Source: Chitinophagaceae bacterium
GTDB taxonomy: Bacteria; Bacteroidota; Bacteroidia; Chitinophagales; Chitinophagaceae
Reading direction: 5' to 3'
NCBI GenBank assembly: GCA_019638615.1
Contig: JAHBTL010000013.1
Coordinates: 62,001-126,000, forward strand
DNA: 64,000 bases
The notes under the pieces were generated by a model, which had not been told where the DNA came from, searched no databases, and saw nothing but the letters and a program-made list of their open reading frames with translations. Position numbers and translations under genes: made by a program. This document shows positions 1 through 64,000 of the stretch, in pieces (position 1 is the stretch's first letter; each line of letters opens with the position of its first letter).

Positions 1-269
1 ATACCCGGCAATCGGATAAATAGAAAACGTTATATCTAAGTATTTACCATTAATTAACAGTTAGTTGCTATTATTTATTGTGTGGTAAAAAATTTGAAGG
101 CATGAATAGTGTCATACTAACCAAATTATGCCGGTGTGCTGTTGTAAGACGTGGGACCAGGACGAACTTTTACTTTTGACATTTTTACATTTGACATACA
201 ATAGGTCTCTTATAGAAAGAAACACTTCCTTTTAAGTATATTAGCTACCACAAACCTAAAAAACACTAT
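1..269. other. Left-edge intergenic region, no gene seen
   Basis: No open frame, RNA gene or clear promoter was found here. The stretch around 165-205 is a wordy AT-rich sequence in which TTTTGACAT and ATTTGACAT repeat about 17 bp apart. It resembles in style the dispersed word repeats found in other gaps of this window. The beginning of whatever lies to the left is not visible. Confidence 0.5.
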
Positions 270-842
270 ATGCAAATCATCAGGTCTATCCAAAACAGGA
301 TTTACGAAATAAGGGACGAGCGTGTAATGCTTGATTATGACCTTGCCGGATTATACGAAGTAGAAACAAAAGTTTTTAACCAGGCCATAAAGCGCAATAT
401 AAAACGTTTTCCGACTGATTTTATGTTTCAGCTTACCCGTACTGAATGGAATGGGTTGAAGATCCTGGCAATACCACAATCTGTTGAAATACAAAGCATT
501 GCAAAGGACTGGTCACAAATTGTGACCGGTTCACAAAAACACCGTTCAAAAATCGCTTTGCCCTACGCCTTCACCGAACAAGGCGTTGCCATGCTCAGCG
601 GTATACTCAACAGCGACAGGGCGATTAAAATGAACATAGCGATTATGCGGGCTTTTGTAGAGGTAAGAAGAGTGCTCCTGCAACAAACAGATATTAAAGA
701 ACAGCTCCGGCTGATCCGCGACAGGATTACTGAGCATGATGTACAGCTCAGCCAGATATATGACAGCATAGAAAACCTGCTGGATGAAAAAGCGGCGCAG
801 CGTAAATGGGATGACAGGGAAAGGATCGGGTTTAAAAAGTAG
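270..842 (+). CDS. ORF6N-domain protein
   Basis: A 190-residue protein whose N-terminal ~115 residues match the ORF6N domain, a putative DNA-binding domain first noted in phage antirepressor-like proteins. Visible signatures are an early IRDERVMLDYDLAGLYEV segment (about 15-32), RNIKRFPTDFMFQL (about 42-55) and the conserved LPYAFTEQGVAMLS (about 97-110). The C-terminal ~60 residues are charged and helical, probably a coiled coil. Such genes occur as chromosomal singletons in Bacteroidota and in prophages; their role is not established. No other phage gene is nearby, so this looks like a solitary copy. The ATG at 270 is the only reasonable start. It converges on the aldehyde dehydrogenase gene across a short gap holding a strong hairpin. 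Confidence 0.85.
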   Translation: MQIIRSIQNRIYEIRDERVMLDYDLAGLYEVETKVFNQAIKRNIKRFPTDFMFQLTRTEWNGLKILAIPQSVEIQSIAKDWSQIVTGSQKHRSKIALPYAFTEQGVAMLSGILNSDRAIKMNIAIMRAFVEVRRVLLQQTDIKEQLRLIRDRITEHDVQLSQIYDSIENLLDEKAAQRKWDDRERIGFKK

Positions 843-851
843 TCCCCCGCT

Positions 852-875
852 GTTCGTGGCGTCCTCGCCACGAAC
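852..875. terminator. Palindromic hairpin between convergent genes
   Basis: A perfect 9-bp stem (GTTCGTGGC pairing with GCCACGAAC) with a 6-nt loop lies between the stops of two converging genes, so it could end transcription from both sides. It has no T-run on either strand, so it is not a classical intrinsic terminator and may be a small dispersed palindromic repeat instead. A second GC-rich hairpin with a related CGCCAC core occurs at 30034-30053. Confidence 0.45.
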
Positions 876-902
876 TTCCCACCCGCCTCCGGCGACCCCC
901 CA

Positions 903-2267
903 CTACCCTCTTAAATGATACGCTTTCGGTTGCACAAACGCCCTTATACCATGATAAGACAATGTTGCGCCCAGTCCGGAATTTTTTCTGCCCGACCAGG
1001 GAAGCGCTGCGCTCACCCTGTCGCAGCAGTTCCAGTATACGGTGCCGGTATCCATCTGCTTCATTACTTTTTCGGCGCGATCCAAACTTTTGGAATACAC
1101 GGCTGCTGTTAACCCGTATGGTGTATCCTTCATTAATTCAACAGCTTCGTTATCATCTTTTACTTTTTGTATACCTATTACCGGGCCAAATGATTCTTCC
1201 GTCATCAGCTTCATGCCATGATTCGCGTCTACCACTACGGTAGGTTCAAAAAAATAGCCTTTACCCGGTAACGAACTGCCGCCTGAAAGGATCTTTCCGC
1301 CTTTGGTCCTTGCATCTTCTACCTGCTCTTTTAAAAAAGGAAGCTGCTCTTTACGGCTTACGGGGCCTATGCTTGTTTCCCTGTTAAGCGGGTTACCTGT
1401 AACTAATTTTTTTGCTTCTGTTACAAAAGTATCAACGAATGTATCATATATTTTTTCCTGTACGTATATACGCTCCACCGCGCAGCAACTCTGCCCTGTA
1501 TTATACACCGCACCTTCAAGGGCAGCTTCAGCAACAGCTTTTACATCTTCTACATCATCCATCACATACAAGGGATCTTTACCTCCCAGCTCTAACTGAA
1601 CAGGTACAAGTTTGCCTGCTGTTTGTTCTGCAATATATTTCCCGGTGCGGTAGCTGCCGGTAAAGTAATAGCCATCTAATGGCAAATCAAGCAATACCTG
1701 CCCTACTGCGCCTTTTCCGATCACAATAGCAAAAGCACTTTCGGGAATGCCGGCAAGAAACAATAACCGCTGTATATGTAAACCTGTTAATGTTGAGTAT
1801 TCAGAAGGTTTATATAACACGGCGTTACCGCCGATCAGCGCCGGAATAAACACATTAACTCCAACAAGGTAAGGATAGTTCCATGCGGAAATATTAGCAA
1901 TAACACCCAGCGGCTCATATACTATTTTCTCACGTGTAGCATCTTCCTCGGTTATCCATTCATCGGCCAGCCATTTGGCGGAATTTTTTATAAAATATTC
2001 AATGCGCTTTCTTGCCCCGTTCAATTCATTATAAGATTGCTGGATGGGTTTGCCTACTTCTTTTGTCAGCGTTTCAGCCAGCTCATCTTTGCGCTCATCA
2101 AGCAGTGTATAAAATTTTTCAATGGCGCTGATGCGTTGTGCCAGAGGCACTGTTGCCCACTGTTGCTGCCCTTCTTTTAAAAGCCGGTACTTTTCCTGTA
2201 TGGTTTCAAGAGTGTCTTCTGCCACTTCCTGTATTAGTTCTTCTGTTGCCGGGTTTATGATCTGCAT
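903..2267 (-). CDS. NAD(P)-dependent aldehyde dehydrogenase (predicted gamma-glutamyl-aminoacetaldehyde step)
   Basis: ALDH-superfamily enzyme of 454 residues oxidising an aldehyde to a carboxylate with NAD(P). Visible motifs: the cofactor-fold SAWNYP (about 127-132), KPSE (153-156), the general base Glu in LELGGK (about 225-230), and the nucleophile in GQSCC (Cys261 by the family GQxC spacing). The length is slightly short for the family (about 480), with a trimmed N-terminus, as in succinate-semialdehyde-type members. It is the last gene of the minus-strand cluster that starts with the permease at 7052. A 124-bp repeat-bearing gap separates it from the amidotransferase-type gene. In that context it would oxidise gamma-glutamyl-aminoacetaldehyde to gamma-glutamylglycine. 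The substrate is inferred; the family is certain. Confidence 0.9.
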   Translation of the reverse strand: MQIINPATEELIQEVAEDTLETIQEKYRLLKEGQQQWATVPLAQRISAIEKFYTLLDERKDELAETLTKEVGKPIQQSYNELNGARKRIEYFIKNSAKWLADEWITEEDATREKIVYEPLGVIANISAWNYPYLVGVNVFIPALIGGNAVLYKPSEYSTLTGLHIQRLLFLAGIPESAFAIVIGKGAVGQVLLDLPLDGYYFTGSYRTGKYIAEQTAGKLVPVQLELGGKDPLYVMDDVEDVKAVAEAALEGAVYNTGQSCCAVERIYVQEKIYDTFVDTFVTEAKKLVTGNPLNRETSIGPVSRKEQLPFLKEQVEDARTKGGKILSGGSSLPGKGYFFEPTVVVDANHGMKLMTEESFGPVIGIQKVKDDNEAVELMKDTPYGLTAAVYSKSLDRAEKVMKQMDTGTVYWNCCDRVSAALPWSGRKNSGLGATLSYHGIRAFVQPKAYHLRG

Positions 2268-2275
2268 GTGAATAG

Positions 2276-2391
2276 TTTTAAGTGGTAAGGGATAAGTTGT
2301 AAGAGTGGTTACAGGTTACAAGTTTCAGGTTGCGAGTTTGCTGATCCGCAACAGGCGTTGAGTTTGAATACCTGTAACCGGAAACATGTAA
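2276..2391. repeat. Word-type intergenic repeat with inverted arms
   Basis: The gap between two co-directional genes contains GGTTACAGGT (2307-2316) and its exact reverse complement ACCTGTAACC (2370-2379). The spacer is made of similar words, such as GGTTACAAGTTTCAGGTTGCGAG. It abuts the 3' end of the amidotransferase-type gene. The same vocabulary recurs at 44720-44744. Confidence 0.6.
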
Positions 2392-3090
2392 CTATCCCAC
2401 CACAGCTTCTACAAAAGCTTCCCTTATATTTTTTACAAAGTTACTCTCCTGATCATTCATTCGCTCAGGGTGCCACTGTACAAGGCATAAAAAAGATTTT
2501 CCTTCCGGGTCTTTTCTTTCAAGCGCTTCTACAACGCCATCGGGTGAAAAGGCTGAAACAATCAAGCCTTTGCCAATTATATCAGCGCTTTGATGATGAT
2601 TGCTGTTTACTGTTCCTTCCTGCCTGTGAATAATAGTATACAACCAGGAAGACGGATCAACCATTGTCTTATGATATCGATCTGAGTCATCAGGCAGTTT
2701 TGAGTGATTGAATTTCCCCCAGGTTGGTATATCGGGTATTAGTGTGCCGCCGAAAAAGACATTTGCTATCTGCAATCCGCGGCAAATGCCCAATACCGGT
2801 ATATTGTTCGCTTCGGTATACTTTAATATCTCCAGTTCAAACTCATCCCGTGCTTCATTTACGTCCGTCTCGTAGCAGTATTTATATAGTTCGGGTTTGT
2901 TATAAAATCGCGGATGCACATCTTCACCGCCTGTAAGTACAATCCCCCGGCACTTTTTTATTTCTTCAAAATTTTTTGCCCAGTGGCTTAACTGTATCAC
3001 TTCAACCGCCTCACTATATCCCAGGATCCAGTTGCTGTATTTTAAATATTTGCTGCAGTCGGTAACGCCGATTACAATCTTTTGCGGCAT
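2392..3090 (-). CDS. Class I glutamine amidotransferase-like hydrolase (peptidase C26, PuuD-like gamma-glutamyl amidase)
   Basis: A 232-residue peptidase C26 protein of the gamma-glutamyl-GABA hydrolase type. The nucleophile elbow is GICRGLQ (Cys103). The His-Glu of the triad is in VQWHPE (His207, Glu209), and TGGEDVHP (53-60) matches the family oxyanion/substrate loop. In the Puu putrescine pathway such enzymes cleave a gamma-glutamyl amide to glutamate plus the free acid. Here it probably releases glycine and glutamate from gamma-glutamylglycine (inferred from neighbours). Its start codon directly follows the stop of the upstream alcohol dehydrogenase with no spacer, so the two are almost certainly co-transcribed and translationally coupled. 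Confidence 0.85.
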   Translation of the reverse strand: MPQKIVIGVTDCSKYLKYSNWILGYSEAVEVIQLSHWAKNFEEIKKCRGIVLTGGEDVHPRFYNKPELYKYCYETDVNEARDEFELEILKYTEANNIPVLGICRGLQIANVFFGGTLIPDIPTWGKFNHSKLPDDSDRYHKTMVDPSSWLYTIIHRQEGTVNSNHHQSADIIGKGLIVSAFSPDGVVEALERKDPEGKSFLCLVQWHPERMNDQESNFVKNIREAFVEAVVG

Positions 3091-4239
3091 CTATAACGCT
3101 TTTAAATAAAGTTGTTTAAAATCTTCTCTCGATACCGGCTTGGGATTATTGGGATGTGCAAAATCCGCGAATGCCAGGTCGGCTAGTGTTTCAATATGTT
3201 CCATCTTCACGCCGATATCACGCAAATGGTGGGGTATATTTATTTTGGTATTAAGGTCAAACAAATATTTCACCACTGCTTCGCCGTCTTCCTTTTCCAG
3301 TTCCAATGTTCTGGCAATTGTTTTGAATTTATCTTCAAAACCCGCAATATTAAACTCCATGCCGTAAGGAATATTAACAGCGTTTGCCAGGCCGTGATGC
3401 GTATCGAGCAGTGATGAAAGCGGATGTGCCAAAGAATGCACAACACCTAATCCTTTCTGAAAAGCAATGGCACCCATCATTGAGCCCAGCAGCATTTTGC
3501 TTCTTGATTCAAGATCGGGCCTGTTGGTTGCTGTTTCGAGCGACTCATGTATCAGTTTCATTCCCTGCAAAGCAATGCCATCGCAGATGGGATGATAATT
3601 TTTTGCAAGATATGCTTCCATATTATGCGTGAGCGCATCCATACCCGTAGCCGCGGTGATGGGTGCAGGAATGTTCATGGTAAGCACAGGGTCAGCAAAA
3701 ACAATTTTTGCGAGCAGCTTTGGCGAGAACAATATTTTTTTCTGGTGTGTTTCATCATCGGCAATTATAGCACTGCGGCCTACTTCGCTGCCCGTGCCGG
3801 AAGTGGTGGGTATAGTGATGAAATGCGGCACATCATTGGTTACGTATATATCGCCGCCAATAAGATCGTCATACTTGAATAGATCTTCGCGGTGATTGAT
3901 GCGCAGGAGTATTGCACGGGCAACATCCAACCCGGCTCCGCCACCAATGCCAACTATACTATCACGACCTGTAGCATCCCAAACATCTACCCCCTTGTAT
4001 ACATCTGATTTTACCGGGTTCTTATGAATATCCGAAAATACTTCGGCTGATATATTGTTGTTTGCAAGATCAGTGAGTATGTCTTTAAAGAAGGGCAATT
4101 GTGCCACCACAGGATCAGTAACGATCAACGGTGCTTTTAAATTATTTGCTTTTAAGTACGCAGGTAATTCCTTTACAACATTAGCACCAAAACGTATTGT
4201 AGTAGGAAAATTAAACTGATGAATTTTTTCGAATGACAT
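3091..4239 (-). CDS. Iron-containing alcohol dehydrogenase
   Basis: A 382-residue type III (Fe-ADH) NAD(P)-dependent dehydrogenase. The N-terminal Rossmann-like part has the glycine-rich GIGGGAGLDVA, where most members read GGGSxxD, followed by TTSGTGSEV. The all-helical metal-binding half shows GMDALTHNMEAY and GVVHSLAHPLSS...HHGLANAV, which supply the Asp/His metal ligands. It is placed between a gamma-glutamyl ligase and a gamma-glutamyl hydrolase. An alcohol dehydrogenase there, instead of the flavin amine oxidase of the putrescine pathway, indicates that the gamma-glutamylated substrate carries a free hydroxyl, as gamma-glutamyl-ethanolamide does. That substrate is inferred. Confidence 0.9.
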   Translation of the reverse strand: MSFEKIHQFNFPTTIRFGANVVKELPAYLKANNLKAPLIVTDPVVAQLPFFKDILTDLANNNISAEVFSDIHKNPVKSDVYKGVDVWDATGRDSIVGIGGGAGLDVARAILLRINHREDLFKYDDLIGGDIYVTNDVPHFITIPTTSGTGSEVGRSAIIADDETHQKKILFSPKLLAKIVFADPVLTMNIPAPITAATGMDALTHNMEAYLAKNYHPICDGIALQGMKLIHESLETATNRPDLESRSKMLLGSMMGAIAFQKGLGVVHSLAHPLSSLLDTHHGLANAVNIPYGMEFNIAGFEDKFKTIARTLELEKEDGEAVVKYLFDLNTKINIPHHLRDIGVKMEHIETLADLAFADFAHPNNPKPVSREDFKQLYLKAL

Positions 4240-4358
4240 AATGAATTTGAAATTTCTGATTTGAGATTTTGAATGAGCTATCAGCCATCAGCTTTCAGTT
4301 ATCACGTTATTAACCTGCAACCACCGCTGATACCTGATGGCTGATAGCTGACCGCCCT
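4240..4358. repeat. Intergenic inverted repeat at the 3' end of the ligase gene
   Basis: AGCTATCAGCCATCAG (4276-4291) and its exact reverse complement CTGATGGCTGATAGCT (4334-4349) form a 16-bp stem around a 42-nt loop. It lies just downstream of the stop of the glutamine-synthetase-like gene. The flank also carries ATTTCTGATTTGAGATTT (4252-4269), an 18-mer that recurs exactly at 53873-53890 between unrelated genes. It may stabilise or end the upstream part of the message. Confidence 0.65.
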
Positions 4359-5726
4359 CTAAATAATTTCCAGATACCTCCTCAGCTCCCAATCCGTCAC
4401 CACTTTTGAGAACTGCCGCCATTCCCACTCTCTTGTAGCTGCAAAATGCGCCACAAAAGTCTCGCCAAACAATTCTTTAGCCAGGTCGGAGTTTTTCATT
4501 GCCTGCGTTGCCTGCCACAAATTAGCAGGAAGCACCCCGTTTGTTTTATTTGCATAACCATTGCCGATAGTTGCAGGCGCATGTAATTTCAATTTCTTTC
4601 GCACGCCATATAACCCCGAAGCGAGACAAGCCGCAATGGCCAGGTATGGATTGGAATCAGAGCCCACTACCCGTGTTTCAAGCCTGGCAGATTTTTCACC
4701 GCCCGGCAATGCACGCAAAGCGGTTGTTCTGTTATCTACCGCCCAGGTAAGTGTTGTTGGAGCCCATGCACCTTCTACCAGTCTTTTATAACTATTAACC
4801 GTAGGCGCAAACATGGGTAAAATATATGGCAGGCAATACAACTGCCCCGCTATATAGCTTTCCATTAACGCACTGATATGATTGCTTTTCTTTTTATCGT
4901 AAAACAGGTTTTGTTTCAGGTCGGCAGACCATAGGCTCTGGTGCACATGCCCGCTGCAGCCCGGCAGGCTCTCATTGAACTTTGCCATAAAGGTGGGCAA
5001 TACGCCGTGGCGATACCCTATTTCTTTTACACTGCTTTTAAACAATACAGCCCTGTCTGCGGCCTCCAGAGAATCGGAATAGGTAATAGCAGCTTCATAT
5101 ACTCCCGGGCCGGTTTCCGTATGTATGCCCTCTAATGGTATTTCAAATTTTTTGAGCAGATCAAACAGATCATTAAAAAAAGCATTGCGCTGAGAAGCTC
5201 TTAATACTGAATACCCAAACATGCCGTTGGTCATCGGCTTCAGGTCACGGAATTTCCCTGCATATAATTCATCAGAATTATCAACCAGGTTAAACCATTC
5301 AAATTCCTGTGAGCAATAAGCATGATAGCCTGCTTTCTTTACCTGTGCATTAACCTTTTTCAATAAATTCCTGGGGCATATTTCAGAAGCTGCTCCTTCC
5401 GTATCGAAGTCGGCAAGGAAGAAAGCAATATCGTTATCCCAGGGAATATGCCGGTAAGTTTTCACATCAACCACTGCCGTAGCATCCGGGTAACCTGTAT
5501 GCCAGCCGGTGATTGCGGCATTATCGTATGCCACATCCCCGGCATCCCAGCCAAATACCACATCGCAAAAACCAAAGCCGCTTTCAGCTATGGATCTGAA
5601 CTTTTCAAAGCTGATGACCTTACCACGCAATACCCCGTCAATATCTGTTACTGCTAATTTTACTTTTTGAGTTTTCTTATCAGCAAGCTGTTTCAGCAAT
5701 GCTGATGTTGATGTAACTGAAGGCAT
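4359..5726 (-). CDS. Glutamine synthetase-family gamma-glutamyl-amine ligase (PuuA/GlnA4-like)
   Basis: A 455-residue glutamine synthetase-fold enzyme that is not a housekeeping GlnA. It has the family pocket GCSGHVHQSLW in place of the usual NGSGMH-type loop, the nucleotide/arginine region EGAWAPTT...DNRTTALRA, and ETGPGVYE for metal and glutamate binding. The GlnA adenylylation tyrosine motif is absent. Members of this branch ligate glutamate to amines with ATP: PuuA uses putrescine, and Streptomyces GlnA4 was described as a gamma-glutamyl-ethanolamide synthetase. It follows an ethanolamine-type permease by 3 bp and precedes an alcohol dehydrogenase, so ethanolamine is the best-supported substrate (inferred). 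A short-chain amino alcohol or another primary amine remains possible. Confidence 0.85.
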   Translation of the reverse strand: MPSVTSTSALLKQLADKKTQKVKLAVTDIDGVLRGKVISFEKFRSIAESGFGFCDVVFGWDAGDVAYDNAAITGWHTGYPDATAVVDVKTYRHIPWDNDIAFFLADFDTEGAASEICPRNLLKKVNAQVKKAGYHAYCSQEFEWFNLVDNSDELYAGKFRDLKPMTNGMFGYSVLRASQRNAFFNDLFDLLKKFEIPLEGIHTETGPGVYEAAITYSDSLEAADRAVLFKSSVKEIGYRHGVLPTFMAKFNESLPGCSGHVHQSLWSADLKQNLFYDKKKSNHISALMESYIAGQLYCLPYILPMFAPTVNSYKRLVEGAWAPTTLTWAVDNRTTALRALPGGEKSARLETRVVGSDSNPYLAIAACLASGLYGVRKKLKLHAPATIGNGYANKTNGVLPANLWQATQAMKNSDLAKELFGETFVAHFAATREWEWRQFSKVVTDWELRRYLEII

Positions 5727-5729
5727 GTT

Positions 5730-7052
5730 TTATTTTTTTACAAAAAAGTGAAACCATATATAGCCCGCAAGCAGGATCGCAAAATACACAAAGGCTACGG
5801 TAAGATTTAAGGTGGTCATAGCGATCAGCGAAATTATAGCAATTATCAAAGCAATATAAGGGAAGTAAGGAAAAAAAGGCACTTTGAAAGGGCGTTCAAT
5901 ATCCGGCTCTTTTTTTCGCAACACCAGCACGGTGATCATGGAAAATATATACAGCGTAAGCGCGCCAAAGCAGGCAATGGTAATAATCTCAGATGTTTTT
6001 CCGGTAAGCAAGGCAATAATGCCTACCACCATATTTATAATCAAAGCATTGGCCGGTGTTTTGAATTTGTTATGCACTTTGCCAAAATTCCGGGGAATAT
6101 ATCCAACCCTGCCAAATTCAAAAGTTGCCCTCCCTGCAGCGAGTATAATACCATGAAAGGAGGCTACCAGCCCCATCAGCCCGATTGTTATCAGTAAATG
6201 ATACAGCCACCCGCTGTTACCGGTAATTTTTGCCAGGGCAAGGGGCAAAGGAGAATCTGACGGATCAGCTCCCGGTGATGGGTATACGATAGCTTCCCAG
6301 CCCGCTACGCCTACGGAAGACAGGAAAGTGAGTATGCATAGCACTATTAAGGTTAACAGCGCTGATCCGAAACCGATCAAAATGTTTCTTTGCGGATTTA
6401 TGGCTTCCTCTGCCACGTTTGCCACTCCTTCAATGGCAAGAAAAAACCATATAGCAAAAGGTATGGCAGCCCATGCACCTTTAAAGCCATTGGGGAAAGC
6501 ATTGGCTGTAACATTTCCCCACTCAAAATGTGGCAGGGTAGCGCCGGCGAAAATAAGCAGTTCCACAACAGCAAGAACAGTAATTACAAGTTCAAATGTG
6601 GCCGCCGCTTTTACACCATATATATTCAAGCCGGTAAAAATAATGTAGGCCACTATCGCAATTACCGTAACGGGAACCTGTGGAAAAAAGATATGAAAAT
6701 AAGCGCCAATGGCGGCAGCAATGGCAGGCGGGGCAAAAACAAATTCTATGATCTGTGCCATCCCCGCAATAAAGCCGGCTTCTTTTCCCAAAGCTCTTGT
6801 AGCATAATCAAATACGCCGCCTGCTTTCGGAATGGCGCAGGCCAGCTCGGTATAAGAAAAGGTGAAAGTAATATACAGGATGATGATAAGCAGTGTGGCT
6901 AATCCCAAACCGTAAGTTCCGCCTTCGGCCAAACCCAGGTTCCAGCCGAAATACATGCCTGATATTACATACCCAACACCAAGTCCCCATAACATTAGTG
7001 GTCCGAGCGTACGCGATAAGTGTGCATTAGTTTTTGGTTCTGTAGCCGACAT
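5730..7052 (-). CDS. APC-family amino acid/amine permease, ethanolamine permease type
   Basis: A 440-residue inner-membrane transporter with about 12 hydrophobic segments of the amino acid-polyamine-organocation family. The first helix carries GLGVGYVISGMYFGWNLG, and further on come AIPKAGGVFDYATRALG and FFLAIEGVANVAEEAINP. The last of these is characteristic of ethanolamine permeases of the EutP/Eat branch. It is first in a minus-strand cluster whose downstream enzymes form a gamma-glutamylation catabolic route, so it probably imports the amine that the next gene ligates to glutamate. It shares a 59-bp divergent promoter region with the lamin-tail protein gene. Confidence 0.85.
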   Translation of the reverse strand: MSATEPKTNAHLSRTLGPLMLWGLGVGYVISGMYFGWNLGLAEGGTYGLGLATLLIIILYITFTFSYTELACAIPKAGGVFDYATRALGKEAGFIAGMAQIIEFVFAPPAIAAAIGAYFHIFFPQVPVTVIAIVAYIIFTGLNIYGVKAAATFELVITVLAVVELLIFAGATLPHFEWGNVTANAFPNGFKGAWAAIPFAIWFFLAIEGVANVAEEAINPQRNILIGFGSALLTLIVLCILTFLSSVGVAGWEAIVYPSPGADPSDSPLPLALAKITGNSGWLYHLLITIGLMGLVASFHGIILAAGRATFEFGRVGYIPRNFGKVHNKFKTPANALIINMVVGIIALLTGKTSEIITIACFGALTLYIFSMITVLVLRKKEPDIERPFKVPFFPYFPYIALIIAIISLIAMTTLNLTVAFVYFAILLAGYIWFHFFVKK

Positions 7053-7111
7053 TAAATACAGTTAAGCGTTGAAGTTAGTTAAAGAAGAGCAATTTTATTA
7101 TCTTCAATACT

Positions 7112-8815
7112 ATGAAAAACACCTATACACTATTGATGTGCCTGATTTGCACATTACAAACGTTTGCACAACAACAATATGATGTTGTTATCAATGAAAT
7201 AATGGCTAACCCCTCTTCAGCGCCGGAACTCCCTGAAGCGAAATACATTGAACTTTATAATGCTTCCGGTACAGCGCTTAACCTGCATAACTGGACAATC
7301 GGCGACAAAAACAGCACTGCCGGGATCAATGCCGATATCGTATTGCAGCCCGATAGCTTTATTGTAATAAGCTCTTCATCGGGAAAAGCTTTGCTATCAT
7401 CAATAACCACCGCTGTCAGCGTTACCGGTTTCCCTGCCCTGCATGTAAACGGAGATATTATTATTTTACGATCTTCCGGAGGAGAATTGATACATGCAGT
7501 AGCCTATGACAGGAGCTGGTATGGCAATGAAGTGAAAGCAGACAAAGGCTGGTCGCTGGAAATGATTGATGCAAAAAATCCATGCAACGGGCAAAGCAAC
7601 TGGAAAGCAAGCGCAGATAGTAAAGGCGGAACGCCGGGATCACGAAACTCGGTTGCAGGCAATAACCCTGATACAGGCAGCCCGTACATATGGCGTGTAT
7701 TCGCTACCGACAGCCTGCATGTTTTAGCAAGTTTTTCTGAGCCGGTAGACAGCCTGGCTTCATCTAACATCAATAATTACCAGTTAAATGAAAGCAACAT
7801 AACGAAAGCCGAACCGCAGGCGCCGCTGTTTAATACAGTGCTGCTCACATTATCCGGCAAATTATCCGCACAAAAAATATACAGCTTAATAGTAAAGAAC
7901 ATTATAGACTGCCAAGGAAACCTTACATCCCTTAATACAGCAAAACTGGCTTTAACTACACTTGCAGGTTCAAATAATATTGTAATAACCGAGGTGTTGT
8001 TTAATGCGCCGGATGACGGAGCCGAGTATATTGAGCTGTATAATCACAGTAGTGCTGCTATCAATCTGAAAGAACTTCTCATAACTACAAGAAACAGTTC
8101 CGGCAACCTGAATGCACTGAAAAGATTAAGCGAAGAAGACGTATTATTTTTTCCGGGGGAATACAAAGTGTTGAGCAGCGATATGGATGCAGTAAAGAAA
8201 AAGTATATTATAAAAGAAGAAACCGCATTGGTACCCGTTGCTTCCATGCCTGCATTACCCAACAGCAGCGGAACAATTGTTTTACTAAATGTACAGGGCG
8301 ATATTATTGATGAATTGCAGTATGATGAGAAATGGCACTTTCAACTGATCAGCAATAACAAAGGTGTTGCGCTGGAAAGAGTAAATGATAAAGCGCCTAC
8401 ACAGGATAAAAACAACTGGCATTCCGCCTCTGCCAGTTCGGGTTATGGCACACCGGGATCTCAGAATTCACAGTTAATGGCAGGTGAAATGGTAAAAGGT
8501 GAAATCAACATGGATCCTTCTGTCTTTTCACCAGACGGTGACGGGTATAATGATTTCCTTATTATCAATTATACATTTCCTTCGCCCGGCTATGTCTGCA
8601 ATATCACCGCGTTTGATGGTGCGGGCAGGGCGGTTAAATATATAGTGCGCAATGGGCTATGTGGCACAAGCGGCTTTTTTAAATGGGACGGGCTGGATGA
8701 AAAGAACCAAAAACTACAAATGGGAATATATGTGCTGTTGGTTGAGGTATATAATACGGAAGGAAAAACAAAAAAGTTTAAGCAGGCGGTTACATTGGCA
8801 AGAAGATTAAATTAG
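7112..8815 (+). CDS. Secreted protein with two lamin-tail domains and a T9SS-type C-terminal domain
   Basis: A 567-residue exported protein. A signal peptide spans about residues 1-19 (ends at FAQ). Two lamin-tail (LTD) domains follow, around 23-150 (VVINEIMANP, KYIELYNASG) and 290-450 (IVITEVLFNAP, EYIELYNHSS). Between them is a bacterial Ig-like domain (about 190-280, YIWRVFATDS...SFSEPVDS). The end, after FSPDGDGYNDF (about 470), is a beta-sandwich like the gliding-motility/type B or FlgD-like C-terminal domains that T9SS exports. LTD proteins of this architecture are common, poorly understood surface proteins, sometimes linked to nucleases; no nuclease motif is seen here. SprA, encoded 8 kb away, is the likely export channel. 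Confidence 0.8.
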   Translation: MKNTYTLLMCLICTLQTFAQQQYDVVINEIMANPSSAPELPEAKYIELYNASGTALNLHNWTIGDKNSTAGINADIVLQPDSFIVISSSSGKALLSSITTAVSVTGFPALHVNGDIIILRSSGGELIHAVAYDRSWYGNEVKADKGWSLEMIDAKNPCNGQSNWKASADSKGGTPGSRNSVAGNNPDTGSPYIWRVFATDSLHVLASFSEPVDSLASSNINNYQLNESNITKAEPQAPLFNTVLLTLSGKLSAQKIYSLIVKNIIDCQGNLTSLNTAKLALTTLAGSNNIVITEVLFNAPDDGAEYIELYNHSSAAINLKELLITTRNSSGNLNALKRLSEEDVLFFPGEYKVLSSDMDAVKKKYIIKEETALVPVASMPALPNSSGTIVLLNVQGDIIDELQYDEKWHFQLISNNKGVALERVNDKAPTQDKNNWHSASASSGYGTPGSQNSQLMAGEMVKGEINMDPSVFSPDGDGYNDFLIINYTFPSPGYVCNITAFDGAGRAVKYIVRNGLCGTSGFFKWDGLDEKNQKLQMGIYVLLVEVYNTEGKTKKFKQAVTLARRLN

Positions 8816-8819
8816 TACC

Positions 8820-8827
8820 GATATTTG
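8820..8827 (+). promoter_or_regulatory. Possible -7 promoter element just before the aminotransferase start
   Basis: GATATTTG matches the Bacteroidota -7 consensus TAnnTTTG at 7 of 8 positions and ends 6 nt before the ATG at 8834. If used, the transcript would begin at or very close to the start codon. No good -33 TTG was seen at the right spacing, so this is weak. Confidence 0.25.
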
Positions 8828-8833
8828 TGCTGT

Positions 8834-10015
8834 ATGAACCAACGACAACTTTTTCTTCGACATGTAGCACAAACATCTCCTGCGCCATTAGCGTTGGAAA
8901 TTGTGAAAGCAGAAGGCAGTATACTATGGAATGCAGAAGGCAAACAACTGGTTGACCTGATTGCAGGCATCAGCGTTTGTAATATCGGGCACTGCCACCC
9001 GAAAGTGGTTGAAACTATAAAGCATCAGGCAGATCAATACCTGCATTTACTGGTATATGGCGAGCTGGTTGAAACGCCGGAAGTACAATATGCACATTAT
9101 CTTATTCAACATCTTCCTGCATCTCTGAACTCAGTATATTTTACCAATTCAGGGGCCGAAGCGGTAGAAGGCGCTATGAAGTTAGCCAAACGTTATACCA
9201 ACCGCACGCAAATCATTGCTTTCAAAAACTCTTATCACGGCTCTACACAAGGCGCTTTAAGCATTATGGGCGATGAATACTGGCGCAACGCTTACCGTCC
9301 TTTGCTGCCGGATGTATTGCATCTTGATTATAATTCTTTCAACGATCTTGCATTCATTACAAAAAATACAGCCTGTGTAATAGCAGAGACCATTCAGGCA
9401 GAAGCCGGCGTAAAAGCGCCCGATAAAAGCTGGATGCAGGCACTGCGAAAAAAATGTGCTGAAACCGGCACATTACTTATACTCGATGAAATACAAACCG
9501 GCTTCGGCAGAACCGGCACATTATGGGGCTTTGAACAATTTGATATTGTTCCTGATATTGTATTGCTTGGAAAAGCACTTGGCGGCGGTATGCCCCTCGG
9601 CGCTTTTATCACCGATAAAAGTATGATGTGGAGCCTGGCCAACAATCCCGTACTTGGCCATATTACTACTTTTGGGGGTCACCCGGTTTGCTGTGCAGCA
9701 GGGTTGGCAGCAATGAAAGTACTGACAGAAGAAAAGATTATTCCACATGTAAAAGAAAAAGAGCAACTTTTCCTTTCATTACTAAAACATCCTGAAATAA
9801 CAGCAGTACGATCTGCAGGATTATTGATAGCCGTTGAATTTGACAGTTTTGAAACCAATAAAAGAATTATTGATACCAGTATAGAAAACGGTGTGCTTAC
9901 AGACTGGTTTTTGTTCGCATCAAATTGCCTGCGCATTGCGCCGCCGCTGAATATCAGTGATGAAGAAATTGAGAAAGCCTGCAGGATCATTGTATCTGCT
10001 ATTGAACAACTATAA
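8834..10015 (+). CDS. Class III PLP-dependent aminotransferase (acetylornithine/ornithine aminotransferase-like)
   Basis: A fold-type I aminotransferase of 393 residues from the ATG at 8834; a TTG three codons upstream is less likely. Motifs include the phosphate-loop region YFTNSGAEAVEGAMKLA, the Asp that contacts the PLP pyridine in LILDEIQTGFGRTG, the Schiff-base Lys in LLGKALGGGMPLGAF, and the distal TTFGGHPVCCAAGLA. This subgroup covers acetylornithine, ornithine and 4-aminobutyrate aminotransferases. No arginine-synthesis genes lie nearby, so the substrate is open. The NTF2-like gene follows after 11 bp, suggesting co-transcription. The product is cytosolic. Confidence 0.85.
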   Translation: MNQRQLFLRHVAQTSPAPLALEIVKAEGSILWNAEGKQLVDLIAGISVCNIGHCHPKVVETIKHQADQYLHLLVYGELVETPEVQYAHYLIQHLPASLNSVYFTNSGAEAVEGAMKLAKRYTNRTQIIAFKNSYHGSTQGALSIMGDEYWRNAYRPLLPDVLHLDYNSFNDLAFITKNTACVIAETIQAEAGVKAPDKSWMQALRKKCAETGTLLILDEIQTGFGRTGTLWGFEQFDIVPDIVLLGKALGGGMPLGAFITDKSMMWSLANNPVLGHITTFGGHPVCCAAGLAAMKVLTEEKIIPHVKEKEQLFLSLLKHPEITAVRSAGLLIAVEFDSFETNKRIIDTSIENGVLTDWFLFASNCLRIAPPLNISDEEIEKACRIIVSAIEQL

Positions 10016-10026
10016 TATACTATTGT

Positions 10027-10500
10027 ATGAACAACAAAGAAGTGATCGAGCATTTCTACTCTTCTTTTCAACGGTTAGATGCCGCCGATATGAATGCCTG
10101 TTATAGCGATGACATTGTTTTCAGTGACCCGGTTTTTATGCTTTTGAGGGGAGAGGAGGTAAAATGCATGTGGGAAATGCTCTGCAAAAACGCGAAAGGG
10201 TTTTCTTTAACTTTCTCAGATATCGAACTGCTGGATGAGGAATACGCCACCTGTAAATGGCGGGCTGAGTATATTTTTTCTACAAGCGGCCGCAGGGTTG
10301 TCAATAACATCAAAGCATACATGAAGCTGAAAGACGGGAAAATAATTGAGCACAGTGACGCATTCCGCTTAAGCACATGGATCGGGCAGGCGCTGGGCTG
10401 GAAAGGAATATTATTCGGCTGGACAGGTTTTATGAAAAAAGCGGTACAGAATAAGGCGCGGAAGAACTTACTGAAGTATATGGAAAATAAAATATATTAA
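10027..10500 (+). CDS. NTF2-like (SnoaL-type) protein
   Basis: A 157-residue protein with the cone-shaped NTF2/SnoaL fold. Visible features are an N-terminal helix NKEVIEHFYSSFQRLD, MNACYSDDIVFSDPVF (about 21-36), and the later strands ATCKWRAEYIF and KAYMKLKDGKIIEHSDAFRLS. The fold serves as an isomerase, a dehydratase or a mere ligand pocket, and no catalytic set is obvious. The C-terminus is basic (KKAVQNKARKNLLKYM). It is probably co-transcribed with the aminotransferase 11 bp upstream. The function is unknown. Confidence 0.75.
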   Translation: MNNKEVIEHFYSSFQRLDAADMNACYSDDIVFSDPVFMLLRGEEVKCMWEMLCKNAKGFSLTFSDIELLDEEYATCKWRAEYIFSTSGRRVVNNIKAYMKLKDGKIIEHSDAFRLSTWIGQALGWKGILFGWTGFMKKAVQNKARKNLLKYMENKIY

Positions 10501-10554
10501 AAGAGCTTAGGGCAGCTAACAAAGATGCCGTTGGTTTATGTACAGGCTTTTAGT

Positions 10555-11292
10555 TTAAAACCTGAACAATCCTTTTTCAAACAACCACGGCGTTGGTTTA
10601 GGTTTAGCGTATTTTAACCCAAACTGTTCAATACTTTTTATTTTCAGGTGATCGATGGCTTCTTCTATAGAATCTGTTACTAAAACCAGGTTAAGGTCTT
10701 CCGGAGAAATAGTGCCGGCGATTTTGAGTTTGCCCATATAATCAATCAGCTCTTTGTGAAACTCTTTGCAAAACAGTATAATGGGAAAACTTTCTATCAC
10801 TTTGGTTTGTACAAGTGTAAGTGCTTCAAAAAATTCATCCAGCGTTCCGAACCCGCCGGGCATTACAACAAAGGCATAAGAGTACTTTGCCAGCAGGGTT
10901 TTGCGTACAAAAAAGTATTTTATATTTACCCATTTGTCAAGATAGGGATTAGGCTGTTGCTCAAAGGGCAGTATAATATTGCAACCTACAGATTTTCCGC
11001 CAACATCTTTAGCGCCTCTGTTGGCCGCTTCCATAATCCCGGGCCCGCCCCCGGTCATGATGGTAAAGCCTAATTTAGCTATTTCGCCTGCCAGTTTTCG
11101 TGTTAATATATAATATTCATGGTCTTCCTTAAACCTGGCCGAACCAAAAACGGTAACACAGGGACCGGCAAAATGCAAAGCCCTGAAGCCTTTTATAAAT
11201 TCGCCGGTTACTTTTAACGTAAATTTGAATTCTTCCCATCTCGATTGGGGACCTTCCAGGAACTTGATTTCCGATTTCGTGGCTTTAGACAT
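10555..11292 (-). CDS. LOG-family protein (TIGR00730), putative nucleotide 5'-monophosphate phosphoribohydrolase
   Basis: A 245-residue Rossmann-fold protein of the LOG/lysine-decarboxylase-like family. The signatures are TGGGPGIMEAANRGA and MPGGFGTLDEFFEALT, which contains the PGGxGTxxE active-site motif. Family members hydrolyse cytokinin-riboside or purine nucleoside monophosphates to base and ribose 5-phosphate. In bacteria the physiological substrate is often uncertain. It is longer than the short LOG group (about 190 residues) because of an N-terminal extension containing KSEIKFLEGPQSRWEEFK. The gene stands alone, converging with the NTF2-like gene. Confidence 0.85.
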   Translation of the reverse strand: MSKATKSEIKFLEGPQSRWEEFKFTLKVTGEFIKGFRALHFAGPCVTVFGSARFKEDHEYYILTRKLAGEIAKLGFTIMTGGGPGIMEAANRGAKDVGGKSVGCNIILPFEQQPNPYLDKWVNIKYFFVRKTLLAKYSYAFVVMPGGFGTLDEFFEALTLVQTKVIESFPIILFCKEFHKELIDYMGKLKIAGTISPEDLNLVLVTDSIEEAIDHLKIKSIEQFGLKYAKPKPTPWLFEKGLFRF

Positions 11293-11514
11293 CGTATAAA
11301 TACGGGTTTAGCTTCCAAACCTACCTGATTTTCTTCAAAATGGACAAATACACGCAGGACAATATGTCATTTATTGTTATATTGCAATAATATACTGAAA
11401 ATCAGTATGATTTGTAATCACTTATAAAATATTTGAAATACAGAAATATAAAACTTAACGATTTACGGAATGGCACTTGTTTTGACACCTGTGCTGCAAC
11501 TAAAAGAAGGGTAT

Positions 11515-12072
11515 ATGAAGACAAAAGTAGAAGAAAGGATTATAGCTCCAAAGGAAGTAATTGTGGGCGATCCGGATGCAAAGGTTCTTATTGTGGAATA
11601 TGGTGATTATGAGAGTGCTGACACTGCAAAAATCCATAATGTTATGCAGGAACTGCTCAACACCTATAAAGGAAAAATTAAATATAATTTCCGCCATTTT
11701 CCTATGACACGCGTTCACCAGCGGTCTTTTAAAGCCGCTGAAGCTGCCATTGGGGCAGCCCAGGAAGGCAAGTTCTGGGAAATGCACAATGTGTTGCTGC
11801 AACATCAACGTAACCTGGGTACCATTAGCTTAAAAGGATATGCCAGGGAAGTGGGAGTAACCAATAAAAACTTCCTGGAAGATTTGATGAATTCAAAATT
11901 CGGATGGTATGTGCGTGAAGACCAGACAGAAGCGGTAGACGCAGGCGTAATGGAAGTGCCGGCAATTTTTATTAATGGAGAAAGGTTTGAGGAAAAGCCC
12001 AATACACAGAATCTTTCAGCAGCTATTGATACTGCGCTTAGAAGCCGTAAAAAGGCAAAGCAAAGAGCATAA
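11515..12072 (+). CDS. DsbA-fold thioredoxin-like protein lacking all cysteines
   Basis: A 185-residue protein from the ATG at 11515, which is preceded by AGAAGG. An ATG 45 nt upstream gives a longer, less typical N-terminus. The layout is that of DsbA-family thioredoxins (VGDPDAKVLIVEYGDYES, then a helical insertion, then the cis-proline strand VMEVPAIFINGERF). However, the site where the CxxC should sit reads YESADTAK, and the whole protein has no cysteine. The cis-Pro is kept. It therefore cannot do dithiol redox chemistry and is more likely a chaperone, adaptor or binding protein. There is no signal peptide, so it is probably cytosolic. A good intrinsic terminator follows. Confidence 0.8.
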   Translation: MKTKVEERIIAPKEVIVGDPDAKVLIVEYGDYESADTAKIHNVMQELLNTYKGKIKYNFRHFPMTRVHQRSFKAAEAAIGAAQEGKFWEMHNVLLQHQRNLGTISLKGYAREVGVTNKNFLEDLMNSKFGWYVREDQTEAVDAGVMEVPAIFINGERFEEKPNTQNLSAAIDTALRSRKKAKQRA

Positions 12073-12102
12073 AGTTGTAAAAGAAAATGTTAGAATAATT
12101 GA

Positions 12103-12128
12103 AAGCTGGCGGTAGTGCCGGCTTTTTT
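12103..12128 (+). terminator. Intrinsic terminator after the DsbA-fold gene
   Basis: AAGCTGGC (12103-12110) pairs with GCCGGCTT (12117-12124), with one G-T wobble, around a 6-nt loop. A run of six T at 12123-12128 follows. It lies 31 nt after the stop codon. Confidence 0.8.
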
Positions 12129-12158
12129 GCTGGTAATCGTCAGTTTAAAATAATTTTA
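12127..12158 (+). promoter_or_regulatory. Candidate promoter of the lipid kinase gene
   Basis: A TTG at 12127-12129 (-33) is separated by 21 nt from TAATTTTA at 12151-12158, which matches the -7 consensus TAnnTTTG at 7 of 8 positions. The ATG of the kinase is 26 nt further on. The -33 box overlaps the T-run of the preceding terminator, a compact arrangement. Confidence 0.45.
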
Positions 12159-12184
12159 CCGTTTTTACAGCCCATACTATTCGC

Positions 12185-13099
12185 ATGGAACGAAAGATTG
12201 CATTTCTCCTAAATCCCATAGCTGGCAGTGGCAACAGGTCAGGTGTAAGAAAGCTTATTGAAAAAAGGCTGAGCGCAGCGCAAACAGAATTCCTGACCTT
12301 CCCCACCAATGCTGAAGGAAAATATGATGAAGTGCGGGATAAAATTTTGCACGAAGGTTTTACAGATGTTGTTGTTGCTGGAGGGGATGGCACCATCAGC
12401 AGTGTAGTGAACGATTTGAGAGATACCGGTGTGAATTTTGGTTTGATACCCTGCGGATCGGGAAACGGGCTGGCCTTATGCGCCGGTATTCCCAAAAAAG
12501 CAGAAAAAGCCATTGAATTACTCTTTACCGGTCAACCGGCAGAAACCGATGCATTTGTGATAAACAATAACTTTTCGTGCATGTTAAGCGGGTTAGGTTT
12601 TGATGCCCAGGTGGCACACGACTTTGCGAAACAAACAAAAAGAGGATTGATCACATATATTAGGCAAACGTATACTAATTTTTTGAAGGCCAGACCTTAT
12701 CGTTTTGAAATAATCACCCACGAGTCTGCTATTAAAACAGAGGCATATTTCATCAGCATAGCCAACAGCAACCAGTTCGGTAACCGCTTTACAATTGCTC
12801 CAAAAGCAAGTTTGAACGATGGTTTGCTGGATATAGTTGTGGTGCAGAAGATGAACAAGCTTCAAATGATTGTATCAGTATTATACCAGGTAATGAACGG
12901 GGAAGTAAAAGAACACCCTTATAAGAAAGACGGTGTTATGTATTATCAGGCGCCGCATGTAGTTATCCATAATCCGCAAAATGCACCGTTGCATATTGAT
13001 GGGGACCCTAAGGAAACTTCCCCCAGCTTTACTATACAGATTATTCCCCGTGCGTTCCGGTTGATACAGCCTGTTTTGCACCCTGCTGCAATTGCGTAA
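12185..13099 (+). CDS. Diacylglycerol kinase-family lipid kinase (YegS/DgkB-like)
   Basis: A 304-residue DAGK catalytic-domain protein that phosphorylates a lipid or sphingoid-base hydroxyl with ATP. The N-terminal domain shows LLNPIAGSGNR (about 9-19), the nucleotide motif VVAGGDGTISSVVND (about 62-76) and IPCGSGNGLALCAGI. The C-terminal beta-rich domain ends with the family motif PLHIDGDP. The product is probably a cytosolic, peripheral-membrane protein feeding phosphatidate or a related lipid into envelope synthesis. Its last 59 bp overlap the convergent patatin gene. It is named by family only; the lipid substrate is not visible. Confidence 0.88.
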   Translation: MERKIAFLLNPIAGSGNRSGVRKLIEKRLSAAQTEFLTFPTNAEGKYDEVRDKILHEGFTDVVVAGGDGTISSVVNDLRDTGVNFGLIPCGSGNGLALCAGIPKKAEKAIELLFTGQPAETDAFVINNNFSCMLSGLGFDAQVAHDFAKQTKRGLITYIRQTYTNFLKARPYRFEIITHESAIKTEAYFISIANSNQFGNRFTIAPKASLNDGLLDIVVVQKMNKLQMIVSVLYQVMNGEVKEHPYKKDGVMYYQAPHVVIHNPQNAPLHIDGDPKETSPSFTIQIIPRAFRLIQPVLHPAAIA

Positions 13100-15317
13100 T
13101 TTTTTTAAAGGAATCAGTATTGTCATCTGAATCTAACGCCCTCCTGATATCCAGCTTTTCGTTGAGCGTTAAGTGAAAATTCAGGGCAGCCCCCTTTTGT
13201 TTAGGCGAAGGAGTATAAAAAAAAGTAAGCTTCCGGAATGAAAAAAGATACCCGGTTTCAGAAAACTGAATCATTTCCTCCTGGTAATAGTCCTGCATTT
13301 TCATCCAGTTGTGCTGTAAGGTCATAATAGGTTTGGTAAACATGCCGGTAATGCTCGGGTCGTCATATCCTTCGTCCCACTCACCGGGCTTACGATCACG
13401 TATCTGGATGAATACGACCCCGCTTGTATTCCGGGCTATCCATTCCTGGAAAACATTCAGAAACCTGAGCGTTGACTCCTGCCCGAAATTATCTCTCATG
13501 CCTGCATCCATTACATCAATAATGGGAGAAGACGGGAACCACACATTGGGCAATACATACGGAAAAGTGGCATTGATACGCAGGATGGACAGCAACCGCA
13601 GATCGTAAGGATCCTGTCTTTTGAACATAGCGGTAAAATCAATCGCATCGGGCTCGCTCCTGCCGGTTCGTGAAGTATCAGGCCAATTTCTCATCATAAA
13701 ACTTACCGGTTGAGTGCTGAATATCAGTTTCCTTCCATCGCGTGTAATGGTAGAATTAAAAAACATGAGCGGTACTTTCGCTGAGGCTTCATCGCCCGTA
13801 ATATCCCTGAGTGTATAATCCAGGATATTTCCCGTGTTGCGGCTGAATTGTTCTTCAAACGCATAACCCCGGTCTTTTGTATATTTATACTTACCGTTAT
13901 TAAACTGCTGCGCGGGAGCAAAAATATCCCTCGTAACAAAAGAAGCGAATAACGGGTTTAACAGGTCTTTCGATATGTTATCGGCATATTGCTGGTCGAA
14001 CGGGTTAATATGCTGCCCTTGCTGCTTCAGGCGGCACAATTCGCGATAATAGGCGGCGCCCAGCATACCTCCCGATGCACCATTGATGATAAATGTTTTT
14101 TTCATCAGGCCGCCCTGCATCAGGCTGTCGAGCCTTTGCATAACGTTGAGGGTAAAAGTAGCAGAACGGGTGCCGCCGCCGCTAACATTCAACACATACA
14201 GCAAAGGCTTTTCTTCGTTCTGCTTCGCTTTCCATTTTTCAAGAATACCGATCATATTGTTTTTGTCGGCTTCCATTTTTTCTGCGGTACACAACTGTAA
14301 AATGCTGTCGCGGGTATATACCGGGCGTTCGGCACGGTTAACGTAATTAATGCCATAGGCTTTATTGCGGGGATCAATCACTTCTTGTTCAAACAGGAAA
14401 TTGAGCGCCAGAACAACTAATAAAAGCACCGGGAAAGCCCAGCTCTTAAGCCAGAAGGTAAGCGCTCCTGACCCGGCAATAAGTATTGAAAAAAACAAAA
14501 GAATGGCCGCCGCTGCCGGGATAATGAAAAGCGGTTTATCCATTAACATGCCGAGCAGCGCCAAAAATAAAAATGCAAGTATAATAGACATTACTGCCGA
14601 AAAATGATGTCTTTTAAATACCAGCTCTACAAACTCCTGCGAATAATGTGACACATTTCTTGGCTTTTTTAACTTAAAGCGCGTATTTAAAAACCAGTCT
14701 ACTTTTAAGATCCCCTTTTCATGAAAGTGCTTCCCGCCAACGCCAAACTGTTTTCCAAATGCCTTTGGATCACGGAGCACAGGCTCCATAGTGCGCATCA
14801 TTGATTTTTCTGTTCTGAAAAAATAAAGGAATGCGACAAGGGTCGTCAATATCAATCCTATTAAAAATCCGGCAATCAAAACAACGATTGCTCCAATGGT
14901 AAGCAGTTCATTATGCAGGTCGAAATATACCGTTTTACCCAGGTAAAACAGCAGGAACAATAACGGAATAACAGCATTGTTAATGCAATATTTCAGGAAG
15001 GGCTTGGAAGTGGTAGCAAGAAATTTAACCTGGTTACTGTGAAGGATAAACGTAGTAACGTTCCAGCTCATAATAAAAACACCGGTAGTAGCGCCAACAA
15101 TTGCCATGCTTATACCATTCACTCTCCCCAAGTATTCGGGAGCCAGGAAAAGTGCATCGGCGCCGAAAGTGCTCATGAAATCGCCATTAATGGCGCTAAA
15201 GAGAATATACCAGAAAATAAGCAGTACCTGGTACCTGCGCAGGTGCAGGATAAACAGTTGAACAGGCAGAGAATGATAAAACCCTGTCAGGTACTCTTTT
15301 ATAGTGGCAGTAGCCAT
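13041..15317 (-). CDS. Membrane-anchored patatin-like phospholipase
   Basis: A 758-residue protein. The first ~330 residues hold several hydrophobic segments (e.g. PLLFLLFYLGKTVYF, ILAFLFLALLGMLM, AFPVLLLVVLALNFLF), and the second half is a patatin/alpha-beta hydrolase domain. The oxyanion loop is SGGGTRSATF, the nucleophile elbow is INGASGGMLG (GxSxG form) and the dyad Asp is in MDAGMRDNFG. It probably acts as a lipid acyl hydrolase tethered to the inner membrane. Its 3' end overlaps the lipid kinase gene by 59 bp on the opposite strand. An ATG start at 15317 is supported. Bacterial patatins with such a large membrane N-terminus are found in Bacteroidota but remain little studied. Confidence 0.82.
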   Translation of the reverse strand: MATATIKEYLTGFYHSLPVQLFILHLRRYQVLLIFWYILFSAINGDFMSTFGADALFLAPEYLGRVNGISMAIVGATTGVFIMSWNVTTFILHSNQVKFLATTSKPFLKYCINNAVIPLLFLLFYLGKTVYFDLHNELLTIGAIVVLIAGFLIGLILTTLVAFLYFFRTEKSMMRTMEPVLRDPKAFGKQFGVGGKHFHEKGILKVDWFLNTRFKLKKPRNVSHYSQEFVELVFKRHHFSAVMSIILAFLFLALLGMLMDKPLFIIPAAAAILLFFSILIAGSGALTFWLKSWAFPVLLLVVLALNFLFEQEVIDPRNKAYGINYVNRAERPVYTRDSILQLCTAEKMEADKNNMIGILEKWKAKQNEEKPLLYVLNVSGGGTRSATFTLNVMQRLDSLMQGGLMKKTFIINGASGGMLGAAYYRELCRLKQQGQHINPFDQQYADNISKDLLNPLFASFVTRDIFAPAQQFNNGKYKYTKDRGYAFEEQFSRNTGNILDYTLRDITGDEASAKVPLMFFNSTITRDGRKLIFSTQPVSFMMRNWPDTSRTGRSEPDAIDFTAMFKRQDPYDLRLLSILRINATFPYVLPNVWFPSSPIIDVMDAGMRDNFGQESTLRFLNVFQEWIARNTSGVVFIQIRDRKPGEWDEGYDDPSITGMFTKPIMTLQHNWMKMQDYYQEEMIQFSETGYLFSFRKLTFFYTPSPKQKGAALNFHLTLNEKLDIRRALDSDDNTDSFKKITQLQQGAKQAVSTGTHGE

Positions 15318-15394
15318 TATTGCAATATAATACTTTGATATTTAACGGAAAAGGAGGCGGAAATAATATGATGTTAAGAGAAATTATGTTTGAG

Positions 15395-15582
15395 GTCTAT
15401 GGTTTGTTGTTTATAGTTTAAACCCGAAACTTCAAACTACAAACCCGAAACCTACAACCCCTAACCCGAAACTGATGGTTATGAGCTAATGCTGATTGCT
15501 TGATTTGAGATGTGTAGACTATAAACAACAAACTATAAACATGAAACTTGTAATAAACCCCAAACCTCAAACCATAAACTAC
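15395..15582. repeat. Word-type intergenic repeat with inverted arms
   Basis: GTTTGTTGTTTATAGT (15402-15417) is repeated in exact reverse complement at 15518-15533. Between and around them are variants of AAACCCGAAACTTCAAACTACAAAC and CAAACCATAAACT (15568-15580). The last of these also occurs exactly at 29089-29101. The element runs right up to the sprA stop codon. It is non-coding, pyrimidine/purine-biased and pseudo-palindromic. Confidence 0.65.
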
Positions 15583-18500
15583 CTATGGTGCAAGTGATAT
15601 ATTGACCGTTATGCCCGCCCGGGTGGTTGTCATAGGTGCCGATGAAGAAATATAGGGCAGTCTTCGCTGCTGATCAAAATAAAACTTGAGTTGTATGCGG
15701 TTGCTTAATACGTAATCAATAGTGGGATATATAATAATCACTTTTTGCCCATTGGTAGCAAATGCATTTTCCTGGTCGAGCCTGCTGTTGGCGGTAATGT
15801 CGTCCTGTATACTGAACTCCAGCGAGAACTTTACATCACTTTCGGATTTTTTACCTGTACTATCGGAACTGCTCTTTTTAAACAGGCTGATATTAAACGG
15901 CAGGTTAAAGCCACGTATACGCCAGGATGCATTCACGCGGATTTTCGAGGAACGCATTTCGCTCAACTGGTAATCAATCAAACTAAGACTGAGCGTTCGG
16001 CTTTTGGTATACTCAAAACCGGCAGTCAACTGGTTGGTTAAAGCAAAATCAAGTCCCACCAGGGGTGCAAACTGTTCCTGGATGGTAATATTAGGTACCA
16101 GGAAGTATGGAATGAAATTATTGGAAACCGTATCAATAAACGATGGGAAGCTCAATCCCCACCTGTCCTGGAAAAGAAGGTTCGAGTTGAATGAGTTCAT
16201 TGATAAGGTGCTGTTATAAACATGGGTAAGCGTAAAATTGGTAAATATTTTATCAAGAGGTGCAATACGGTTCAAACCACGATATGTAATTTTCCAGTTG
16301 GGTTTAGGCAGATAGCCTGAAAAAGGATTTGATCTTACATTGGATCCGGTAGTTTTCAGCAGGGCAATATTATTGGGATCTTTATTGGTATAGGCGGCCA
16401 CAAATGAGGGAATTAACACATCCTGCGCATAACGGCTATAACCCAGGTAATACCCGTCTGTTCCCTTTACCTGGCTGTACGGGTTTTGCTTACCCAACCG
16501 TTCAGAAAGAATGATCCTGTTATCCTGGAACTTCTTGAACGTTTCGCTGATCACATTCGGATCTGTTTTTTTGAACAGGGTTTGAAATGAGATATAGCTG
16601 ATACTGAACCCGCCGCCAGCATAAGGGTTCAAATGCGCGAACTGCCCGCTGCCAAGCGTGTCCTTGAACAATTCACTATAGGTACGGCTGAATGTTTTGT
16701 TCATATTCAGGTTGATCGTCAGATCCCTTACCGGCTCAAGATCCGCGGTGGCTGTAAACTGCTGATCAAAAGTCTGGCGCGTCAGGTTGTTCTGCAAGCT
16801 GTCTTTCGAGATCAAGCCTTTCCGCGCCGCGTTGTTCAGCCAGTTGCTATCGGGCTGCCTGCCTAAAATGAATCCTAATCCCGGCGCCATGCTTCCCCAG
16901 TTCTGCCCCAGTTGTTTGGTGCTATCCATATAACCCGGTATAAAAGTGGTGGCGCCTTCGCTGTAAGAAAAGTTAATCCTTTTTAAAGAGGTCAGTACCT
17001 TGCCGATACCCTTTACAAAACCGCTCAGTTCCGGAAGGTCATTCGGATCTCTTTTCTTTTTTGTTTTAGTTGTATCGGAAGGGGGTTTTCTACCCGGCGG
17101 TTGCGGAGGCTGCTGCGTATTATTGCCTCCCTGGTTTTGATCGAGCGCCCTCAAAATCCTGAACTTACTGTATAACCGGTTAAAATCAAAATCGATAGTG
17201 GCTGCTTTGGCATTGCTGTTTTGAATGGTATTACCAAGATTGATCGCCAGCCGGGAAGCACCCATCCAGCTATACGTGGTTTTATAGGCAAGGTTAGCGG
17301 TGGTCCAGTCAATTAAAGGCAGCTTATTGGTGGGCAAAGCATAAGTAAAATCCATTCGCTGGTTAAACAATACATTTCTTCCCCCTTTAAAAAAGTTACT
17401 TCTAACCGTATCCTTCTTTGCTTTGCTGTCCAGGCGGCCCGAGGGTTCATCTATGCGCGCATTGTTCAGCGATTCATAATCAAAGTTCAGCGAACGGGTA
17501 ATGTCCCAACGGTAATTATAGCGCCGGTCGAACGTAAAGAACTTATCAAAGGTTTCCGGAATTTTGTACGGACTCGGCAAAGTACCCGGCACATACACTT
17601 CGCGCGGGCGCACCGCGCCAAACTGGCGGTTTACATCCCAACGTATACCTATTAACGAAGGGGTTGGGTTCAAGTTAAAATCCCTGATCATATCCAGCCA
17701 TAGCGATTTACTTTTGACCAGTTTCTTAAACGGCTCCCACGATTTAGGCTGCCCTGTATAATTATACCCGATGCCGCCTTTGTATTTTTTTATTTCATTG
17801 TTCTCAATAAGCGAAGTGTGTCCCTTGATGGACGTATAAGAATAGCTGAGATCGAAGTTCGACAGGCTCCACAGCCTTTGCTTTTTACCTTCAGGCAATG
17901 TTTTTCTTACATTGGTGAAGTTGATGGTTTTAATGGTGGTGATATCAATAGCGGCTCTTCGCACAGAATCACTTTTATCTCCTGCGGCGTCCAGTTTATC
18001 ACGCAGCTTAATATCCCGGTCATAAGGGTCATATTCCGGCGTGCTGATGGTTTGCGAAATACTGGCATACATTGGGATTTCCACTCCTACCCCCCTGGGT
18101 AAAAGCTTACCCAATTGCAGGTTGGCGGCAGCGTCAAATTGTACAAAGTCTTCGCGGGCGCGCTCATTTACGCGTTGTTCAATCGCCCCAAAGCCAACGG
18201 TATGCGTATTGCCTGACAGTGTAAGCGTTCCCAGGTCGGCTAACGCAATATCTACCCTGCCGAGTGCCGCCCAGCCTCCCTTTTCATCTATCTGCGATAA
18301 TCTCAGCTCATTGATCCATACTTCAGTACAAATGGGTGCGCCTGTGCCATTGCCGGGATTTTCTATGCCCACTAAAAACCCTTTCACTTCCCCAAAATTC
18401 GGGCTTCCTATTACCGAATAAGTCCTGTTATCAACTGTTTTACGATAAATGTTATTGGGATTAAACAGTTGCAGGTTCCTTTCTGTTTTCAGTTGTTCCA

Positions 18501-21500
18501 GTATACCCAGGTCGAAGTCGAGATTATTTTCTTCCGGCCATATTTCCGTATCAACAGTAGCTCCAAACGGAGTTATTTTTAAAGGAATCTTTATTTCGTA
18601 AAAGTTATTAATAAAGTCATTGCCTATTCTTATCACTGCATTGATCCTTCCATCCGTTAATGCCGGCTGCCCCTGTACACTTTCGGCATGTATAAACATC
18701 ATCAGCCGCCTGAACTGTCGGATATCCAGGTTATAGGTTTTAAACACGGCCCTTGATTCGCCGCTGGGCAAATTGCATATCTGCATGTTCATGCTCTGCT
18801 CATTCTGTAGAATGTTGATGCCGCCATTGCTTAATGCCTGTACCCTTTCTATGCCCGGGGGCATCCGGTAAACAACGGGTTGTCTCCGGTCGTTTTCTTC
18901 TATATTCACAGCCCCCACGTTAAAGCTTACGGGATCGGTGGCGCTAACGGGTTTGTATACTCCTGCCGTATCCAGCTCATAAGTGAACTTTCTCCATTGG
19001 TTCCTGACCAGCTCCAGCTTGGCAAAACGCAACACCGTTGAATCTTCAAACCCGGTCATAAACATCCTGATAAACTGGATGGATTTAAAATCGGGGATAT
19101 TACCGATTTTTTTATCGTAGCTGTTAACAGGTACTCTGAACTGATACCAGGTTTGGTTTTCTTTTGCCCCGTTTGCCAGTTGAACGCTTACTTCTTTTTT
19201 ATCTACAATAAAATTCGACCCGATCTGCATGTCGGAGTGTGTCTTGGGTTTGATCTCTATCCTGTACTGAAAATATTCTTCATTTTCATTCAATGTATTG
19301 TCTTTATTCAGGTCTTCTGCATCGGGGTACAAAGTGGCGGCAGACGAAAACTGGGAACTGGCGGAAGATACGGGAGAGTTACCCTGCGGACTGTTAAAGT
19401 TTTTGTATCGGGCCAGGATGCCTGCGCTGATCTTGTCGTATTCCGCATCCCTGTAATATCGGAAGTTGTCTGAGGAGGGATCTGTCAATGCATTTTGATA
19501 TGCCTGTGAACCGGCGCCAAAAGTTGTTTGAAGCTGCTGTAAGTAGGATTGACGTACGGAACGTTCGTCATCATCGCCCAAACCATCAAAGCCCACATCC
19601 TGGTAGGGTCGGTCTGCAGGATCGTTGCTGAAAGCCTGCGTAACCTGTATAGGATTTACGGGAACGGTTCCCCATACAGAGTTATCCGTTTGAGCAGGTA
19701 TGGCAGGGGTGGGAAGCCCGTTTTCATACGCCCGTTTACCGTCTTTTAAAATGTCTTCCGATACATTACCCAGGTTAAAATAAAGCTGCCCGCCGGCAGA
19801 GTTTTCGTTTTTGATATAGGGATCCAGTATCCAGAATTCTATGAATTCAACATTGTTGGTTTCGAAATCTGTCTGGTCAATGGAACGCATCATGCCCCCC
19901 CAGCGTTGCCGTGGGTTGGTCAGCCGGCCACTTGATTCCAGCCCGGATGCATCGTAATTATAAGGGCCTCTTTCACGGGGATAATATGCCAGGTCGAAGG
20001 TTACCAGTTGGTTTTGACCAAAGTCGGGTGTTCGCAGCGGAAATATTTCTGCCTGCGATACTGCGCGAACCCGCGGATCAGACAATTCTTCTACATTTCC
20101 CTGTAACGGGTTGCTTGAATTGCGGCTTTCCTGCAATATGGGCTCAATATTATACCATGCCAGCTTAGCCCTGTTTTTTCCATAATCAAGGTTATTATAC
20201 TGATCGGCTTCGGGAAAAAGCACATTCCCGCTGCGGTCGGTAGCGCCTTGCGGCGTGCTGGCAAGCGCCCAGCCTATGAGCGGAAAGCGGAGGTCTATAC
20301 TGGCCCGCGTTCCTTCAAAATCATCAATATAGATCAACCCGTTTTTACCCTTGCCGATTTGTGGCGCGTGTCCCGGAATAAGTTTAGCTGCTTCGCCAAA
20401 CGCTGTAATGCTGGATGTTCCGTTGGGAGTGTAAAACGGCAGCTTATCCAGCCACCTGTTAAGACGGGGTACTTCGTTCCTGTAGTTGAAATCAACCCCC
20501 ACCATGGTATTGCGGATCGGGTCTTCGCCGTAACCCATTTTGGTAAAATAGGGACGCTCGCTGAGGCGCACCGCCGTGGCGCCAATAGAGAGGTTTTTAT
20601 TGGCAAGATAATCAAGCCTCAAACCCATGTAATTGCGTTGCTGTAAGCCAAAAGCCGCCTGGTTTTCAAACTGCACGTCTACCGGCACTCCCGAACTCAG
20701 GATGGCCTGGTTTAATATTCTTACCGTACCCAGGCTGTAGTTGATTTCATAGTCCGCACCTTCCTGCAGGGTACGCCCGCCGGCCGTTACCGTAACCGAA
20801 CCCTGTGGCACATTGAAGGCATTGAGTGAAATTTCTGATTGCCCCATAGAGGAAGCCCTGGCTGTTCCCTTCATTACAAACCGGTTGAGGTTGGCATAGG
20901 TTTGGGCAATTGCCTTTATGGTATCATACAATGGCAGGTATAAATATTTCTGCCGCAGGGCAGGATCGTTGAATGCAAATTGCAGGTCGCGCCCGAAAGG
21001 CTCCAGTACCGGGAAAATGATCTGGGCCTGGTCAGACATGACCGTGTATCCCTCCATAAAGTCAAAAACGCCATCAGGTTGGGGATCGTTCTGGTTATTC
21101 AGCCGGTCCAGGTTTAGCAATGTAAGAAGCGGTACCCCCGCCTGGTCGCCTTCGGGTAAGTATCTTTTTTGCCCCCCGCCTGGTTCATCATACAGTATAT
21201 TCAACTGGAAATCTGTACGATCCAGTGCGGAAAGATAATCTCCGTTGTCGCTTTTCAGCGTATAAATATTTTTCATCATCAGGTCCCATATGGGGAGCTG
21301 GGTACGTGCCGAAGTAGCTTTCAGCAGTTTCAGGAACAATACTTTTTGAACCCCCGAAGTGGAATCCACCGGCACATCCTGCGAAAATTCGCCTACCTGG
21401 TAAACCCTTCCGTTGTAAGTATATTGATATGCCACGGCTAACACTTCGTTGGGCTGAAGGGGGGCCCTTAACGAAAGGTATCCTAACTGGCGGTTGTATA

Positions 21501-22842
21501 TATACTGACTGGAATCGAGCTTACGGGCGAAGGTCTTTTCGAAATCCTGTACCTGCCGGAGACCCATAGCAGTAAGATTGCTTACTGTAAGCGAAGGATT
21601 CCGGTTAGCCGAATTGCTCACTATGCGGGAATACAGGGTATTGGCATCGTTGCGGGGCAAATCCAATGCACTCCCCGAACCTCCCCATGCCCCGTAAGGC
21701 GCCGGTTCGGCTATGTCCATCAATCCCACAATATCACGGGTATCGGTCGTAACGCCTGTTCCGGTTCTGTTGGTTACCCATACCTCCATGCGCATTACCT
21801 GTACCTGCGACGAAATAAGCGGAATGGTTTTCATCGCATCGTTGTACTTACGGTTAAAATACTGCGCCAGCAAAAAGTGCCTGTTTTCATCGTAATCATC
21901 GCCTCTTACAGTAATGGCAGAGGTAGAAGCTCCCCCCTGTAACGCCCGCGACTGCCGCTGCGAGCGCTGTGTGGCAAATACGCCTGTAACCCATAGCTTC
22001 CCGAACTGTAGCTGCGTTTTTACACCAAATAATGATTGTGCTCCCGGTATTAATGTTCCTTTTGAGGCGAAGCTGGTATTGCCCAGCTCGATTTTTTTAA
22101 TAATTTCATCCGGTTTCCCCGTGTATTCAAGCTTCAACTGGTTTTCCCAGTCAAAAGTAGATTGGGTATTGTATGAAATGGGGAGTTTGACCTTATCGCC
22201 AATATTGGCAATTACATTCAGGTTAGCGGCCATATCAAAATCAAACCCGCCGTTTCGCCTGGCTCTTTCAGGAAGGGTGGGATTTTTTACATTTTGCCCC
22301 TGGTAGCCTGCCGTAATGCTTACATTGCCCTGTGGACGGATATCCACTTTGCCATTTCCAAAAAGGCGGTTGAACAAATCATCGGTGGCTGTTAGTTTGG
22401 GACGGAGCAGACTCCTGTTTAAAAGACTGATGGTATTAGCCCGCTGGCGGAAATAATCCGTTTCCTGTTTACGCGATTGTATACGCATAAACTCTTCGAA
22501 TGTAAGCGTAGTGGGCTTACGGTAATATGTATCACCGATCTTTTCGATGATATAATATTTTTTCTCCTTATAATCGTAAACGATAGAATCTTTGATGTTG
22601 GAAGGGTCATTCAGGTCAAAGCTATTGTACCTGTTGGAAGTCATCCGGTCGGTGCGCCTGTCGTATATAGGGTATTTCAATGTGTCTACGCCTGTAATAG
22701 AGTCTTTGGAAGAGGGGATAGAATCCCTTTGCTGTAAGCTACCTGCAAATACGGGCACAGCCATTACGGTTGCGTTCAATACAACGATTGCTGCAATGAA
22801 TGAAATAATACGAACAATATCCGTATAGTGAGAGGTCGTCAA
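15583..22842 (-). CDS. SprA (Sov), outer-membrane translocon of the type IX secretion system
   Basis: A 2419-residue protein, matching the ~2400-residue SprA family in length and composition. SprA forms the very large beta-barrel through which T9SS exports gliding adhesins and surface enzymes. An N-terminal hydrophobic export signal is followed by the SprA-type region with RQRANTISLLNRSLLRP and repeated barrel strands (GRPYFTKMGYGEDP, DDFEGTRASIDLRFPLIGW, KIRVNASWRIRGFNLP). A large extracellular insert fills the middle. A proline-rich linker (TQQPPQPPGRKPP) interrupts the last third, and the end is a strand-rich barrel finishing GITVNISLAP. It lies 33 bp downstream of ruvA in the same direction, a neighbourhood common in Bacteroidota. 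Confidence 0.95.
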   Translation of the reverse strand: MTTSHYTDIVRIISFIAAIVVLNATVMAVPVFAGSLQQRDSIPSSKDSITGVDTLKYPIYDRRTDRMTSNRYNSFDLNDPSNIKDSIVYDYKEKKYYIIEKIGDTYYRKPTTLTFEEFMRIQSRKQETDYFRQRANTISLLNRSLLRPKLTATDDLFNRLFGNGKVDIRPQGNVSITAGYQGQNVKNPTLPERARRNGGFDFDMAANLNVIANIGDKVKLPISYNTQSTFDWENQLKLEYTGKPDEIIKKIELGNTSFASKGTLIPGAQSLFGVKTQLQFGKLWVTGVFATQRSQRQSRALQGGASTSAITVRGDDYDENRHFLLAQYFNRKYNDAMKTIPLISSQVQVMRMEVWVTNRTGTGVTTDTRDIVGLMDIAEPAPYGAWGGSGSALDLPRNDANTLYSRIVSNSANRNPSLTVSNLTAMGLRQVQDFEKTFARKLDSSQYIYNRQLGYLSLRAPLQPNEVLAVAYQYTYNGRVYQVGEFSQDVPVDSTSGVQKVLFLKLLKATSARTQLPIWDLMMKNIYTLKSDNGDYLSALDRTDFQLNILYDEPGGGQKRYLPEGDQAGVPLLTLLNLDRLNNQNDPQPDGVFDFMEGYTVMSDQAQIIFPVLEPFGRDLQFAFNDPALRQKYLYLPLYDTIKAIAQTYANLNRFVMKGTARASSMGQSEISLNAFNVPQGSVTVTAGGRTLQEGADYEINYSLGTVRILNQAILSSGVPVDVQFENQAAFGLQQRNYMGLRLDYLANKNLSIGATAVRLSERPYFTKMGYGEDPIRNTMVGVDFNYRNEVPRLNRWLDKLPFYTPNGTSSITAFGEAAKLIPGHAPQIGKGKNGLIYIDDFEGTRASIDLRFPLIGWALASTPQGATDRSGNVLFPEADQYNNLDYGKNRAKLAWYNIEPILQESRNSSNPLQGNVEELSDPRVRAVSQAEIFPLRTPDFGQNQLVTFDLAYYPRERGPYNYDASGLESSGRLTNPRQRWGGMMRSIDQTDFETNNVEFIEFWILDPYIKNENSAGGQLYFNLGNVSEDILKDGKRAYENGLPTPAIPAQTDNSVWGTVPVNPIQVTQAFSNDPADRPYQDVGFDGLGDDDERSVRQSYLQQLQTTFGAGSQAYQNALTDPSSDNFRYYRDAEYDKISAGILARYKNFNSPQGNSPVSSASSQFSSAATLYPDAEDLNKDNTLNENEEYFQYRIEIKPKTHSDMQIGSNFIVDKKEVSVQLANGAKENQTWYQFRVPVNSYDKKIGNIPDFKSIQFIRMFMTGFEDSTVLRFAKLELVRNQWRKFTYELDTAGVYKPVSATDPVSFNVGAVNIEENDRRQPVVYRMPPGIERVQALSNGGINILQNEQSMNMQICNLPSGESRAVFKTYNLDIRQFRRLMMFIHAESVQGQPALTDGRINAVIRIGNDFINNFYEIKIPLKITPFGATVDTEIWPEENNLDFDLGILEQLKTERNLQLFNPNNIYRKTVDNRTYSVIGSPNFGEVKGFLVGIENPGNGTGAPICTEVWINELRLSQIDEKGGWAALGRVDIALADLGTLTLSGNTHTVGFGAIEQRVNERAREDFVQFDAAANLQLGKLLPRGVGVEIPMYASISQTISTPEYDPYDRDIKLRDKLDAAGDKSDSVRRAAIDITTIKTINFTNVRKTLPEGKKQRLWSLSNFDLSYSYTSIKGHTSLIENNEIKKYKGGIGYNYTGQPKSWEPFKKLVKSKSLWLDMIRDFNLNPTPSLIGIRWDVNRQFGAVRPREVYVPGTLPSPYKIPETFDKFFTFDRRYNYRWDITRSLNFDYESLNNARIDEPSGRLDSKAKKDTVRSNFFKGGRNVLFNQRMDFTYALPTNKLPLIDWTTANLAYKTTYSWMGASRLAINLGNTIQNSNAKAATIDFDFNRLYSKFRILRALDQNQGGNNTQQPPQPPGRKPPSDTTKTKKKRDPNDLPELSGFVKGIGKVLTSLKRINFSYSEGATTFIPGYMDSTKQLGQNWGSMAPGLGFILGRQPDSNWLNNAARKGLISKDSLQNNLTRQTFDQQFTATADLEPVRDLTINLNMNKTFSRTYSELFKDTLGSGQFAHLNPYAGGGFSISYISFQTLFKKTDPNVISETFKKFQDNRIILSERLGKQNPYSQVKGTDGYYLGYSRYAQDVLIPSFVAAYTNKDPNNIALLKTTGSNVRSNPFSGYLPKPNWKITYRGLNRIAPLDKIFTNFTLTHVYNSTLSMNSFNSNLLFQDRWGLSFPSFIDTVSNNFIPYFLVPNITIQEQFAPLVGLDFALTNQLTAGFEYTKSRTLSLSLIDYQLSEMRSSKIRVNASWRIRGFNLPFNISLFKKSSSDSTGKKSESDVKFSLEFSIQDDITANSRLDQENAFATNGQKVIIIYPTIDYVLSNRIQLKFYFDQQRRLPYISSSAPMTTTRAGITVNISLAP

Positions 22843-22875
22843 TTTTCCCGTCTTGTTTAGTGGGTATAATTCTTC

Positions 22876-23460
22876 TCAAATAAGCTGTAACGCGGTTTTA
22901 ATTAAAATTTCCAGGTTTTCAGATGAGGGGGCGGATGCGACAGCTTTTTTAACCGCATTTTCCGCTGCTGAGCGGGCTATGCCTAAAGCTACCAGGGCAT
23001 TTAACGCATCCGTTTCCAAAGTATTGTTTCTGAATGCAGAACTTGTTGTTCCTGCATTATTTTTATTCAGTTTATCTCTTAGTTCAAGCACAATTCTTTC
23101 TGCTGATTTTTTACCAATTCCTTTTATTTTTTCAAGCGCCAGGATATCTCCTCTGATAATAGCTTGTGCCAGTTCGTCGGGCCGCATGGCCGAAAGCATC
23201 ATCCGGGCGGTGGAAGTGCCTACCCCGTTTACGCTTATCAACTGGATAAACAGGTTCTTTTCAGTCAGGTCAAAAAAGCCATACAATGTATGAGCATCTT
23301 CCTTTATATGAAGCCAGGTATGTAACGACCCCTGATCAAGCGATTGAATTTGTGAATACGTATTCAAACTGATCTGCACTTCATAGCCTACTCCATGCAC
23401 TTCTATATGCACTACCGCAGGAGACTTATATACAAACTTGCCTGTTACAAACGCTATCAT
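22876..23460 (-). CDS. Holliday junction branch-migration protein RuvA
   Basis: A 194-residue subunit of the RuvABC resolvasome, which binds four-way junctions and loads RuvB. The N-terminal OB-fold begins MIAFVTGKFVYKSPAVVHIEVHG. The two helix-hairpin-helix motifs are visible at LISVNGVGTSTARMMLS and LEKIKGIGKKSAERIVLELRD. The C-terminal RuvB-contact domain is DALNALVALGIARSAAENAVKKA. The length is standard for the family. It is first in a two-gene unit with sprA and diverges from fabH, sharing a 111-bp control region. Confidence 0.95.
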   Translation of the reverse strand: MIAFVTGKFVYKSPAVVHIEVHGVGYEVQISLNTYSQIQSLDQGSLHTWLHIKEDAHTLYGFFDLTEKNLFIQLISVNGVGTSTARMMLSAMRPDELAQAIIRGDILALEKIKGIGKKSAERIVLELRDKLNKNNAGTTSSAFRNNTLETDALNALVALGIARSAAENAVKKAVASAPSSENLEILIKTALQLI

Positions 23461-23517
23461 CTCTTAAAAGGGAGACAAAGATAAAGGATGTGGCAGTAGA
23501 AAACCAGCATTGTGGAT

Positions 23518-23546
23518 TTTGATTTATCCCGATAATTGTATTTTCG
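23518..23546 (+). promoter_or_regulatory. Promoter of fabH (Bacteroidota type)
   Basis: TTTG (TTG at 23519-23521) is followed by a 17-nt spacer and TATTTTCG at 23539-23546, which matches TAnnTTTG at 7 of 8 positions. The ATG at 23572 is 25 nt beyond the box, giving a short leader of under 20 nt. Confidence 0.55.
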
Positions 23547-23571
23547 TGCCCAATTTAGAAACACGTTTAAC

Positions 23572-24564
23572 ATGATTCCAAAAATAAATGCCGCCATTAC
23601 TGCTGTAGGCGGCTATGTTCCTGAATACCGCTTAACCAATAGCGAACTGGAAAAATTAGTGGACACGAACGACGAATGGATACGCACCCGGACAGGCATT
23701 GATGAAAGAAGGATATTAAAAGGAGCAGGATTGGGCACATCGGATATGATAGTACCGGCAGTACAGGAAATTTTGGATAAACGTAAAATAAAAGCGGAAG
23801 AAATAGATTGCCTGATTGTGGGAACCGTTACCCCGGATACCATCTTTCCTTCAACCGCTAATATAACCTGCCATAAACTGGGGGCAGTCAATGCGTGGGG
23901 GTACGATTTAGCGGCGGCCTGTTCCGGTTTTTTATATGCGCTCACTACCGGGGCGGCATTAATTGAAAGCGGCAGGTATAAAAAAGTAGTAGTGGCAGGG
24001 GCTGATAAAATGAGCTCCATTGTTGATTACAGCGACCGGACCACCTGCATTATTTTTGGCGACGGCGCAGGCGCAGTTTTACTGGAACCTGATACCGAAG
24101 GCTACGGCGTATTGGACAGCCTTTTAAAAAGTGATGGGGCCGGCGGGCATCATTTGCACATGAAGGCGGGTGGTTCCATAAAGCCCGCCTCCATTGAAAC
24201 CGTTACCAATAAAGAACATTTTATTTACCAGGAAGGGCAGGCAGTATTTAAGCACGCCGTAAAAGATATGGCAGATGTTAGCTACGAGCTATTGCAACGC
24301 AATCAGCTTACAGGCGATGATATAGCATGGCTGGTACCTCACCAGGCAAACAAACGCATTATTGATGCTACCGCCAACCGCATAGGATTACCTGCCGAAA
24401 AAGTAATGTTAAACATCCAGCGTTTCGGCAATACTACCGCCGGCACTATTCCATTATGTCTTTGGGAATGGCAGGATAAATTAAAGAAGGGCGATAAGCT
24501 GGTGCTTGCCGCGTTCGGCGGTGGGTTTACCTGGGGAGCTACGCTTATAAAATGGGCATATTAA
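23572..24564 (+). CDS. 3-oxoacyl-ACP synthase III (KASIII), FabH
   Basis: A 330-residue condensing enzyme starting fatty-acid elongation by joining an acyl-CoA to malonyl-ACP. The Cys-His-Asn triad is visible: Cys in [13 protein letters not shown], His in [11 protein letters not shown], Asn in [12 protein letters not shown]. The N-terminus [15 protein letters not shown] and the end [16 protein letters not shown] are typical of FabH. The ATG at 23572 is preferred over a TTG 36 nt upstream, which would fall inside the promoter. It stands alone, unlike most fabH genes, which sit beside plsX or rpmF. A paralogue is at 30846-31895. Confidence 0.9.
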
Positions 24565-24617
24565 AAACCGCTTCTCCCCTGCTTCTATAACAAGTATCAT
24601 CGGAACAATACTCCTTT

Positions 24618-25622
24618 TTATTGAATACTTTTCTTGTTAAGCGCCTGCCATAACAGGTCTTTTAACTGTAAGAGCCCCTGCTGTGTTACAGACGAAATAA
24701 ACAAATGGGGAATATCAGCAGGCAGTTCCTTTTCTATCGCCGCTTTCAACTCATCGTCCAGCATATCGCTTTTACTGATGGCTATAATAAACTGTTTATG
24801 AAGCAGCTCGGGATTGTATTGCTCCAGCTCATTTACCAGCACTTCGAACTCTTTACGATGATTGGCGCTATCGGCAGGAATTAAAAAAAGCAATACCGGG
24901 TTTCGTTCAATATGCCTTAAAAATCTGTGTCCAAGCCCTTTGCCTTCCGCGGCGCCTTCAATAATGCCCGGCAGATCGGCAATGCAAAAGCTTTTTCCAT
25001 CCCTGTATGCTACCATTCCCAGGTTGGGAGTAATAGTGGTAAAAGCGTAATCAGCTATTTTAGGTTTTGCAGCGGTAATTGCCGAAAGCAGGGTAGATTT
25101 ACCGGCATTGGGAAACCCTACCAGCCCTACATCGGCCAATACTTTCAGTTCCAGCACTTTCCAGGCTTCCTGCCCCGGCTCGCCGGGTTGGGCGTATTCC
25201 GGCACCTGGTTGGTAGCTGTGGCAAAATTGGCATTGCCCAATCCGCCCCGCCCGCCTTTTATCCATACTACCTCCTGCCCGTCTTCAAGAATTTCTACCT
25301 CTTTTTTACCGGATTCTTCATCCATAGCAATCGTTCCGAGGGGTACCTCAATAATTACATCCTTACCATTTTTGCCTGTGCAATTATTACCACTTCCGCC
25401 TTCTCCGTTTTCAGCAATCACATTTTTAAAATAACGCAAATGAAGCAGCGTCCACAGGTTTTTATTTCCTTTCAAAACAATATGCCCCCCCCTGCCTCCA
25501 TCGCCGCCGTCGGGCCCGGCGGTAGGATTGTATTTGGTGCGCATAAAATGCCTGCTGCCCGCCCCGCCATGCCCGCTTTTACAGTACACTCTTATCTGGT
25601 CTACAAAATTTGATTTCTCCAT
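24618..25622 (-). CDS. Obg-family GTPase ObgE/CgtA
   Basis: A 334-residue essential ribosome-assembly GTPase. The glycine-rich N-terminal Obg fold is clear ([46 protein letters not shown]). The G domain follows, with G1 [13 protein letters not shown]3 DLPGIIEGA and G4 SKSD. The ATG at 25622 (MEKSNFVDQ) is chosen because upstream residues do not fit the family. The C-terminal OCT extension is absent, as in many Bacteroidota. It converges with fabH and lies downstream of an unknown membrane protein gene on the same strand. Confidence 0.93.
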
Positions 25623-25666
25623 TATCCGCTTTGCGCAAATATAACAGGATAACACATAACCGGGAG

Positions 25667-26413
25667 CTAATCTCCCACATTCATTGCCAAATCCTGGCCA
25701 TGCGGTTTTCTTTTGCGGCGGGTTGTTTCCCGTTTCCTGTATATAGATTTAATCCAGGCTGTTAACCCACATATAATACCCGCCAGCCCCAGTACCAACA
25801 CAATAACAGCCAATACTTCCTGTCCATTGCAAGCAATTGCACATGCCAAAGCAGCTATCACAACCATTAAAACTATTCCGGACAGTATAGCCAGGGTAAA
25901 CTTTACGCCTTTGTTTTTTGCCTCCTTATTTCCTCTGACTGTAACCATTAACCGCTTCAACTGTTTCTTAAGTTGCAGCTTTACCTGTCTTTTTTCCTTT
26001 GCCGTAATTTTCCTTTCCCCGCTACCGGGGTTAGTATTATACACATGAATTGGCTCCGGAGCAACCGAGCTTGCAGCAGCGGCATTGTACAAAGGCGAAA
26101 AAAGCTCAGTATTAAAAGCCACGATCAACATTATGAAAGAAGACAGCGCAACAATAAAATCATTGATCTTTTTCCTGATGTAATAGCGGTAACTGAAGTA
26201 AACCTTTTTATTTTTTTTATCCGGATAAGTCAATACCGCTATACCAAACAACAACAAAATAAAGTAAAAAGCATCACCTGAAAAACGCAAACCCATCACA
26301 CCAAGCTGATTGCCGATATACCAGGCTTCAAAAAACAAAAATATTTTTATCCCTGCTATCCACAACCGGGCCTGTTTTGGATGGCGCATGGCCCATACTG
26401 AAATTTTTTTCAT
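25667..26413 (-). CDS. Membrane protein of unknown function
   Basis: A 248-residue protein with about five hydrophobic segments: [75 protein letters not shown] and [18 protein letters not shown] basic soluble linker rich in Lys/Arg (about 130-170) separates the first three from the last two. The C-terminus is strongly basic ([15 protein letters not shown]). The second half resembles the small hydrophobic-plus-basic-tail membrane proteins common in Bacteroidota. No family was recognised. It is 44 bp upstream of obgE on the same strand and may be co-transcribed. Confidence 0.65.
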
Positions 26414-26523
26414 ATGTGTACATTGTTTGTAAAAGATCAGTTAAATGCCTTTTAAATATAGCTATAACATATAAAACATTATACCATCTATTTGCCCGGT
26501 ATTACTCTCAATTGGTATTTTGC

Positions 26524-26554
26524 TTGTTCCGGCTGGTATAATTCGGTACCTTTG
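26524..26554 (+). promoter_or_regulatory. Promoter upstream of the GT20 fusion gene
   Basis: A TTG at 26524-26526 and an exact -7 element TACCTTTG at 26547-26554 are 20 nt apart, both fitting the Bacteroidota consensus. Transcription would start near 26561, about 200 nt before the ATG, leaving a long untranslated leader. Confidence 0.6.
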
Positions 26555-26560
26555 CAACGC

Positions 26561-26759
26561 ATTTCAGGTCATTACTGCGCCTATTCAACACATCATTGTG
26601 TTTGCACCCTGAAATAACAATCATTTATAGCGCCCACCTTAACCGGGCAAAAAATTAAAGCATAGTAAATAACTGATCATCCGCGCTTTCGCGGCAGCCG
26701 GTATTTTTTACTATACTCATTCTATAACCGCTCTTTGCAAGGGCATTAAAAATTTTCCT
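26561..26759 (+). promoter_or_regulatory. Long structured 5' leader of the GT20 fusion gene (candidate riboregulator)
   Basis: Two separate stem structures can be drawn. In the first, ATTTCAGG (26561-26568) pairs with CCTGAAAT (26608-26615) and encloses the hairpin AACACA/TGTGTT (26587-26602). In the second, ATAGTAAA (26662-26669) pairs with TTTACTAT (26707-26714) and encloses the GC hairpin CCGCG-CTTT-CGCGG (26681-26694). Between them GCCC (26632-26635) and GGGC (26645-26648) close a 9-nt loop containing TTAA, and the A-rich tail also holds TTAA, so a small pseudoknot is possible. No known riboswitch class is recognised. Confidence 0.4.
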
Positions 26760-28991
26760 ATGCTATTAGCTACAGACCTGGATGGAACATTTTTAGGAGG
26801 AAGACAGGCCGACAGACTGAAATTGTATCGTTTGATCAGAGAACAAAAAGATGTTCAACTGCTTTTTGTAACCGGGCGGGGAATAGAAAGTGTAATGCCC
26901 CTTCTCGACAATCCGGTTATTCCCGATCCTGATTATATTATTTGCGATGTGGGAGCTACTGTATTAAATGGCAAAACGCTGGAGCCGGTTCAGCCCATAC
27001 AATCTGAAATTGAAAAGAAATGGCCGGGAACAGTAGCGATCAGGAAAAAGCTGAGAAGAGTAAAAGGGCTTCGTCCCCAAATGGTATCCCAACAAAGGCG
27101 CTGTTCGTTTTTTTATGATGAAAATACCGACATAGAAATGGTGAAAAAAATAGCGGTGGATATGGGGCTGGATGTTTTATTGTCTGCCGGTAAGTTTTTA
27201 GATATCCTTCCTCAAAACACCAATAAGGGGTCTACTCTCAAAAAGCTGGCAGCCCTTATGCAATTCCCCGAAGAAAGGATATTGGTGGCCGGCGATACCT
27301 TAAATGATAAGTCGCTGTACGATACACACTATAAAGGTGTAGTGGTAGGCGCTGCAGAGCCCGCATTGCTTGACTATACTGCAAACATGCCGCATGTATT
27401 GCAGGCTTCGGCTTTGGGCGCGGGCGGTATACTGGAAAGCATGAAACATTTTCCGGAGTTCAAAAAGTTTGTAGTCCGCGAAGAAGAAAAAGCACAGGAT
27501 GCCCTTCCGGGAGATACACAACTGCTTGTAATGTATCACCGCCTCCCGTATGAGAGGAAAGAAATAGATGGAAAAGATCAAAAAGTTTCGCCGAAAAGCC
27601 CCAACGGCATCATTCCTTCATTGCTTGGTTTTTTCAGCAATGGGCGGAGCGGCTCCTGGATTGCATGGGAAGAAGTGAGCAATAAAAATATAAACCAGCC
27701 GGAAGACAGGTATATAGATGAGGAAAAATATCCCAACCTGCTGGCATCGAGCATTGCACTCACAAAAAAAGAAATAGAAGTATTTTACAAGCTGTTCTCG
27801 AAAGAGGCCTTTTGGCCGGTAATATTTTCATTTGCCGATAAAGTAAAATTCGATCATGAGCATTGGGAGCAATATGTAAAAGTAAACAGGATGTTCGCCG
27901 AAAAAGCTGCGGCCGATGCTGACAGGAATGCTACCATCTGGATACATGAATATAACTTATGGCTGGTTCCGGGCATGCTGCGTCAATTGCGCCCCGATGT
28001 AACAATCGGCTTCTTTCATCACACCGCTTTTCCCCCGGCCGATATTTTTAATATCATTCCCTGGCGGCGGGAAATTGTTGGCAGTTTGCTGCAATGCGAT
28101 TATATCGGCTTTCACATTCCACGTTACGTTGAAAATTTTGTAGATGTGGTCAAAAGCCATATACCGGTTAAAGTCATTTCAGAACAACCCAGCGCTGAGC
28201 GGTTTCTTACCTACAGTTGCGCCTTAGGCGTTGATAAGTGGGTCAGGGACATTGAAGCAGGCGACCGGAGAATAAAGCTCGGCGCCCATCCCGTAGGCAT
28301 TGATATGAAGAACATCCGGAGCATTTTTGCCGACACTCACACACAGCAACGGGTAAACGAATTAGAACAGCAAACGAAAGGAAAAAAAATAATTTTATCG
28401 GTTGAGCGCCTGGATTATGTAAAGGGACCGCTGGAAAAAATTTTGGCTTACGAATCATTCCTGGAGCAGAACCCTGATTACCACGGGAAAGTAGAGCTTA
28501 TCAACATTTGCACACCGCCGGCTTCTGGAATGAAAGTGTACGACAAAATATTAACCGACCTGGAACAGTCTATTGGCAGGATCAACGGCAAATACGCGAG
28601 GCTCGACTGGGTCCCGATCCGTTTCTTTTTCCGGTCGGTTCCGTTTGAAGAAGTGCTTACCTACTATGCCATTGCCGATGTTGCGTGGATAACACCGCTG
28701 CGCGATGGTTTAAACCTTGTTGCTAAAGAATACATAGCCGTTCAGGGATTAACAGAAAATGCAAACGGTGTATTGATCATTTCTGAATTTGCCGGAGCAT
28801 CGGTAGAGCTGCAATATGCAATAAGAACCAATCCTTATGACATGAAAGACATGGTGAACGGACTAGTGAACGCGCTGTCGCTGGATGACAATGAAAAAAG
28901 ACTGCGTATGCAGCGGTTGTTTGAGGTGGTACAGCATTACGATATTGATGAATGGGGCAAAACGTTTTTGCAGGAGCTGGAAACGGTATAG
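26760..28991 (+). CDS. Bifunctional HAD phosphatase-GT20 glycosyltransferase, glucosylglycerol-phosphate synthase/phosphatase-like
   Basis: A 743-residue fusion. Residues ~1-240 are a sucrose-phosphatase-like HAD phosphatase (LATDLDGTFLGG, VTGRG, NTNKGSTLKKL, VAGDTLNDKSLY). Residues ~250-743 are a family 20 glycosyltransferase (WIHEYNLWLVPGMLRQLRP, SVERLDYVKGPLEK, TPLRDGLNLVAKEYIA). The acceptor-side segment FFHHTAFPPADIFNIIPWR and ISEFAGASVEL look more like GgpS than the trehalose enzyme OtsA, which reads more like FLHIPFPSSEIF and SQFAGAANEL. The order and size match the single-protein GgpPS described in Stenotrophomonas, which makes the osmolyte glucosylglycerol from ADP-glucose and glycerol 3-phosphate. 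Trehalose-phosphate synthase is the alternative. A long structured leader precedes it. Confidence 0.75.
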   Translation: MLLATDLDGTFLGGRQADRLKLYRLIREQKDVQLLFVTGRGIESVMPLLDNPVIPDPDYIICDVGATVLNGKTLEPVQPIQSEIEKKWPGTVAIRKKLRRVKGLRPQMVSQQRRCSFFYDENTDIEMVKKIAVDMGLDVLLSAGKFLDILPQNTNKGSTLKKLAALMQFPEERILVAGDTLNDKSLYDTHYKGVVVGAAEPALLDYTANMPHVLQASALGAGGILESMKHFPEFKKFVVREEEKAQDALPGDTQLLVMYHRLPYERKEIDGKDQKVSPKSPNGIIPSLLGFFSNGRSGSWIAWEEVSNKNINQPEDRYIDEEKYPNLLASSIALTKKEIEVFYKLFSKEAFWPVIFSFADKVKFDHEHWEQYVKVNRMFAEKAAADADRNATIWIHEYNLWLVPGMLRQLRPDVTIGFFHHTAFPPADIFNIIPWRREIVGSLLQCDYIGFHIPRYVENFVDVVKSHIPVKVISEQPSAERFLTYSCALGVDKWVRDIEAGDRRIKLGAHPVGIDMKNIRSIFADTHTQQRVNELEQQTKGKKIILSVERLDYVKGPLEKILAYESFLEQNPDYHGKVELINICTPPASGMKVYDKILTDLEQSIGRINGKYARLDWVPIRFFFRSVPFEEVLTYYAIADVAWITPLRDGLNLVAKEYIAVQGLTENANGVLIISEFAGASVELQYAIRTNPYDMKDMVNGLVNALSLDDNEKRLRMQRLFEVVQHYDIDEWGKTFLQELETV

Positions 28992-29110
28992 GGTGGTATA
29001 AGGTGGAAGGTTGAGGGCATAAGGCACAGAATCGTTAATGTAGGGGCAAGGCATACCTTGCCCCTACATTAACGCAAACCAAAAACAACAAACCATAAAC
29101 TCCACACCCT
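28992..29110. repeat. Palindromic repeat downstream of the GT20 fusion
   Basis: GTTAATGTAGGGGCAAGG (29034-29051) and CCTTGCCCCTACATTAAC (29056-29073) form a perfect 18-bp stem with loop CATA. There is no T-run, so it could block exonucleases or polymerase from either side without being a classical terminator. It is followed by word-type sequence, including CAAACCATAAACT (29089-29101), shared exactly with the sprA-side repeat. Confidence 0.7.
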
Positions 29111-29198
29111 CCACCCTGTTTTAACATTGCTGCAACAAAACAAATTCATGCGGTTAAACAGCATTGACTGTTATTTGCAATGGATTAAGCTTATACCG

Positions 29199-29747
29199 AT
29201 GCGCAAAACCCTGCTGCTGTTTTTATACATTGCTTTCTCATTCTGTGGCTACACGCAACAAAGCGATTTTATTTCACTTAAAAAAAAGAACGGGCGCACT
29301 GTTAAAAGTTATTTTAAAGGAGTGCCATTTGAATTTGTGCACAGCAATGGGTCTGCAGTAAGCGGCATCATAGACAGGGTATACAACGATACCGTATTTA
29401 TGATACTGTATGATGTGCGAATGTCGCCTACTTTCTGGGGCACCAGGGCGCCTGATACAATTGCTAAATATGATCTTCGCTTTCATTACAAAGAAATAGC
29501 GGCGATCCCCAAACCGGCCAAAGGCTTTGAATTTGTGCGGAACGGCACCCTGTTCATGATTGGCGGCGGGGGATATGCCTTCCTCCATACTTTTAACGGG
29601 CTCATTCAAAAAAAGGAAATAAGCCCTCCCGTTATTGCCATTTCGGGCGGTGTAGCGTTACTGGGGTTTGGTATGAAGAAACTGCGTAAATACTATTACT
29701 TCATAGGGAAAAGACATACGATTGAATATGTAAAAATGACTTCGTAA
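29199..29747 (+). CDS. Small exported protein of unknown function
   Basis: A 182-residue protein from the ATG at 29199, where a signal peptide begins (RKTLLLFLYIAFSFCGYTQ). A longer reading frame upstream lacks a sensible N-terminus. The body has alternating short beta strands (KKNGRTVKSYFKGVPFEF, GIIDRVYNDTVFMILYDV, KYDLRFHYKEIAAIP). It ends with two hydrophobic glycine-rich segments (GTLFMIGGGGYAFLHTF, VIAISGGVALLGFGMKKL) that could be paired membrane or hairpin helices. The family is not recognised. The hydrophobic C-terminal part suggests a periplasmic or envelope location. Confidence 0.65.
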   Translation: MRKTLLLFLYIAFSFCGYTQQSDFISLKKKNGRTVKSYFKGVPFEFVHSNGSAVSGIIDRVYNDTVFMILYDVRMSPTFWGTRAPDTIAKYDLRFHYKEIAAIPKPAKGFEFVRNGTLFMIGGGGYAFLHTFNGLIQKKEISPPVIAISGGVALLGFGMKKLRKYYYFIGKRHTIEYVKMTS

Positions 29748-29751
29748 CGGG

Positions 29752-30072
29752 GGTATTTCAATTTTTCGCGCTATGTAAATTTTCCGGTCGGTGGGGCACC
29801 ATAGCCGTCAACTTAAGCCCGAAGGGCTTGAATTTGAATAGCCCCCAACTTTGTTGGGGGACAACAATGCCGAAGTTTTGTTGAACCCCGTAGGGATTCA
29901 ATGTAAAATTGTCGCAAATATACCACCGGTTACACCGATGGCTATTCAAATTAAACCCCATTCGGGGTATTTAAGCGCCAGATTTCCTAAGTTGACGGCT
30001 ATGGTGCCCCACCGACCAGTAGTGGATCCTACAGGCGGGTGTCGCCACCCGCCCCCGAAAAATTGAAATACC
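29752..30072. repeat. 321-bp nested palindrome (multi-arm inverted repeat)
   Basis: Three exact inverted pairs are nested concentrically. The outer arms are 17 bp (29752-29768 with 30056-30072). The middle arms are 30 bp (29786-29815 with 29988-30017). The inner arms are 13 bp (29831-29843 with 29940-29952). Inside and between them are smaller hairpins: GCCCGAAGGGC, the CCCCCAAC/GTTGGGGG stem, ACCCCATTCGGGGT, and GGCGGGTG-TCGC-CACCCGCC at 30034-30053. No open reading frame of note is present. It resembles a non-autonomous mobile element or REP-type cluster rather than a terminator. Confidence 0.75.
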
Positions 30073-30108
30073 TCCTTTCGTAACAGAAAATACTTTGGCA
30101 AAATGCAA

Positions 30109-30136
30109 TTGTTTATTTTGCAGCCTTATAATTTTG
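30109..30136 (+). promoter_or_regulatory. Near-leaderless promoter of mtgA
   Basis: A TTG at 30109-30111, a 17-nt spacer and an exact -7 element TAATTTTG at 30129-30136 fit the Bacteroidota consensus. The TTG start codon of mtgA begins only 4 nt later, at 30141. The transcript would thus start on or next to the initiation codon. Confidence 0.5.
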
Positions 30137-30140
30137 TGTT

Positions 30141-30893
30141 TTGAAGAACTTTTTGTCAAGGTGGTGGAGGTTTTTAAAAAGATTATTTCTCTTTCTTTTT
30201 ATAGCACAGTTCATCTACATCATTTTACTTAAATGGATGGATCCGCCTTTTACGCTCACACAGTTGGGAAGCTGGATAAGCGGCGAAGGGCTGAAACGGG
30301 ACTATGTTTCCGCAGAACAAATGTCGCCGTATGCGGGACTTGCCGTCATTGCTTCGGAAGACCAGCTCTTTCCTGATCACAATGGCTTTGACTGGAAAAG
30401 CATACAAAAAGCCATCGCTAAAAATCAAAAAAAGAAAAACCGCATTGCAGGGGCGTCTACCATCAGCCAGCAGGTAGCTAAAAATGTTTTTTTGTGGCAA
30501 AGCCGTGATTGGCTGCGCAAAGGACTTGAGGTATATTTTACTTTTATGATAGAATGGATCTGGGGCAAAAAACGGATACTGGAAGTATACCTGAATGTAG
30601 CGGAAATGGGTAAAGGTATATTTGGCATAGAAGCCGCATCGCAGGCTTATTTCAAAAAGCCGGCATTAAAACTCAGCCGAACGGAAGCTGCCATGATCGC
30701 CGCCTGTTTGCCTAATCCTGTAAAATATACGGTTAAGCCTATGTCTAAAGTGGTGAGTGTACGGTATCCCTGGGTACTCATGCAAATGAGCAACCTGGAC
30801 GGCGATCCTGACATTCAGCAACTGTTGCCGGGTCCTTCATCCAAATCACCATCTAAGCAAAACGCTGCCCCAGGTAAACCCGCTGCCAAATGA
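30141..30893 (+). CDS. Monofunctional peptidoglycan glycosyltransferase MtgA
   Basis: A 250-residue family GT51 enzyme that polymerises lipid II into glycan strands outside the inner membrane. After a short basic start there is one transmembrane helix (FLFLFIAQFIYIILL, about 16-30). The catalytic region shows ASEDQLFPDHNGFDW (first Glu), GASTISQQVAKNVFLW and RILEVYLNVAEMGKGIFGIEAA. No transpeptidase domain follows; the tail is a low-complexity, Ser/Pro/Lys-rich stretch. The start is a TTG at 30141, supported by the promoter just ahead and by the family N-terminus. The last 48 bp overlap the convergent KASIII gene. Confidence 0.92.
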   Translation: MKNFLSRWWRFLKRLFLFLFIAQFIYIILLKWMDPPFTLTQLGSWISGEGLKRDYVSAEQMSPYAGLAVIASEDQLFPDHNGFDWKSIQKAIAKNQKKKNRIAGASTISQQVAKNVFLWQSRDWLRKGLEVYFTFMIEWIWGKKRILEVYLNVAEMGKGIFGIEAASQAYFKKPALKLSRTEAAMIAACLPNPVKYTVKPMSKVVSVRYPWVLMQMSNLDGDPDIQQLLPGPSSKSPSKQNAAPGKPAAK

Positions 30894-31895
30894 CGCGAGG
30901 CTGACCAGGTCATGTTCTTTTATCTTCCCTTCTTCCCAGGCTTCACATAATGCCAGCGGAATAGAGGCTGACGTAGTATTTCCGTATCGCTGAATATTGT
31001 TGTATACTTTATCATCACCCAAACCCAGCTTTTGCTGTACAAACTGGCTGATACGGAGGTTAGCCTGGTGCGGAATAAACATGTCAATATCAGAAGGCTT
31101 CAGCCCGTTTGCATCAAGTGATTCTATTACTGTTTCAGGAATTTTAACTACGGCTTTTTTAAAAACCGATGGGCCATCCATAAAAGGAAAATTCTGCGCC
31201 TTGTCTATCATGGCATGGCTCATAAACATTTCTCCAATGTTCGCATCATCAAAATCCGCCAGTTTCTGATCCGTCCAGTGATTGGCGTGCGTGCCGGGAT
31301 TGTACATGGCAAGCAGCTCCGCGCTTTCGCCATCGCAATGCAGATGTGTGCTTAAAATGCCGCGTGTTTCATCTTTGGCTGGTTGTAAAACCACGGCTCC
31401 CGCGCCATCCCCAAAAATAACCGATACATTTCTGCCGCGCGTGCTGAAATCGAGTCCGAAAGAATGCTTATCGCTTCCTATGACCAGTATGTTTTTGTAC
31501 ATGCCCGACCGGATGTACTGGTCGCCGACACTCAGCGCATATACAAAACCACTGCATTGGTTCCTTACATCCAGCGCTCCTATTTCTTTCATTTTTAAAG
31601 CTCGTTGCACCAGCACCCCACAGCCGGGAAAATAATAATCGGGACTTAATGTAGCAAATATGATAAAATCTATATCCTGCGGGGTAATACCAGCCCGGTC
31701 TATGGCAACCCTTGCAGCTTCAACTCCCATGGTGGTAGTCGTTTCCTGCGTCCGATGCGCATATCTCCTTTCTTTAATACCGGTACGTTCCTGTATCCAT
31801 TCATCGCTGGTATCCATGTATTGTTGAAGATCGCGATTGGTAACAATCTGTTCGGGAACATATTTTCCGATACCGGCAATGATTGTACGAAACAT
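30846..31895 (-). CDS. Second 3-oxoacyl-ACP synthase III (KASIII)-type protein
   Basis: A 349-residue KASIII paralogue. The triad residues are in DVRNQCSGFVYAL (Cys), IPHQANLRIS (His) and QRYGNTTSASIP (Asn). It differs from the first FabH by a longer middle region (about 185-240) with YNPGTHANHWTDQKLADFD. The ATG at 31895 is used; a TTG three codons upstream is less likely. It is the last gene of a six-gene minus-strand operon led by an ArsR-type repressor and including an ACP phosphodiesterase. This suggests a specialised, regulated condensing role rather than housekeeping initiation. It overlaps mtgA tail to tail by 48 bp. Confidence 0.88.
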   Translation of the reverse strand: MFRTIIAGIGKYVPEQIVTNRDLQQYMDTSDEWIQERTGIKERRYAHRTQETTTTMGVEAARVAIDRAGITPQDIDFIIFATLSPDYYFPGCGVLVQRALKMKEIGALDVRNQCSGFVYALSVGDQYIRSGMYKNILVIGSDKHSFGLDFSTRGRNVSVIFGDGAGAVVLQPAKDETRGILSTHLHCDGESAELLAMYNPGTHANHWTDQKLADFDDANIGEMFMSHAMIDKAQNFPFMDGPSVFKKAVVKIPETVIESLDANGLKPSDIDMFIPHQANLRISQFVQQKLGLGDDKVYNNIQRYGNTTSASIPLALCEAWEEGKIKEHDLVSLASFGSGFTWGSVLLRW

Positions 31896-31909
31896 AGCAA
31901 GCAATTTAA

Positions 31910-32563
31910 TTACCTGTTAATACTGACCGGAAGCGCCACCTTAGAATGATCCCACCCGATCCAAAGATTGGCCCCGTCTTTTCCCGGCTGCGGTTCAATA
32001 GTAAATGCTTCAATCGAGGCATTTTCATGCATAACCGGTAACGTGAATTTAAATATATCTTTTTCTTTATCAAACTTTAAGCCCCAGCTATACAGATCGC
32101 TGTTTAATACAATCGTCCATTCGTCGGGCTGGGGAATGCAATACATAATATATCTCCCCTTCGGAACCTTTACCTCCTGGATACGCACATCGCTGAAAAA
32201 TTCTATTTCAGTTGCTTCATTCGCCCCCAAACGCCAGGGTTCGCCATATTTAACAAGAGAACCGAATATTATACGGCCATTCCGTTGCGGACGACTGTAA
32301 AATACACGGAACAGAGGTGGGGTATTCAGGGCACCCATCATTTTTAGCTTAGGGTACTCAGCCGGAAAATAAACCACATCCATGGGAGATTTATCAAGGA
32401 GCACAGAATTGTTGTTACGATCTGCTACCGGCAATGGAATTAAACTGTCCGATTGGCTTAAGGGTGGTTTTATATCTGTCTGCCGGCTGTTATTGCAAGC
32501 CATTACTGAAAGAACAAAAAGGCATGCTGCAATACAACTGGTTTTGCCCGGTCTGTCAACCAT
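31910..32563 (-). CDS. DUF2911 lipoprotein
   Basis: A 217-residue DUF2911 protein of unknown function. From the ATG at 32563 it has a lipoprotein signal ending in LSVMACNN, so it is probably an anchored envelope protein. The DUF2911 core is recognised by SPMDVVYFPAEYPKLK and by the block WRLGANEATEIEFF that is nearly identical in the next gene upstream. PKGRYIMYCIPQPDEWTIVLN follows. It is a tandem paralogue of the gene ending at 32574, 10 bp away, and is followed after 14 bp by the second KASIII. The extra N-terminal ~55 residues, compared with its sister, hold a Ser/Asn-rich linker. Confidence 0.8.
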   Translation of the reverse strand: MVDRPGKTSCIAACLFVLSVMACNNSRQTDIKPPLSQSDSLIPLPVADRNNNSVLLDKSPMDVVYFPAEYPKLKMMGALNTPPLFRVFYSRPQRNGRIIFGSLVKYGEPWRLGANEATEIEFFSDVRIQEVKVPKGRYIMYCIPQPDEWTIVLNSDLYSWGLKFDKEKDIFKFTLPVMHENASIEAFTIEPQPGKDGANLWIGWDHSKVALPVSINR

Positions 32564-32573
32564 TCTTTTAATA

Positions 32574-33134
32574 TTATAATGTAATAGGCAAGCTGGTTTT
32601 AACATCCTCCCAGGCCATTAATAAGTTTACACCGCTGCCTGCTTTCTCAAACATCATGGTAAAAACCTCTACAGGCTGTTTTGTTTTTTCTGTTTTTACA
32701 TCGGTTCTTAATACGTCTTTTTTAATATCGTAGGCAAACGATCCCCATACATCGGTATCCTTGTTCAGGATGATCGTCCATTTATTTTCCAGCGGAATTG
32801 CATATAAAGTGTAACGCCCCTTTTTTACTTTGGTACCGGCAATTTTTACGTCTGTAAAAAAATCAATTTCGGTTGCTTCGTTGGCACCCAGGCGCCAAAC
32901 TGTTCCATATTCAACCAGTTCGCCGAAAACCTTCCTGTTCTTTTTTAAGGGACGGCTGTAAATTACTTTTACAACAGGTATTTCCGGCGCGGACTTCCTG
33001 ATCTTCAATACGGGATAGTCAACCGGGTAATAAATCATATCCATAGGGGAATTGTCCAGCGGAGTCCAGCTATCCTGGGCAGCAACAAAAATTACCCCAA
33101 AACAAAAAACAGGCAAAAAGAATATCTTTTTCAT
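32574..33134 (-). CDS. DUF2911 exported protein
   Basis: A 186-residue DUF2911 protein. The ATG at 33134 begins a signal peptide (KKIFFLPVFCFGVIFVAAQ) cleaved after AAQ rather than lipidated, so this copy is likely periplasmic and soluble while its sister is anchored. The DUF2911 core shares SPMDMIYYPVDYPVLK, WRLGANEATEIDFF and KKGRYTLYAIPLENKWTIILN with its neighbour. The pair arose by tandem duplication. Biochemical function is unknown for the family. It is co-directional with the ACP phosphodiesterase 57 bp upstream. Confidence 0.8.
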   Translation of the reverse strand: MKKIFFLPVFCFGVIFVAAQDSWTPLDNSPMDMIYYPVDYPVLKIRKSAPEIPVVKVIYSRPLKKNRKVFGELVEYGTVWRLGANEATEIDFFTDVKIAGTKVKKGRYTLYAIPLENKWTIILNKDTDVWGSFAYDIKKDVLRTDVKTEKTKQPVEVFTMMFEKAGSGVNLLMAWEDVKTSLPITL

Positions 33135-33191
33135 AACGATGATTGACAAATGTACAAGATTGCATGCTGAAGGAAAAGAGGAATAGTTTTA

Positions 33192-33791
33192 TTACATTTT
33201 ATTCGGGAATGCTGCAACAAACTGTTCCCACGCAAATGTTTTGATTTCGGGGAAAAATTCAATATAATAATTGTGAAAGGATTGATAATGTTGTTCGAAT
33301 ATTGCAAAGGCGGTTTCGCTTTCGGTCAAATAAGCGGCACGGTGTACCAGCCCCCTGAAACTGTTTCGTATACCATGCATATATTGGTAATTAAACAACC
33401 AGTTCTGCCTTTTCATATAGGGAAACATATGGCGGAACCGGAGCGGGAAAACAGCTTCGTACGGCTCCAGTAAGGTGTAGGTTGTTTCAGAAAACTTCAG
33501 CAATCCCGGCTCGCCAAATTGCGGGGCGTCCAGGGCAAGAAAATGATCGTATACAATGTCTATAAAAGCGCCTGCATATAACCCATATTGAGGACGAAAA
33601 AATTGTTTGGCTGCTTTTGTGGCCCTGTGCGCGTCGGTAAACGCATCGATCGCCCGGTGAATGGCTATCCCCTTTTGAATGTTTTCAGCATATTCAAACT
33701 TTTGTTTTCCTTTTACAAAATCACTGATCATGTTGCCCACCAACACTTCAGGATGATTAAACGATAAGTATGCGTGGGCGAGGTAATTCAT
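33192..33791 (-). CDS. ACP phosphodiesterase (acyl carrier protein hydrolase, AcpH-like)
   Basis: A 199-residue DUF479/AcpH-family protein. Such enzymes remove the 4'-phosphopantetheine arm from holo-ACP, an HD-type metallohydrolase activity. Family features are the N-terminus MNYLAHAYLSF with GNMISDFVKG, the metal-region KGIAIHRAIDAFTDAH, and AGAFIDIVYDHFLA. The gene lies in the SdpR-led operon together with a KASIII gene, linking it to acyl-carrier metabolism. Start is ATG at 33791, 8 bp after the SdpI-like gene ends. Confidence 0.85.
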   Translation of the reverse strand: MNYLAHAYLSFNHPEVLVGNMISDFVKGKQKFEYAENIQKGIAIHRAIDAFTDAHRATKAAKQFFRPQYGLYAGAFIDIVYDHFLALDAPQFGEPGLLKFSETTYTLLEPYEAVFPLRFRHMFPYMKRQNWLFNYQYMHGIRNSFRGLVHRAAYLTESETAFAIFEQHYQSFHNYYIEFFPEIKTFAWEQFVAAFPNKM

Positions 33792-33799
33792 TGCTGCTG

Positions 33800-34468
33800 C
33801 TAATTAAGATGATTGTGATTTTTTAAGACTAATGAAAACAATACCGGTACAATGGTAAGTAATGCCGTGAATATGACAAAAGCAACAAATGCCTGGCTGT
33901 AAGGTAAAACCAAACATAGCAGGGCCATTAAAAGCCCTCCGACAAACCAAATTTTGGCCGCGAAGCGATGTGTTCTTTTCCAGTTATACTCGCTGTTGAG
34001 CGTAGAAGGTATACGTATCCCCACCATGCTGTTGGGTTTGATATTATACATATAGTTGCCTATTAAACAATAAAGCAGCCCTACTGTCACAAAAGCAAAT
34101 TTTCCTCCGAAAGCTGTTATACCGTTTTTTAAAGTATGAATGGAGAACATCGAATACAATGTTATTGCGCACAAAAAAATGCTTATACCCACCGCCAGTT
34201 TGGCAATAACAGACCTGTTTTCATTTGCATACTTTTTATTTGGCCCCAACCTGTGTGCATTGATCACCAAATAATAGACACCAATGTTAAGCGCCGTTAA
34301 AAACAGCACAAACCCCATAAATTCAGTTTTGGTGCCATAACGATCCACCTCGCCCTGTAAATTAAAATGCATAGGTAAGGTAGGAGGCAGCCTGCTCCAT
34401 ATAATTGCCAGGTAAACAAGCGGGCACAGAAGAATAAACCATACAAGCAATGTCATTCTTTTTTTCAT
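33800..34468 (-). CDS. SdpI-family membrane protein (DUF1648 plus SdpI domain)
   Basis: A 222-residue inner-membrane protein with about six hydrophobic segments. The N-terminal DUF1648 signature is LPPTLPMHFNLQGEVDRYG. The SdpI signature is NSMVGIRIPSTLNSEYNWKRTHRFAAKIW. In Bacillus subtilis SdpI confers immunity to the killing factor SdpC and signals to the ArsR-type repressor SdpR. Here the SdpR-like gene sits immediately upstream (18 bp), but no SdpC toxin gene is visible. It may be a general envelope-stress module. Confidence 0.85.
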   Translation of the reverse strand: MKKRMTLLVWFILLCPLVYLAIIWSRLPPTLPMHFNLQGEVDRYGTKTEFMGFVLFLTALNIGVYYLVINAHRLGPNKKYANENRSVIAKLAVGISIFLCAITLYSMFSIHTLKNGITAFGGKFAFVTVGLLYCLIGNYMYNIKPNSMVGIRIPSTLNSEYNWKRTHRFAAKIWFVGGLLMALLCLVLPYSQAFVAFVIFTALLTIVPVLFSLVLKNHNHLN

Positions 34469-34486
34469 ATACGTATTTTATTTTTT

Positions 34487-34741
34487 TTAAGATTTTAGCT
34501 CCAGCAGCCATTTTATTATTTCATCTACTACCGTGGTGTTAAGGCTGTAATACACGAACTGCCCTTCTTTCCTGGCAGTGATCAGACCCGAGTTCTTTAA
34601 AAGCTCCAGATGATGTGATATACTGGGCCATGATATATTGAAATGCCCGGCAATGGCGCCTGCAGCCATATCCTCTTTCTCCAGCAGTTCCAGGATCTCT
34701 CTGCGGGTTGGATCATTCAGCGCTTTAAAAAGAATATTCAT
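34487..34741 (-). CDS. SdpR-like ArsR-family transcriptional repressor
   Basis: An 84-residue winged-helix protein from the ATG at 34741; a GTG two codons earlier is the alternative. The recognition region is AGAIAGHFNISWPSISHHLELLKNSGLI, followed by the wing KEGQFVYYSL. It lacks the ELCVC metal-binding motif of arsenic sensors, which fits the metal-independent SdpR autorepressor group. It leads a six-gene operon and diverges from the JmjC gene. A near-perfect palindrome at 34762-34777 just upstream is the likely operator. Confidence 0.88.
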   Translation of the reverse strand: MNILFKALNDPTRREILELLEKEDMAAGAIAGHFNISWPSISHHLELLKNSGLITARKEGQFVYYSLNTTVVDEIIKWLLELKS

Positions 34742-34761
34742 GATCACAAATTATTAAATAT

Positions 34762-34777
34762 TTAGACAATTATCTAA
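34762..34777. promoter_or_regulatory. Candidate operator of the SdpR-like repressor
   Basis: TTAGACAATTATCTAA reads almost the same on both strands (only one symmetric pair fails) and is centred about 28 bp upstream of the repressor ATG. ArsR/SdpR dimers bind such imperfect AT-rich palindromes and autoregulate. The site lies in the divergent region shared with the JmjC gene. Confidence 0.5.
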
Positions 34778-34827
34778 TTATTATTTTACTCCGTCAAAGT
34801 TTCGTCAAATTCGCAGATTATCATGTG

Positions 34828-34862
34828 TTTAACACCTGGTACGGAATGATGGATTATTTTTG
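34828..34862 (+). promoter_or_regulatory. Candidate promoter of the JmjC/cupin gene
   Basis: An exact -7 element TATTTTTG occupies 34855-34862, 21 nt before the ATG at 34884. The best -33 is a weak TTTA at 34828-34831, with a 23-nt spacer. Confidence 0.4.
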
Positions 34863-34883
34863 CGTTTCTAAATTGTGATCGTC

Positions 34884-35771
34884 ATGTTGTTACAGGCTGT
34901 GGATACCGTTGAAAACATTGAACCAGAGTTATTTAAGCAGGAATATTACAATACGGGAATGCCGCTGGTAATAAGGGGAATGGCAAAAGAATGGCCGGCG
35001 TATACCAAATGGAATTGGGATTATTTTAAAGAAATAGTAGGAGATAAAAAAGTAGGTATTTACAACAATTCCAAAAGCGATCCCTATACCCCGGTCAATA
35101 AAGCGGACGATTACACCACTTTTGGCGAGTACATTGATATGATCAGGAAGGGCCCGGCCGGCTGGCGGATCTTCCTGTTCAATATTTTCGATCATGCACC
35201 CCAGCTTACCCATGATTTTGAATGGCCTGATCACCTGGTGAAGGGATTTGTAAAAAGGTTTCCTATGTTGTTCGTGGGTGGTGCTTCTTCCATTACGCAT
35301 ATGCATTTCGACATAGACATGTCGCATATTTTTCATACACAGTTTACAGGAAGGAAAAAGGTACTCCTTTTTCCCTACGAAGAACAGCATAAGTTATACC
35401 GTAAACCTTACGAGGTTTTAAGTCTTGCAGATTTTTCGCATTACCATCAGCAAAACGGAACGCCCGACTACCAAAAATTCCCTGCTTTAAAGCTGGCAAA
35501 GGGGTATGAGGTTACACTTGAACACGGAGATACTTTGTTCATGCCGGCCGGCTACTGGCATCATATGGAATACCTGGACAGCGGATTTGCGATGAGCCTC
35601 CGGGCATTGCAAACAAGCATAGGCGGAAAGCTGAAGGGCGCCTGGAATTTGATCGGCATGCGCAACATAGATACACTGATGAAAAAAACAGCTCCTAAAT
35701 GGTGGTACGATTTTAAGAAAGAAAAAACCATTACGGCTGCGCAAAAGGAGCTTGAAGAAGCAGGTGCTTAA
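34884..35771 (+). CDS. JmjC/cupin-like Fe(II)/2-oxoglutarate-dependent oxygenase
   Basis: A 295-residue protein of the cupin_8/JmjC hydroxylase family. Iron ligands appear as His141-x-Asp143 in THMHFDID and a distal His in FMPAGYWHHM (about 226-227), on a double-stranded beta-helix. The N-terminal approach region GMPLVIRGMAKEWPAYTKWN is standard for the family. Such enzymes hydroxylate proteins, tRNA or small molecules; the target is unknown here. The ATG at 34884 is preferred over a GTG nine bases upstream. It is transcribed away from the SdpR-led operon and ends about 300 bp before a plus-strand terminator. Confidence 0.87.
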   Translation: MLLQAVDTVENIEPELFKQEYYNTGMPLVIRGMAKEWPAYTKWNWDYFKEIVGDKKVGIYNNSKSDPYTPVNKADDYTTFGEYIDMIRKGPAGWRIFLFNIFDHAPQLTHDFEWPDHLVKGFVKRFPMLFVGGASSITHMHFDIDMSHIFHTQFTGRKKVLLFPYEEQHKLYRKPYEVLSLADFSHYHQQNGTPDYQKFPALKLAKGYEVTLEHGDTLFMPAGYWHHMEYLDSGFAMSLRALQTSIGGKLKGAWNLIGMRNIDTLMKKTAPKWWYDFKKEKTITAAQKELEEAGA

Positions 35772-35825
35772 CAGCAACCGCATTTTCATAAGAAAACATA
35801 TTCATTTTTCTTTTGAAATATAAAA

Positions 35826-36089
35826 TCAAGATATTATTTTAGCAGCCAGATATGGCACCTCTATTCTAATCGGGTGTTTAAGAATATCCAATCTTCCTGC
35901 AATTTTTATCCAATTGCCCGCGTGTAAAAATCTTGGCGAGAAGTATTTTTTAGCGTAAACCTTATTTACGAAAGGACATTTAATTACTGAAATATTCGGG
36001 AGGATCAACTGATCCCTGACAAATATTTTTAAACTTTCTTTTTGTGGTTTCAGAGGTAAGCACAGGCCGGTGATTTCTATCGCCGGCAT
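35826..36089 (-). CDS. Possible small protein (87 residues)
   Basis: An open frame of 87 residues with a protein-like composition (e.g. VNKVYAKKYFSPRFLH, NWIKIAGRLDILKHPIRIEVPYLAAK) in an otherwise gene-free 428-bp gap. Against it, no family is recognised. Its start codon lies inside a hairpin that looks like a plus-strand terminator (36066-36094), and it sits just beyond the terminator of the SusC operon. It may be a real small gene or a decayed remnant. Confidence 0.35.
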   Translation of the reverse strand: MPAIEITGLCLPLKPQKESLKIFVRDQLILPNISVIKCPFVNKVYAKKYFSPRFLHAGNWIKIAGRLDILKHPIRIEVPYLAAKIIS

Positions 36090-36094
36090 TTTTT
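36066..36094 (+). terminator. Intrinsic terminator, plus strand
   Basis: GCCGGTGAT (36066-36074) pairs with ATCGCCGGC (36079-36087), with one wobble, around a TTCT loop. A and a run of six T follow (36089-36094). It is 295 bp after the JmjC stop and would end that transcript or an unseen short RNA. Confidence 0.65.
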
Positions 36095-36143
36095 GTTACT
36101 TTATTGTTGTCGGTGAAGCTGGAACGCTCAACACCCACCCTAT

Positions 36144-36177
36144 AAAAAATTTAGGCTAACCAAATGGTTAGCCTAAA
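36144..36177 (-). terminator. Intrinsic terminator of the SusC-SusD-lipoprotein operon
   Basis: A perfect 12-bp stem (TTTAGGCTAACC at 36150-36161 with its complement at 36166-36177) has a 4-nt loop. On the minus strand it is followed by a run of six T (A-run at 36144-36149). It lies 22 bp after the last stop codon of the operon. Confidence 0.9.
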
Positions 36178-36199
36178 TTGCAATCCAATTGATCTCTTA

Positions 36200-37072
36200 T
36201 CATTTTTTCTTCATGGTAAATTTATAACTTCCAAAGTCTCCCTGGTCAACAGAATACGCTATTATAAGTGTAAATGATTCTGCACAAGGTAATACCTGGT
36301 TTTCCGCACTTGAGGTGGTCTCTGCGTGAGGATTTGTATAAGCCGGCTCCCATGAAAAATTATCACCGATCTTTTGTTTAACAATTTTGATTCGGTTCGT
36401 TCCCGGATCTACTTCAACAATGATAGGCAGCGGGTTGGTAGGCGATGGATATACATACGAGAAATGAGTATCGTCTATTTTTGTGAGTGTAAGAACATCA
36501 CCGGGCGCAGTGTCGAGGAACTCATCCACAACTACTTCAAAATCTCCTTCATAAAGGGAAGGTACGTATGCACAAGGCCTTGCAAAATCCACCGTTAATG
36601 TAACACCGCCTGCCTCGTTTTGCACACCGGGACCATAGCCTGCTCCTACCGGAGGAAAAGCCTGGAATACAGAACCATTTTGAGTGGTAATATCAACCCC
36701 TACAGTAAAAACATCTCCGTCTTCAATTTCTCCATAGAGGTCAATCAGTTCTTGCCCTGTGATTGACACCGTAGTTGGAAAACTGGTGATGCCGGCCTGT
36801 ATAACCTCTACTGTAGATTTGTCCTTGTTCTTTATAACGACCAGGTCAAATTTCTGTGGAGGGATATCGTCTTTAAAAAAGAGATCCACATCTATTTGTG
36901 CGCTAAAGCCGGCGGGATCGGTAGGACTGATCTGGGCGTCAGATCCGTCCTTTACTGTTAAAGATGGTACAGGAACCCGCTCCAGTTCCGGGATTTTTGG
37001 GTTATCGTTCTTTCTGCATGCAGCGAAAAACAACACTGCAAATAATATATTTAAGAAGGCTATTCTTTTCAT
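36200..37072 (-). CDS. Outer-membrane/periplasmic lipoprotein of the SusC-SusD operon
   Basis: A 290-residue lipoprotein (lipobox LFFAAC at the end of an ordinary signal peptide). It is beta-rich with an early Pro-rich segment (IPELERVPVPSLTV). The middle reads like a bacterial Ig-like domain (DLFFKDDIPPQKFDLVVI...GVDITTQNGSVFQAFPP), followed by a C-terminal beta domain with two cysteines (FARPCAYVPS, VLPCAESF). It occupies the SusE/SusF-like position, 19 bp after susD, so it is probably an accessory surface-exposed substrate-binding lipoprotein. No carbohydrate-binding motif was identified. Confidence 0.7.
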   Translation of the reverse strand: MKRIAFLNILFAVLFFAACRKNDNPKIPELERVPVPSLTVKDGSDAQISPTDPAGFSAQIDVDLFFKDDIPPQKFDLVVIKNKDKSTVEVIQAGITSFPTTVSITGQELIDLYGEIEDGDVFTVGVDITTQNGSVFQAFPPVGAGYGPGVQNEAGGVTLTVDFARPCAYVPSLYEGDFEVVVDEFLDTAPGDVLTLTKIDDTHFSYVYPSPTNPLPIIVEVDPGTNRIKIVKQKIGDNFSWEPAYTNPHAETTSSAENQVLPCAESFTLIIAYSVDQGDFGSYKFTMKKK

Positions 37073-37091
37073 AAAATGATTTTATTAGTTA

Positions 37092-38783
37092 CTAAGGCAT
37101 CCAGAATACTTTATAAGTTGCTGCTGTTTTTTGGCTGGGTGCGTTCGGGTTGGCTTCCAGCTCTGTTTGAGGCCAAAGCAATGACAACGGGAATACCCTG
37201 CTCAACGTTACAGGAACGGCTGGTTGAGCTCCCGGATTACCAACCGGGTCTCCGTTAATAGGAGGCTGCACAAAACCACCCGGCGCCATTGTTGTATTAT
37301 TGGGATCAAACAAAATAGGGAAGCCCGTTCTTCTATAATCTGTATATTGATCAACATGACTACCAACACTGGAAAGCCATTTTTGGGTCATGATGATTTC
37401 TAACTGTTTGGCGGGCTTTGCATCATATTCGGCGAGCGCCTTTGTAATATAGGTTTGTACACTTGCAGCACCTTCCAGTTTAGGAACCGTTTGGCTGGGC
37501 TTTACATGTTCTGTTACCACCCAATCCACCTGTGCAAAAGACTCTTCTATAGCCTCCTTTAATTTAGCTTTCGCGTCTCCGTCAATTATTTCTGCTTTTA
37601 TTAATTCTGCTTCGAGGTACAACCTGTCGGCATAAGTAATTAACCGGTAAGGTGCCGCCCCCGTGCCGCTGGCTGTTGAACCAACCTGTGGCACACCATC
37701 ATCATACCTGCCACCTACGGGATAGATACCGAAAAGGCTGATAGACGTTTGCTGGTTCCGATCTCTGTCAGGGCCTCCTGAACCAAAATAAATAGATACA
37801 AATGCACTATCCCTGTATTCTGTTTGCCCTGCAGGCGTTTCCGTTTTTCCTAATTGATTAAAAATATAATAGGGAAGCCTGGGATCGGGGTTACTGGTAA
37901 GAATATTCAAATTATATCCTTTCAGGATTTCGTAAAACCAGGGGCTAACGTGGTTGGCCCTTTGGCTGGCTATATAGTCGCCAAATGCAGGATTTCTATC
38001 GTCAGTAGACCCTACGGGACCGTAAGGAATTACAAAAGATTCATCTGTTGTGCCAATTAACTCATCGTCGTTTGCCAGAAGTGCGGTAACCTCACTGGTT
38101 ACATCCTGCACCTTACGAACCTGAACATACATCTTAAGCTTTAATGTATTAGCAGCCTTTACCCATTTATCAGTATCGCCATCATATATTACATCATCAG
38201 TGCCTGGTGTGACCACATTTTCATCGCTTTTTAAATCGTCAATAGCCTCATCAAGTAGCGAAAAGAGCTGCGGATAAATAGTGGCGTCATCATCAAACTT
38301 CGGATACCTGTTTCCCTCTTTCAGTTTTATAATTTCCGAATAAGGTACATCGCCGAATACATCTACCAATTGACTAACAATATAAGCTTTGAGCACTTTG
38401 GCTATCCCAGCATAATTCCGGTTCCCCTTTTCAGTAGCATCAATAACAATCTGCTCCAGGTTCGACAACGAATTAAGATACAGTGTAGGCCAGGCATTTT
38501 CTATAAAAAAATTACTGGCAGTTGCGCCGTATTGATCGGGTTGCTCTCTTGTTGACATCTGGTGCATGTACACTGCCAATACTTCGGACAATCCACCTGT
38601 TCCTGATCCCATAGACAAACCATCACCCACGCCCCTCTCGGCTGTAGGAAGCAGCTTTGAAACATCTATTGTAGTTGGATTGTTAGGATCCGTATTGATA
38701 TCAAGATATTTTTTACAGGAAATAAACGAGGTAAATAAAATACCCAAAACGGAATATTTTATAATACTTGATTTTATAGACAT
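37092..38783 (-). CDS. SusD/RagB-family nutrient-binding outer-membrane lipoprotein
   Basis: A 563-residue SusD-like lipoprotein of the SusD-like_2 branch. After the lipobox FTSFISC comes the hallmark KYLDINTDPNNPTTID. The TPR-like helical part contains YMHQMSTREQPDQYG and LVDVFGDVPYSEI. The C-terminal part includes MTQKWLSSVGSHVDQYTDYRRTGFP. SusD acts as the lid that captures substrate for its SusC channel. It starts 18 bp after susC, in the same operon. No glycoside hydrolase, sulfatase or protease is linked, so the ligand cannot be read from context. Confidence 0.9.
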   Translation of the reverse strand: MSIKSSIIKYSVLGILFTSFISCKKYLDINTDPNNPTTIDVSKLLPTAERGVGDGLSMGSGTGGLSEVLAVYMHQMSTREQPDQYGATASNFFIENAWPTLYLNSLSNLEQIVIDATEKGNRNYAGIAKVLKAYIVSQLVDVFGDVPYSEIIKLKEGNRYPKFDDDATIYPQLFSLLDEAIDDLKSDENVVTPGTDDVIYDGDTDKWVKAANTLKLKMYVQVRKVQDVTSEVTALLANDDELIGTTDESFVIPYGPVGSTDDRNPAFGDYIASQRANHVSPWFYEILKGYNLNILTSNPDPRLPYYIFNQLGKTETPAGQTEYRDSAFVSIYFGSGGPDRDRNQQTSISLFGIYPVGGRYDDGVPQVGSTASGTGAAPYRLITYADRLYLEAELIKAEIIDGDAKAKLKEAIEESFAQVDWVVTEHVKPSQTVPKLEGAASVQTYITKALAEYDAKPAKQLEIIMTQKWLSSVGSHVDQYTDYRRTGFPILFDPNNTTMAPGGFVQPPINGDPVGNPGAQPAVPVTLSRVFPLSLLWPQTELEANPNAPSQKTAATYKVFWMP

Positions 38784-38801
38784 AATAATTTGAATTTAAT
38801 T

Positions 38802-41800
38802 TTAAAAAGTAACTTTCAGGTTTATCCCGAATCTTTTGGTAGTAGGTGCCGCAGAAAGTTCAATCCCCTGAGTTGATCCGGATCCCAGTGAATTTACTTC
38901 CGGATCAAAATTTGTATATTTTGGGAAGTTCGGCGCCAGATACCATAAGTTTCTACCGGTTACTGTGATGGTTGCTGAACCAAAAGGAAGTTTATCAAGC
39001 AGACTCTTGGGAAAGTTAAACCCTATGCCTACTTCACGAATTCTATATACAGTCGCATCGTAAACATTCCACTCTGTAGCACTGTTTATCGCGAAAGTAC
39101 CTCCGCCACCATTCGAAAAGTAAAGATCGTTGGTAGTCATGCGGGTCTGATTCGGAACTGTTTTTCCTCCAACCAGTATTGCCTTTTCAGTTTCAGGATC
39201 CCCGTAAATACCAGGTATTACCCAACCTGTTTCACGATCTTCTGTATCTTTAGTTACACCTCTGCCCAACAACGAGCTGGTTGTTACGGAATAGATGGCG
39301 CCACCTTTTGTCATATCAAATAACACGCTTGCAAAAAATCCTTTGTAAGTAAACGTATTGGTTATACCTAATTTAAAATCAGGGTTGGGGTTGCCCAGGT
39401 ATCCCAGTTCTTTAGACGTAATAGGGTTCCCGGATGTAGGATCAATGAGCAATTGCCCGGTAGCGCTATCCCTTGCAGATACATCTCCTCTTAAATAACC
39501 AAATGGCATTCCAGGCTCCAGGTAAGGATTAATGCTTGAGCTGCCACTCAACACTCCGCGTAAAAGAAGCCTTTCAACTCCTTCTGTCAGCTCAGTTACC
39601 ATGTTTTTGTTTTTGGTAAACGCTCCATATACATTCCAGCTAAACTCTCTGGATTTTAATGGTGTTACCGACAATCCTATTTCTAACCCTTCATTGGTAA
39701 TCTTTCCAAAATTGGTATAATACTCATCATATCCGGATGTTACCGGAACGATAATAGGTGCTATTAAGTTGGTCGAAAACCTGTTATAGTAAGTGAAATC
39801 CACTTCTATCCTTCTTTTAAAGAAGCTCAAATTTGTTCCTATTTCATATTCGTTGGTGAACTCGGGCTTCAAATTCGGATCAGGACTTGTACTAGATCTT
39901 GAAGCAGTAGGCTGACCCAGAAAATTAGATCCCAGGACAAATACGTCGCTCAGGTAATATGGATCCGCATCACGGCCTACCTTCGACCAGCTTGCTCTTA
40001 TTTTACCATAGTCGAAGAAGCTGTTGCTTAGCTTAAACGCATCTGAAAAAACGAATGACCCCGATACTGAAGGATAAAAATAACTTCTGCTTTCAATAGG
40101 CAGGGTAGAAGACCAGTCGTTACGCCCTGTAACTTCTATGAAAGCAAAATTTTTATACCCAAATTCAGCTCTGCCATATACCCCTATCAACCGTTGTCTA
40201 CTGTAATAATCACCAAAGTTATACGTGTTGGTTAAGCTCTGGTCTATCCCAAATATTTGTTGCGATGTATTATCTAATGTATAGATGCCACGGGTAATAA
40301 ACCTTTTACCGGTAGATGCATTACGGGTATAGGTTCGTTGGTTGGTATTTTGTCCCAATATCACATTGATACTGAAATCATCATTGATTTTCGGGTTTAT
40401 TGTAAAAAACAAGTTAGACTCAATTTCCTGCCTTCTGCTGTTATCTAATATCAATCTTCCCAAACCCTCAGCAGATGCAGTGGTCGAACTTATCTCAGTG
40501 ACCTCCCTCCGGTTTACAGTACTAACATTGGTACCAATGCGGTAGTCTACCTTCAGCCAAGAATTAAAACTATAGTCTGCATGCAGACCGGCGATATAGC
40601 GTTCATCTGCTGTTAGTGATTTATTATATTTTGCAGACCACTTAGGATTATCAAATTGACCAGCGATAAAGGTCAGATTATTTCCTTGTTCATCCTCAAA
40701 AGGTAGATCTAAATTCCAGCTACGTCCAAGGAACAATGTCCTGGCAAACTGGGAACCAAAGTCTACCTGGTTTTCACCGAAAATACCGCCAGATTGATTT
40801 GACCTGGTATAGCTAAAGTTGCCACTAATATTAATACCCATATCCAGCCGCGTAGTGCCTCCAAGGCTAATATTAGTTCTCTTATAGTCAGCGTTAGTAA
40901 CATAGCCCTTTTGATTCAATTGTGAAGCGGTTATGGCAAGGGAGCTCTTTTCATTCCCGCCATTTACACTTATTGAGTTTTCAATTACATTTCCGGTTCT
41001 AAATAAACTTTTTACATTATCTGGATAGGCGCGATAAGCAACTTTTGGACCTATGAGCGAAGCATAGGGAGCCCATGTTGCAACTGAATCAATAGTCCCA
41101 AATTTAGCACCCCAGGATCCATTGGACCCACCCCCGGCATTTAATTGGCTGCCAGTACCATAACTATTCTGATATTCAGGCAAATTGGCAACATTTTCAA
41201 CAGAATAGGATGTAGAGTATGTTACCTCAAGTCCTTTCTTACTTCTGCTGGCATTACCTGATTTTGTAGTGATAATGATCGCACCGTTAGAAGCGCGTGA
41301 TCCATAAAGTGCCGCGGCAGACGATCCTTTTAAGACGTTCATGCTTGCTATATCATTGGGATCGAGGTTGGCGATACCACTTGAATACGCGCCGCCACCA
41401 TTTACCTGGTTAGAAGAGGTCAATGAATTGTTGCTGTACGGAACCCCATCTACTATTATTAATGGCTCGTTTTGTCCAAAGAAAGAAGTGTTACCTCTGA
41501 TCTGGATACGAGTGGCTGCGCCAGGTGTACCTTGAGAAGACCTGATATCCACACCGGGCACTTTGCCCTGTAAGCTTTTCAACACGTCAGGCTCTGACTT
41601 CTGCAAAATAGAATTAGGGTCTACTTTGCTAACTGAGTATCCCAATGCCTTTTCAGTTCTCTTAATACCTAGGGCTGTTACAACCACCTCCTGCAAGCTG
41701 GCTGTGGTTTTCAAAGCCACATTTATTTCAGTTTGGCTACCAACCGAAACTTCCTGGTTTTCGAAGCCAGCCGCACTTATGATCAATGAAGCTTTGGAAT

Positions 41801-41990
41801 CAACTGAAATGGAAAATTTGCCATCCTGGTCGGCAGCAACCCCGGTGGAACTGCCTTTGATTTTTACCGATGCAAAGGGAATAGGCTCTCCCTTTTCATC
41901 CATAACCAGACCGGTTACGAGTTTTGTTTGGGCAACTGCCAATACCGAATAGAGTATCAGCACTGCCAGCAGTGATACAGTTTTTCTCAT
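38802..41990 (-). CDS. SusC/RagA-family TonB-linked outer-membrane protein
   Basis: A 1062-residue TonB-dependent receptor. A signal peptide (ends at VAQ) is followed by a carboxypeptidase-like regulatory domain (GLVMDEKGEPIPFASVKIKG). Then come the TonB-box/plug junction LQEVVVTALGIKRTEKALGYSV, the plug (RIQIRGNTSFFG, PLIIVDGVPYSNN, NVLKGSSAAALYGSRASNGAIIITTK) and a 22-strand barrel ending in FGINLKVTF. It forms a pump with the SusD-like lipoprotein that follows. It is the first gene of the operon; the -7 box TATATTTG at 42014-42021 lies just upstream. Confidence 0.93.
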   Translation of the reverse strand: MRKTVSLLAVLILYSVLAVAQTKLVTGLVMDEKGEPIPFASVKIKGSSTGVAADQDGKFSISVDSKASLIISAAGFENQEVSVGSQTEINVALKTTASLQEVVVTALGIKRTEKALGYSVSKVDPNSILQKSEPDVLKSLQGKVPGVDIRSSQGTPGAATRIQIRGNTSFFGQNEPLIIVDGVPYSNNSLTSSNQVNGGGAYSSGIANLDPNDIASMNVLKGSSAAALYGSRASNGAIIITTKSGNASRSKKGLEVTYSTSYSVENVANLPEYQNSYGTGSQLNAGGGSNGSWGAKFGTIDSVATWAPYASLIGPKVAYRAYPDNVKSLFRTGNVIENSISVNGGNEKSSLAITASQLNQKGYVTNADYKRTNISLGGTTRLDMGINISGNFSYTRSNQSGGIFGENQVDFGSQFARTLFLGRSWNLDLPFEDEQGNNLTFIAGQFDNPKWSAKYNKSLTADERYIAGLHADYSFNSWLKVDYRIGTNVSTVNRREVTEISSTTASAEGLGRLILDNSRRQEIESNLFFTINPKINDDFSINVILGQNTNQRTYTRNASTGKRFITRGIYTLDNTSQQIFGIDQSLTNTYNFGDYYSRQRLIGVYGRAEFGYKNFAFIEVTGRNDWSSTLPIESRSYFYPSVSGSFVFSDAFKLSNSFFDYGKIRASWSKVGRDADPYYLSDVFVLGSNFLGQPTASRSSTSPDPNLKPEFTNEYEIGTNLSFFKRRIEVDFTYYNRFSTNLIAPIIVPVTSGYDEYYTNFGKITNEGLEIGLSVTPLKSREFSWNVYGAFTKNKNMVTELTEGVERLLLRGVLSGSSSINPYLEPGMPFGYLRGDVSARDSATGQLLIDPTSGNPITSKELGYLGNPNPDFKLGITNTFTYKGFFASVLFDMTKGGAIYSVTTSSLLGRGVTKDTEDRETGWVIPGIYGDPETEKAILVGGKTVPNQTRMTTNDLYFSNGGGGTFAINSATEWNVYDATVYRIREVGIGFNFPKSLLDKLPFGSATITVTGRNLWYLAPNFPKYTNFDPEVNSLGSGSTQGIELSAAPTTKRFGINLKVTF

Positions 41991-42013
41991 GTTTTAATGT
42001 TTAAATGAAGCGC

Positions 42014-42021
42014 CAAATATA
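42014..42021 (-). promoter_or_regulatory. -7 element upstream of the SusC-SusD operon
   Basis: On the minus strand the sequence reads TATATTTG, an exact match to TAnnTTTG, 24 nt before the susC ATG. No clear -33 TTG is seen at 17-21 nt, so activation by another factor is possible. Confidence 0.4.
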
Positions 42022-42188
42022 CAGAGAATTACCAAATCTGAATTATTTGTTAATTTCTCCGATTTTAACACACAAGTTAAAAGACAAGGCTCCAGCTTAT
42101 TTTGCTGCGTTAACTTCTGAAAATGGGGGTAATTGATCGATTTTTTGGTCAATTAAAAATAAACATAATACAATATGGGCTGATCAGC

Positions 42189-44531
42189 TTATTTTTTTGC
42201 CATCGTTCGCGGTTTATGAAGCCATACCAGCAGCACAGGCAAAAGTACCAGGTTGGTAACAGTGGCAGACAACAGGGTCAGGGAAGTAAGCCATCCCAGT
42301 GCCTGCGTTCCTCCAAAACCGCTGAACATAAATATGCTGAACCCGGCAATGAGTACAAGAGAAGTATAAATGATACTGATGCCGGTATGATGGATGGTTT
42401 GCAGCACAGTGGATTTTGTTTCGTAGGCGTGCGAGGGCAGCTCCTGGCGGTAGTTTACGAGGAAACGAATGGTTACATCAATTGCAATGCCCAGCGCAAT
42501 ACCAAAAATCAGAACAGTAGACGGTTTAAGCGGCACTCCCGCCCATCCCATAATGCCTGCCGTAAGCATGAGGGGTACAATATTGGGTATAAGCGAACAG
42601 ATCAAAATGCGGAAAGACCTGAATAAATACAACATACAAAGGGCAATTAAAAGAAAGGCGAGCACAATGCTTTCCTTTAAGCCGTTAATGATAAACCGGC
42701 TTCCTTCCAGGAAGGTGATGCTGGTGCCGGTAAACTCCACTTTATATTGGGTAGAATCAAACAACTGGTTGGCCCGTTCTTCAATATCAGATAGTATAAC
42801 CGGCAATCGTACGCTGCCCACATCGGCCATATTTACACTGATCCTCGTTTTCTGGCGGGCAGTATCCATAAAAGCATTCATCAGCTTTTGAAAAGTATTG
42901 TCCTGCTGCTGCGGGCTGTCCTTCCGTACCCGCAGGTAGTCATTCACAAAGGCACCGTCAAAAGCATTCGGAAGCGCATAGTTCATACTGTCCCCTTCAT
43001 AAAACCCCTGTTTTGCAAATTTTAATCCTTCCGCCAGCGACAGGGGTCTTGCCATTTCGGGTTTAGCGGCTATATACTGACAAAGCGAATCAATTTTCTG
43101 AAAAATATTCAACGCTTTCATACCGGCAAAACCATACCGGCGCTTTGTATCTATTATAATTTCCAGGGGCATAATTCCCTTAAAGTTCTTTTCAAAGAAT
43201 TTCAGATCGGTATATATCCTGTCCGTTTGGGGAATATCATCTACCATATGTCCTACCGATTTCAGTCTTACCATACCTGATATTGAAAATGCAATTACCG
43301 CCAGCGTTGCCACATAAATTGTTTTTTTATGATTGAATACCCATTTTTCTATTTTGGAGAGGAGGGCATCGAGCCAGCGGCTGTCAAGATATTTTACATG
43401 CCCTGGCTGAGGGGCAGGCAGGTAACTGAGTATGGCGGGAATGGCAATGAACGAAATAAAAAAGATAGCCATGATGCTGATGCCGGCAACCACGCCAAAC
43501 TCCTTCAATACAGCGCTTTTGGTAAAAGCAAACACAGCGAAACCAATAGCGGCCGCTATGTTACAAAAAAGAGTTACTACTCCCATTCTTCCCACCATTT
43601 CTATCAATGCAGCGCGTTTGTCTTTTGTATCAAGCCATGCGGTATGGTACTTGTTCAAAAAGTAAATACAATTGGGTATGCCTATTACTACCACTAAGGG
43701 CGGCACCAAAGCAGTAAGCAAACTAATATAGTAACCGCACAAATGCAATACGCCCATACTCCATATAACACTTATAATAACCACGCCCAGCGATAGCAGC
43801 GTTGCGCTCAGCGAGCGGAAAAATAAAATAAGAATGAGCGCTGAAATGAGTACGGAACCTATTAAAAACCATTGCATTTCTTTGGCTACTTTTATAGCCA
43901 TATTGGTACGGATCAATGGTAGCCCGCTGATGTGTATATCAATATTATTTCTACTGCCAAAAGAATAAGCAATGTCTTCTATTTCCGCTATTACCTTTTC
44001 GCGCCCCTTGGTGCCCAATACATCCTTATTAATTTTTACTCCTGCCAGGTAAGCATTGGTTTCGGGATTATACAGCAGTCCTTTATAAAAAGGCAAAGAA
44101 TGAAGTACCGCCACGGCGCTGTCCAGTTGCGCTTGTGTTGTATCAGAAACTGCGAATATCGGTTGAACGTTCAGCTTTTGTGTGCTGTCGTTTTTAACCA
44201 GGTTAATGGCAGCGGCTACGCTTAACACATCTTCCACCTTATCCACTTTTTTCAACTGCTGCGATACGCCGGCAAAATCATGGAATACTTCTTTTCTGAA
44301 AAGCCTGTCAGATGTAAACCCTATTACAAGCGTATTGCCATCATCTCCAAACTGCTTTTTAAAAGCCAGGTATTGTTTATACAGCGGATTATTTACAGGA
44401 ATGGTGCGCACAAATTCGTAACTGATCGTTACTTTAAGCGCATGATACAACATGAAACCCGTAAAACCTGTCAGTATGATTAAAAGAGCCAATCGAAATT
44501 TCAATACAAGTTGCCCCAGCTTTTTCCACAT
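42189..44531 (-). CDS. RND/MMPL-superfamily transporter
   Basis: A 780-residue inner-membrane exporter of the MMPL/HpnN-like RND group. It has the two-fold repeat TM1 - periplasmic loop - TM2-6, twice. Visible are the helices FRLALLIILTGFTGFMLYHAL, SVLISALILILFF and VVVIGIPNCIYFLNKYHTAWL, and the second-half counterpart VLIFGIALGIAIDVTIRFLVNYR that carries the charged relay residues. Two ~170-residue periplasmic domains lie between. The group moves hydrophobic lipids, hopanoids or lipoproteins rather than drugs. It sits downstream of a response regulator, but a 213-bp repeat-bearing gap separates them, so co-regulation is only possible. Confidence 0.85.
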   Translation of the reverse strand: MWKKLGQLVLKFRLALLIILTGFTGFMLYHALKVTISYEFVRTIPVNNPLYKQYLAFKKQFGDDGNTLVIGFTSDRLFRKEVFHDFAGVSQQLKKVDKVEDVLSVAAAINLVKNDSTQKLNVQPIFAVSDTTQAQLDSAVAVLHSLPFYKGLLYNPETNAYLAGVKINKDVLGTKGREKVIAEIEDIAYSFGSRNNIDIHISGLPLIRTNMAIKVAKEMQWFLIGSVLISALILILFFRSLSATLLSLGVVIISVIWSMGVLHLCGYYISLLTALVPPLVVVIGIPNCIYFLNKYHTAWLDTKDKRAALIEMVGRMGVVTLFCNIAAAIGFAVFAFTKSAVLKEFGVVAGISIMAIFFISFIAIPAILSYLPAPQPGHVKYLDSRWLDALLSKIEKWVFNHKKTIYVATLAVIAFSISGMVRLKSVGHMVDDIPQTDRIYTDLKFFEKNFKGIMPLEIIIDTKRRYGFAGMKALNIFQKIDSLCQYIAAKPEMARPLSLAEGLKFAKQGFYEGDSMNYALPNAFDGAFVNDYLRVRKDSPQQQDNTFQKLMNAFMDTARQKTRISVNMADVGSVRLPVILSDIEERANQLFDSTQYKVEFTGTSITFLEGSRFIINGLKESIVLAFLLIALCMLYLFRSFRILICSLIPNIVPLMLTAGIMGWAGVPLKPSTVLIFGIALGIAIDVTIRFLVNYRQELPSHAYETKSTVLQTIHHTGISIIYTSLVLIAGFSIFMFSGFGGTQALGWLTSLTLLSATVTNLVLLPVLLVWLHKPRTMAKK

Positions 44532-44599
44532 GCCTTAAGATATTGTTGAAGATAGACAAAGTGCAAAGAAACTTATTTTGAAGCGCTTTCTGAAGTTTT

Positions 44600-44744
44600 T
44601 ATGTGGGCTGTCGGCGATCAGCCGTCAGCGATCTGTTTATAGTTTGTGATTTGTGGTCTGAAGTCTGTGGTTTGAAAACAGATAACTATAAACCAGAAAC
44701 CAAAAACAAGAAACCCCAAACCTGAGACCTGTAACCTGTAACCA
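44600..44744. repeat. Word-type intergenic repeat with inverted arms
   Basis: GTTTATAGTT (44635-44644) and AACTATAAAC (44684-44693) are exact reverse complements, embedded in GTTTGTGATTTGTGGTCTGAAGTC-like words. The element ends with the tandem CCTGTAACCTGTAACC directly before the response-regulator stop. The vocabulary matches the elements at 2276, 15395, 28992 and 53860. Confidence 0.6.
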
Positions 44745-45440
44745 TCAATCAGGTGTATTAAAACGAAACCCTACTCCATGAATGGTTTCGAGGTTGATAG
44801 CAGGGTCGGCTTTAAAATGCTTACGCAACTTGGTAATGAAAACATCCATGCTCCTTCCTAAAAAATAATCATCTTTACCCCAAACATTCAGCAACACTTC
44901 TTCCCTTTTTAAAATATGATTCCTGTGCTCACAAAGAAATTTCAGCAATTCTGCCTCTTTTTGGGTAAGACTGCTGGTTTCTTCACCGTTGTATATTTTG
45001 AGGTCGGTATACGAAAAACGAAGCTTGCCAATAGCATATTCCTGCACACTATCGGAATGCAGCTTTTTAGTGCGTCTTAAAAAAACCTCCATCCGCTTCA
45101 TCAGCTCTTTCATGCTGAAAGGCTTTGTAATGTAATCATCTCCTCCCGTAGTAAATCCCTTCAGCCTGTCGTCTTCCAATGACCTGGCCGTTAAAAATAA
45201 GATGGGGATGATATCGCTTTTCTGCCGGATTTTTTTAGCAACCGTAAAACCATCCTTATTGGGCATCATTACATCCAGCAGCACAATATCAAACTCCTCT
45301 TTCTGGAAGCTGTTCAATGCCTGTTCCCCGTCAGGACATAATGCTACCTGGTAGCCATCCTGTTCCAGGTTGTCTTTTATTACGTATCCCAACGAGAGGT
45401 CATCTTCCGCTAATAATACTTTTGCTTTGGTCGGTTGCAT
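44745..45440 (-). CDS. OmpR/PhoB-family response regulator
   Basis: A 231-residue DNA-binding response regulator. The receiver domain (1-120) has the acidic pair AEDD (11-14), the phospho-acceptor Asp56 in IVLLDVMMPNKDG, and the Thr/Lys switch residues in LFLTARS and YITKPFS. The C-terminal winged helix has LTQKEAELLKFLCEH, VWGKDDYFLGRSMDVFITKLRKHF and TIHGVGFRF. Its start is 11 bp downstream of the histidine kinase gene, its evident partner. The architecture resembles the RprY-type systems of Bacteroides; the signal and regulon are unknown. Confidence 0.93.
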   Translation of the reverse strand: MQPTKAKVLLAEDDLSLGYVIKDNLEQDGYQVALCPDGEQALNSFQKEEFDIVLLDVMMPNKDGFTVAKKIRQKSDIIPILFLTARSLEDDRLKGFTTGGDDYITKPFSMKELMKRMEVFLRRTKKLHSDSVQEYAIGKLRFSYTDLKIYNGEETSSLTQKEAELLKFLCEHRNHILKREEVLLNVWGKDDYFLGRSMDVFITKLRKHFKADPAINLETIHGVGFRFNTPD

Positions 45441-45451
45441 ATCGACATAAT

Positions 45452-46714
45452 TTATACAGGTATAATAATGCGAAACTCAGTTCCAATGCCGGGAACGCTG
45501 TTTACAACAATGCGTCCGTTGTGAGCATCTACAATTTTCTTAACAAAATTAAGCCCTAATCCAAATCCTTTTACGTTGTGCACGTCGCCTGTAGGCACCC
45601 GGTAAAACTTTTTAAATATGTTTTTGAAGTATTTCCTGTCAATTCCTACGCCATTGTCTTTAACAGCTATAAAACTTTCGGCCCCGTTATTACCCGCCTC
45701 TATCACTATTACAGGGCTGCTTGAATATTTAATCCCGTTTTCAATGAGGTTTACAATCGCCAGTTCAAGATGAGCTTTATCGGCAGTCATTACCGTTCCG
45801 TCATCGGGTATTTTTATTTCTGTTTTTGCATTGCTTGCTTCCATTAAAGGTTGCAGTTTCGCTATCGCCTGCTCTATCAATTCCCTTACATCAAACGACT
45901 GCATTTCCACCTCGAGGCTGCCTTTTTCAGAGACCGCCGTCTTCAACAGCCTTTCTACCTGGTTTTGCAGGTGCTCCGTTTCATTCTGCATGATAGAAGT
46001 GTATTTGGTCATCCTTTCGGGCTGATTTATAATTTCAGGCTGCGACAATACATCCGCAGCTATTTTCATTACGGCCAGCGGGGTTTTAAATTCATGTGTA
46101 AAGTTGTTGACAAAATCTTTCTGGACTTCAACCAAAAATTTTTGCTTGTAAAAATAAAACATGCTCAAAGCAAGCCCTATTAAAACCAGCATCAGCACAA
46201 TGCTCCCTGTTATCCAGAAATTCATTTGCCCGAGAATATACCTGCTTCGCTCAGGAAAATGAAGCAATATATAATGATAGTCGGCCGGATAAAGGGCAAG
46301 ATCGCTTATAGCGGATGCCCGGTATGTTTCGGGGGAAGGGATATACTGCTGGTAAATATATTGCTTGCTCTCTTTATCGTACACGGCTGTTTTACATGCA
46401 GTTAATATATTAAAATCAGTCAATTCCTGTGTCAGGTAATATATAAGACTGTCCCTGGGCGGCAAATTATCCGTACGTACAATAAAAGTACTGGCATCGG
46501 GCTGCACTGTAATTTGTTGCCGCAGGTGGCCGGCGGGATTGTCCGACAGGCGCATATCCTCAAACAATCCCCTAACACATTTAACTATATTGGTGCCAAA
46601 TTGTTTTTGTTCAAGCTTATAAATATGATTTAACCAGTACAATTGTATGGCGATGATCAAAGCAATAACCAGGGAGCCCGCCAGCACTATCCATCTTAAC
46701 GTGGAAGAACGCAT
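45452..46714 (-). CDS. Membrane sensor histidine kinase
   Basis: A 420-residue kinase from the ATG at 46714; a TTG ten codons upstream is less likely. It has a first membrane helix (IVLAGSLVIALIIAIQLYWL), a ~130-residue periplasmic sensor without a recognised fold, and a second helix (ITGSIVLMLVLIGLALSMFYF). Then come the DHp helix with the H-box FTHEFKTPLAVM (His207) and the HATPase domain with N-box LVNLIENGIKYSS, KDNGVGIDRKY and GLGLNFVKKIVDAHNG. It autophosphorylates and passes phosphate to the response regulator 11 bp downstream. Its 5' side shares the divergent region with tatC. Confidence 0.92.
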   Translation of the reverse strand: MRSSTLRWIVLAGSLVIALIIAIQLYWLNHIYKLEQKQFGTNIVKCVRGLFEDMRLSDNPAGHLRQQITVQPDASTFIVRTDNLPPRDSLIYYLTQELTDFNILTACKTAVYDKESKQYIYQQYIPSPETYRASAISDLALYPADYHYILLHFPERSRYILGQMNFWITGSIVLMLVLIGLALSMFYFYKQKFLVEVQKDFVNNFTHEFKTPLAVMKIAADVLSQPEIINQPERMTKYTSIMQNETEHLQNQVERLLKTAVSEKGSLEVEMQSFDVRELIEQAIAKLQPLMEASNAKTEIKIPDDGTVMTADKAHLELAIVNLIENGIKYSSSPVIVIEAGNNGAESFIAVKDNGVGIDRKYFKNIFKKFYRVPTGDVHNVKGFGLGLNFVKKIVDAHNGRIVVNSVPGIGTEFRIIIPV

Positions 46715-46908
46715 ACCAAAACCGGTGTAAGTTTTAAATAACACAAATTTGTTTTTAAATCTTTACAAAAAATAATTGCATCCTGCTTTTCTTGTTAAGT
46801 CAGCGTTAAGCAACCTTCCGGGCGGGCGTGTTTCCTTTTCCTTCACCGAAGGTTAATAACACGTTAATCCACCTTACTTATTTTACCACACGCTTTCATA
46901 CCCGGAAA

Positions 46909-46937
46909 TTGCAGTCGCTTGTAGCGAATTAAATTTC
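46909..46937 (+). promoter_or_regulatory. Promoter for a short transcript
   Basis: A TTG at 46909-46911, an 18-nt spacer and TAAATTTC at 46930-46937 (7 of 8 to TAnnTTTG) predict a start near 46944. No gene starts until 47134, but a strong terminator lies only 70 nt further on. Confidence 0.5.
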
Positions 46938-46943
46938 ATAAAG

Positions 46944-47013
46944 GTCGGTTTATAGTAGAATGAAGGGCTCCTGATCGGCAAACGAGGGCGGGAAGTTCCT
47001 TCATTCTTTTTTT
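46944..47013 (+). ncRNA. Candidate small RNA with its own promoter and terminator
   Basis: The predicted transcript is about 70 nt. AGAATGAAGG (46957-46966) pairs over 10 bp with CCTTCATTCT (46998-47007), followed by seven T (47007-47013), an intrinsic terminator on the plus strand only. The 31-nt loop is G-rich (GGGCTCC, GAGGGCGGG) and might pair with a target or bind a protein. There is no open reading frame. It does not match the SRP, 6S or tmRNA patterns known to me. Alternatively it is an attenuator in a long tatC leader. The rest of the 46715-47133 gap shows nothing else. Confidence 0.45.
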
Positions 47014-47133
47014 ATGAAAATACCAAAATTATACCCCAGGGCATTTTTTATGGTTTAATTATTAAAAGGTAAGGGAACAGAATGTGGGTGAAAAAGGATT
47101 TTTTATTAGGTTTGCTACCTTAATTTTAGCACA

Positions 47134-48015
47134 TTGGCAATAGAAGCACAAAGAAAATCATTTTTTAAACGCATCCGTGGGAAGGACGTTGACGACGATG
47201 CCGAGATGAGTTTTATTGACCACCTGGAAGCATTGCGCTGGCATATTGTTCGATCGGTAGTAGCGGTTTTTGTATTTGCAATATTGATTTTTTTGAATAT
47301 AGATTGGATTTTCCTCAATGTAATCATGGGACCCACTCAATCCAATTTTATTTCTTACAAGCTTTTATGTTCGCTGGGTTATAAGCTGGGGTTAGGAGAT
47401 TCGTTCTGCATGCCGCCCATCGACATGGAATTACAGGTTACTACCGTAAGCGGAACTTTTATGTCTTCTATTTCCATTGCCTTTGTGGGCGGACTGATTG
47501 CAGCCTTTCCCTACCTGTGCTGGGAAGTATGGCGTTTTGTAAAACCCGCGTTGAAAGAAAATGAGCTGAAACATACCCGTGGCATTATTTTCTGGATATC
47601 CTTTTTCTTTTTTATAGGTGCAGCTTTTGGTTATTTTTTATTGGCTCCTTTTACTTTCAATTTTCTTTATAACTACACATTAGGCTCCAAGCAGGTACTC
47701 CAGTACAGGCCTATGCTATCCGATTATCTCGATTCCATCATCGATATAACACTGGGCTCCGGTGTTGCCTTTGAACTACCTATGGCATCGTGGATACTGG
47801 CACGCATAGGTATACTCACTCCCGGCTTTTTACGCACTTACCGTAAATATGCCTATGTAGCGCTGTTGGTACTGGCAGCGATCATCACTCCCTCACCCGA
47901 CTGGGGCAGCCAGATGATTGTTTGTGTACCTCTTATTCTGTTATACGAAATAAGCGTGATCATTGCTGCAAGGGTTAACAAAGCCCAGGAAAAGAAATGG
48001 GAAGAGTGGAGTTAA
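47134..48015 (+). CDS. Sec-independent protein translocase subunit TatC
   Basis: A 293-residue (TTG start) or 269-residue (ATG at 47206) inner-membrane core of the twin-arginine translocase, which binds RR signal peptides. The family opening MSFIDHLEALRWHIVRS starts at the internal ATG. The preceding basic residues are typical of Bacteroidota TatC extensions, so both starts are possible. Six hydrophobic segments are visible, with conserved TFNFLYNYTLG, SGVAFELPMASWILARIGIL and ITPSPDWGSQMIVCVPLILLYE. No tatA is next to it. A candidate small RNA lies upstream. Confidence 0.93.
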   Translation: MAIEAQRKSFFKRIRGKDVDDDAEMSFIDHLEALRWHIVRSVVAVFVFAILIFLNIDWIFLNVIMGPTQSNFISYKLLCSLGYKLGLGDSFCMPPIDMELQVTTVSGTFMSSISIAFVGGLIAAFPYLCWEVWRFVKPALKENELKHTRGIIFWISFFFFIGAAFGYFLLAPFTFNFLYNYTLGSKQVLQYRPMLSDYLDSIIDITLGSGVAFELPMASWILARIGILTPGFLRTYRKYAYVALLVLAAIITPSPDWGSQMIVCVPLILLYEISVIIAARVNKAQEKKWEEWS

Positions 48016-48267
48016 AATAAACCGCTGCTATTTGTTTCCTTACAAAACTGGTTTAGCACTGGCTGACCGGCCTATTTATCCGGCGCTGTGCATTCAGAAC
48101 AGGCAAAAAATCAATCATTTTACGTGTTTGTTGTAACGTCAAAGCATAACCGCACTTTACTGGGTATTGAAAATCTTCATCAATTTTTTTGGTAGCATGT
48201 AAAAAAATGGCTTTATTACACCATGAAATAATTGTTTATCTTTTCAAAAGAAATGAAATATAAACGA

Positions 48268-48296
48268 TTGCATTATTTACCTCTGTTTTAGTTTTA
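48268..48296 (+). promoter_or_regulatory. Candidate promoter of the second SusC gene
   Basis: A TTG at 48268-48270, an 18-nt spacer and TAGTTTTA at 48289-48296 (7 of 8 to TAnnTTTG) lie 35 nt before the ATG at 48332. The rest of the 316-bp gap after tatC holds an imperfect GC-rich hairpin near 48055-48090 and nothing else I can support. Confidence 0.4.
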
Positions 48297-48331
48297 GTAA
48301 ACCTTAATTGATCACCAGCCAAAAAAAATTT

Positions 48332-51300
48332 ATGACACCCGGAACCAACTACCGTTTGATTTGCTGGCTGCTTTTTACAACCATTGCCGGCAGCGCATAC
48401 GCGCGGAAAAATCCAACACCCCAAAATTTTTTATCAACCCATTTTAGGTCAGAAGTGAAAATACCAGAAGAAGATGCGTACAAGGAACCTTCTCCTGCTG
48501 AGGAAAGAATAACACTTTTAAAAGACACGGCCATCGTAAAGGGAAAAGTGGTAAGTGCCGATAATGCGGCGCTTGCAGGAGTAAGCATTGTTCCGGAAAA
48601 TGGCAAAGCTTACATTACCAACGACGCGGGCGAGTTTGAGATCCCCTTTGTGCAGCCATTCAGGATCCTGGTATCCAGCGTAGGGTTTCGTGATACCTCC
48701 GTTATGATCACCAGCGCGGCTACATTTTATACAATTGTACTACATACAGACGCAAGGCGGGAACAACTGGCTGAGGTGACGGTAGTAGCTTTGGGCATCT
48801 CCAAAAAAACAAGCGCTGTTGGATATTCGATAGCGGAAGTTCGCGGAGACGCCGTTCAAACAGCCAAAGAGCCTAATTTCGTTAATGCGCTGCAGGGAAA
48901 ATTAGCCGGCGTTCAAATCAATACCAATACAGGTTCAATGGGAGGAGCCACAAAAGTGGTGATAAGAGGGAATAAATCTATAACCGGCAATAACAATGCT
49001 TTGTTTGTAATAGATGGTGTGTTCATGGGCAATACTACCAATCCAACCTATAATCAGCAGATTGGAGGCGGCGGATACGATTACGGTAGCCCTATACAGG
49101 ATATTAACCCCGATGATATTGAACAGGTCAGCGTATTGAAAGGCGCGGCGGCTACGGCATTGTATGGCAGCAGAGGAGCTAACGGAGTGGTGCTGATCAC
49201 AACGAAAAAAGGAAGTAATAAAAAAGGGCTGGGCATCACCTATAACCTGAATGTTCAAAAGGATGATGTGTACTATCTGCCCAAATTTCAAAACAGGTAT
49301 GGCGGTGGCGGCGCTAATACAAGCAATGTAAATTTTGTAGCCAGCGGGTTTGATACATTATGGCAAAGTACCAATCCAGCATTATTTAAAAACGCTCCTA
49401 CCTATAACGACCCCGTTAAAGGAGGCTACGACCTGTTGCCCCAGTATGGAGTAGATGAATCCTGGGGGCCGGAGCTTACGGGCTTGCTTATCCGACCTTA
49501 TTATTCATTTGATGAGAACAAGGGCAATCCTTATTTTGGCGTTACCACTCCCTGGGCGCCGCAACCCAATAACATCAAAGATTTTTATGAAACAGGAACC
49601 ACGCTTACCAACAGCATAAGCGTGGGTGGCAGTAACGACAAAGGTTCGTTCAGACTGGCATACAGCAACCTGAATCAAAACTTTATTTTACCTAACTCTC
49701 TTTTAAAAAGAAATAACATTGGCTTTAACGGCAATCATCGCTTGGGTAAACGGTTAAATGTAGTTGCCAGCGTGAATTACTCTGAAAACTTTGCCAGGGC
49801 AAGGCCGGGTACAGGGTTTTCCGGCTACAATCCCACGCAGTTGTTCACTATGTATGGTCAGCGGCAACTGGAAATGGATATGCTGGCATACTACCAGTTC
49901 CCCGATGGGTCGCAGGTAAGCTGGAACCGTACCTCACCCACTAACCCCACGCCTTTATTTGCCACTACGCCTTACTGGCATCAGTATAAAAACTTTACAA
50001 CAGACAATCGCAAACGGTTGTATGGCTTGGCCGGGTTTGATTTTAAACCTGTTGACTGGATCAATATATCCGCCAAAGTATTCCTTGATCAATATACAAC
50101 ATTGCAGCAGGAAAGAGTGGCGAGGGATTATACCACAGGCTCATATGCCAGAACCACTATTGATCACCGCGAAATGAACTACCAGTTGATCGCTTCTGTT
50201 AATAAAGACCTTAGCAGCAAATTAAGCCTCGACGCTTCGGCGGGTGGCAATATCATGCAGTTAAATGATGGTATAACCGGAGGCAGCTATGCCGGCTTAA
50301 TTGTTCCGGGCTTATACACTTTAACCAATAATATCGGCAGGATTGGCTATGTTGAAAGTATGTTCCAGAAGAGAATCAATTCTGTCTTTGGAAATGTAAC
50401 GTTGGGATACAATAACACAATATTCCTCGATATTTCGGGCAGAAATGACTGGTCGTCTTCGCTGCCTAAAGGCAATAATTCTTATTTCTATCCCGCCACT
50501 TCTTTATCTCTTATATTTTCCGAATGGCTTAAGTCTGTTAACTGGCTGAGTTTTGGTAAAGTAAGGGCCAGCCTGGCACAAATAGGCAGCGATACAGATC
50601 CATACCGGACATATGTTGCTTACAACGCACCGGTTTTATTTGGCTCTACAGGTAATTCCTATATACTCCGTAACCCTGCCCTGGGTAATGGCGCTTTAAA
50701 GCCGGAGATAAGCAATGAATTTGAAGCCGGTATTGAGTTAAAGCTATTTAATAACCGGGTAGGAATCGATTTCACCTATTACAACAGGATCACCAAAGAC
50801 CTTATCCTTCCGCTTTCTATTTCCCAAACCTCCGGCTATAGTAATTTTTATACCAATGTGGGTAAATCAAGAAATCGCGGCGTGGAATTGCAGTTAAGCG
50901 GTTCGCCTGTACGAAATGAAAATTTTACATGGAACATTGTTGTTAACTACGCGGCAAACCGGAGCAAGCTGCTGGCGCTTAACATTCCCAACAATCCTAC
51001 AATCGACCGGTATGTTATAGGAACTGAAAGAAGAAGAAATACCGTATCTACTGCAGCAGTAGTAGGTCAACCCCTGTTTGTTCTAACAGGCACTGACTAT
51101 ACCTATCTGAATGGCGAAAAGGTGATTACAGATGCCGGCTTGTATGTTGCAACACCCGGCGGAAAAGTAATTGGAAATACGCAGCCTGATTTTGTAGGCG
51201 GTATTACCAACAGCTTTACCTACAAAGGCTTTATATTAAGTGGGTTGATTGACTTTCAAAAAGGCGGTAACTTCTTTTCATACACCAATATGTATGGATT

Positions 51301-51712
51301 GTATTCAGGCACACTGGCAGCAACTGTTGAGAACAATGTAAGAGAAACCGGCGTAGATGTATCAGGAGTGTTGGCAGACGGGACTAAAAAAACGGTACAT
51401 GTAAACGCTCCGTTCCATTTTAAAAACAACTATGGCATTCGCATCAGCACGGCTAACCTGTATGATGCGAGTTATGTTTACCTGAGAGAGCTTAGGCTGG
51501 GATATACTTTACCATCAAAAGTGGCTCAGCTTATTCACTCCAGCAATGCGAGCATTTCTTTGTATGGCAGAAATCTTTGGCTGATCAGTTCTAATGCTCC
51601 CAATGTTGACCCTTCCAATATTATTAATTCCGACTCTAATATTATAGGGTTGGAAGGAGGCGCATTGCCGTCTGTAAGATCCATAGGCATTAACTTAAAC
51701 ATCAGCTTCTAA
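48332..51712 (+). CDS. SusC/RagA-family TonB-linked outer-membrane protein (second copy)
   Basis: A 1126-residue TonB-dependent receptor from the ATG at 48332. A signal peptide is followed by a ~60-residue extra segment (NPTPQNFLST...SPAEERITLL) before the carboxypeptidase-like domain (KGKVVSADNAALAGVSIVPE). Then come the junction LAEVTVVALGISKKTSAVGYSI, the plug (VVIRGNKSITG, ALFVIDGVFMGN, SVLKGAAATALYGSRGANGVVLITTKKG) and the barrel ending in GINLNISF. It is paired with the SusD-like gene that follows after 18 bp. It shares the ALGI-type junction with the first SusC but is clearly diverged from it. Confidence 0.93.
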   Translation: MTPGTNYRLICWLLFTTIAGSAYARKNPTPQNFLSTHFRSEVKIPEEDAYKEPSPAEERITLLKDTAIVKGKVVSADNAALAGVSIVPENGKAYITNDAGEFEIPFVQPFRILVSSVGFRDTSVMITSAATFYTIVLHTDARREQLAEVTVVALGISKKTSAVGYSIAEVRGDAVQTAKEPNFVNALQGKLAGVQINTNTGSMGGATKVVIRGNKSITGNNNALFVIDGVFMGNTTNPTYNQQIGGGGYDYGSPIQDINPDDIEQVSVLKGAAATALYGSRGANGVVLITTKKGSNKKGLGITYNLNVQKDDVYYLPKFQNRYGGGGANTSNVNFVASGFDTLWQSTNPALFKNAPTYNDPVKGGYDLLPQYGVDESWGPELTGLLIRPYYSFDENKGNPYFGVTTPWAPQPNNIKDFYETGTTLTNSISVGGSNDKGSFRLAYSNLNQNFILPNSLLKRNNIGFNGNHRLGKRLNVVASVNYSENFARARPGTGFSGYNPTQLFTMYGQRQLEMDMLAYYQFPDGSQVSWNRTSPTNPTPLFATTPYWHQYKNFTTDNRKRLYGLAGFDFKPVDWINISAKVFLDQYTTLQQERVARDYTTGSYARTTIDHREMNYQLIASVNKDLSSKLSLDASAGGNIMQLNDGITGGSYAGLIVPGLYTLTNNIGRIGYVESMFQKRINSVFGNVTLGYNNTIFLDISGRNDWSSSLPKGNNSYFYPATSLSLIFSEWLKSVNWLSFGKVRASLAQIGSDTDPYRTYVAYNAPVLFGSTGNSYILRNPALGNGALKPEISNEFEAGIELKLFNNRVGIDFTYYNRITKDLILPLSISQTSGYSNFYTNVGKSRNRGVELQLSGSPVRNENFTWNIVVNYAANRSKLLALNIPNNPTIDRYVIGTERRRNTVSTAAVVGQPLFVLTGTDYTYLNGEKVITDAGLYVATPGGKVIGNTQPDFVGGITNSFTYKGFILSGLIDFQKGGNFFSYTNMYGLYSGTLAATVENNVRETGVDVSGVLADGTKKTVHVNAPFHFKNNYGIRISTANLYDASYVYLRELRLGYTLPSKVAQLIHSSNASISLYGRNLWLISSNAPNVDPSNIINSDSNIIGLEGGALPSVRSIGINLNISF

Positions 51713-51730
51713 CCCAACAAAAATCATGAT

Positions 51731-53188
51731 ATGAAAACATTATATAAAATACAGGTATTTTTCTCCCTTGCGCTGTTATGTGCAGGCTTCTTTTCCTGCA
51801 CAAAAGGTTTTGAAACCATTAACCAGGATCCTACAAAACCTACAGATGTTACACCTGCGCAACTGATCACCGGTATAGAAAGAACCGCTTCCGACATTGT
51901 ATACAGCGGCGGCGTAAATGATAATATCGGGATGCTATACGCACAGTATTTTTCTCAAACACAAACCGAAACCCAAAGTCAGTACCAGCTAGACGAAGCT
52001 GCGAATAATCTGTTGTGGACATCTTACAGCGTTCCTCTTTCTAATATACAGGAGCTATTGAGGATCAATGAACTACGTCCGGAACCGGCATCCAACAACC
52101 AGAACGCAATCGCTAAAATTTTGAGTATATGGATCTACCAGGTGCTTACCGATGCATATGGAAATATCCCTTTCAGCGAGGCGTTACGGGGTGATGAACT
52201 CATCCTGACGTCCAAATACGATGATTCAAAAACCATTTATGATGGTTTGATAGCTCTATTGAATGAACAGATCAATGCATTAGACCCTACATTCAGTTCA
52301 TTTAGAACTGGTGAATTAATTTACCAGGGAGATGTAAATAAGTGGAAAAAACTGGCCAATGCTTTGAAGATCCGCATTGGTTTGCGAATGGTGAACGCAG
52401 ATCCGGTAAAAGCGAAGCAGATCATTGAAGAGGCAAGCGCCAATACATTTACAGGCATTGCGGATGAAGCAAAATTTACCTACCTGCCACTTGCGCCCGA
52501 CCAGTTTCCTTACAACGACCAGGATGGCGCCAGTATTTCGAATGCCTATTTTGTATCGTCTACCCTCGTAGATTTTATGAAAGAAACAGGCGATCCACGA
52601 TTGCCCATGTATGCCAGGGAAGCCCCCGCAACAGGAACCATAGTAGGCAAGCCTTATGGATTGGGCAGCTTTACCAACATTAATGAATACTCGAGGGGTA
52701 GCGCAAAAGTTTACAGCACTACCTTTCCCGGCTATATTATCAGTTATGCCGAGGTGCAATTCGCGCTGGCGGAAGCAGCCGCACGTGGCTTTAATGTAGG
52801 CGGAGATGCTGCAACTTTTTACGAAAAAGGGATCAGGGCCAGCATGCAGTTTTGGGGAGTAGGCGATGCAGACGCCACTGCATTTTTAGCCAATAACCCA
52901 TACGACCAGGCAAACTGGAAAAATATAATCGGCACACAAAAATGGGTGGCGCTGTACAACCAGGGCTTACAGGGCTGGTTTGAAAGGAACCGTTTGAACT
53001 TTACCAAACCCAATGGCGATCCTTTTTTCCGGGCGCCTAATACTATACTTGACAATACAGTAACCTTTGTTCCCTACCGCATTACTTACCCGCTGGCAGA
53101 ATTGTCGAACAACGCCGACAATTACAGCCAGGCCAAAACGGCTATGGGTGGCGACAATAAGGGTATAAAACTGTGGTGGCAGGATTAA
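51731..53188 (+). CDS. SusD/RagB-family nutrient-binding lipoprotein (second copy)
   Basis: A 485-residue SusD-like_2 lipoprotein. The lipobox is AGFFSC, then KGFETINQDPTKPTDVTPAQLI. The middle includes WIYQVLTDAYGNIPFSEAL and YQGDVNKWKKLANALKIRIGLRM. The end holds GTQKWVALYNQGLQGWFERNRLNF. It is shorter than the first SusD (563). It pairs with the SusC 18 bp upstream. An Lrp/AsnC regulator gene follows after 200 bp, which hints at, but does not show, an amino-acid or peptide link. Confidence 0.9.
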   Translation: MKTLYKIQVFFSLALLCAGFFSCTKGFETINQDPTKPTDVTPAQLITGIERTASDIVYSGGVNDNIGMLYAQYFSQTQTETQSQYQLDEAANNLLWTSYSVPLSNIQELLRINELRPEPASNNQNAIAKILSIWIYQVLTDAYGNIPFSEALRGDELILTSKYDDSKTIYDGLIALLNEQINALDPTFSSFRTGELIYQGDVNKWKKLANALKIRIGLRMVNADPVKAKQIIEEASANTFTGIADEAKFTYLPLAPDQFPYNDQDGASISNAYFVSSTLVDFMKETGDPRLPMYAREAPATGTIVGKPYGLGSFTNINEYSRGSAKVYSTTFPGYIISYAEVQFALAEAAARGFNVGGDAATFYEKGIRASMQFWGVGDADATAFLANNPYDQANWKNIIGTQKWVALYNQGLQGWFERNRLNFTKPNGDPFFRAPNTILDNTVTFVPYRITYPLAELSNNADNYSQAKTAMGGDNKGIKLWWQD

Positions 53189-53388
53189 GGCCTTTCACAA
53201 GGGATGCCGGGTACCAGATATTTGATTCTTTTAAGCGTCAAATACTGTTATCCGGTTTCTTTCATTTATAAACCTCAAATGCAAAAAGATTTTAATTTAA
53301 AAAAATATTAAAAAATTTTTAGGATTTTACGGTTTTGTCTAGAGAAAATGTAGTAATTATGTGAGAGAACTATAGAAATAAGGGTGAA

Positions 53389-53859
53389 ATGGCTTCAAAG
53401 TTAAATTTAGACAAATTAGACCTCCAGATCATTTCAGCGATGATGGATGATGCGGGGATATCGTATGCCGACCTGGGGAAAAACCTGTCTGTATCCGGGG
53501 GTACCATCCATGTGCGCATAAAAAAATTGCAGGAGAGCGGTATCGTTAAAGGTACCAGGCTGAATGTTGAGCTGAAAGAGCTGGGTTACGACATTACTGC
53601 ATTTGTAGGAATATACCTCGAAAAAAGCTCCCTGTACGATACGGTAGCAAAAGATCTCAAAAAAATACCTGAAATCGTTCGCCTCAATTATACAACGGGC
53701 AATTACAGCATGTTTATTGAAATTGTGTGTCGCGACATTGCGCAATTACGGCATGTGTTGCACGACGAACTGCAGAAAATAAAAGGAATTGAACGTACTG
53801 AAACATTGATCTCATTAGAAGAAAGCTTTAACAGGAATGTTCAGGTAGCACCAGTTTAG
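53389..53859 (+). CDS. Lrp/AsnC-family transcriptional regulator
   Basis: A 156-residue feast/famine regulator. The N-terminal winged-helix DNA-binding domain is LDKLDLQIISAMMDDAGISYADLGKNLSVSGGTIHVRIKKLQ, with the recognition helix near 30-45. The C-terminal RAM domain has the strand GYDITAFVGIYLEK and the effector-binding region IVRLNYTTGNYSMFIEIVC. Such proteins form octamers that respond to amino acids. The position between a SusC/SusD pair and a convergent LysE exporter makes either a plausible target. Confidence 0.92.
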   Translation: MASKLNLDKLDLQIISAMMDDAGISYADLGKNLSVSGGTIHVRIKKLQESGIVKGTRLNVELKELGYDITAFVGIYLEKSSLYDTVAKDLKKIPEIVRLNYTTGNYSMFIEIVCRDIAQLRHVLHDELQKIKGIERTETLISLEESFNRNVQVAPV

Positions 53860-53982
53860 GGTTGCAGGGGAGATTTCTGATTTGAGATTTATAGTTTGAA
53901 GTTGCTTGCTTATGGTTGCAGGTTACACGTTTTAATTTTCATTGTCAATTGTCCACTGTCAACTATCCATAGCTATCAGCCC
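53860..53982. repeat. Word-type repeat between convergent genes
   Basis: This gap is filled with the same word style: ATTTCTGATTTGAGATTT (53873-53890, exact copy of 4252-4269), TTATAGTTTGAAG, GGTTGCAGGTTACACG, ATTGTCAATTGTCCACTGTCAAC and AGCTATCAGCC (53971-53981, also at 4276-4286). It borders the 3' ends of both the Lrp and LysE genes. No T-rich hairpin terminator was found. Confidence 0.65.
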
Positions 53983-54624
53983 TCACTGCACTTTGTCGCT
54001 CAAAAAAACAATTCCGTATAACAATGCAAAGGCAAAGGCAATAAGTATACCCCCCGATAAGCGGGTGATTAACGAGATATTGCGAACCGTAAGCTTTTTG
54101 CCGAGCCTGCCCGCCAGCAATACCTTTGCTGCATCTGCCAGCATATTAAAAAGAATGCAGGTTGTAAATATAATGACTCTTTGCTGCAGCGTATGGCTTA
54201 TTGCGAACGCAGTAGCGTTTACCAGCCAGAACACAATTACACTCGGATTCAAAGTATTGATCAGGAACCCGGAAAGAAATATCTGTGTATAATCTTTTTT
54301 ACCCAGCTTAACCACTACACCTCCTCCTCCCGGGCCAGGTAATATTTTTTTAAAAAACAGGTAAAATATTCCTAAACCCAGCAGGAAAGAGCTTCCGGCG
54401 TAGCCAATCAGTTTTTTGTATTCCAGCAGCTCTTTCACCAATTCGGTAAAACCGTTGCTGATTATTACCAGCAGAATATCGCTGATCCATACACCACTTA
54501 CGAATGCAAATCCGCCTTCGTGCCCATTGTATATGCTTTGTTTAATAATCGTAAAAATAACAGGACCTACGGATAAAGCTAAAAAGAAACCAATCACCAG
54601 TCCTTTCCATAAAGCCTCAATCAT
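53983..54624 (-). CDS. LysE-family amino acid exporter
   Basis: A 213-residue inner-membrane protein with about six hydrophobic segments. The LysE/RhtB signature is GFFLALSVGPVIFTIIKQSIYNGHEGGFAFVSG near the N-terminus, and the fourth helix region contains FLSGFLINTLNPSVIVFWL. Family members export basic or neutral amino acids and related metabolites. It starts 31 bp after the GH3-family gene ends, so the two are likely one operon. The Lrp-type regulator gene converges on it from the other side of a repeat. Confidence 0.88.
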   Translation of the reverse strand: MIEALWKGLVIGFFLALSVGPVIFTIIKQSIYNGHEGGFAFVSGVWISDILLVIISNGFTELVKELLEYKKLIGYAGSSFLLGLGIFYLFFKKILPGPGGGGVVVKLGKKDYTQIFLSGFLINTLNPSVIVFWLVNATAFAISHTLQQRVIIFTTCILFNMLADAAKVLLAGRLGKKLTVRNISLITRLSGGILIAFAFALLYGIVFLSDKVQ

Positions 54625-54655
54625 GAATTGCCGTTTGATAAGTTAATGCTGATTG

Positions 54656-56185
54656 CTATATGCTGTTAACGCTGTTCAGGAACTGTTCCCAATCTTCCAG
54701 CATTTTGCCTTTCATTACCCTGGGAAATTTATGCTGTCCTCCCAATTTACCCTTATGCTCCATAAAGTCCATGAATTTTTTCTCAGGCAATACGGTCAGC
54801 ATTACTTCCCTCAATGCACTTTTCCGTTCTACCGCGTAATCGTCATTCAGCTCTTTAAGATTATTGTCAATATTAATTCTCAATTGCTCTGCATTTACAA
54901 CGTCATCGCAGGCTACATACCAATGGTGGGCGAAAAACGAGCCATACGGAACACCTGCAACAGTAAATTCAGGAATAGAAACATTCATTTGTTCACCAAC
55001 CAGTTCAATAGCCCGGTTCATATTATCAACGCTCAGGTGTTCGCCCACCAGGCTTAAAAAATGCTTGGTCCTTCCGGTTATTATTATTTCCGCCCTTTTT
55101 TTATCGGTGAACCGTATGGTATCGCCAATCAGGTAACGCCATGCGCCGGCAGATGTACTTATCAATATTGCATAATCTTTTCCTTCTTCTACTTCATCTA
55201 TTAAAAGGGCCGTGGGATGATCAACAATATTGCCGGACGGATCAAAGTTTTGATCGTTAAATGGTACAAATTCAAAAAAAATATGTTCATTGGTGGTCAG
55301 CTTCATGCCGCGAACCCCCTGCCTGTCCTGGTAAGCAATAAATCCTTCCGATGCAAGATATGTTTCAATATAAGTGAGCGGTTTACCCAATAATTTTTCG
55401 AATCCCTTTTTGTACGGCTCAAAAGCCACTCCCCCATGCACATAAAATGCGAGATTGGGCCATAACTCATGAATATTTTTGATCTTATACTTTTCAATGA
55501 TCATTTCCATGCACATCTGTATCCAGGCAGGTACGCCCACTACAAACCCAATATCCCAGTTAGGTGCCTGCTCAACAATCTCGTCCAGCTTGGTATTCCA
55601 GTCTTTGGTACGCGCTATTTTTTTGCCGGGCTTGTAAAACGGGCTAAACCAGAAAGGTACTTTTTTAGCGGTGATCCCACTGAGATCACCGGCATAATAG
55701 CCGGGCCCTTTTTGAAGATCGGTGCTTCCCCCCAGCATGAGCCATCCTTTGCTGATAGATTTAACCGGTATATTCTCATAATTGCGCAAACTCAGCATTT
55801 GCTTGATCATTACCACGCGGTTTCCGCGCATCAGGTCGTTTGTGATAGGAATGTATTTGCTGGCAGAGCCCGAAGTGCCTGAGCTAAGGGCGAAATAGGG
55901 TATTTTACCCGGCCAGCAAACATCAGGTATTCCATCGAGTGTACGATGCCACCACTGCGCATAGATTTTATCATAGTCAAATACAGGAACATGCTGCTGA
56001 AAAGCCTTTGCAATTTTTTTTTGTAGCAATATCTCATCAAAATGACAGGCCTGCCCGAATTCGGTGAACCTTGCTTTTTTCAGCAATTTTCGTAAAACAC
56101 GATTTTGCTGCCATGTATGCGAACCAACAGGCAACTTTAACGTGCGGGCAATAGTAGCAGGAATTCTTATATCAATTATCCCCAT
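54656..56185 (-). CDS. GH3-family acyl-adenylate-forming enzyme
   Basis: A 509-residue protein of the GH3 family, named after the plant auxin-responsive enzymes that adenylate a carboxylate and join it to an amino acid. The ATP motifs are visible as YFALSSGTSGSASKYIPIT (loop 1), YLASEGFIAYQ and GAWRYLIGDTIRFTD (motif 3), followed by the hinge ITGRTKHFLSLVGEHLS. Bacterial members are widespread in Bacteroidota, mostly without known substrates. Being followed by a LysE-type amino-acid exporter is consistent with formation and export of an amino-acid conjugate. That is inference only. Confidence 0.87.
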   Translation of the reverse strand: MGIIDIRIPATIARTLKLPVGSHTWQQNRVLRKLLKKARFTEFGQACHFDEILLQKKIAKAFQQHVPVFDYDKIYAQWWHRTLDGIPDVCWPGKIPYFALSSGTSGSASKYIPITNDLMRGNRVVMIKQMLSLRNYENIPVKSISKGWLMLGGSTDLQKGPGYYAGDLSGITAKKVPFWFSPFYKPGKKIARTKDWNTKLDEIVEQAPNWDIGFVVGVPAWIQMCMEMIIEKYKIKNIHELWPNLAFYVHGGVAFEPYKKGFEKLLGKPLTYIETYLASEGFIAYQDRQGVRGMKLTTNEHIFFEFVPFNDQNFDPSGNIVDHPTALLIDEVEEGKDYAILISTSAGAWRYLIGDTIRFTDKKRAEIIITGRTKHFLSLVGEHLSVDNMNRAIELVGEQMNVSIPEFTVAGVPYGSFFAHHWYVACDDVVNAEQLRINIDNNLKELNDDYAVERKSALREVMLTVLPEKKFMDFMEHKGKLGGQHKFPRVMKGKMLEDWEQFLNSVNSI

Positions 56186-56467
56186 TGAATATAGATGGGT
56201 TAATAGTTTTAATGTATAAACAAATGTAGGATACTCCTTTTGATGTGCCTAAATTCTGGTACTTTTTTACAGGTTCGGTAACAATGCGCACATACAGGGT
56301 ATAAGGCAGGCGCTTTATGGATCAAAGCGGCGTTTGCCCGCTGTGTTTTATTGAATGCTGGTGTGGCTTCAGATTAAAATTCTGGCATTGGCCTTGCGGG
56401 TAAATAGCTTGGCTTTTACGGGTATTTTTACATACTTGCAGGATTATCATTTGTTAATTGTTAGTAA

Positions 56468-56836
56468 ATGAGAAAGAAAAAAATTTATGTTGCTGACGAT
56501 GATGTGAATATTCTGGAGCTGATGCACACCATACTTGAGTTACAGGGCTATGAGGTAACTACATCTCCCGACGGTTTATCGCTGCAAACATTAACGGAAA
56601 CGCCTGATATGGTTTTTCTTGATATTGCAATGTCTGGCAGCGATGGGAGCGAGATATGCTACCAATACAAGCGCAATCCCGGCACTTCAGATGTGCCTGT
56701 AGTATTGGTTTCAGCCAACGTCAACTTACAGGAAATAGCAGACAATTGCGGAGCCAATGATGTTTTGCCCAAACCTTTCGATATCAGGACTGTGGTTGAA
56801 CTTGCGCGCAAATACACCATTACGGGGAAAAAATGA
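56468..56836 (+). CDS. Stand-alone receiver-domain (CheY-like) response regulator
   Basis: A 122-residue single-domain response regulator with no output domain. The acid pocket is VADDD (8-12), the phospho-acceptor is Asp52 in MVFLDIAMSGSDG, and the switch residues are in VVLVSAN and VLPKPFD. It probably acts in phosphorelay or by protein binding. No kinase is adjacent. The 282-bp upstream gap shows no gene. The 3' end converges with the glycosyltransferase gene with an 18-bp spacer. Confidence 0.92.
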   Translation: MRKKKIYVADDDVNILELMHTILELQGYEVTTSPDGLSLQTLTETPDMVFLDIAMSGSDGSEICYQYKRNPGTSDVPVVLVSANVNLQEIADNCGANDVLPKPFDIRTVVELARKYTITGKK

Positions 56837-56854
56837 CACAATTTATTTTCGTTC

Positions 56855-58042
56855 TTATTCAGCAGGTATTGTTATGCCTCTTCCGTCTTTTGAATCGCTG
56901 GTTATAATGCTCCTGCTTTTATCCGCGTGGAACCATACCCGGTATAGTGTTGCCAGTAACGGTAGTTTGCGGATGATTTCCTTAAATGAAAAAAAGCCTT
57001 CGCAAATAATCATATCCCGCGTCTCCTGGCGCCTGCCGGTTTTCATTTCAGGCATTTTGTACAACTGTATTCCACCCTGCTTTCCATAGGAGCTTAATAA
57101 GATAGGCTTCACATTTTCCAGCTCTTCTTCTGTTCCGTTGATTACAAAGCTTTCCGGAGTTTGACTGTCAGTAATTTGCGTACGCCTGTTAAAAACATTT
57201 CTGCCGGTGGTTATGATGGCGGCCGCAAGCATTGCCAGGGTTACCAGGAAACTATACAAAACAGAGAGGAAATAAGGATAATGCTTCCGGATAAAAATAC
57301 GCATGGCATTATAAAAGGTATAAACGTACTTCCTGCTTGTTTTAACAGTACTTTCTCCTTTAAAATGCACAATGGTGATATCCGGGTAATAATAGTTTTC
57401 ATATCCTGCTTTTTGAATCCGGAAACTGAGGTCAATGTCTTCACCATACATAAAAAAAGCTTCATCAAACCCCCCCGTAACCTGTAATACGCGGGCGGGA
57501 ATAAACATAAACGCCCCGGATAAAATATCAATTTTATTTATTTCATTTTCAGGCAAATGCCCCATATAGTACCCTGCAAAAAAACGCGACCGGGGAAAAA
57601 GACTGCCAATGCCGGACAACTTTAGCAATGAAACCCATAAAGACGGGAAGCCCCGTTTGCTTTCTTTTAAGAACACGCCCCTGCCATCGGTCATGCGCAC
57701 GCCTAAACCTCCTGCATGGGGTTGCGATCCGGAAAACCCGATGCATTTTTCAAAACAGTCTTCCGGCACAATGGTATCGGGATTTAAAAAAAGGATGTAT
57801 TGCCCGGTTGCCTGCATAAGCCCCAGGTTACAGGCTTTGCCAAAGCCGATATTGTCGTTCAGCCAGGTAAATTTTACCTGCGGGAAAGCCGGTTGTAAAT
57901 AGTCGCGGCTATTATCAATGGAGTGATTGTCTACTACAATTACTTCCATGGTTATATTCCTTCCGGCTTTTAAAACCGAAAGCAGGCAATGCTCCAGGAA
58001 GTATTTTGCATTATAGCTTACAATGATTACCGAAAGCAACAA
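56855..58042 (-). CDS. Family 2 glycosyltransferase with a C-terminal membrane segment
   Basis: A 395-residue inverting glycosyltransferase (GT-A fold). The opening is SVIIVSYNAKYFLEHCL, with nucleotide and metal motifs EVIVVDNHSIDNS, YILFLNPDTIVPED and acceptor motif FDEAFFMYGEDIDLSFRIQKAGY. After ~residue 255 comes a hydrophobic helix (FLSVLYSFLVTLAMLAAAII), then a ~110-residue cytoplasmic tail ending SRSIITSDSKDGRG. There is no in-frame ATG: initiation must be at TTG 58042 or TTG 58039, the latter giving the family N-terminus MLSVIIVSYN. It probably acts in surface polysaccharide or rhamnan-type synthesis. It stands alone, diverging from the inositol-monophosphatase-family gene. Confidence 0.88.
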   Translation of the reverse strand: MLLSVIIVSYNAKYFLEHCLLSVLKAGRNITMEVIVVDNHSIDNSRDYLQPAFPQVKFTWLNDNIGFGKACNLGLMQATGQYILFLNPDTIVPEDCFEKCIGFSGSQPHAGGLGVRMTDGRGVFLKESKRGFPSLWVSLLKLSGIGSLFPRSRFFAGYYMGHLPENEINKIDILSGAFMFIPARVLQVTGGFDEAFFMYGEDIDLSFRIQKAGYENYYYPDITIVHFKGESTVKTSRKYVYTFYNAMRIFIRKHYPYFLSVLYSFLVTLAMLAAAIITTGRNVFNRRTQITDSQTPESFVINGTEEELENVKPILLSSYGKQGGIQLYKMPEMKTGRRQETRDMIICEGFFSFKEIIRKLPLLATLYRVWFHADKSRSIITSDSKDGRGITIPAE

Positions 58043-58117
58043 GCTGCATAGTATTAATGGGCGAATTAATACATTTTAACGCAGGATGCAAAATAATGGT
58101 GCAGCCTTTCCAAGTAT

Positions 58118-58125
58118 TATCTTTG
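58118..58125 (+). promoter_or_regulatory. -7 promoter element next to a start codon
   Basis: TATCTTTG is an exact TAnnTTTG and ends 4 nt before the ATG at 58130, the same distance as at mtgA. A -33 TTG was not found at 17-21 nt. If active, it yields a leaderless or near-leaderless mRNA. Confidence 0.4.
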
Positions 58126-58129
58126 CCGC

Positions 58130-58903
58130 ATGTTTAAAACTACATTGTTACAGGCAGCCCTGGCCGCCGGCGCTACCATGCAGGAATCTTTTAACGGGAA
58201 TTTCAAGATCTCCAATAAAGAGGGATTTAATAATCTTGTTACCGAAGTGGATCATGCTTCGGAAAAAGTAATCATCGATATCATTCAGAAAAAATTTCCC
58301 GGACACTATATAATGAGCGAGGAATCGGGTGAAATAGTAATGGACTCTACCTACAAATGGATCATCGACCCGATAGACGGAACGGTAAACTATGCCAATG
58401 GCATTCCGTTGTGCTGTGTGAGCATTGGGCTGGAGCATGATGGAAAAATGATCATGGGAGCCGTATACAATCCCTTTTTGAACGAAATGTTTGTGGCAGA
58501 ACGGGGAAGGGGCGCCACATTGAATGACAAAGCCATTCGCGTAAGCAACAAGTCAGACGTTCTAACCTCCTGCCTTGTTACCGGCTTTCCATATAGTTAT
58601 CTTGATCAGCCCAATGGGCCGATGCAGGTATTCGATAAGCTGATCAGGCGCGGCGTTCCGGTGCGGAGATTGGGATCTGCCGCCATAGATCTTTGCTGGG
58701 TTGCTTCGGGCCGGTTTGATGGCTTTTACGAGCATAAGCTGAATGCCTGGGACAGTGCTGCCGGCTTTTTAATGGTAGAAGAAGCGGGTGGAAAAGTAAC
58801 CGATTTTAATGGAGGCGATTACTCTCCTTACCAGCCACATATTGTGGCCACCAATGGAAAAATCCACGACCAGCTGCTCGACTATATCAACGGCATTCGA
58901 TAA
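58130..58903 (+). CDS. Inositol-monophosphatase-family phosphatase
   Basis: A 257-residue Mg-dependent sugar/polyol phosphatase of the IMPase superfamily (SuhB-like). The metal-binding motifs are complete: IMSEESGE (Glu), WIIDPIDGTVNYANGIP (the DPIDGT core) and the late LNAWDSAAGFLMVEEAGG. Substrates of bacterial members include inositol, fructose-1,6 and NADP phosphates; this one is not identifiable. The start at 58130 keeps the complete N-terminal helix. thiL follows 56 bp later in the same direction. Confidence 0.9.
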   Translation: MFKTTLLQAALAAGATMQESFNGNFKISNKEGFNNLVTEVDHASEKVIIDIIQKKFPGHYIMSEESGEIVMDSTYKWIIDPIDGTVNYANGIPLCCVSIGLEHDGKMIMGAVYNPFLNEMFVAERGRGATLNDKAIRVSNKSDVLTSCLVTGFPYSYLDQPNGPMQVFDKLIRRGVPVRRLGSAAIDLCWVASGRFDGFYEHKLNAWDSAAGFLMVEEAGGKVTDFNGGDYSPYQPHIVATNGKIHDQLLDYINGIR

Positions 58904-58959
58904 CATTGGCATACACCTGCAGTTAAATTATTACACTCTCATTCTTTATACCGATAAAC

Positions 58960-59988
58960 ATGGCAACGCGAACAGAAATAGCTTCATTGGGCGAATTCGG
59001 ACTGATTGACCACCTGACCCGCAACAATGAAACACGGCAGGCTTCAACACTTGTAAGCGTTGGCGACGATGCCGCCGTACTTGACCCACTTGGCAAACAA
59101 ATTGTTGTTACCACCGACCTGTTGATAGAAGGCGTTCACTTCGACCTGGTGTATACTCCCCTTACGCACCTGGGTTACAAAAGCATTATTGTTAACCTGA
59201 GCGATGTATATGCCATGAACGCCACACCTACCCAGGTTACCATGAGCATAGGCATCAGCAACCGGTTCAGCGTGGAAGCCCTGGAAGAATTTTATGAAGG
59301 CGTATATGCTGCCTGCGAAAAATACAATGTAGACCTGGTTGGAGGGGATACTACCACCTCTGCCAAAGGAATGATCATAAGTGTCACCGCTATTGGCGAA
59401 GTAAATGCCGGCAGCTTTGTAAAGCGCGACGGCGCCCAAAAAGGCGATTTGATCTGCGTCAGCGGCGATCTCGGCGCCTCTTACCTGGGACTTTTGCTGA
59501 TGGAGAGAGAAAAGAAAATTTTTCTCGAAAGCCCCGGGGTACAGCCCGACCTGGAAAACCAGGATTATATTTTACGCAGGCTGCTGAAGCCTGAAGCCAG
59601 GAAGGACATAATAGAATTTTTTGAAGAGCAGCAGATTGTGCCTACCAGCATGATGGATATCAGCGACGGGCTGAGCAGCGAATTATTACATATATGCAAA
59701 CAGAGCCATACGGGTTGCTTAATTTATGAAGATAAAATCCCTATAGCCGATCAAACGCGTGAGTTTGCCTTTAAACTGGGGATGGATCCTACCGCCTGCG
59801 CGTTAAGCGGCGGGGAAGATTATGAATTGCTTTTTACCCTGAAGCAGGAGGATTATGAAAAAGTTACGCTCAACGAACAAATTAGTGTAATTGGCTATAT
59901 AACAGAGGCTGAAGCGGGCTCATATATAATAACCCGGTCTGATAAAAAGCACGCCCTGACTGCCCAGGGATGGAATGCTTTTAAATAG
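58960..59988 (+). CDS. Thiamine-monophosphate kinase ThiL
   Basis: A 342-residue PurM/ThiL-family kinase converting thiamine monophosphate to the cofactor thiamine diphosphate. Recognised by SVGDDAAVLDP (about 29-39), VTTDLLIEGVHFDL, VGGDTTTSAKGMIISVTAIGE, ISGDLGASYLG-type and SDGLSSELLHICKQS segments, and SGGEDYELLFTL near the C-terminus. The length matches the family. It is probably co-transcribed with the upstream phosphatase gene; no other thiamine genes are adjacent. Confidence 0.93.
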   Translation: MATRTEIASLGEFGLIDHLTRNNETRQASTLVSVGDDAAVLDPLGKQIVVTTDLLIEGVHFDLVYTPLTHLGYKSIIVNLSDVYAMNATPTQVTMSIGISNRFSVEALEEFYEGVYAACEKYNVDLVGGDTTTSAKGMIISVTAIGEVNAGSFVKRDGAQKGDLICVSGDLGASYLGLLLMEREKKIFLESPGVQPDLENQDYILRRLLKPEARKDIIEFFEEQQIVPTSMMDISDGLSSELLHICKQSHTGCLIYEDKIPIADQTREFAFKLGMDPTACALSGGEDYELLFTLKQEDYEKVTLNEQISVIGYITEAEAGSYIITRSDKKHALTAQGWNAFK

Positions 59989-60069
59989 GCCTGATGTATA
60001 CAAATACCGGTGTTTTTTCGTTTAAAGAAGTGAAACCAAAGGGTTTATGTTATTATCGAAGATTATCTG

Positions 60070-61608
60070 ATGCCTGAAATCACAGTAAAACAAATTGAAA
60101 GCAGGTTAATCTACTGGCTTTGTATGGGGTTGCTAACAGTTACCATCTTCAGTTGTACGGTTACGTCCGGGTCGATGGATGCGTCAAGGAAATTTGCAGC
60201 AGAAGCGTTGCGGAAAGATTATAGCCTGCTTCGCGAAATCATGGAAAAAAACCATCCCTCGTTGTACTGGTATACATCAAAGGACAGCATGGATGATATT
60301 TTTGATACGTATTATCAATTGATCAGCGATTCCATGACCCGCCAGCAGTTTGGCTTTAAGATACTGGCACCTGTAACCACGGCGGTACATTGCGGCCACA
60401 CCAGCTTTAATTATCCGCCTAAATACAACAGGCGCATAAAAGAATATACCAAGCCGTCTTTCCCTTTGTTCATGAAAATATGGGCGGATACAATGGTGAT
60501 CACCTCCAACCTTAATAAGAAAGACAGTATTTTAAAAAGAGGAACGCTGGTAACCAGCATCAATGGCCTTTCCGCGCAGCAACTGGCAGATACGCTGTTC
60601 AAATTCATGCCGGCAGACGGGTATTCGGAAAATGTAAATTACATCAGGCTGAGCGCCGCATTCCCTTATTATCACCGGAACATCCTGGGGTTGTCAAAAC
60701 AATATGAAATAGGCTATATAGACAGCACAGGGCAACAACAAACCGTTTCCGTTCCTGTTTTCGATCCTTCGGCCGACAGCGCCCTTACGTCTTTTATAGA
60801 AAAAAGGAACAAACAGGCCCGCCCGCCTCAGGTTAAAGAAAAGCGGCTGGAAAGCATACGTTCCTTTTCAATTGATACAGCCTCCCGGATGGCTGTGATG
60901 AATTTAAACAGCTTCGCGGGGAAAGGCAGATTACCCTCCTTTTATCGCAAGAGTTTTCGTATCCTCCGGAAAAAACAAATTCCCAATCTTGTAATAGACC
61001 TGCGCAGCAATGGTGGCGGAAGGGTTGACAATTATACAAGCCTTACCCGCTATATCAGGAATACCGACTTTAAGGTGGCCGATTCTGTATTTGCCAATTC
61101 AAACGGGTTGGGCAGTCACCGGAAATATTTTCAATCGGGTCGGCTTAACTCTTTCATTCTCTTTTTAGTAACCAGTAAAAAAGAAGACAATAAATACCAT
61201 TTCCGCTACTGGGAAAATCATGTTTTTCATCCCCGCGGGAAAAATCATTACAAGGGAAATGTGTATATCCTGATCAATGGACCTACTTTTTCGGCATCCA
61301 CCCTGTTTGCACATACCCTTAAGGGACAGGTTAATGTAACGCTTGTAGGAGAAGAGGCCGGCGGTGGCTGGCATGGCAACAGCGGTATACTGATACCCGA
61401 TGTGGTATTGCCTCATACCAAAATGCGGGTAAGACTGCCGCTGTTCAGGATCGTACAATACAATCATGTACCTAAAAACGGCAAAGGGGTAATGCCGGAT
61501 GTGTACGTGCCCCCTACGGTTGATAACGTACGAAAAGGGGTTGATGGCAAAATGCAGAAAGTACGGGAACTGATACGTGAACGGCAGGCAGACGTGGTAA
61601 GTCCATAA
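60070..61608 (+). CDS. S41-family C-terminal processing peptidase-like lipoprotein
   Basis: A 512-residue exported protein. A long N-terminus carries a hydrophobic segment and lipobox (VTIFSC), so it is likely a lipoprotein. The body contains a helical N-part with RKDYSLLREIMEKNHPSLYWY and a PDZ-like region (RGTLVTSINGLSAQQLADTL). The S41 core follows: NLVIDLRSNGGGRVDNYTSL, the Ser region NGPTFSASTLFAHTLKG, then LVGEEAGGGWHGNSG. S41 enzymes cut exported proteins near their C-termini with a Ser/Lys dyad. The target is unknown. Confidence 0.87.
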   Translation: MPEITVKQIESRLIYWLCMGLLTVTIFSCTVTSGSMDASRKFAAEALRKDYSLLREIMEKNHPSLYWYTSKDSMDDIFDTYYQLISDSMTRQQFGFKILAPVTTAVHCGHTSFNYPPKYNRRIKEYTKPSFPLFMKIWADTMVITSNLNKKDSILKRGTLVTSINGLSAQQLADTLFKFMPADGYSENVNYIRLSAAFPYYHRNILGLSKQYEIGYIDSTGQQQTVSVPVFDPSADSALTSFIEKRNKQARPPQVKEKRLESIRSFSIDTASRMAVMNLNSFAGKGRLPSFYRKSFRILRKKQIPNLVIDLRSNGGGRVDNYTSLTRYIRNTDFKVADSVFANSNGLGSHRKYFQSGRLNSFILFLVTSKKEDNKYHFRYWENHVFHPRGKNHYKGNVYILINGPTFSASTLFAHTLKGQVNVTLVGEEAGGGWHGNSGILIPDVVLPHTKMRVRLPLFRIVQYNHVPKNGKGVMPDVYVPPTVDNVRKGVDGKMQKVRELIRERQADVVSP

Positions 61609-61797
61609 AAAATTATTGATCACCTATCATGTAAAAAATCTTACCTTAGCATTCTCGTTCCTTTATCCTTGTATTCCATTTGCCTTAGGCTCATTCTTTC
61701 TGTAATCTGATCAAATCCTATTCAATTACCCCGGTAACCGATAGTTGTATTCACGCCTTTTGCAGTATTGATTTTTATTCCTGTAAACCAAGCCCAT

Positions 61798-63258
61798 ATG
61801 CGTTCGCTTTTTACTTTTTTGCTTTTTGTTTGTTCTGTGTCCTTACTACAGGCGCAAAACGCTACGCCCATTGTTAAAGCTACATTACCTCCCGAAATGG
61901 AAGAAATCAGTGGCATGATCCATTTAAATGGGAAGTTGTACGGACACGAGGATAGTCAGAATGATCCTATTATTTACGAATTTGATTCAACAAATGGCGC
62001 TATTACCAAAACAATCACATTGGGCGTCACCAACTCCGATTGGGAAGATATTACGCATGATGGCACCTACATTTATGTGGCAGATATCGGAAATAACACC
62101 GGTGAAAAATCGGTATTAAAATTTTACAAATTTCCTATCCAGGCAATTGAAGATATTGAGGGCGATGCCGGTACTATTCCATCGGAACAGATTGAAACAA
62201 TTAAATTCACATATTCCGACTACGCCCCCAGCAAGGCATTTGATTGTGAAGCGGTTTTTTATCATGACGGCTATCTTCACCTGTTTACAAAAAACTGGAT
62301 AGCGCCCGTAAATACGGTACATTACCGGTTACAGGTTCCTGCTGCACCTACAGGCGCCACGCTGATCGCTGAAAGACTGGAGGAATTTGATACACAGGAT
62401 ATACTGGTAACAGGAGCCACGCTGATGAATGACCGGATTGTTGCATTGCTGGGATACAATGACCGAGCCGTATACGGGCTCTCTACAGCCTGTGCATTAT
62501 GGCTCATAACAGGGTTCGATGATATGAATAGTATATTTTCGGCTGAAGCGGATAAAGAAAAAATTGATCTGGGCTTTGCAGCTTCACTCGGTCAACTGGA
62601 ATCAATCACCGCAGTGAGTCAAACGAGGGTGTTGCTTGCCAACGAGAATACGCTGGGTATAGTACCTCAACGTCTTTATGGACTTAACCTGGAGATTGAC
62701 CAGGAACTGCTCCCCTTTGGCATCAATAACTTCACCACCCGCTTAACCGACAACCAGGTATTGCTGACCTGGGAATACAATGAACCGGGAACAGCTTATT
62801 TTGAAGTGGAGGCTGCAAATGCCGCAAATGGTCCTTACAGTTATCTCGGACGGGTAAACAGCAACGCTTCAGGCGCTGCCTATAGCTTTACCGATAATGA
62901 TCTGTCAAACGTTTCTGTAAAATATTATCGTATTAAGGTAGGTACACCCGATGGTAAAATTTATTACAGCAGGACACTACAGGTAAAAAAAGACGACAGT
63001 AAAATGTTTAACCTCCAGGTTATGCCTTCTCCTTTTACTTCCAGCTTCAACATCAGCTTTTACAGCGATACGGATCAGGCAATTCAGTTAAGTATTGCAG
63101 ACCTGCATGGACGGCCGGTTAAAGCGCGCCATCTGCAAATTAACAGGGGTAAATATAATTTCGCCTGGGACGGGTTGCACGGCTTAAGTAGCGGAGTATA
63201 CCTTATTACCGTGCGTACTAAAAAAGATGTATTTGTACGGAAGGTTCTTAAACAATAA
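61798..63258 (+). CDS. Secreted beta-propeller-like protein with T9SS type A C-terminal domain
   Basis: A 486-residue protein from the ATG at 61798 (signal peptide MRSLFTFLLFVCSVSLLQAQ). The first ~300 residues carry blade-like repeats (SGMIHLNGKLYGHEDS, DWEDITHDGTYIYVADIGNNTG, AFDCEAVFYHDGYLHLFTK, LLGYNDRAVYGL) as in SMP-30/propeller proteins. A fibronectin type III-like domain follows (FTTRLTDNQVLLTWEYNE). The end is a T9SS sorting domain (MPSPFTSSFNISF...GLSSGVYLITVRT...RKVLKQ). It should be exported through SprA and attached to the surface. No catalytic motif was seen. Confidence 0.85.
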   Translation: MRSLFTFLLFVCSVSLLQAQNATPIVKATLPPEMEEISGMIHLNGKLYGHEDSQNDPIIYEFDSTNGAITKTITLGVTNSDWEDITHDGTYIYVADIGNNTGEKSVLKFYKFPIQAIEDIEGDAGTIPSEQIETIKFTYSDYAPSKAFDCEAVFYHDGYLHLFTKNWIAPVNTVHYRLQVPAAPTGATLIAERLEEFDTQDILVTGATLMNDRIVALLGYNDRAVYGLSTACALWLITGFDDMNSIFSAEADKEKIDLGFAASLGQLESITAVSQTRVLLANENTLGIVPQRLYGLNLEIDQELLPFGINNFTTRLTDNQVLLTWEYNEPGTAYFEVEAANAANGPYSYLGRVNSNASGAAYSFTDNDLSNVSVKYYRIKVGTPDGKIYYSRTLQVKKDDSKMFNLQVMPSPFTSSFNISFYSDTDQAIQLSIADLHGRPVKARHLQINRGKYNFAWDGLHGLSSGVYLITVRTKKDVFVRKVLKQ

Positions 63259-63289
63259 CATAATAATCCGGCTTCTCTTTTGAAAACAT

Positions 63290-63325
63290 GGCGGTTACCA
63301 CTACGGTCGTAACCGCCTTTCTTTT
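63290..63325. terminator. Terminator between convergent genes
   Basis: GGCGGTTAC (63290-63298) and GTAACCGCC (63309-63317) form a perfect 9-bp stem with a 10-nt loop. A T-rich tail (TTTCTTTTA) follows on the plus strand. It lies 31 nt after the stop of the T9SS-client gene and just outside the nagA stop, so it could serve both. Confidence 0.75.
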
Positions 63326-64000
63326 ATGCTGTGATCACTTCTTTTACTTCCAAATCATTGTCAAATACTACAAAATCAGCAGCATATCCTTTTTCAATTT
63401 TACCAAACGGCGGTTGTATATTAAGCAGGGAAGCAGGATAAGTTGAAGCCATTCTCAACGCTTCCTCAAGGGGTATACCTGCATGCGATATTGTATTTTT
63501 TACCGACTGCATCATGGTGAGCGCGGAGCCGGAGAGCGTACCGTCGGGCAGGGTATACCTGTCGCCTTTGAACACATGCTGATACTCTCCTGTGGAGTTG
63601 ACAGTTACAGCATCGGTAATAAAAAACAGGCGATCGCCCATCAGTTTCTTACTGATTTTCAGCGATACAAAATCTACGTGAACGCCGTCTGCAACGATAC
63701 TCGCTTTTACCCTGGCATCATCGTATACGGCGCCTACAAGCCCCGGCTCCCTGCTTTGAAAGGCAGACATGGCATTAAATAAATGAGTAGCCGCGGGTAT
63801 ACCCAGCTCAAACCCTTTTTTCGCCTGCCGGTAAGTAGCATTGCTGTGTCCCGCAGAAACGATGATCCCACGATCTGTCAGCAGCCTGATAATTTCGTCG
63901 TCGCACATTTCCGGCGCCAGCGTCATCATCTTTACTATGCTTTCACCCCTGCTAAGCAACATTTCAACTTCCTGCATTGTTGGCTTTTTAATACAGGCCT
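63324..64000 (-). CDS. N-acetylglucosamine-6-phosphate deacetylase NagA (3' part, runs off the window)
   Basis: The C-terminal ~225 residues of NagA, which removes acetate from N-acetylglucosamine 6-phosphate. The reading frame continues open through the window edge (ACIKKP precedes the first Met), so an ORF starting at 63977 is only an internal start. Metal-ligand motifs are visible: VSAGHSNATY, AATHLFNAMSAFQSREPG, IVADGVHVDF and the active-site FITDAV. The C-terminal GTLSGSALTMMQSVKN and GYAADFVVFD are standard. The 5' end lies beyond 64000. Confidence 0.92.
   Translation of the reverse strand, partial: ACIKKPTMQEVEMLLSRGESIVKMMTLAPEMCDDEIIRLLTDRGIIVSAGHSNATYRQAKKGFELGIPAATHLFNAMSAFQSREPGLVGAVYDDARVKASIVADGVHVDFVSLKISKKLMGDRLFFITDAVTVNSTGEYQHVFKGDRYTLPDGTLSGSALTMMQSVKNTISHAGIPLEEALRMASTYPASLLNIQPPFGKIEKGYAADFVVFDNDLEVKEVITA

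Follow-up and report, generated by a model that had tools for sequence, protein, structure and literature searches.

A five-gene cluster of the Bacteroidota with a predicted role in ethanolamine uptake and gamma-glutamylation

Introduction

Ethanolamine, which forms the head group of phosphatidylethanolamine, commonly serves as a nitrogen source. Five adjacent genes in the DNA of a Chitinophagaceae bacterium raise the question of whether ethanolamine is imported there and degraded by gamma-glutamylation and, if so, which parts of the pathway differ from those already described. The genes lie at positions 903-7052 of the window, by which is meant the whole stretch of 64,000 nucleotides that was analysed.

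Precedents exist. In Phaeobacter sp. MED193, one operon comprises EtoVWX, ETAGA, GAADDH, GETADH and GGAH, and phosphorylethanolamine raises EtoX, ethanolamine gamma-glutamylase, two dehydrogenases and gamma-glutamylglycine amidohydrolase, all of that operon; C. salexigens and A. tumefaciens C58 are cited there as demonstrated cases of ethanolamine gamma-glutamylation, after Vetting et al. (PMC10132767). For Streptomyces GlnA4, the first step has been shown and the remaining chain to glycine and glutamate predicted, and it has been suggested that ethanolamine is recycled in S. coelicolor, which is without a permease (PMC6529630). Terms for Bacteroidota were not found in the pathway papers examined, and open-licence literature naming the phylum or Pedobacter yielded no account of the pathway in Bacteroidota, the papers that turned up concerning, by title, gut E. 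coli or Salmonella.

Gene content of the cluster

The preliminary description had placed a five-gene cluster at these positions, and this holds: all five open reading frames are present and intact on the minus strand, in the order described, and Pfam agrees for 5/5. In the order of transcription they encode:

5730..7052, minus strand: Eat-type ethanolamine permease of the APC family, 440 aa (TIGR00908, 460 bits against a cut-off of 381.75; AA_permease_2)
4359..5726, minus strand: GS-like gamma-glutamyl-amine ligase, 455 aa; proposed ethanolamine ligase, step 1 (Gln-synt_C, 7.8e-93)
3091..4239, minus strand: iron-type alcohol dehydrogenase (Fe-ADH), 382 aa; proposed gamma-glutamylethanolamide dehydrogenase, step 2 (Fe-ADH and ADH_Fe_C)
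2392..3090, minus strand: Peptidase C26/class I GATase-like amidase, 232 aa; proposed gamma-glutamylglycine hydrolase, step 4 (Peptidase_C26, 1.2e-42)
903..2267, minus strand: aldehyde dehydrogenase (ALDH), 454 aa; proposed gamma-glutamyl aldehyde dehydrogenase, step 3 (Aldedh, 5.9e-128)

The intergenic gaps, in the same order, are 3, 119, 0 and 124 bases, and among the NCBIfam matches listed the permease is the sole product of the five to score above a cut-off. An alcohol dehydrogenase, an ALDH and an amidohydrolase thus share one operon with a dedicated ethanolamine transporter. The neighbouring genes, both on the plus strand, encode by Pfam a lamin-tail/T9SS-signal protein (7112-8815) and an ORF6N protein (270-842). 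In scans of the window no Rfam family reached its gathering score and no tRNA was found. EutB, the marker used for the B12-dependent Eut pathway, gave 0 matches in the bacterium's own genome in a search whose E. coli control was positive. The same genome contains one further GS-domain match, in a 731-aa frame, and carries gcvP, by which glycine could be used.

Conservation of the gene order

Within the genus, the ligase was present in 11/11 other genomes searched and all five genes in 8/11. The remaining three (G009, G010 and G011) keep the enzymes with no permease in the cluster, the ALDH of G011 being cut by the end of the fetched stretch, and no Eat orthologue was found elsewhere in these three genomes, where the best match had 25-30% identity. 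A scan of GTDB contigs gave at least 574 relatives, from which the best 80 named loci were kept: 50/80 have all five genes, 6/80 have all four enzymes but no Eat, and 24/80 are less complete. The preliminary description had called for a search for the same five-gene order in other Bacteroidota, and the order does recur, in those 50 of the best 80 named loci; by NCBI name these 50 include 18 Chitinophagaceae and 11 Sphingobacteriaceae, together with Cytophagales, Saprospiraceae and single MAGs named Bdellovibrionales and Proteobacteria. Cultured carriers include Pedobacter soli (L174), Chitinophaga niastensis (L173) and Limnovirga soli (L129). The cluster is therefore common in Chitinophagaceae and Sphingobacteriaceae, and its order, found again within the genus, within the family and in further orders of the phylum, appears conserved to a degree that exceeds chance.

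Manual reading of the 24 less complete loci indicates that seven are cut by contig ends, five (L149, L150, L153, L170 and L177) have Eat and the ligase without ADH and amidase, eight (L152, L158, L167, L168, L179, L185, L189 and L192) have the ligase and no close matches to the other four genes, two (L138 and L140) have the ADH on the opposite strand and two are of the kinase-HAD type described below. In L149 the single ALDH match is weak and lies on the opposite strand.

When named and unnamed loci are taken together, the four enzymes occur in 75 loci, a count in which at least two genomes are entered twice (L026/L125 and L072/L129). Eat is also present in 66 of them, and the enzymes are co-linear on one strand in 74/75; the exception, L187, has a split ALDH match, and in L155 the genes are co-linear and spread across about 12 kb. 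In two MAGs (L127 and L135) the amidase and ALDH are fused into one open reading frame of 693 and 706 aa respectively, an arrangement that assigns both enzymes to a single pathway. The ligase of Chitinophagaceae bacterium ACE_BAC12 (L026, L125) is 85% identical to that of the window.

Catalytic residues

Residues were compared in 67 aligned five-gene sets, namely the 66 of the 75 four-enzyme loci that have Eat, plus the window. The amidase residues C103, H207 and E209 are kept in 67/67, while an over-strict pattern for the cysteine motif alone finds 60/75 loci. Likewise, D201, H205, H268, H272, H281 and H282 of the Fe-ADH are kept in 67/67 sets, as is E226 of the ALDH, whose C261 is kept in 66/67 with one gap.

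The window ligase, in E. coli GlnA numbering, keeps E129, E131, E212, E220, H269, R321, R339, R344, E357 and R359, which we take to be GlnA's residues for ATP, metal and glutamate, and differs from GlnA by E327 to W and Y179 to F. W327 and F179 are also found in 74/74 other ligases labelled as five-gene. Given that E327 is presumably the flap residue of ammonia-using glutamine synthetases, its replacement by tryptophan makes the use of ammonia unlikely. The enzyme accordingly combines the GS fold and its catalytic residues with loss of the ammonia-specific flap glutamate, and it scores 213.7 bits with the type I glutamine synthetase model TIGR00653, against a cut-off of 429.15. These residues would fit an amine ligase, and an ammonia ligase is unlikely.

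The permease and the substrate

The substrate was approached through the permease in a survey of 395 Bacteroidota genomes, with a threshold of E<=1e-80 for Eat. Matches to Eat were found in 19/395 genomes and EutB in 12/395. The Eat genomes fall into two kinds. In eight, Eat is 44-48% identical to the window permease and EutB is present in 8/8, the two genes lying, by coordinates, no more than 750 bases apart in 7/8 and on different contigs in the eighth (G406). In the other eleven, where Eat is 58-100% identical, EutB is absent from 11/11 and a GS-like amine ligase of either of two clades is present in 11/11. Eight of these eleven have the five-gene cluster, two (G194 and G100) have a cluster of ligase, short-chain dehydrogenase (SDR), ALDH, GATase and Eat, and in one (G226) the ligase, which belongs to the second clade, lies on a different contig; Eat and ligase therefore share one cluster in 10 of the 11. 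TIGR00908 is passed by both kinds of Eat, with the window, L031, L110 and L240 representing the eleven and L241 the eight. The contrast between Eat and EutB gives Fisher's p of 1.3e-5, a value that does not arise from independent events, since the contrast corresponds to a single split on the permease tree.

On that tree the Eats of the eleven group in a single clade, with the five-gene and SDR cluster types intermixed, and a permease 70-71% identical to that of the window is found in the different gamma-glutamylation cluster of L110 and L116. This mixing suggests that the same importer has been kept while ligase and dehydrogenase were exchanged. It is this linkage of the permease, and not the name of the ligase, that points to ethanolamine as the substrate.

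Ligase phylogeny and a sister cluster

In a tree of 161 ligases, a 16-tip clade with support of 1.0 unites 5dm3 (which we take to be Csal_0679 of C. salexigens) with the ligase of locus L070, on a plasmid of Ruegeria sp. B32, and with the majority of the SDR-linked ligases. The window ligase lies outside it, in a separate 140-tip clade (support 0.956) of window-type ligases, to which plasmid-encoded enzymes from Rhizobium, Burkholderia, Photobacterium, Legionella lytica and a Rhodobacteraceae strain also belong. GlnA4 is represented in the tree by stand-ins, the SDR-linked ligases of T. roseum and Bacteroidota, and IpuC is placed with low support (0.466). Three context labels in the tree, 'rADH' for L152 and 'SDR' for L121 and L122, rest on weak distant matches, and L121 and L122, which keep E327 and fall outside both ligase clades, are probably ordinary glutamine synthetases. 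The window ligase is 34-35% identical to the Ruegeria and SDR-linked ligases (34.5% to that of Ruegeria) and 39.4% identical to IpuC, and its pocket has F179, W327 and H210 where the 5dm3/Ruegeria clade has E/Q, F and K respectively.

Of the 395 Bacteroidota genomes, 41 have a ligase with 50% identity or more, in eight as part of the five-gene cluster and in 33 beside a 347-aa protein that we call kinase-like, a label that comes from a motif read by eye. This sister cluster also has a HAD-IIA phosphatase in the fetched stretch. None of the 36 fetched sister-type ligases falls within the 99-tip clade of five-gene ligases, and all 36/36 have F179, H210 and W327 as the five-gene type does; positions 50 and 53 vary in both. 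Since the sister group shares these pocket residues in another gene context, the identity of the ligase alone would not prove ethanolamine as the substrate. Nor is the sister cluster simply an alternative to Eut, given that it is carried by 6/12 of the EutB genomes. For the kinase-like protein, Pfam gave no match for two members and NCBIfam none for one, a PDB sequence search with a 14-sequence profile found nothing at E values up to 0.1, and AlphaFold, given two sequences, produced a model too poor to use, with a mean pLDDT of 40.

Discussion

Directly observed at this locus are the gene families, the intact catalytic residues, the conserved order and a permease clade linked to gamma-glutamyl-type ligases. 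With a probability of about 80%, these features reflect an operon that takes up ethanolamine and degrades it by gamma-glutamylation. The substrate, the order of the steps and the products are inferred from sequence comparison, as follows. Eat would import ethanolamine, and the GS-like ligase would use ATP to couple it to the gamma-carboxyl of glutamate. The free hydroxyl of the resulting gamma-glutamylethanolamide would be converted by the Fe-ADH to the aldehyde and this by the ALDH to gamma-glutamylglycine, from which the C26 amidase would free glycine and give back glutamate. As the glutamate tag would avoid a free amino-aldehyde, neither B12 nor a microcompartment would be needed. In these respects the preliminary description, which had proposed ethanolamine, gamma-glutamylation, an alcohol dehydrogenase for the Puu amine oxidase and a route without B12, is supported by comparative genomics.

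Its view of the novelty needs to be narrowed. A transporter-bearing operon has been published for Phaeobacter, and there ligase, alcohol dehydrogenase, ALDH, amidohydrolase and ethanolamine transporter share one operon, as in the window (PMC10132767). The Ruegeria locus L070 has the gene order of the Phaeobacter operon, and its last enzyme is annotated as an iron-containing alcohol dehydrogenase, so that an Fe-ADH in place of PuuB is already part of a known system. The differences lie in the transporter and the amidohydrolase, which in the Phaeobacter operon are of the TRAP and N-formylglutamate types whereas those of the window are Eat and C26; in the RpiR regulator of L070; and in sequence, the window ligase, ADH and ALDH being 34.5%, 37% and 35% identical to those of Ruegeria, with the ligase in another clade. 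The Streptomyces GlnA4 cluster likewise has a ligase, an ALDH and an amidotransferase, joined in some species by a putative permease for ethanolamine, with the same predicted chain, but its dehydrogenase is a short-chain one where the window has an Fe-ADH (PMC6529630); the SDR clusters of Bacteroidota resemble the Streptomyces gene set so described. Plasmid-borne four-gene clusters of Legionella lytica (L065) and Photobacterium sp. DA100 (L067) also combine an ALDH, an Fe-ADH and a GATase-like gene with a ligase that falls in the same larger clade (identities of 45% and 43% respectively), although their gene order differs, their ALDH and ADH are nearer the Ruegeria type and their fetched stretches have no Eat match. 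The association of this ligase with these enzymes therefore extends beyond Bacteroidota. In summary, the chemistry is known, and what sequence comparison marks as new is the Eat permease, the C26 amidase and the separate ligase lineage, in a phylum for which the open-licence literature gave no account of the pathway.

It could be argued that the same pathway serves mainly another primary amino alcohol, such as alaninol, 3-aminopropanol or serinol, and yields the corresponding gamma-glutamyl amino acid. The ligase pocket is unlike that of the 5dm3 clade, and the window ligase is nearer to IpuC, a GS-like amine ligase with 39% identity that acts as gamma-glutamylisopropylamide synthetase in Paenarthrobacter aurescens TC1 (plasmid pTC1), than to the Ruegeria enzyme. 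However, IpuC is adjoined by genes for a P450, a ferredoxin and a ferredoxin reductase, none of which is in the window cluster, the permease scores as an ethanolamine permease with TIGR00908, and the same permease clade occurs in SDR clusters resembling those described for Streptomyces (PMC6529630). A different main substrate is therefore unlikely.

A scenario in which the cluster recycles or detoxifies ethanolamine from the cell's own lipids, and does not serve uptake for growth, would account for the permease-less clusters of G009-G011 and corresponds to the proposal made for S. coelicolor (PMC6529630). This is quite improbable, given that Eat leads the window cluster, 3 bases from the ligase gene, and is found in 50 of the best 80 named loci. 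A Puu-type pathway for putrescine or other polyamines with a substituted oxidase is scarcely credible: the ligase, amidase and ALDH families are held in common, but the scores lie far under the Puu cut-offs (ligase 191 against 650 bits for the putrescine ligase, amidase 57.6 against 266 for PuuD, ALDH 234 against 850 for PuuC), identities are low (PuuA 30%, PuuD 29%, PuuC 30%, PuuP 22%) and none of the five genes encodes an amine oxidase such as PuuB. Moreover, an amine end is, to our knowledge, no substrate for an alcohol dehydrogenase.

Taking ethanolamine gamma-glutamylation as the preferred reading, it is tentatively suggested, at slightly less than even odds, that the Bacteroidota ligase is an independently specialised ethanolamine ligase that arose beside the kinase-like/HAD-coupled sister and converged on the role of GlnA4 and 5dm3, one Eat clade being combined with either enzyme set. 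If so, ethanolamine gamma-glutamylation would have been assembled repeatedly from modules. A survey based on EutB only would overlook roughly half of the genomes likely to use ethanolamine, given 12 EutB genomes and 11 others with the Eat clade and a gamma-glutamyl-type ligase among the 395. A testable function is also offered for many proteins annotated merely as glutamine synthetase, with the caution that the sister group has the same pocket residues in an unrelated context.

History of the dehydrogenase and amidase

The ADH-amidase block was suspected of having a mosaic origin, which is not claimed here because the AU test, based on 38/67 rows, does not reject an ADH that follows the other genes (p 0.314); L133 was left out, since its ADH resembles the other group. 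For the amidase, both preset groupings were rejected (p <1e-57 each), and a grouping chosen afterwards by identity gave p 0.347, yet was absent from the free tree search. The suspicion came from the window ADH, which is 84-86% identical to those of three Pedobacter loci (L172, L174 and L193), whose ligases are merely 62-63% identical to that of the window.

History of individual operon genes

The window amidase (2392-3090) is 67-68% identical to the amidases of three Pedobacter loci and 63-65% identical to those of two Chitinophaga loci, but its identity to the amidases of those loci from other genera whose ligases are closest to the window's is only 33-42%. The window ADH (3091-4239) gives a similar pattern, albeit without statistical support. 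In L111 and L112, loci from two genomes of one genus within the Bacteroidota sample, the ligase, ALDH and Fe-ADH share 75-81% identity with the operon of the Ruegeria sp. B32 plasmid, and this level of identity suggests transfer as their source.

The permease (Eat) is absent from three of the 11 other genomes of the window's genus, G009, G010 and G011 (loci L028, L029 and L030). In these genomes the ligase adjoins a gene that, in L028, is a lamin-tail/CHU_C gene and resembles the gene flanking Eat in the window.

Fusions, apparent disruptions and other ligase contexts

Amidase and ALDH are fused at two loci, both from MAGs whose isolate names resemble each other:

L127, 11884-13965: C26 amidase and ALDH as a single ORF
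L135, 11628-13748: C26 amidase and ALDH as a single ORF

Elsewhere, the amidase match of L183 contains one stop and the ALDH match of L187 is split, reflecting either decay or sequencing error.

The GS-like ligase that is sister to the window ligase belongs to a unit found at 36 loci:

L032, L076, L078-L109, L195, L196: ligase and 347-aa protein, HAD-IIA phosphatase nearby

Searches with the 347-aa protein against Pfam (two members) and the PDB (14-sequence profile, E up to 0.1) gave no match; a motif picked out by eye indicates that it may be kinase-like.

A third gene context for the ligases is the neighbourhood of L152, L158 and L167, in which a ligase of the five-gene (window-type) clade is flanked by two genes common to these loci; in L152 one of them matches ATP-grasp weakly and the other is a GntP permease. 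One further GS domain forms part of a fusion:

L064 (Rhizobium leguminosarum plasmid), 6426-9335: PLP-GS fusion ORF, 969 aa

Here a Cys/Met-type PLP enzyme domain and the GS domain lie in one frame, of which the gene table entry covers the GS end only.
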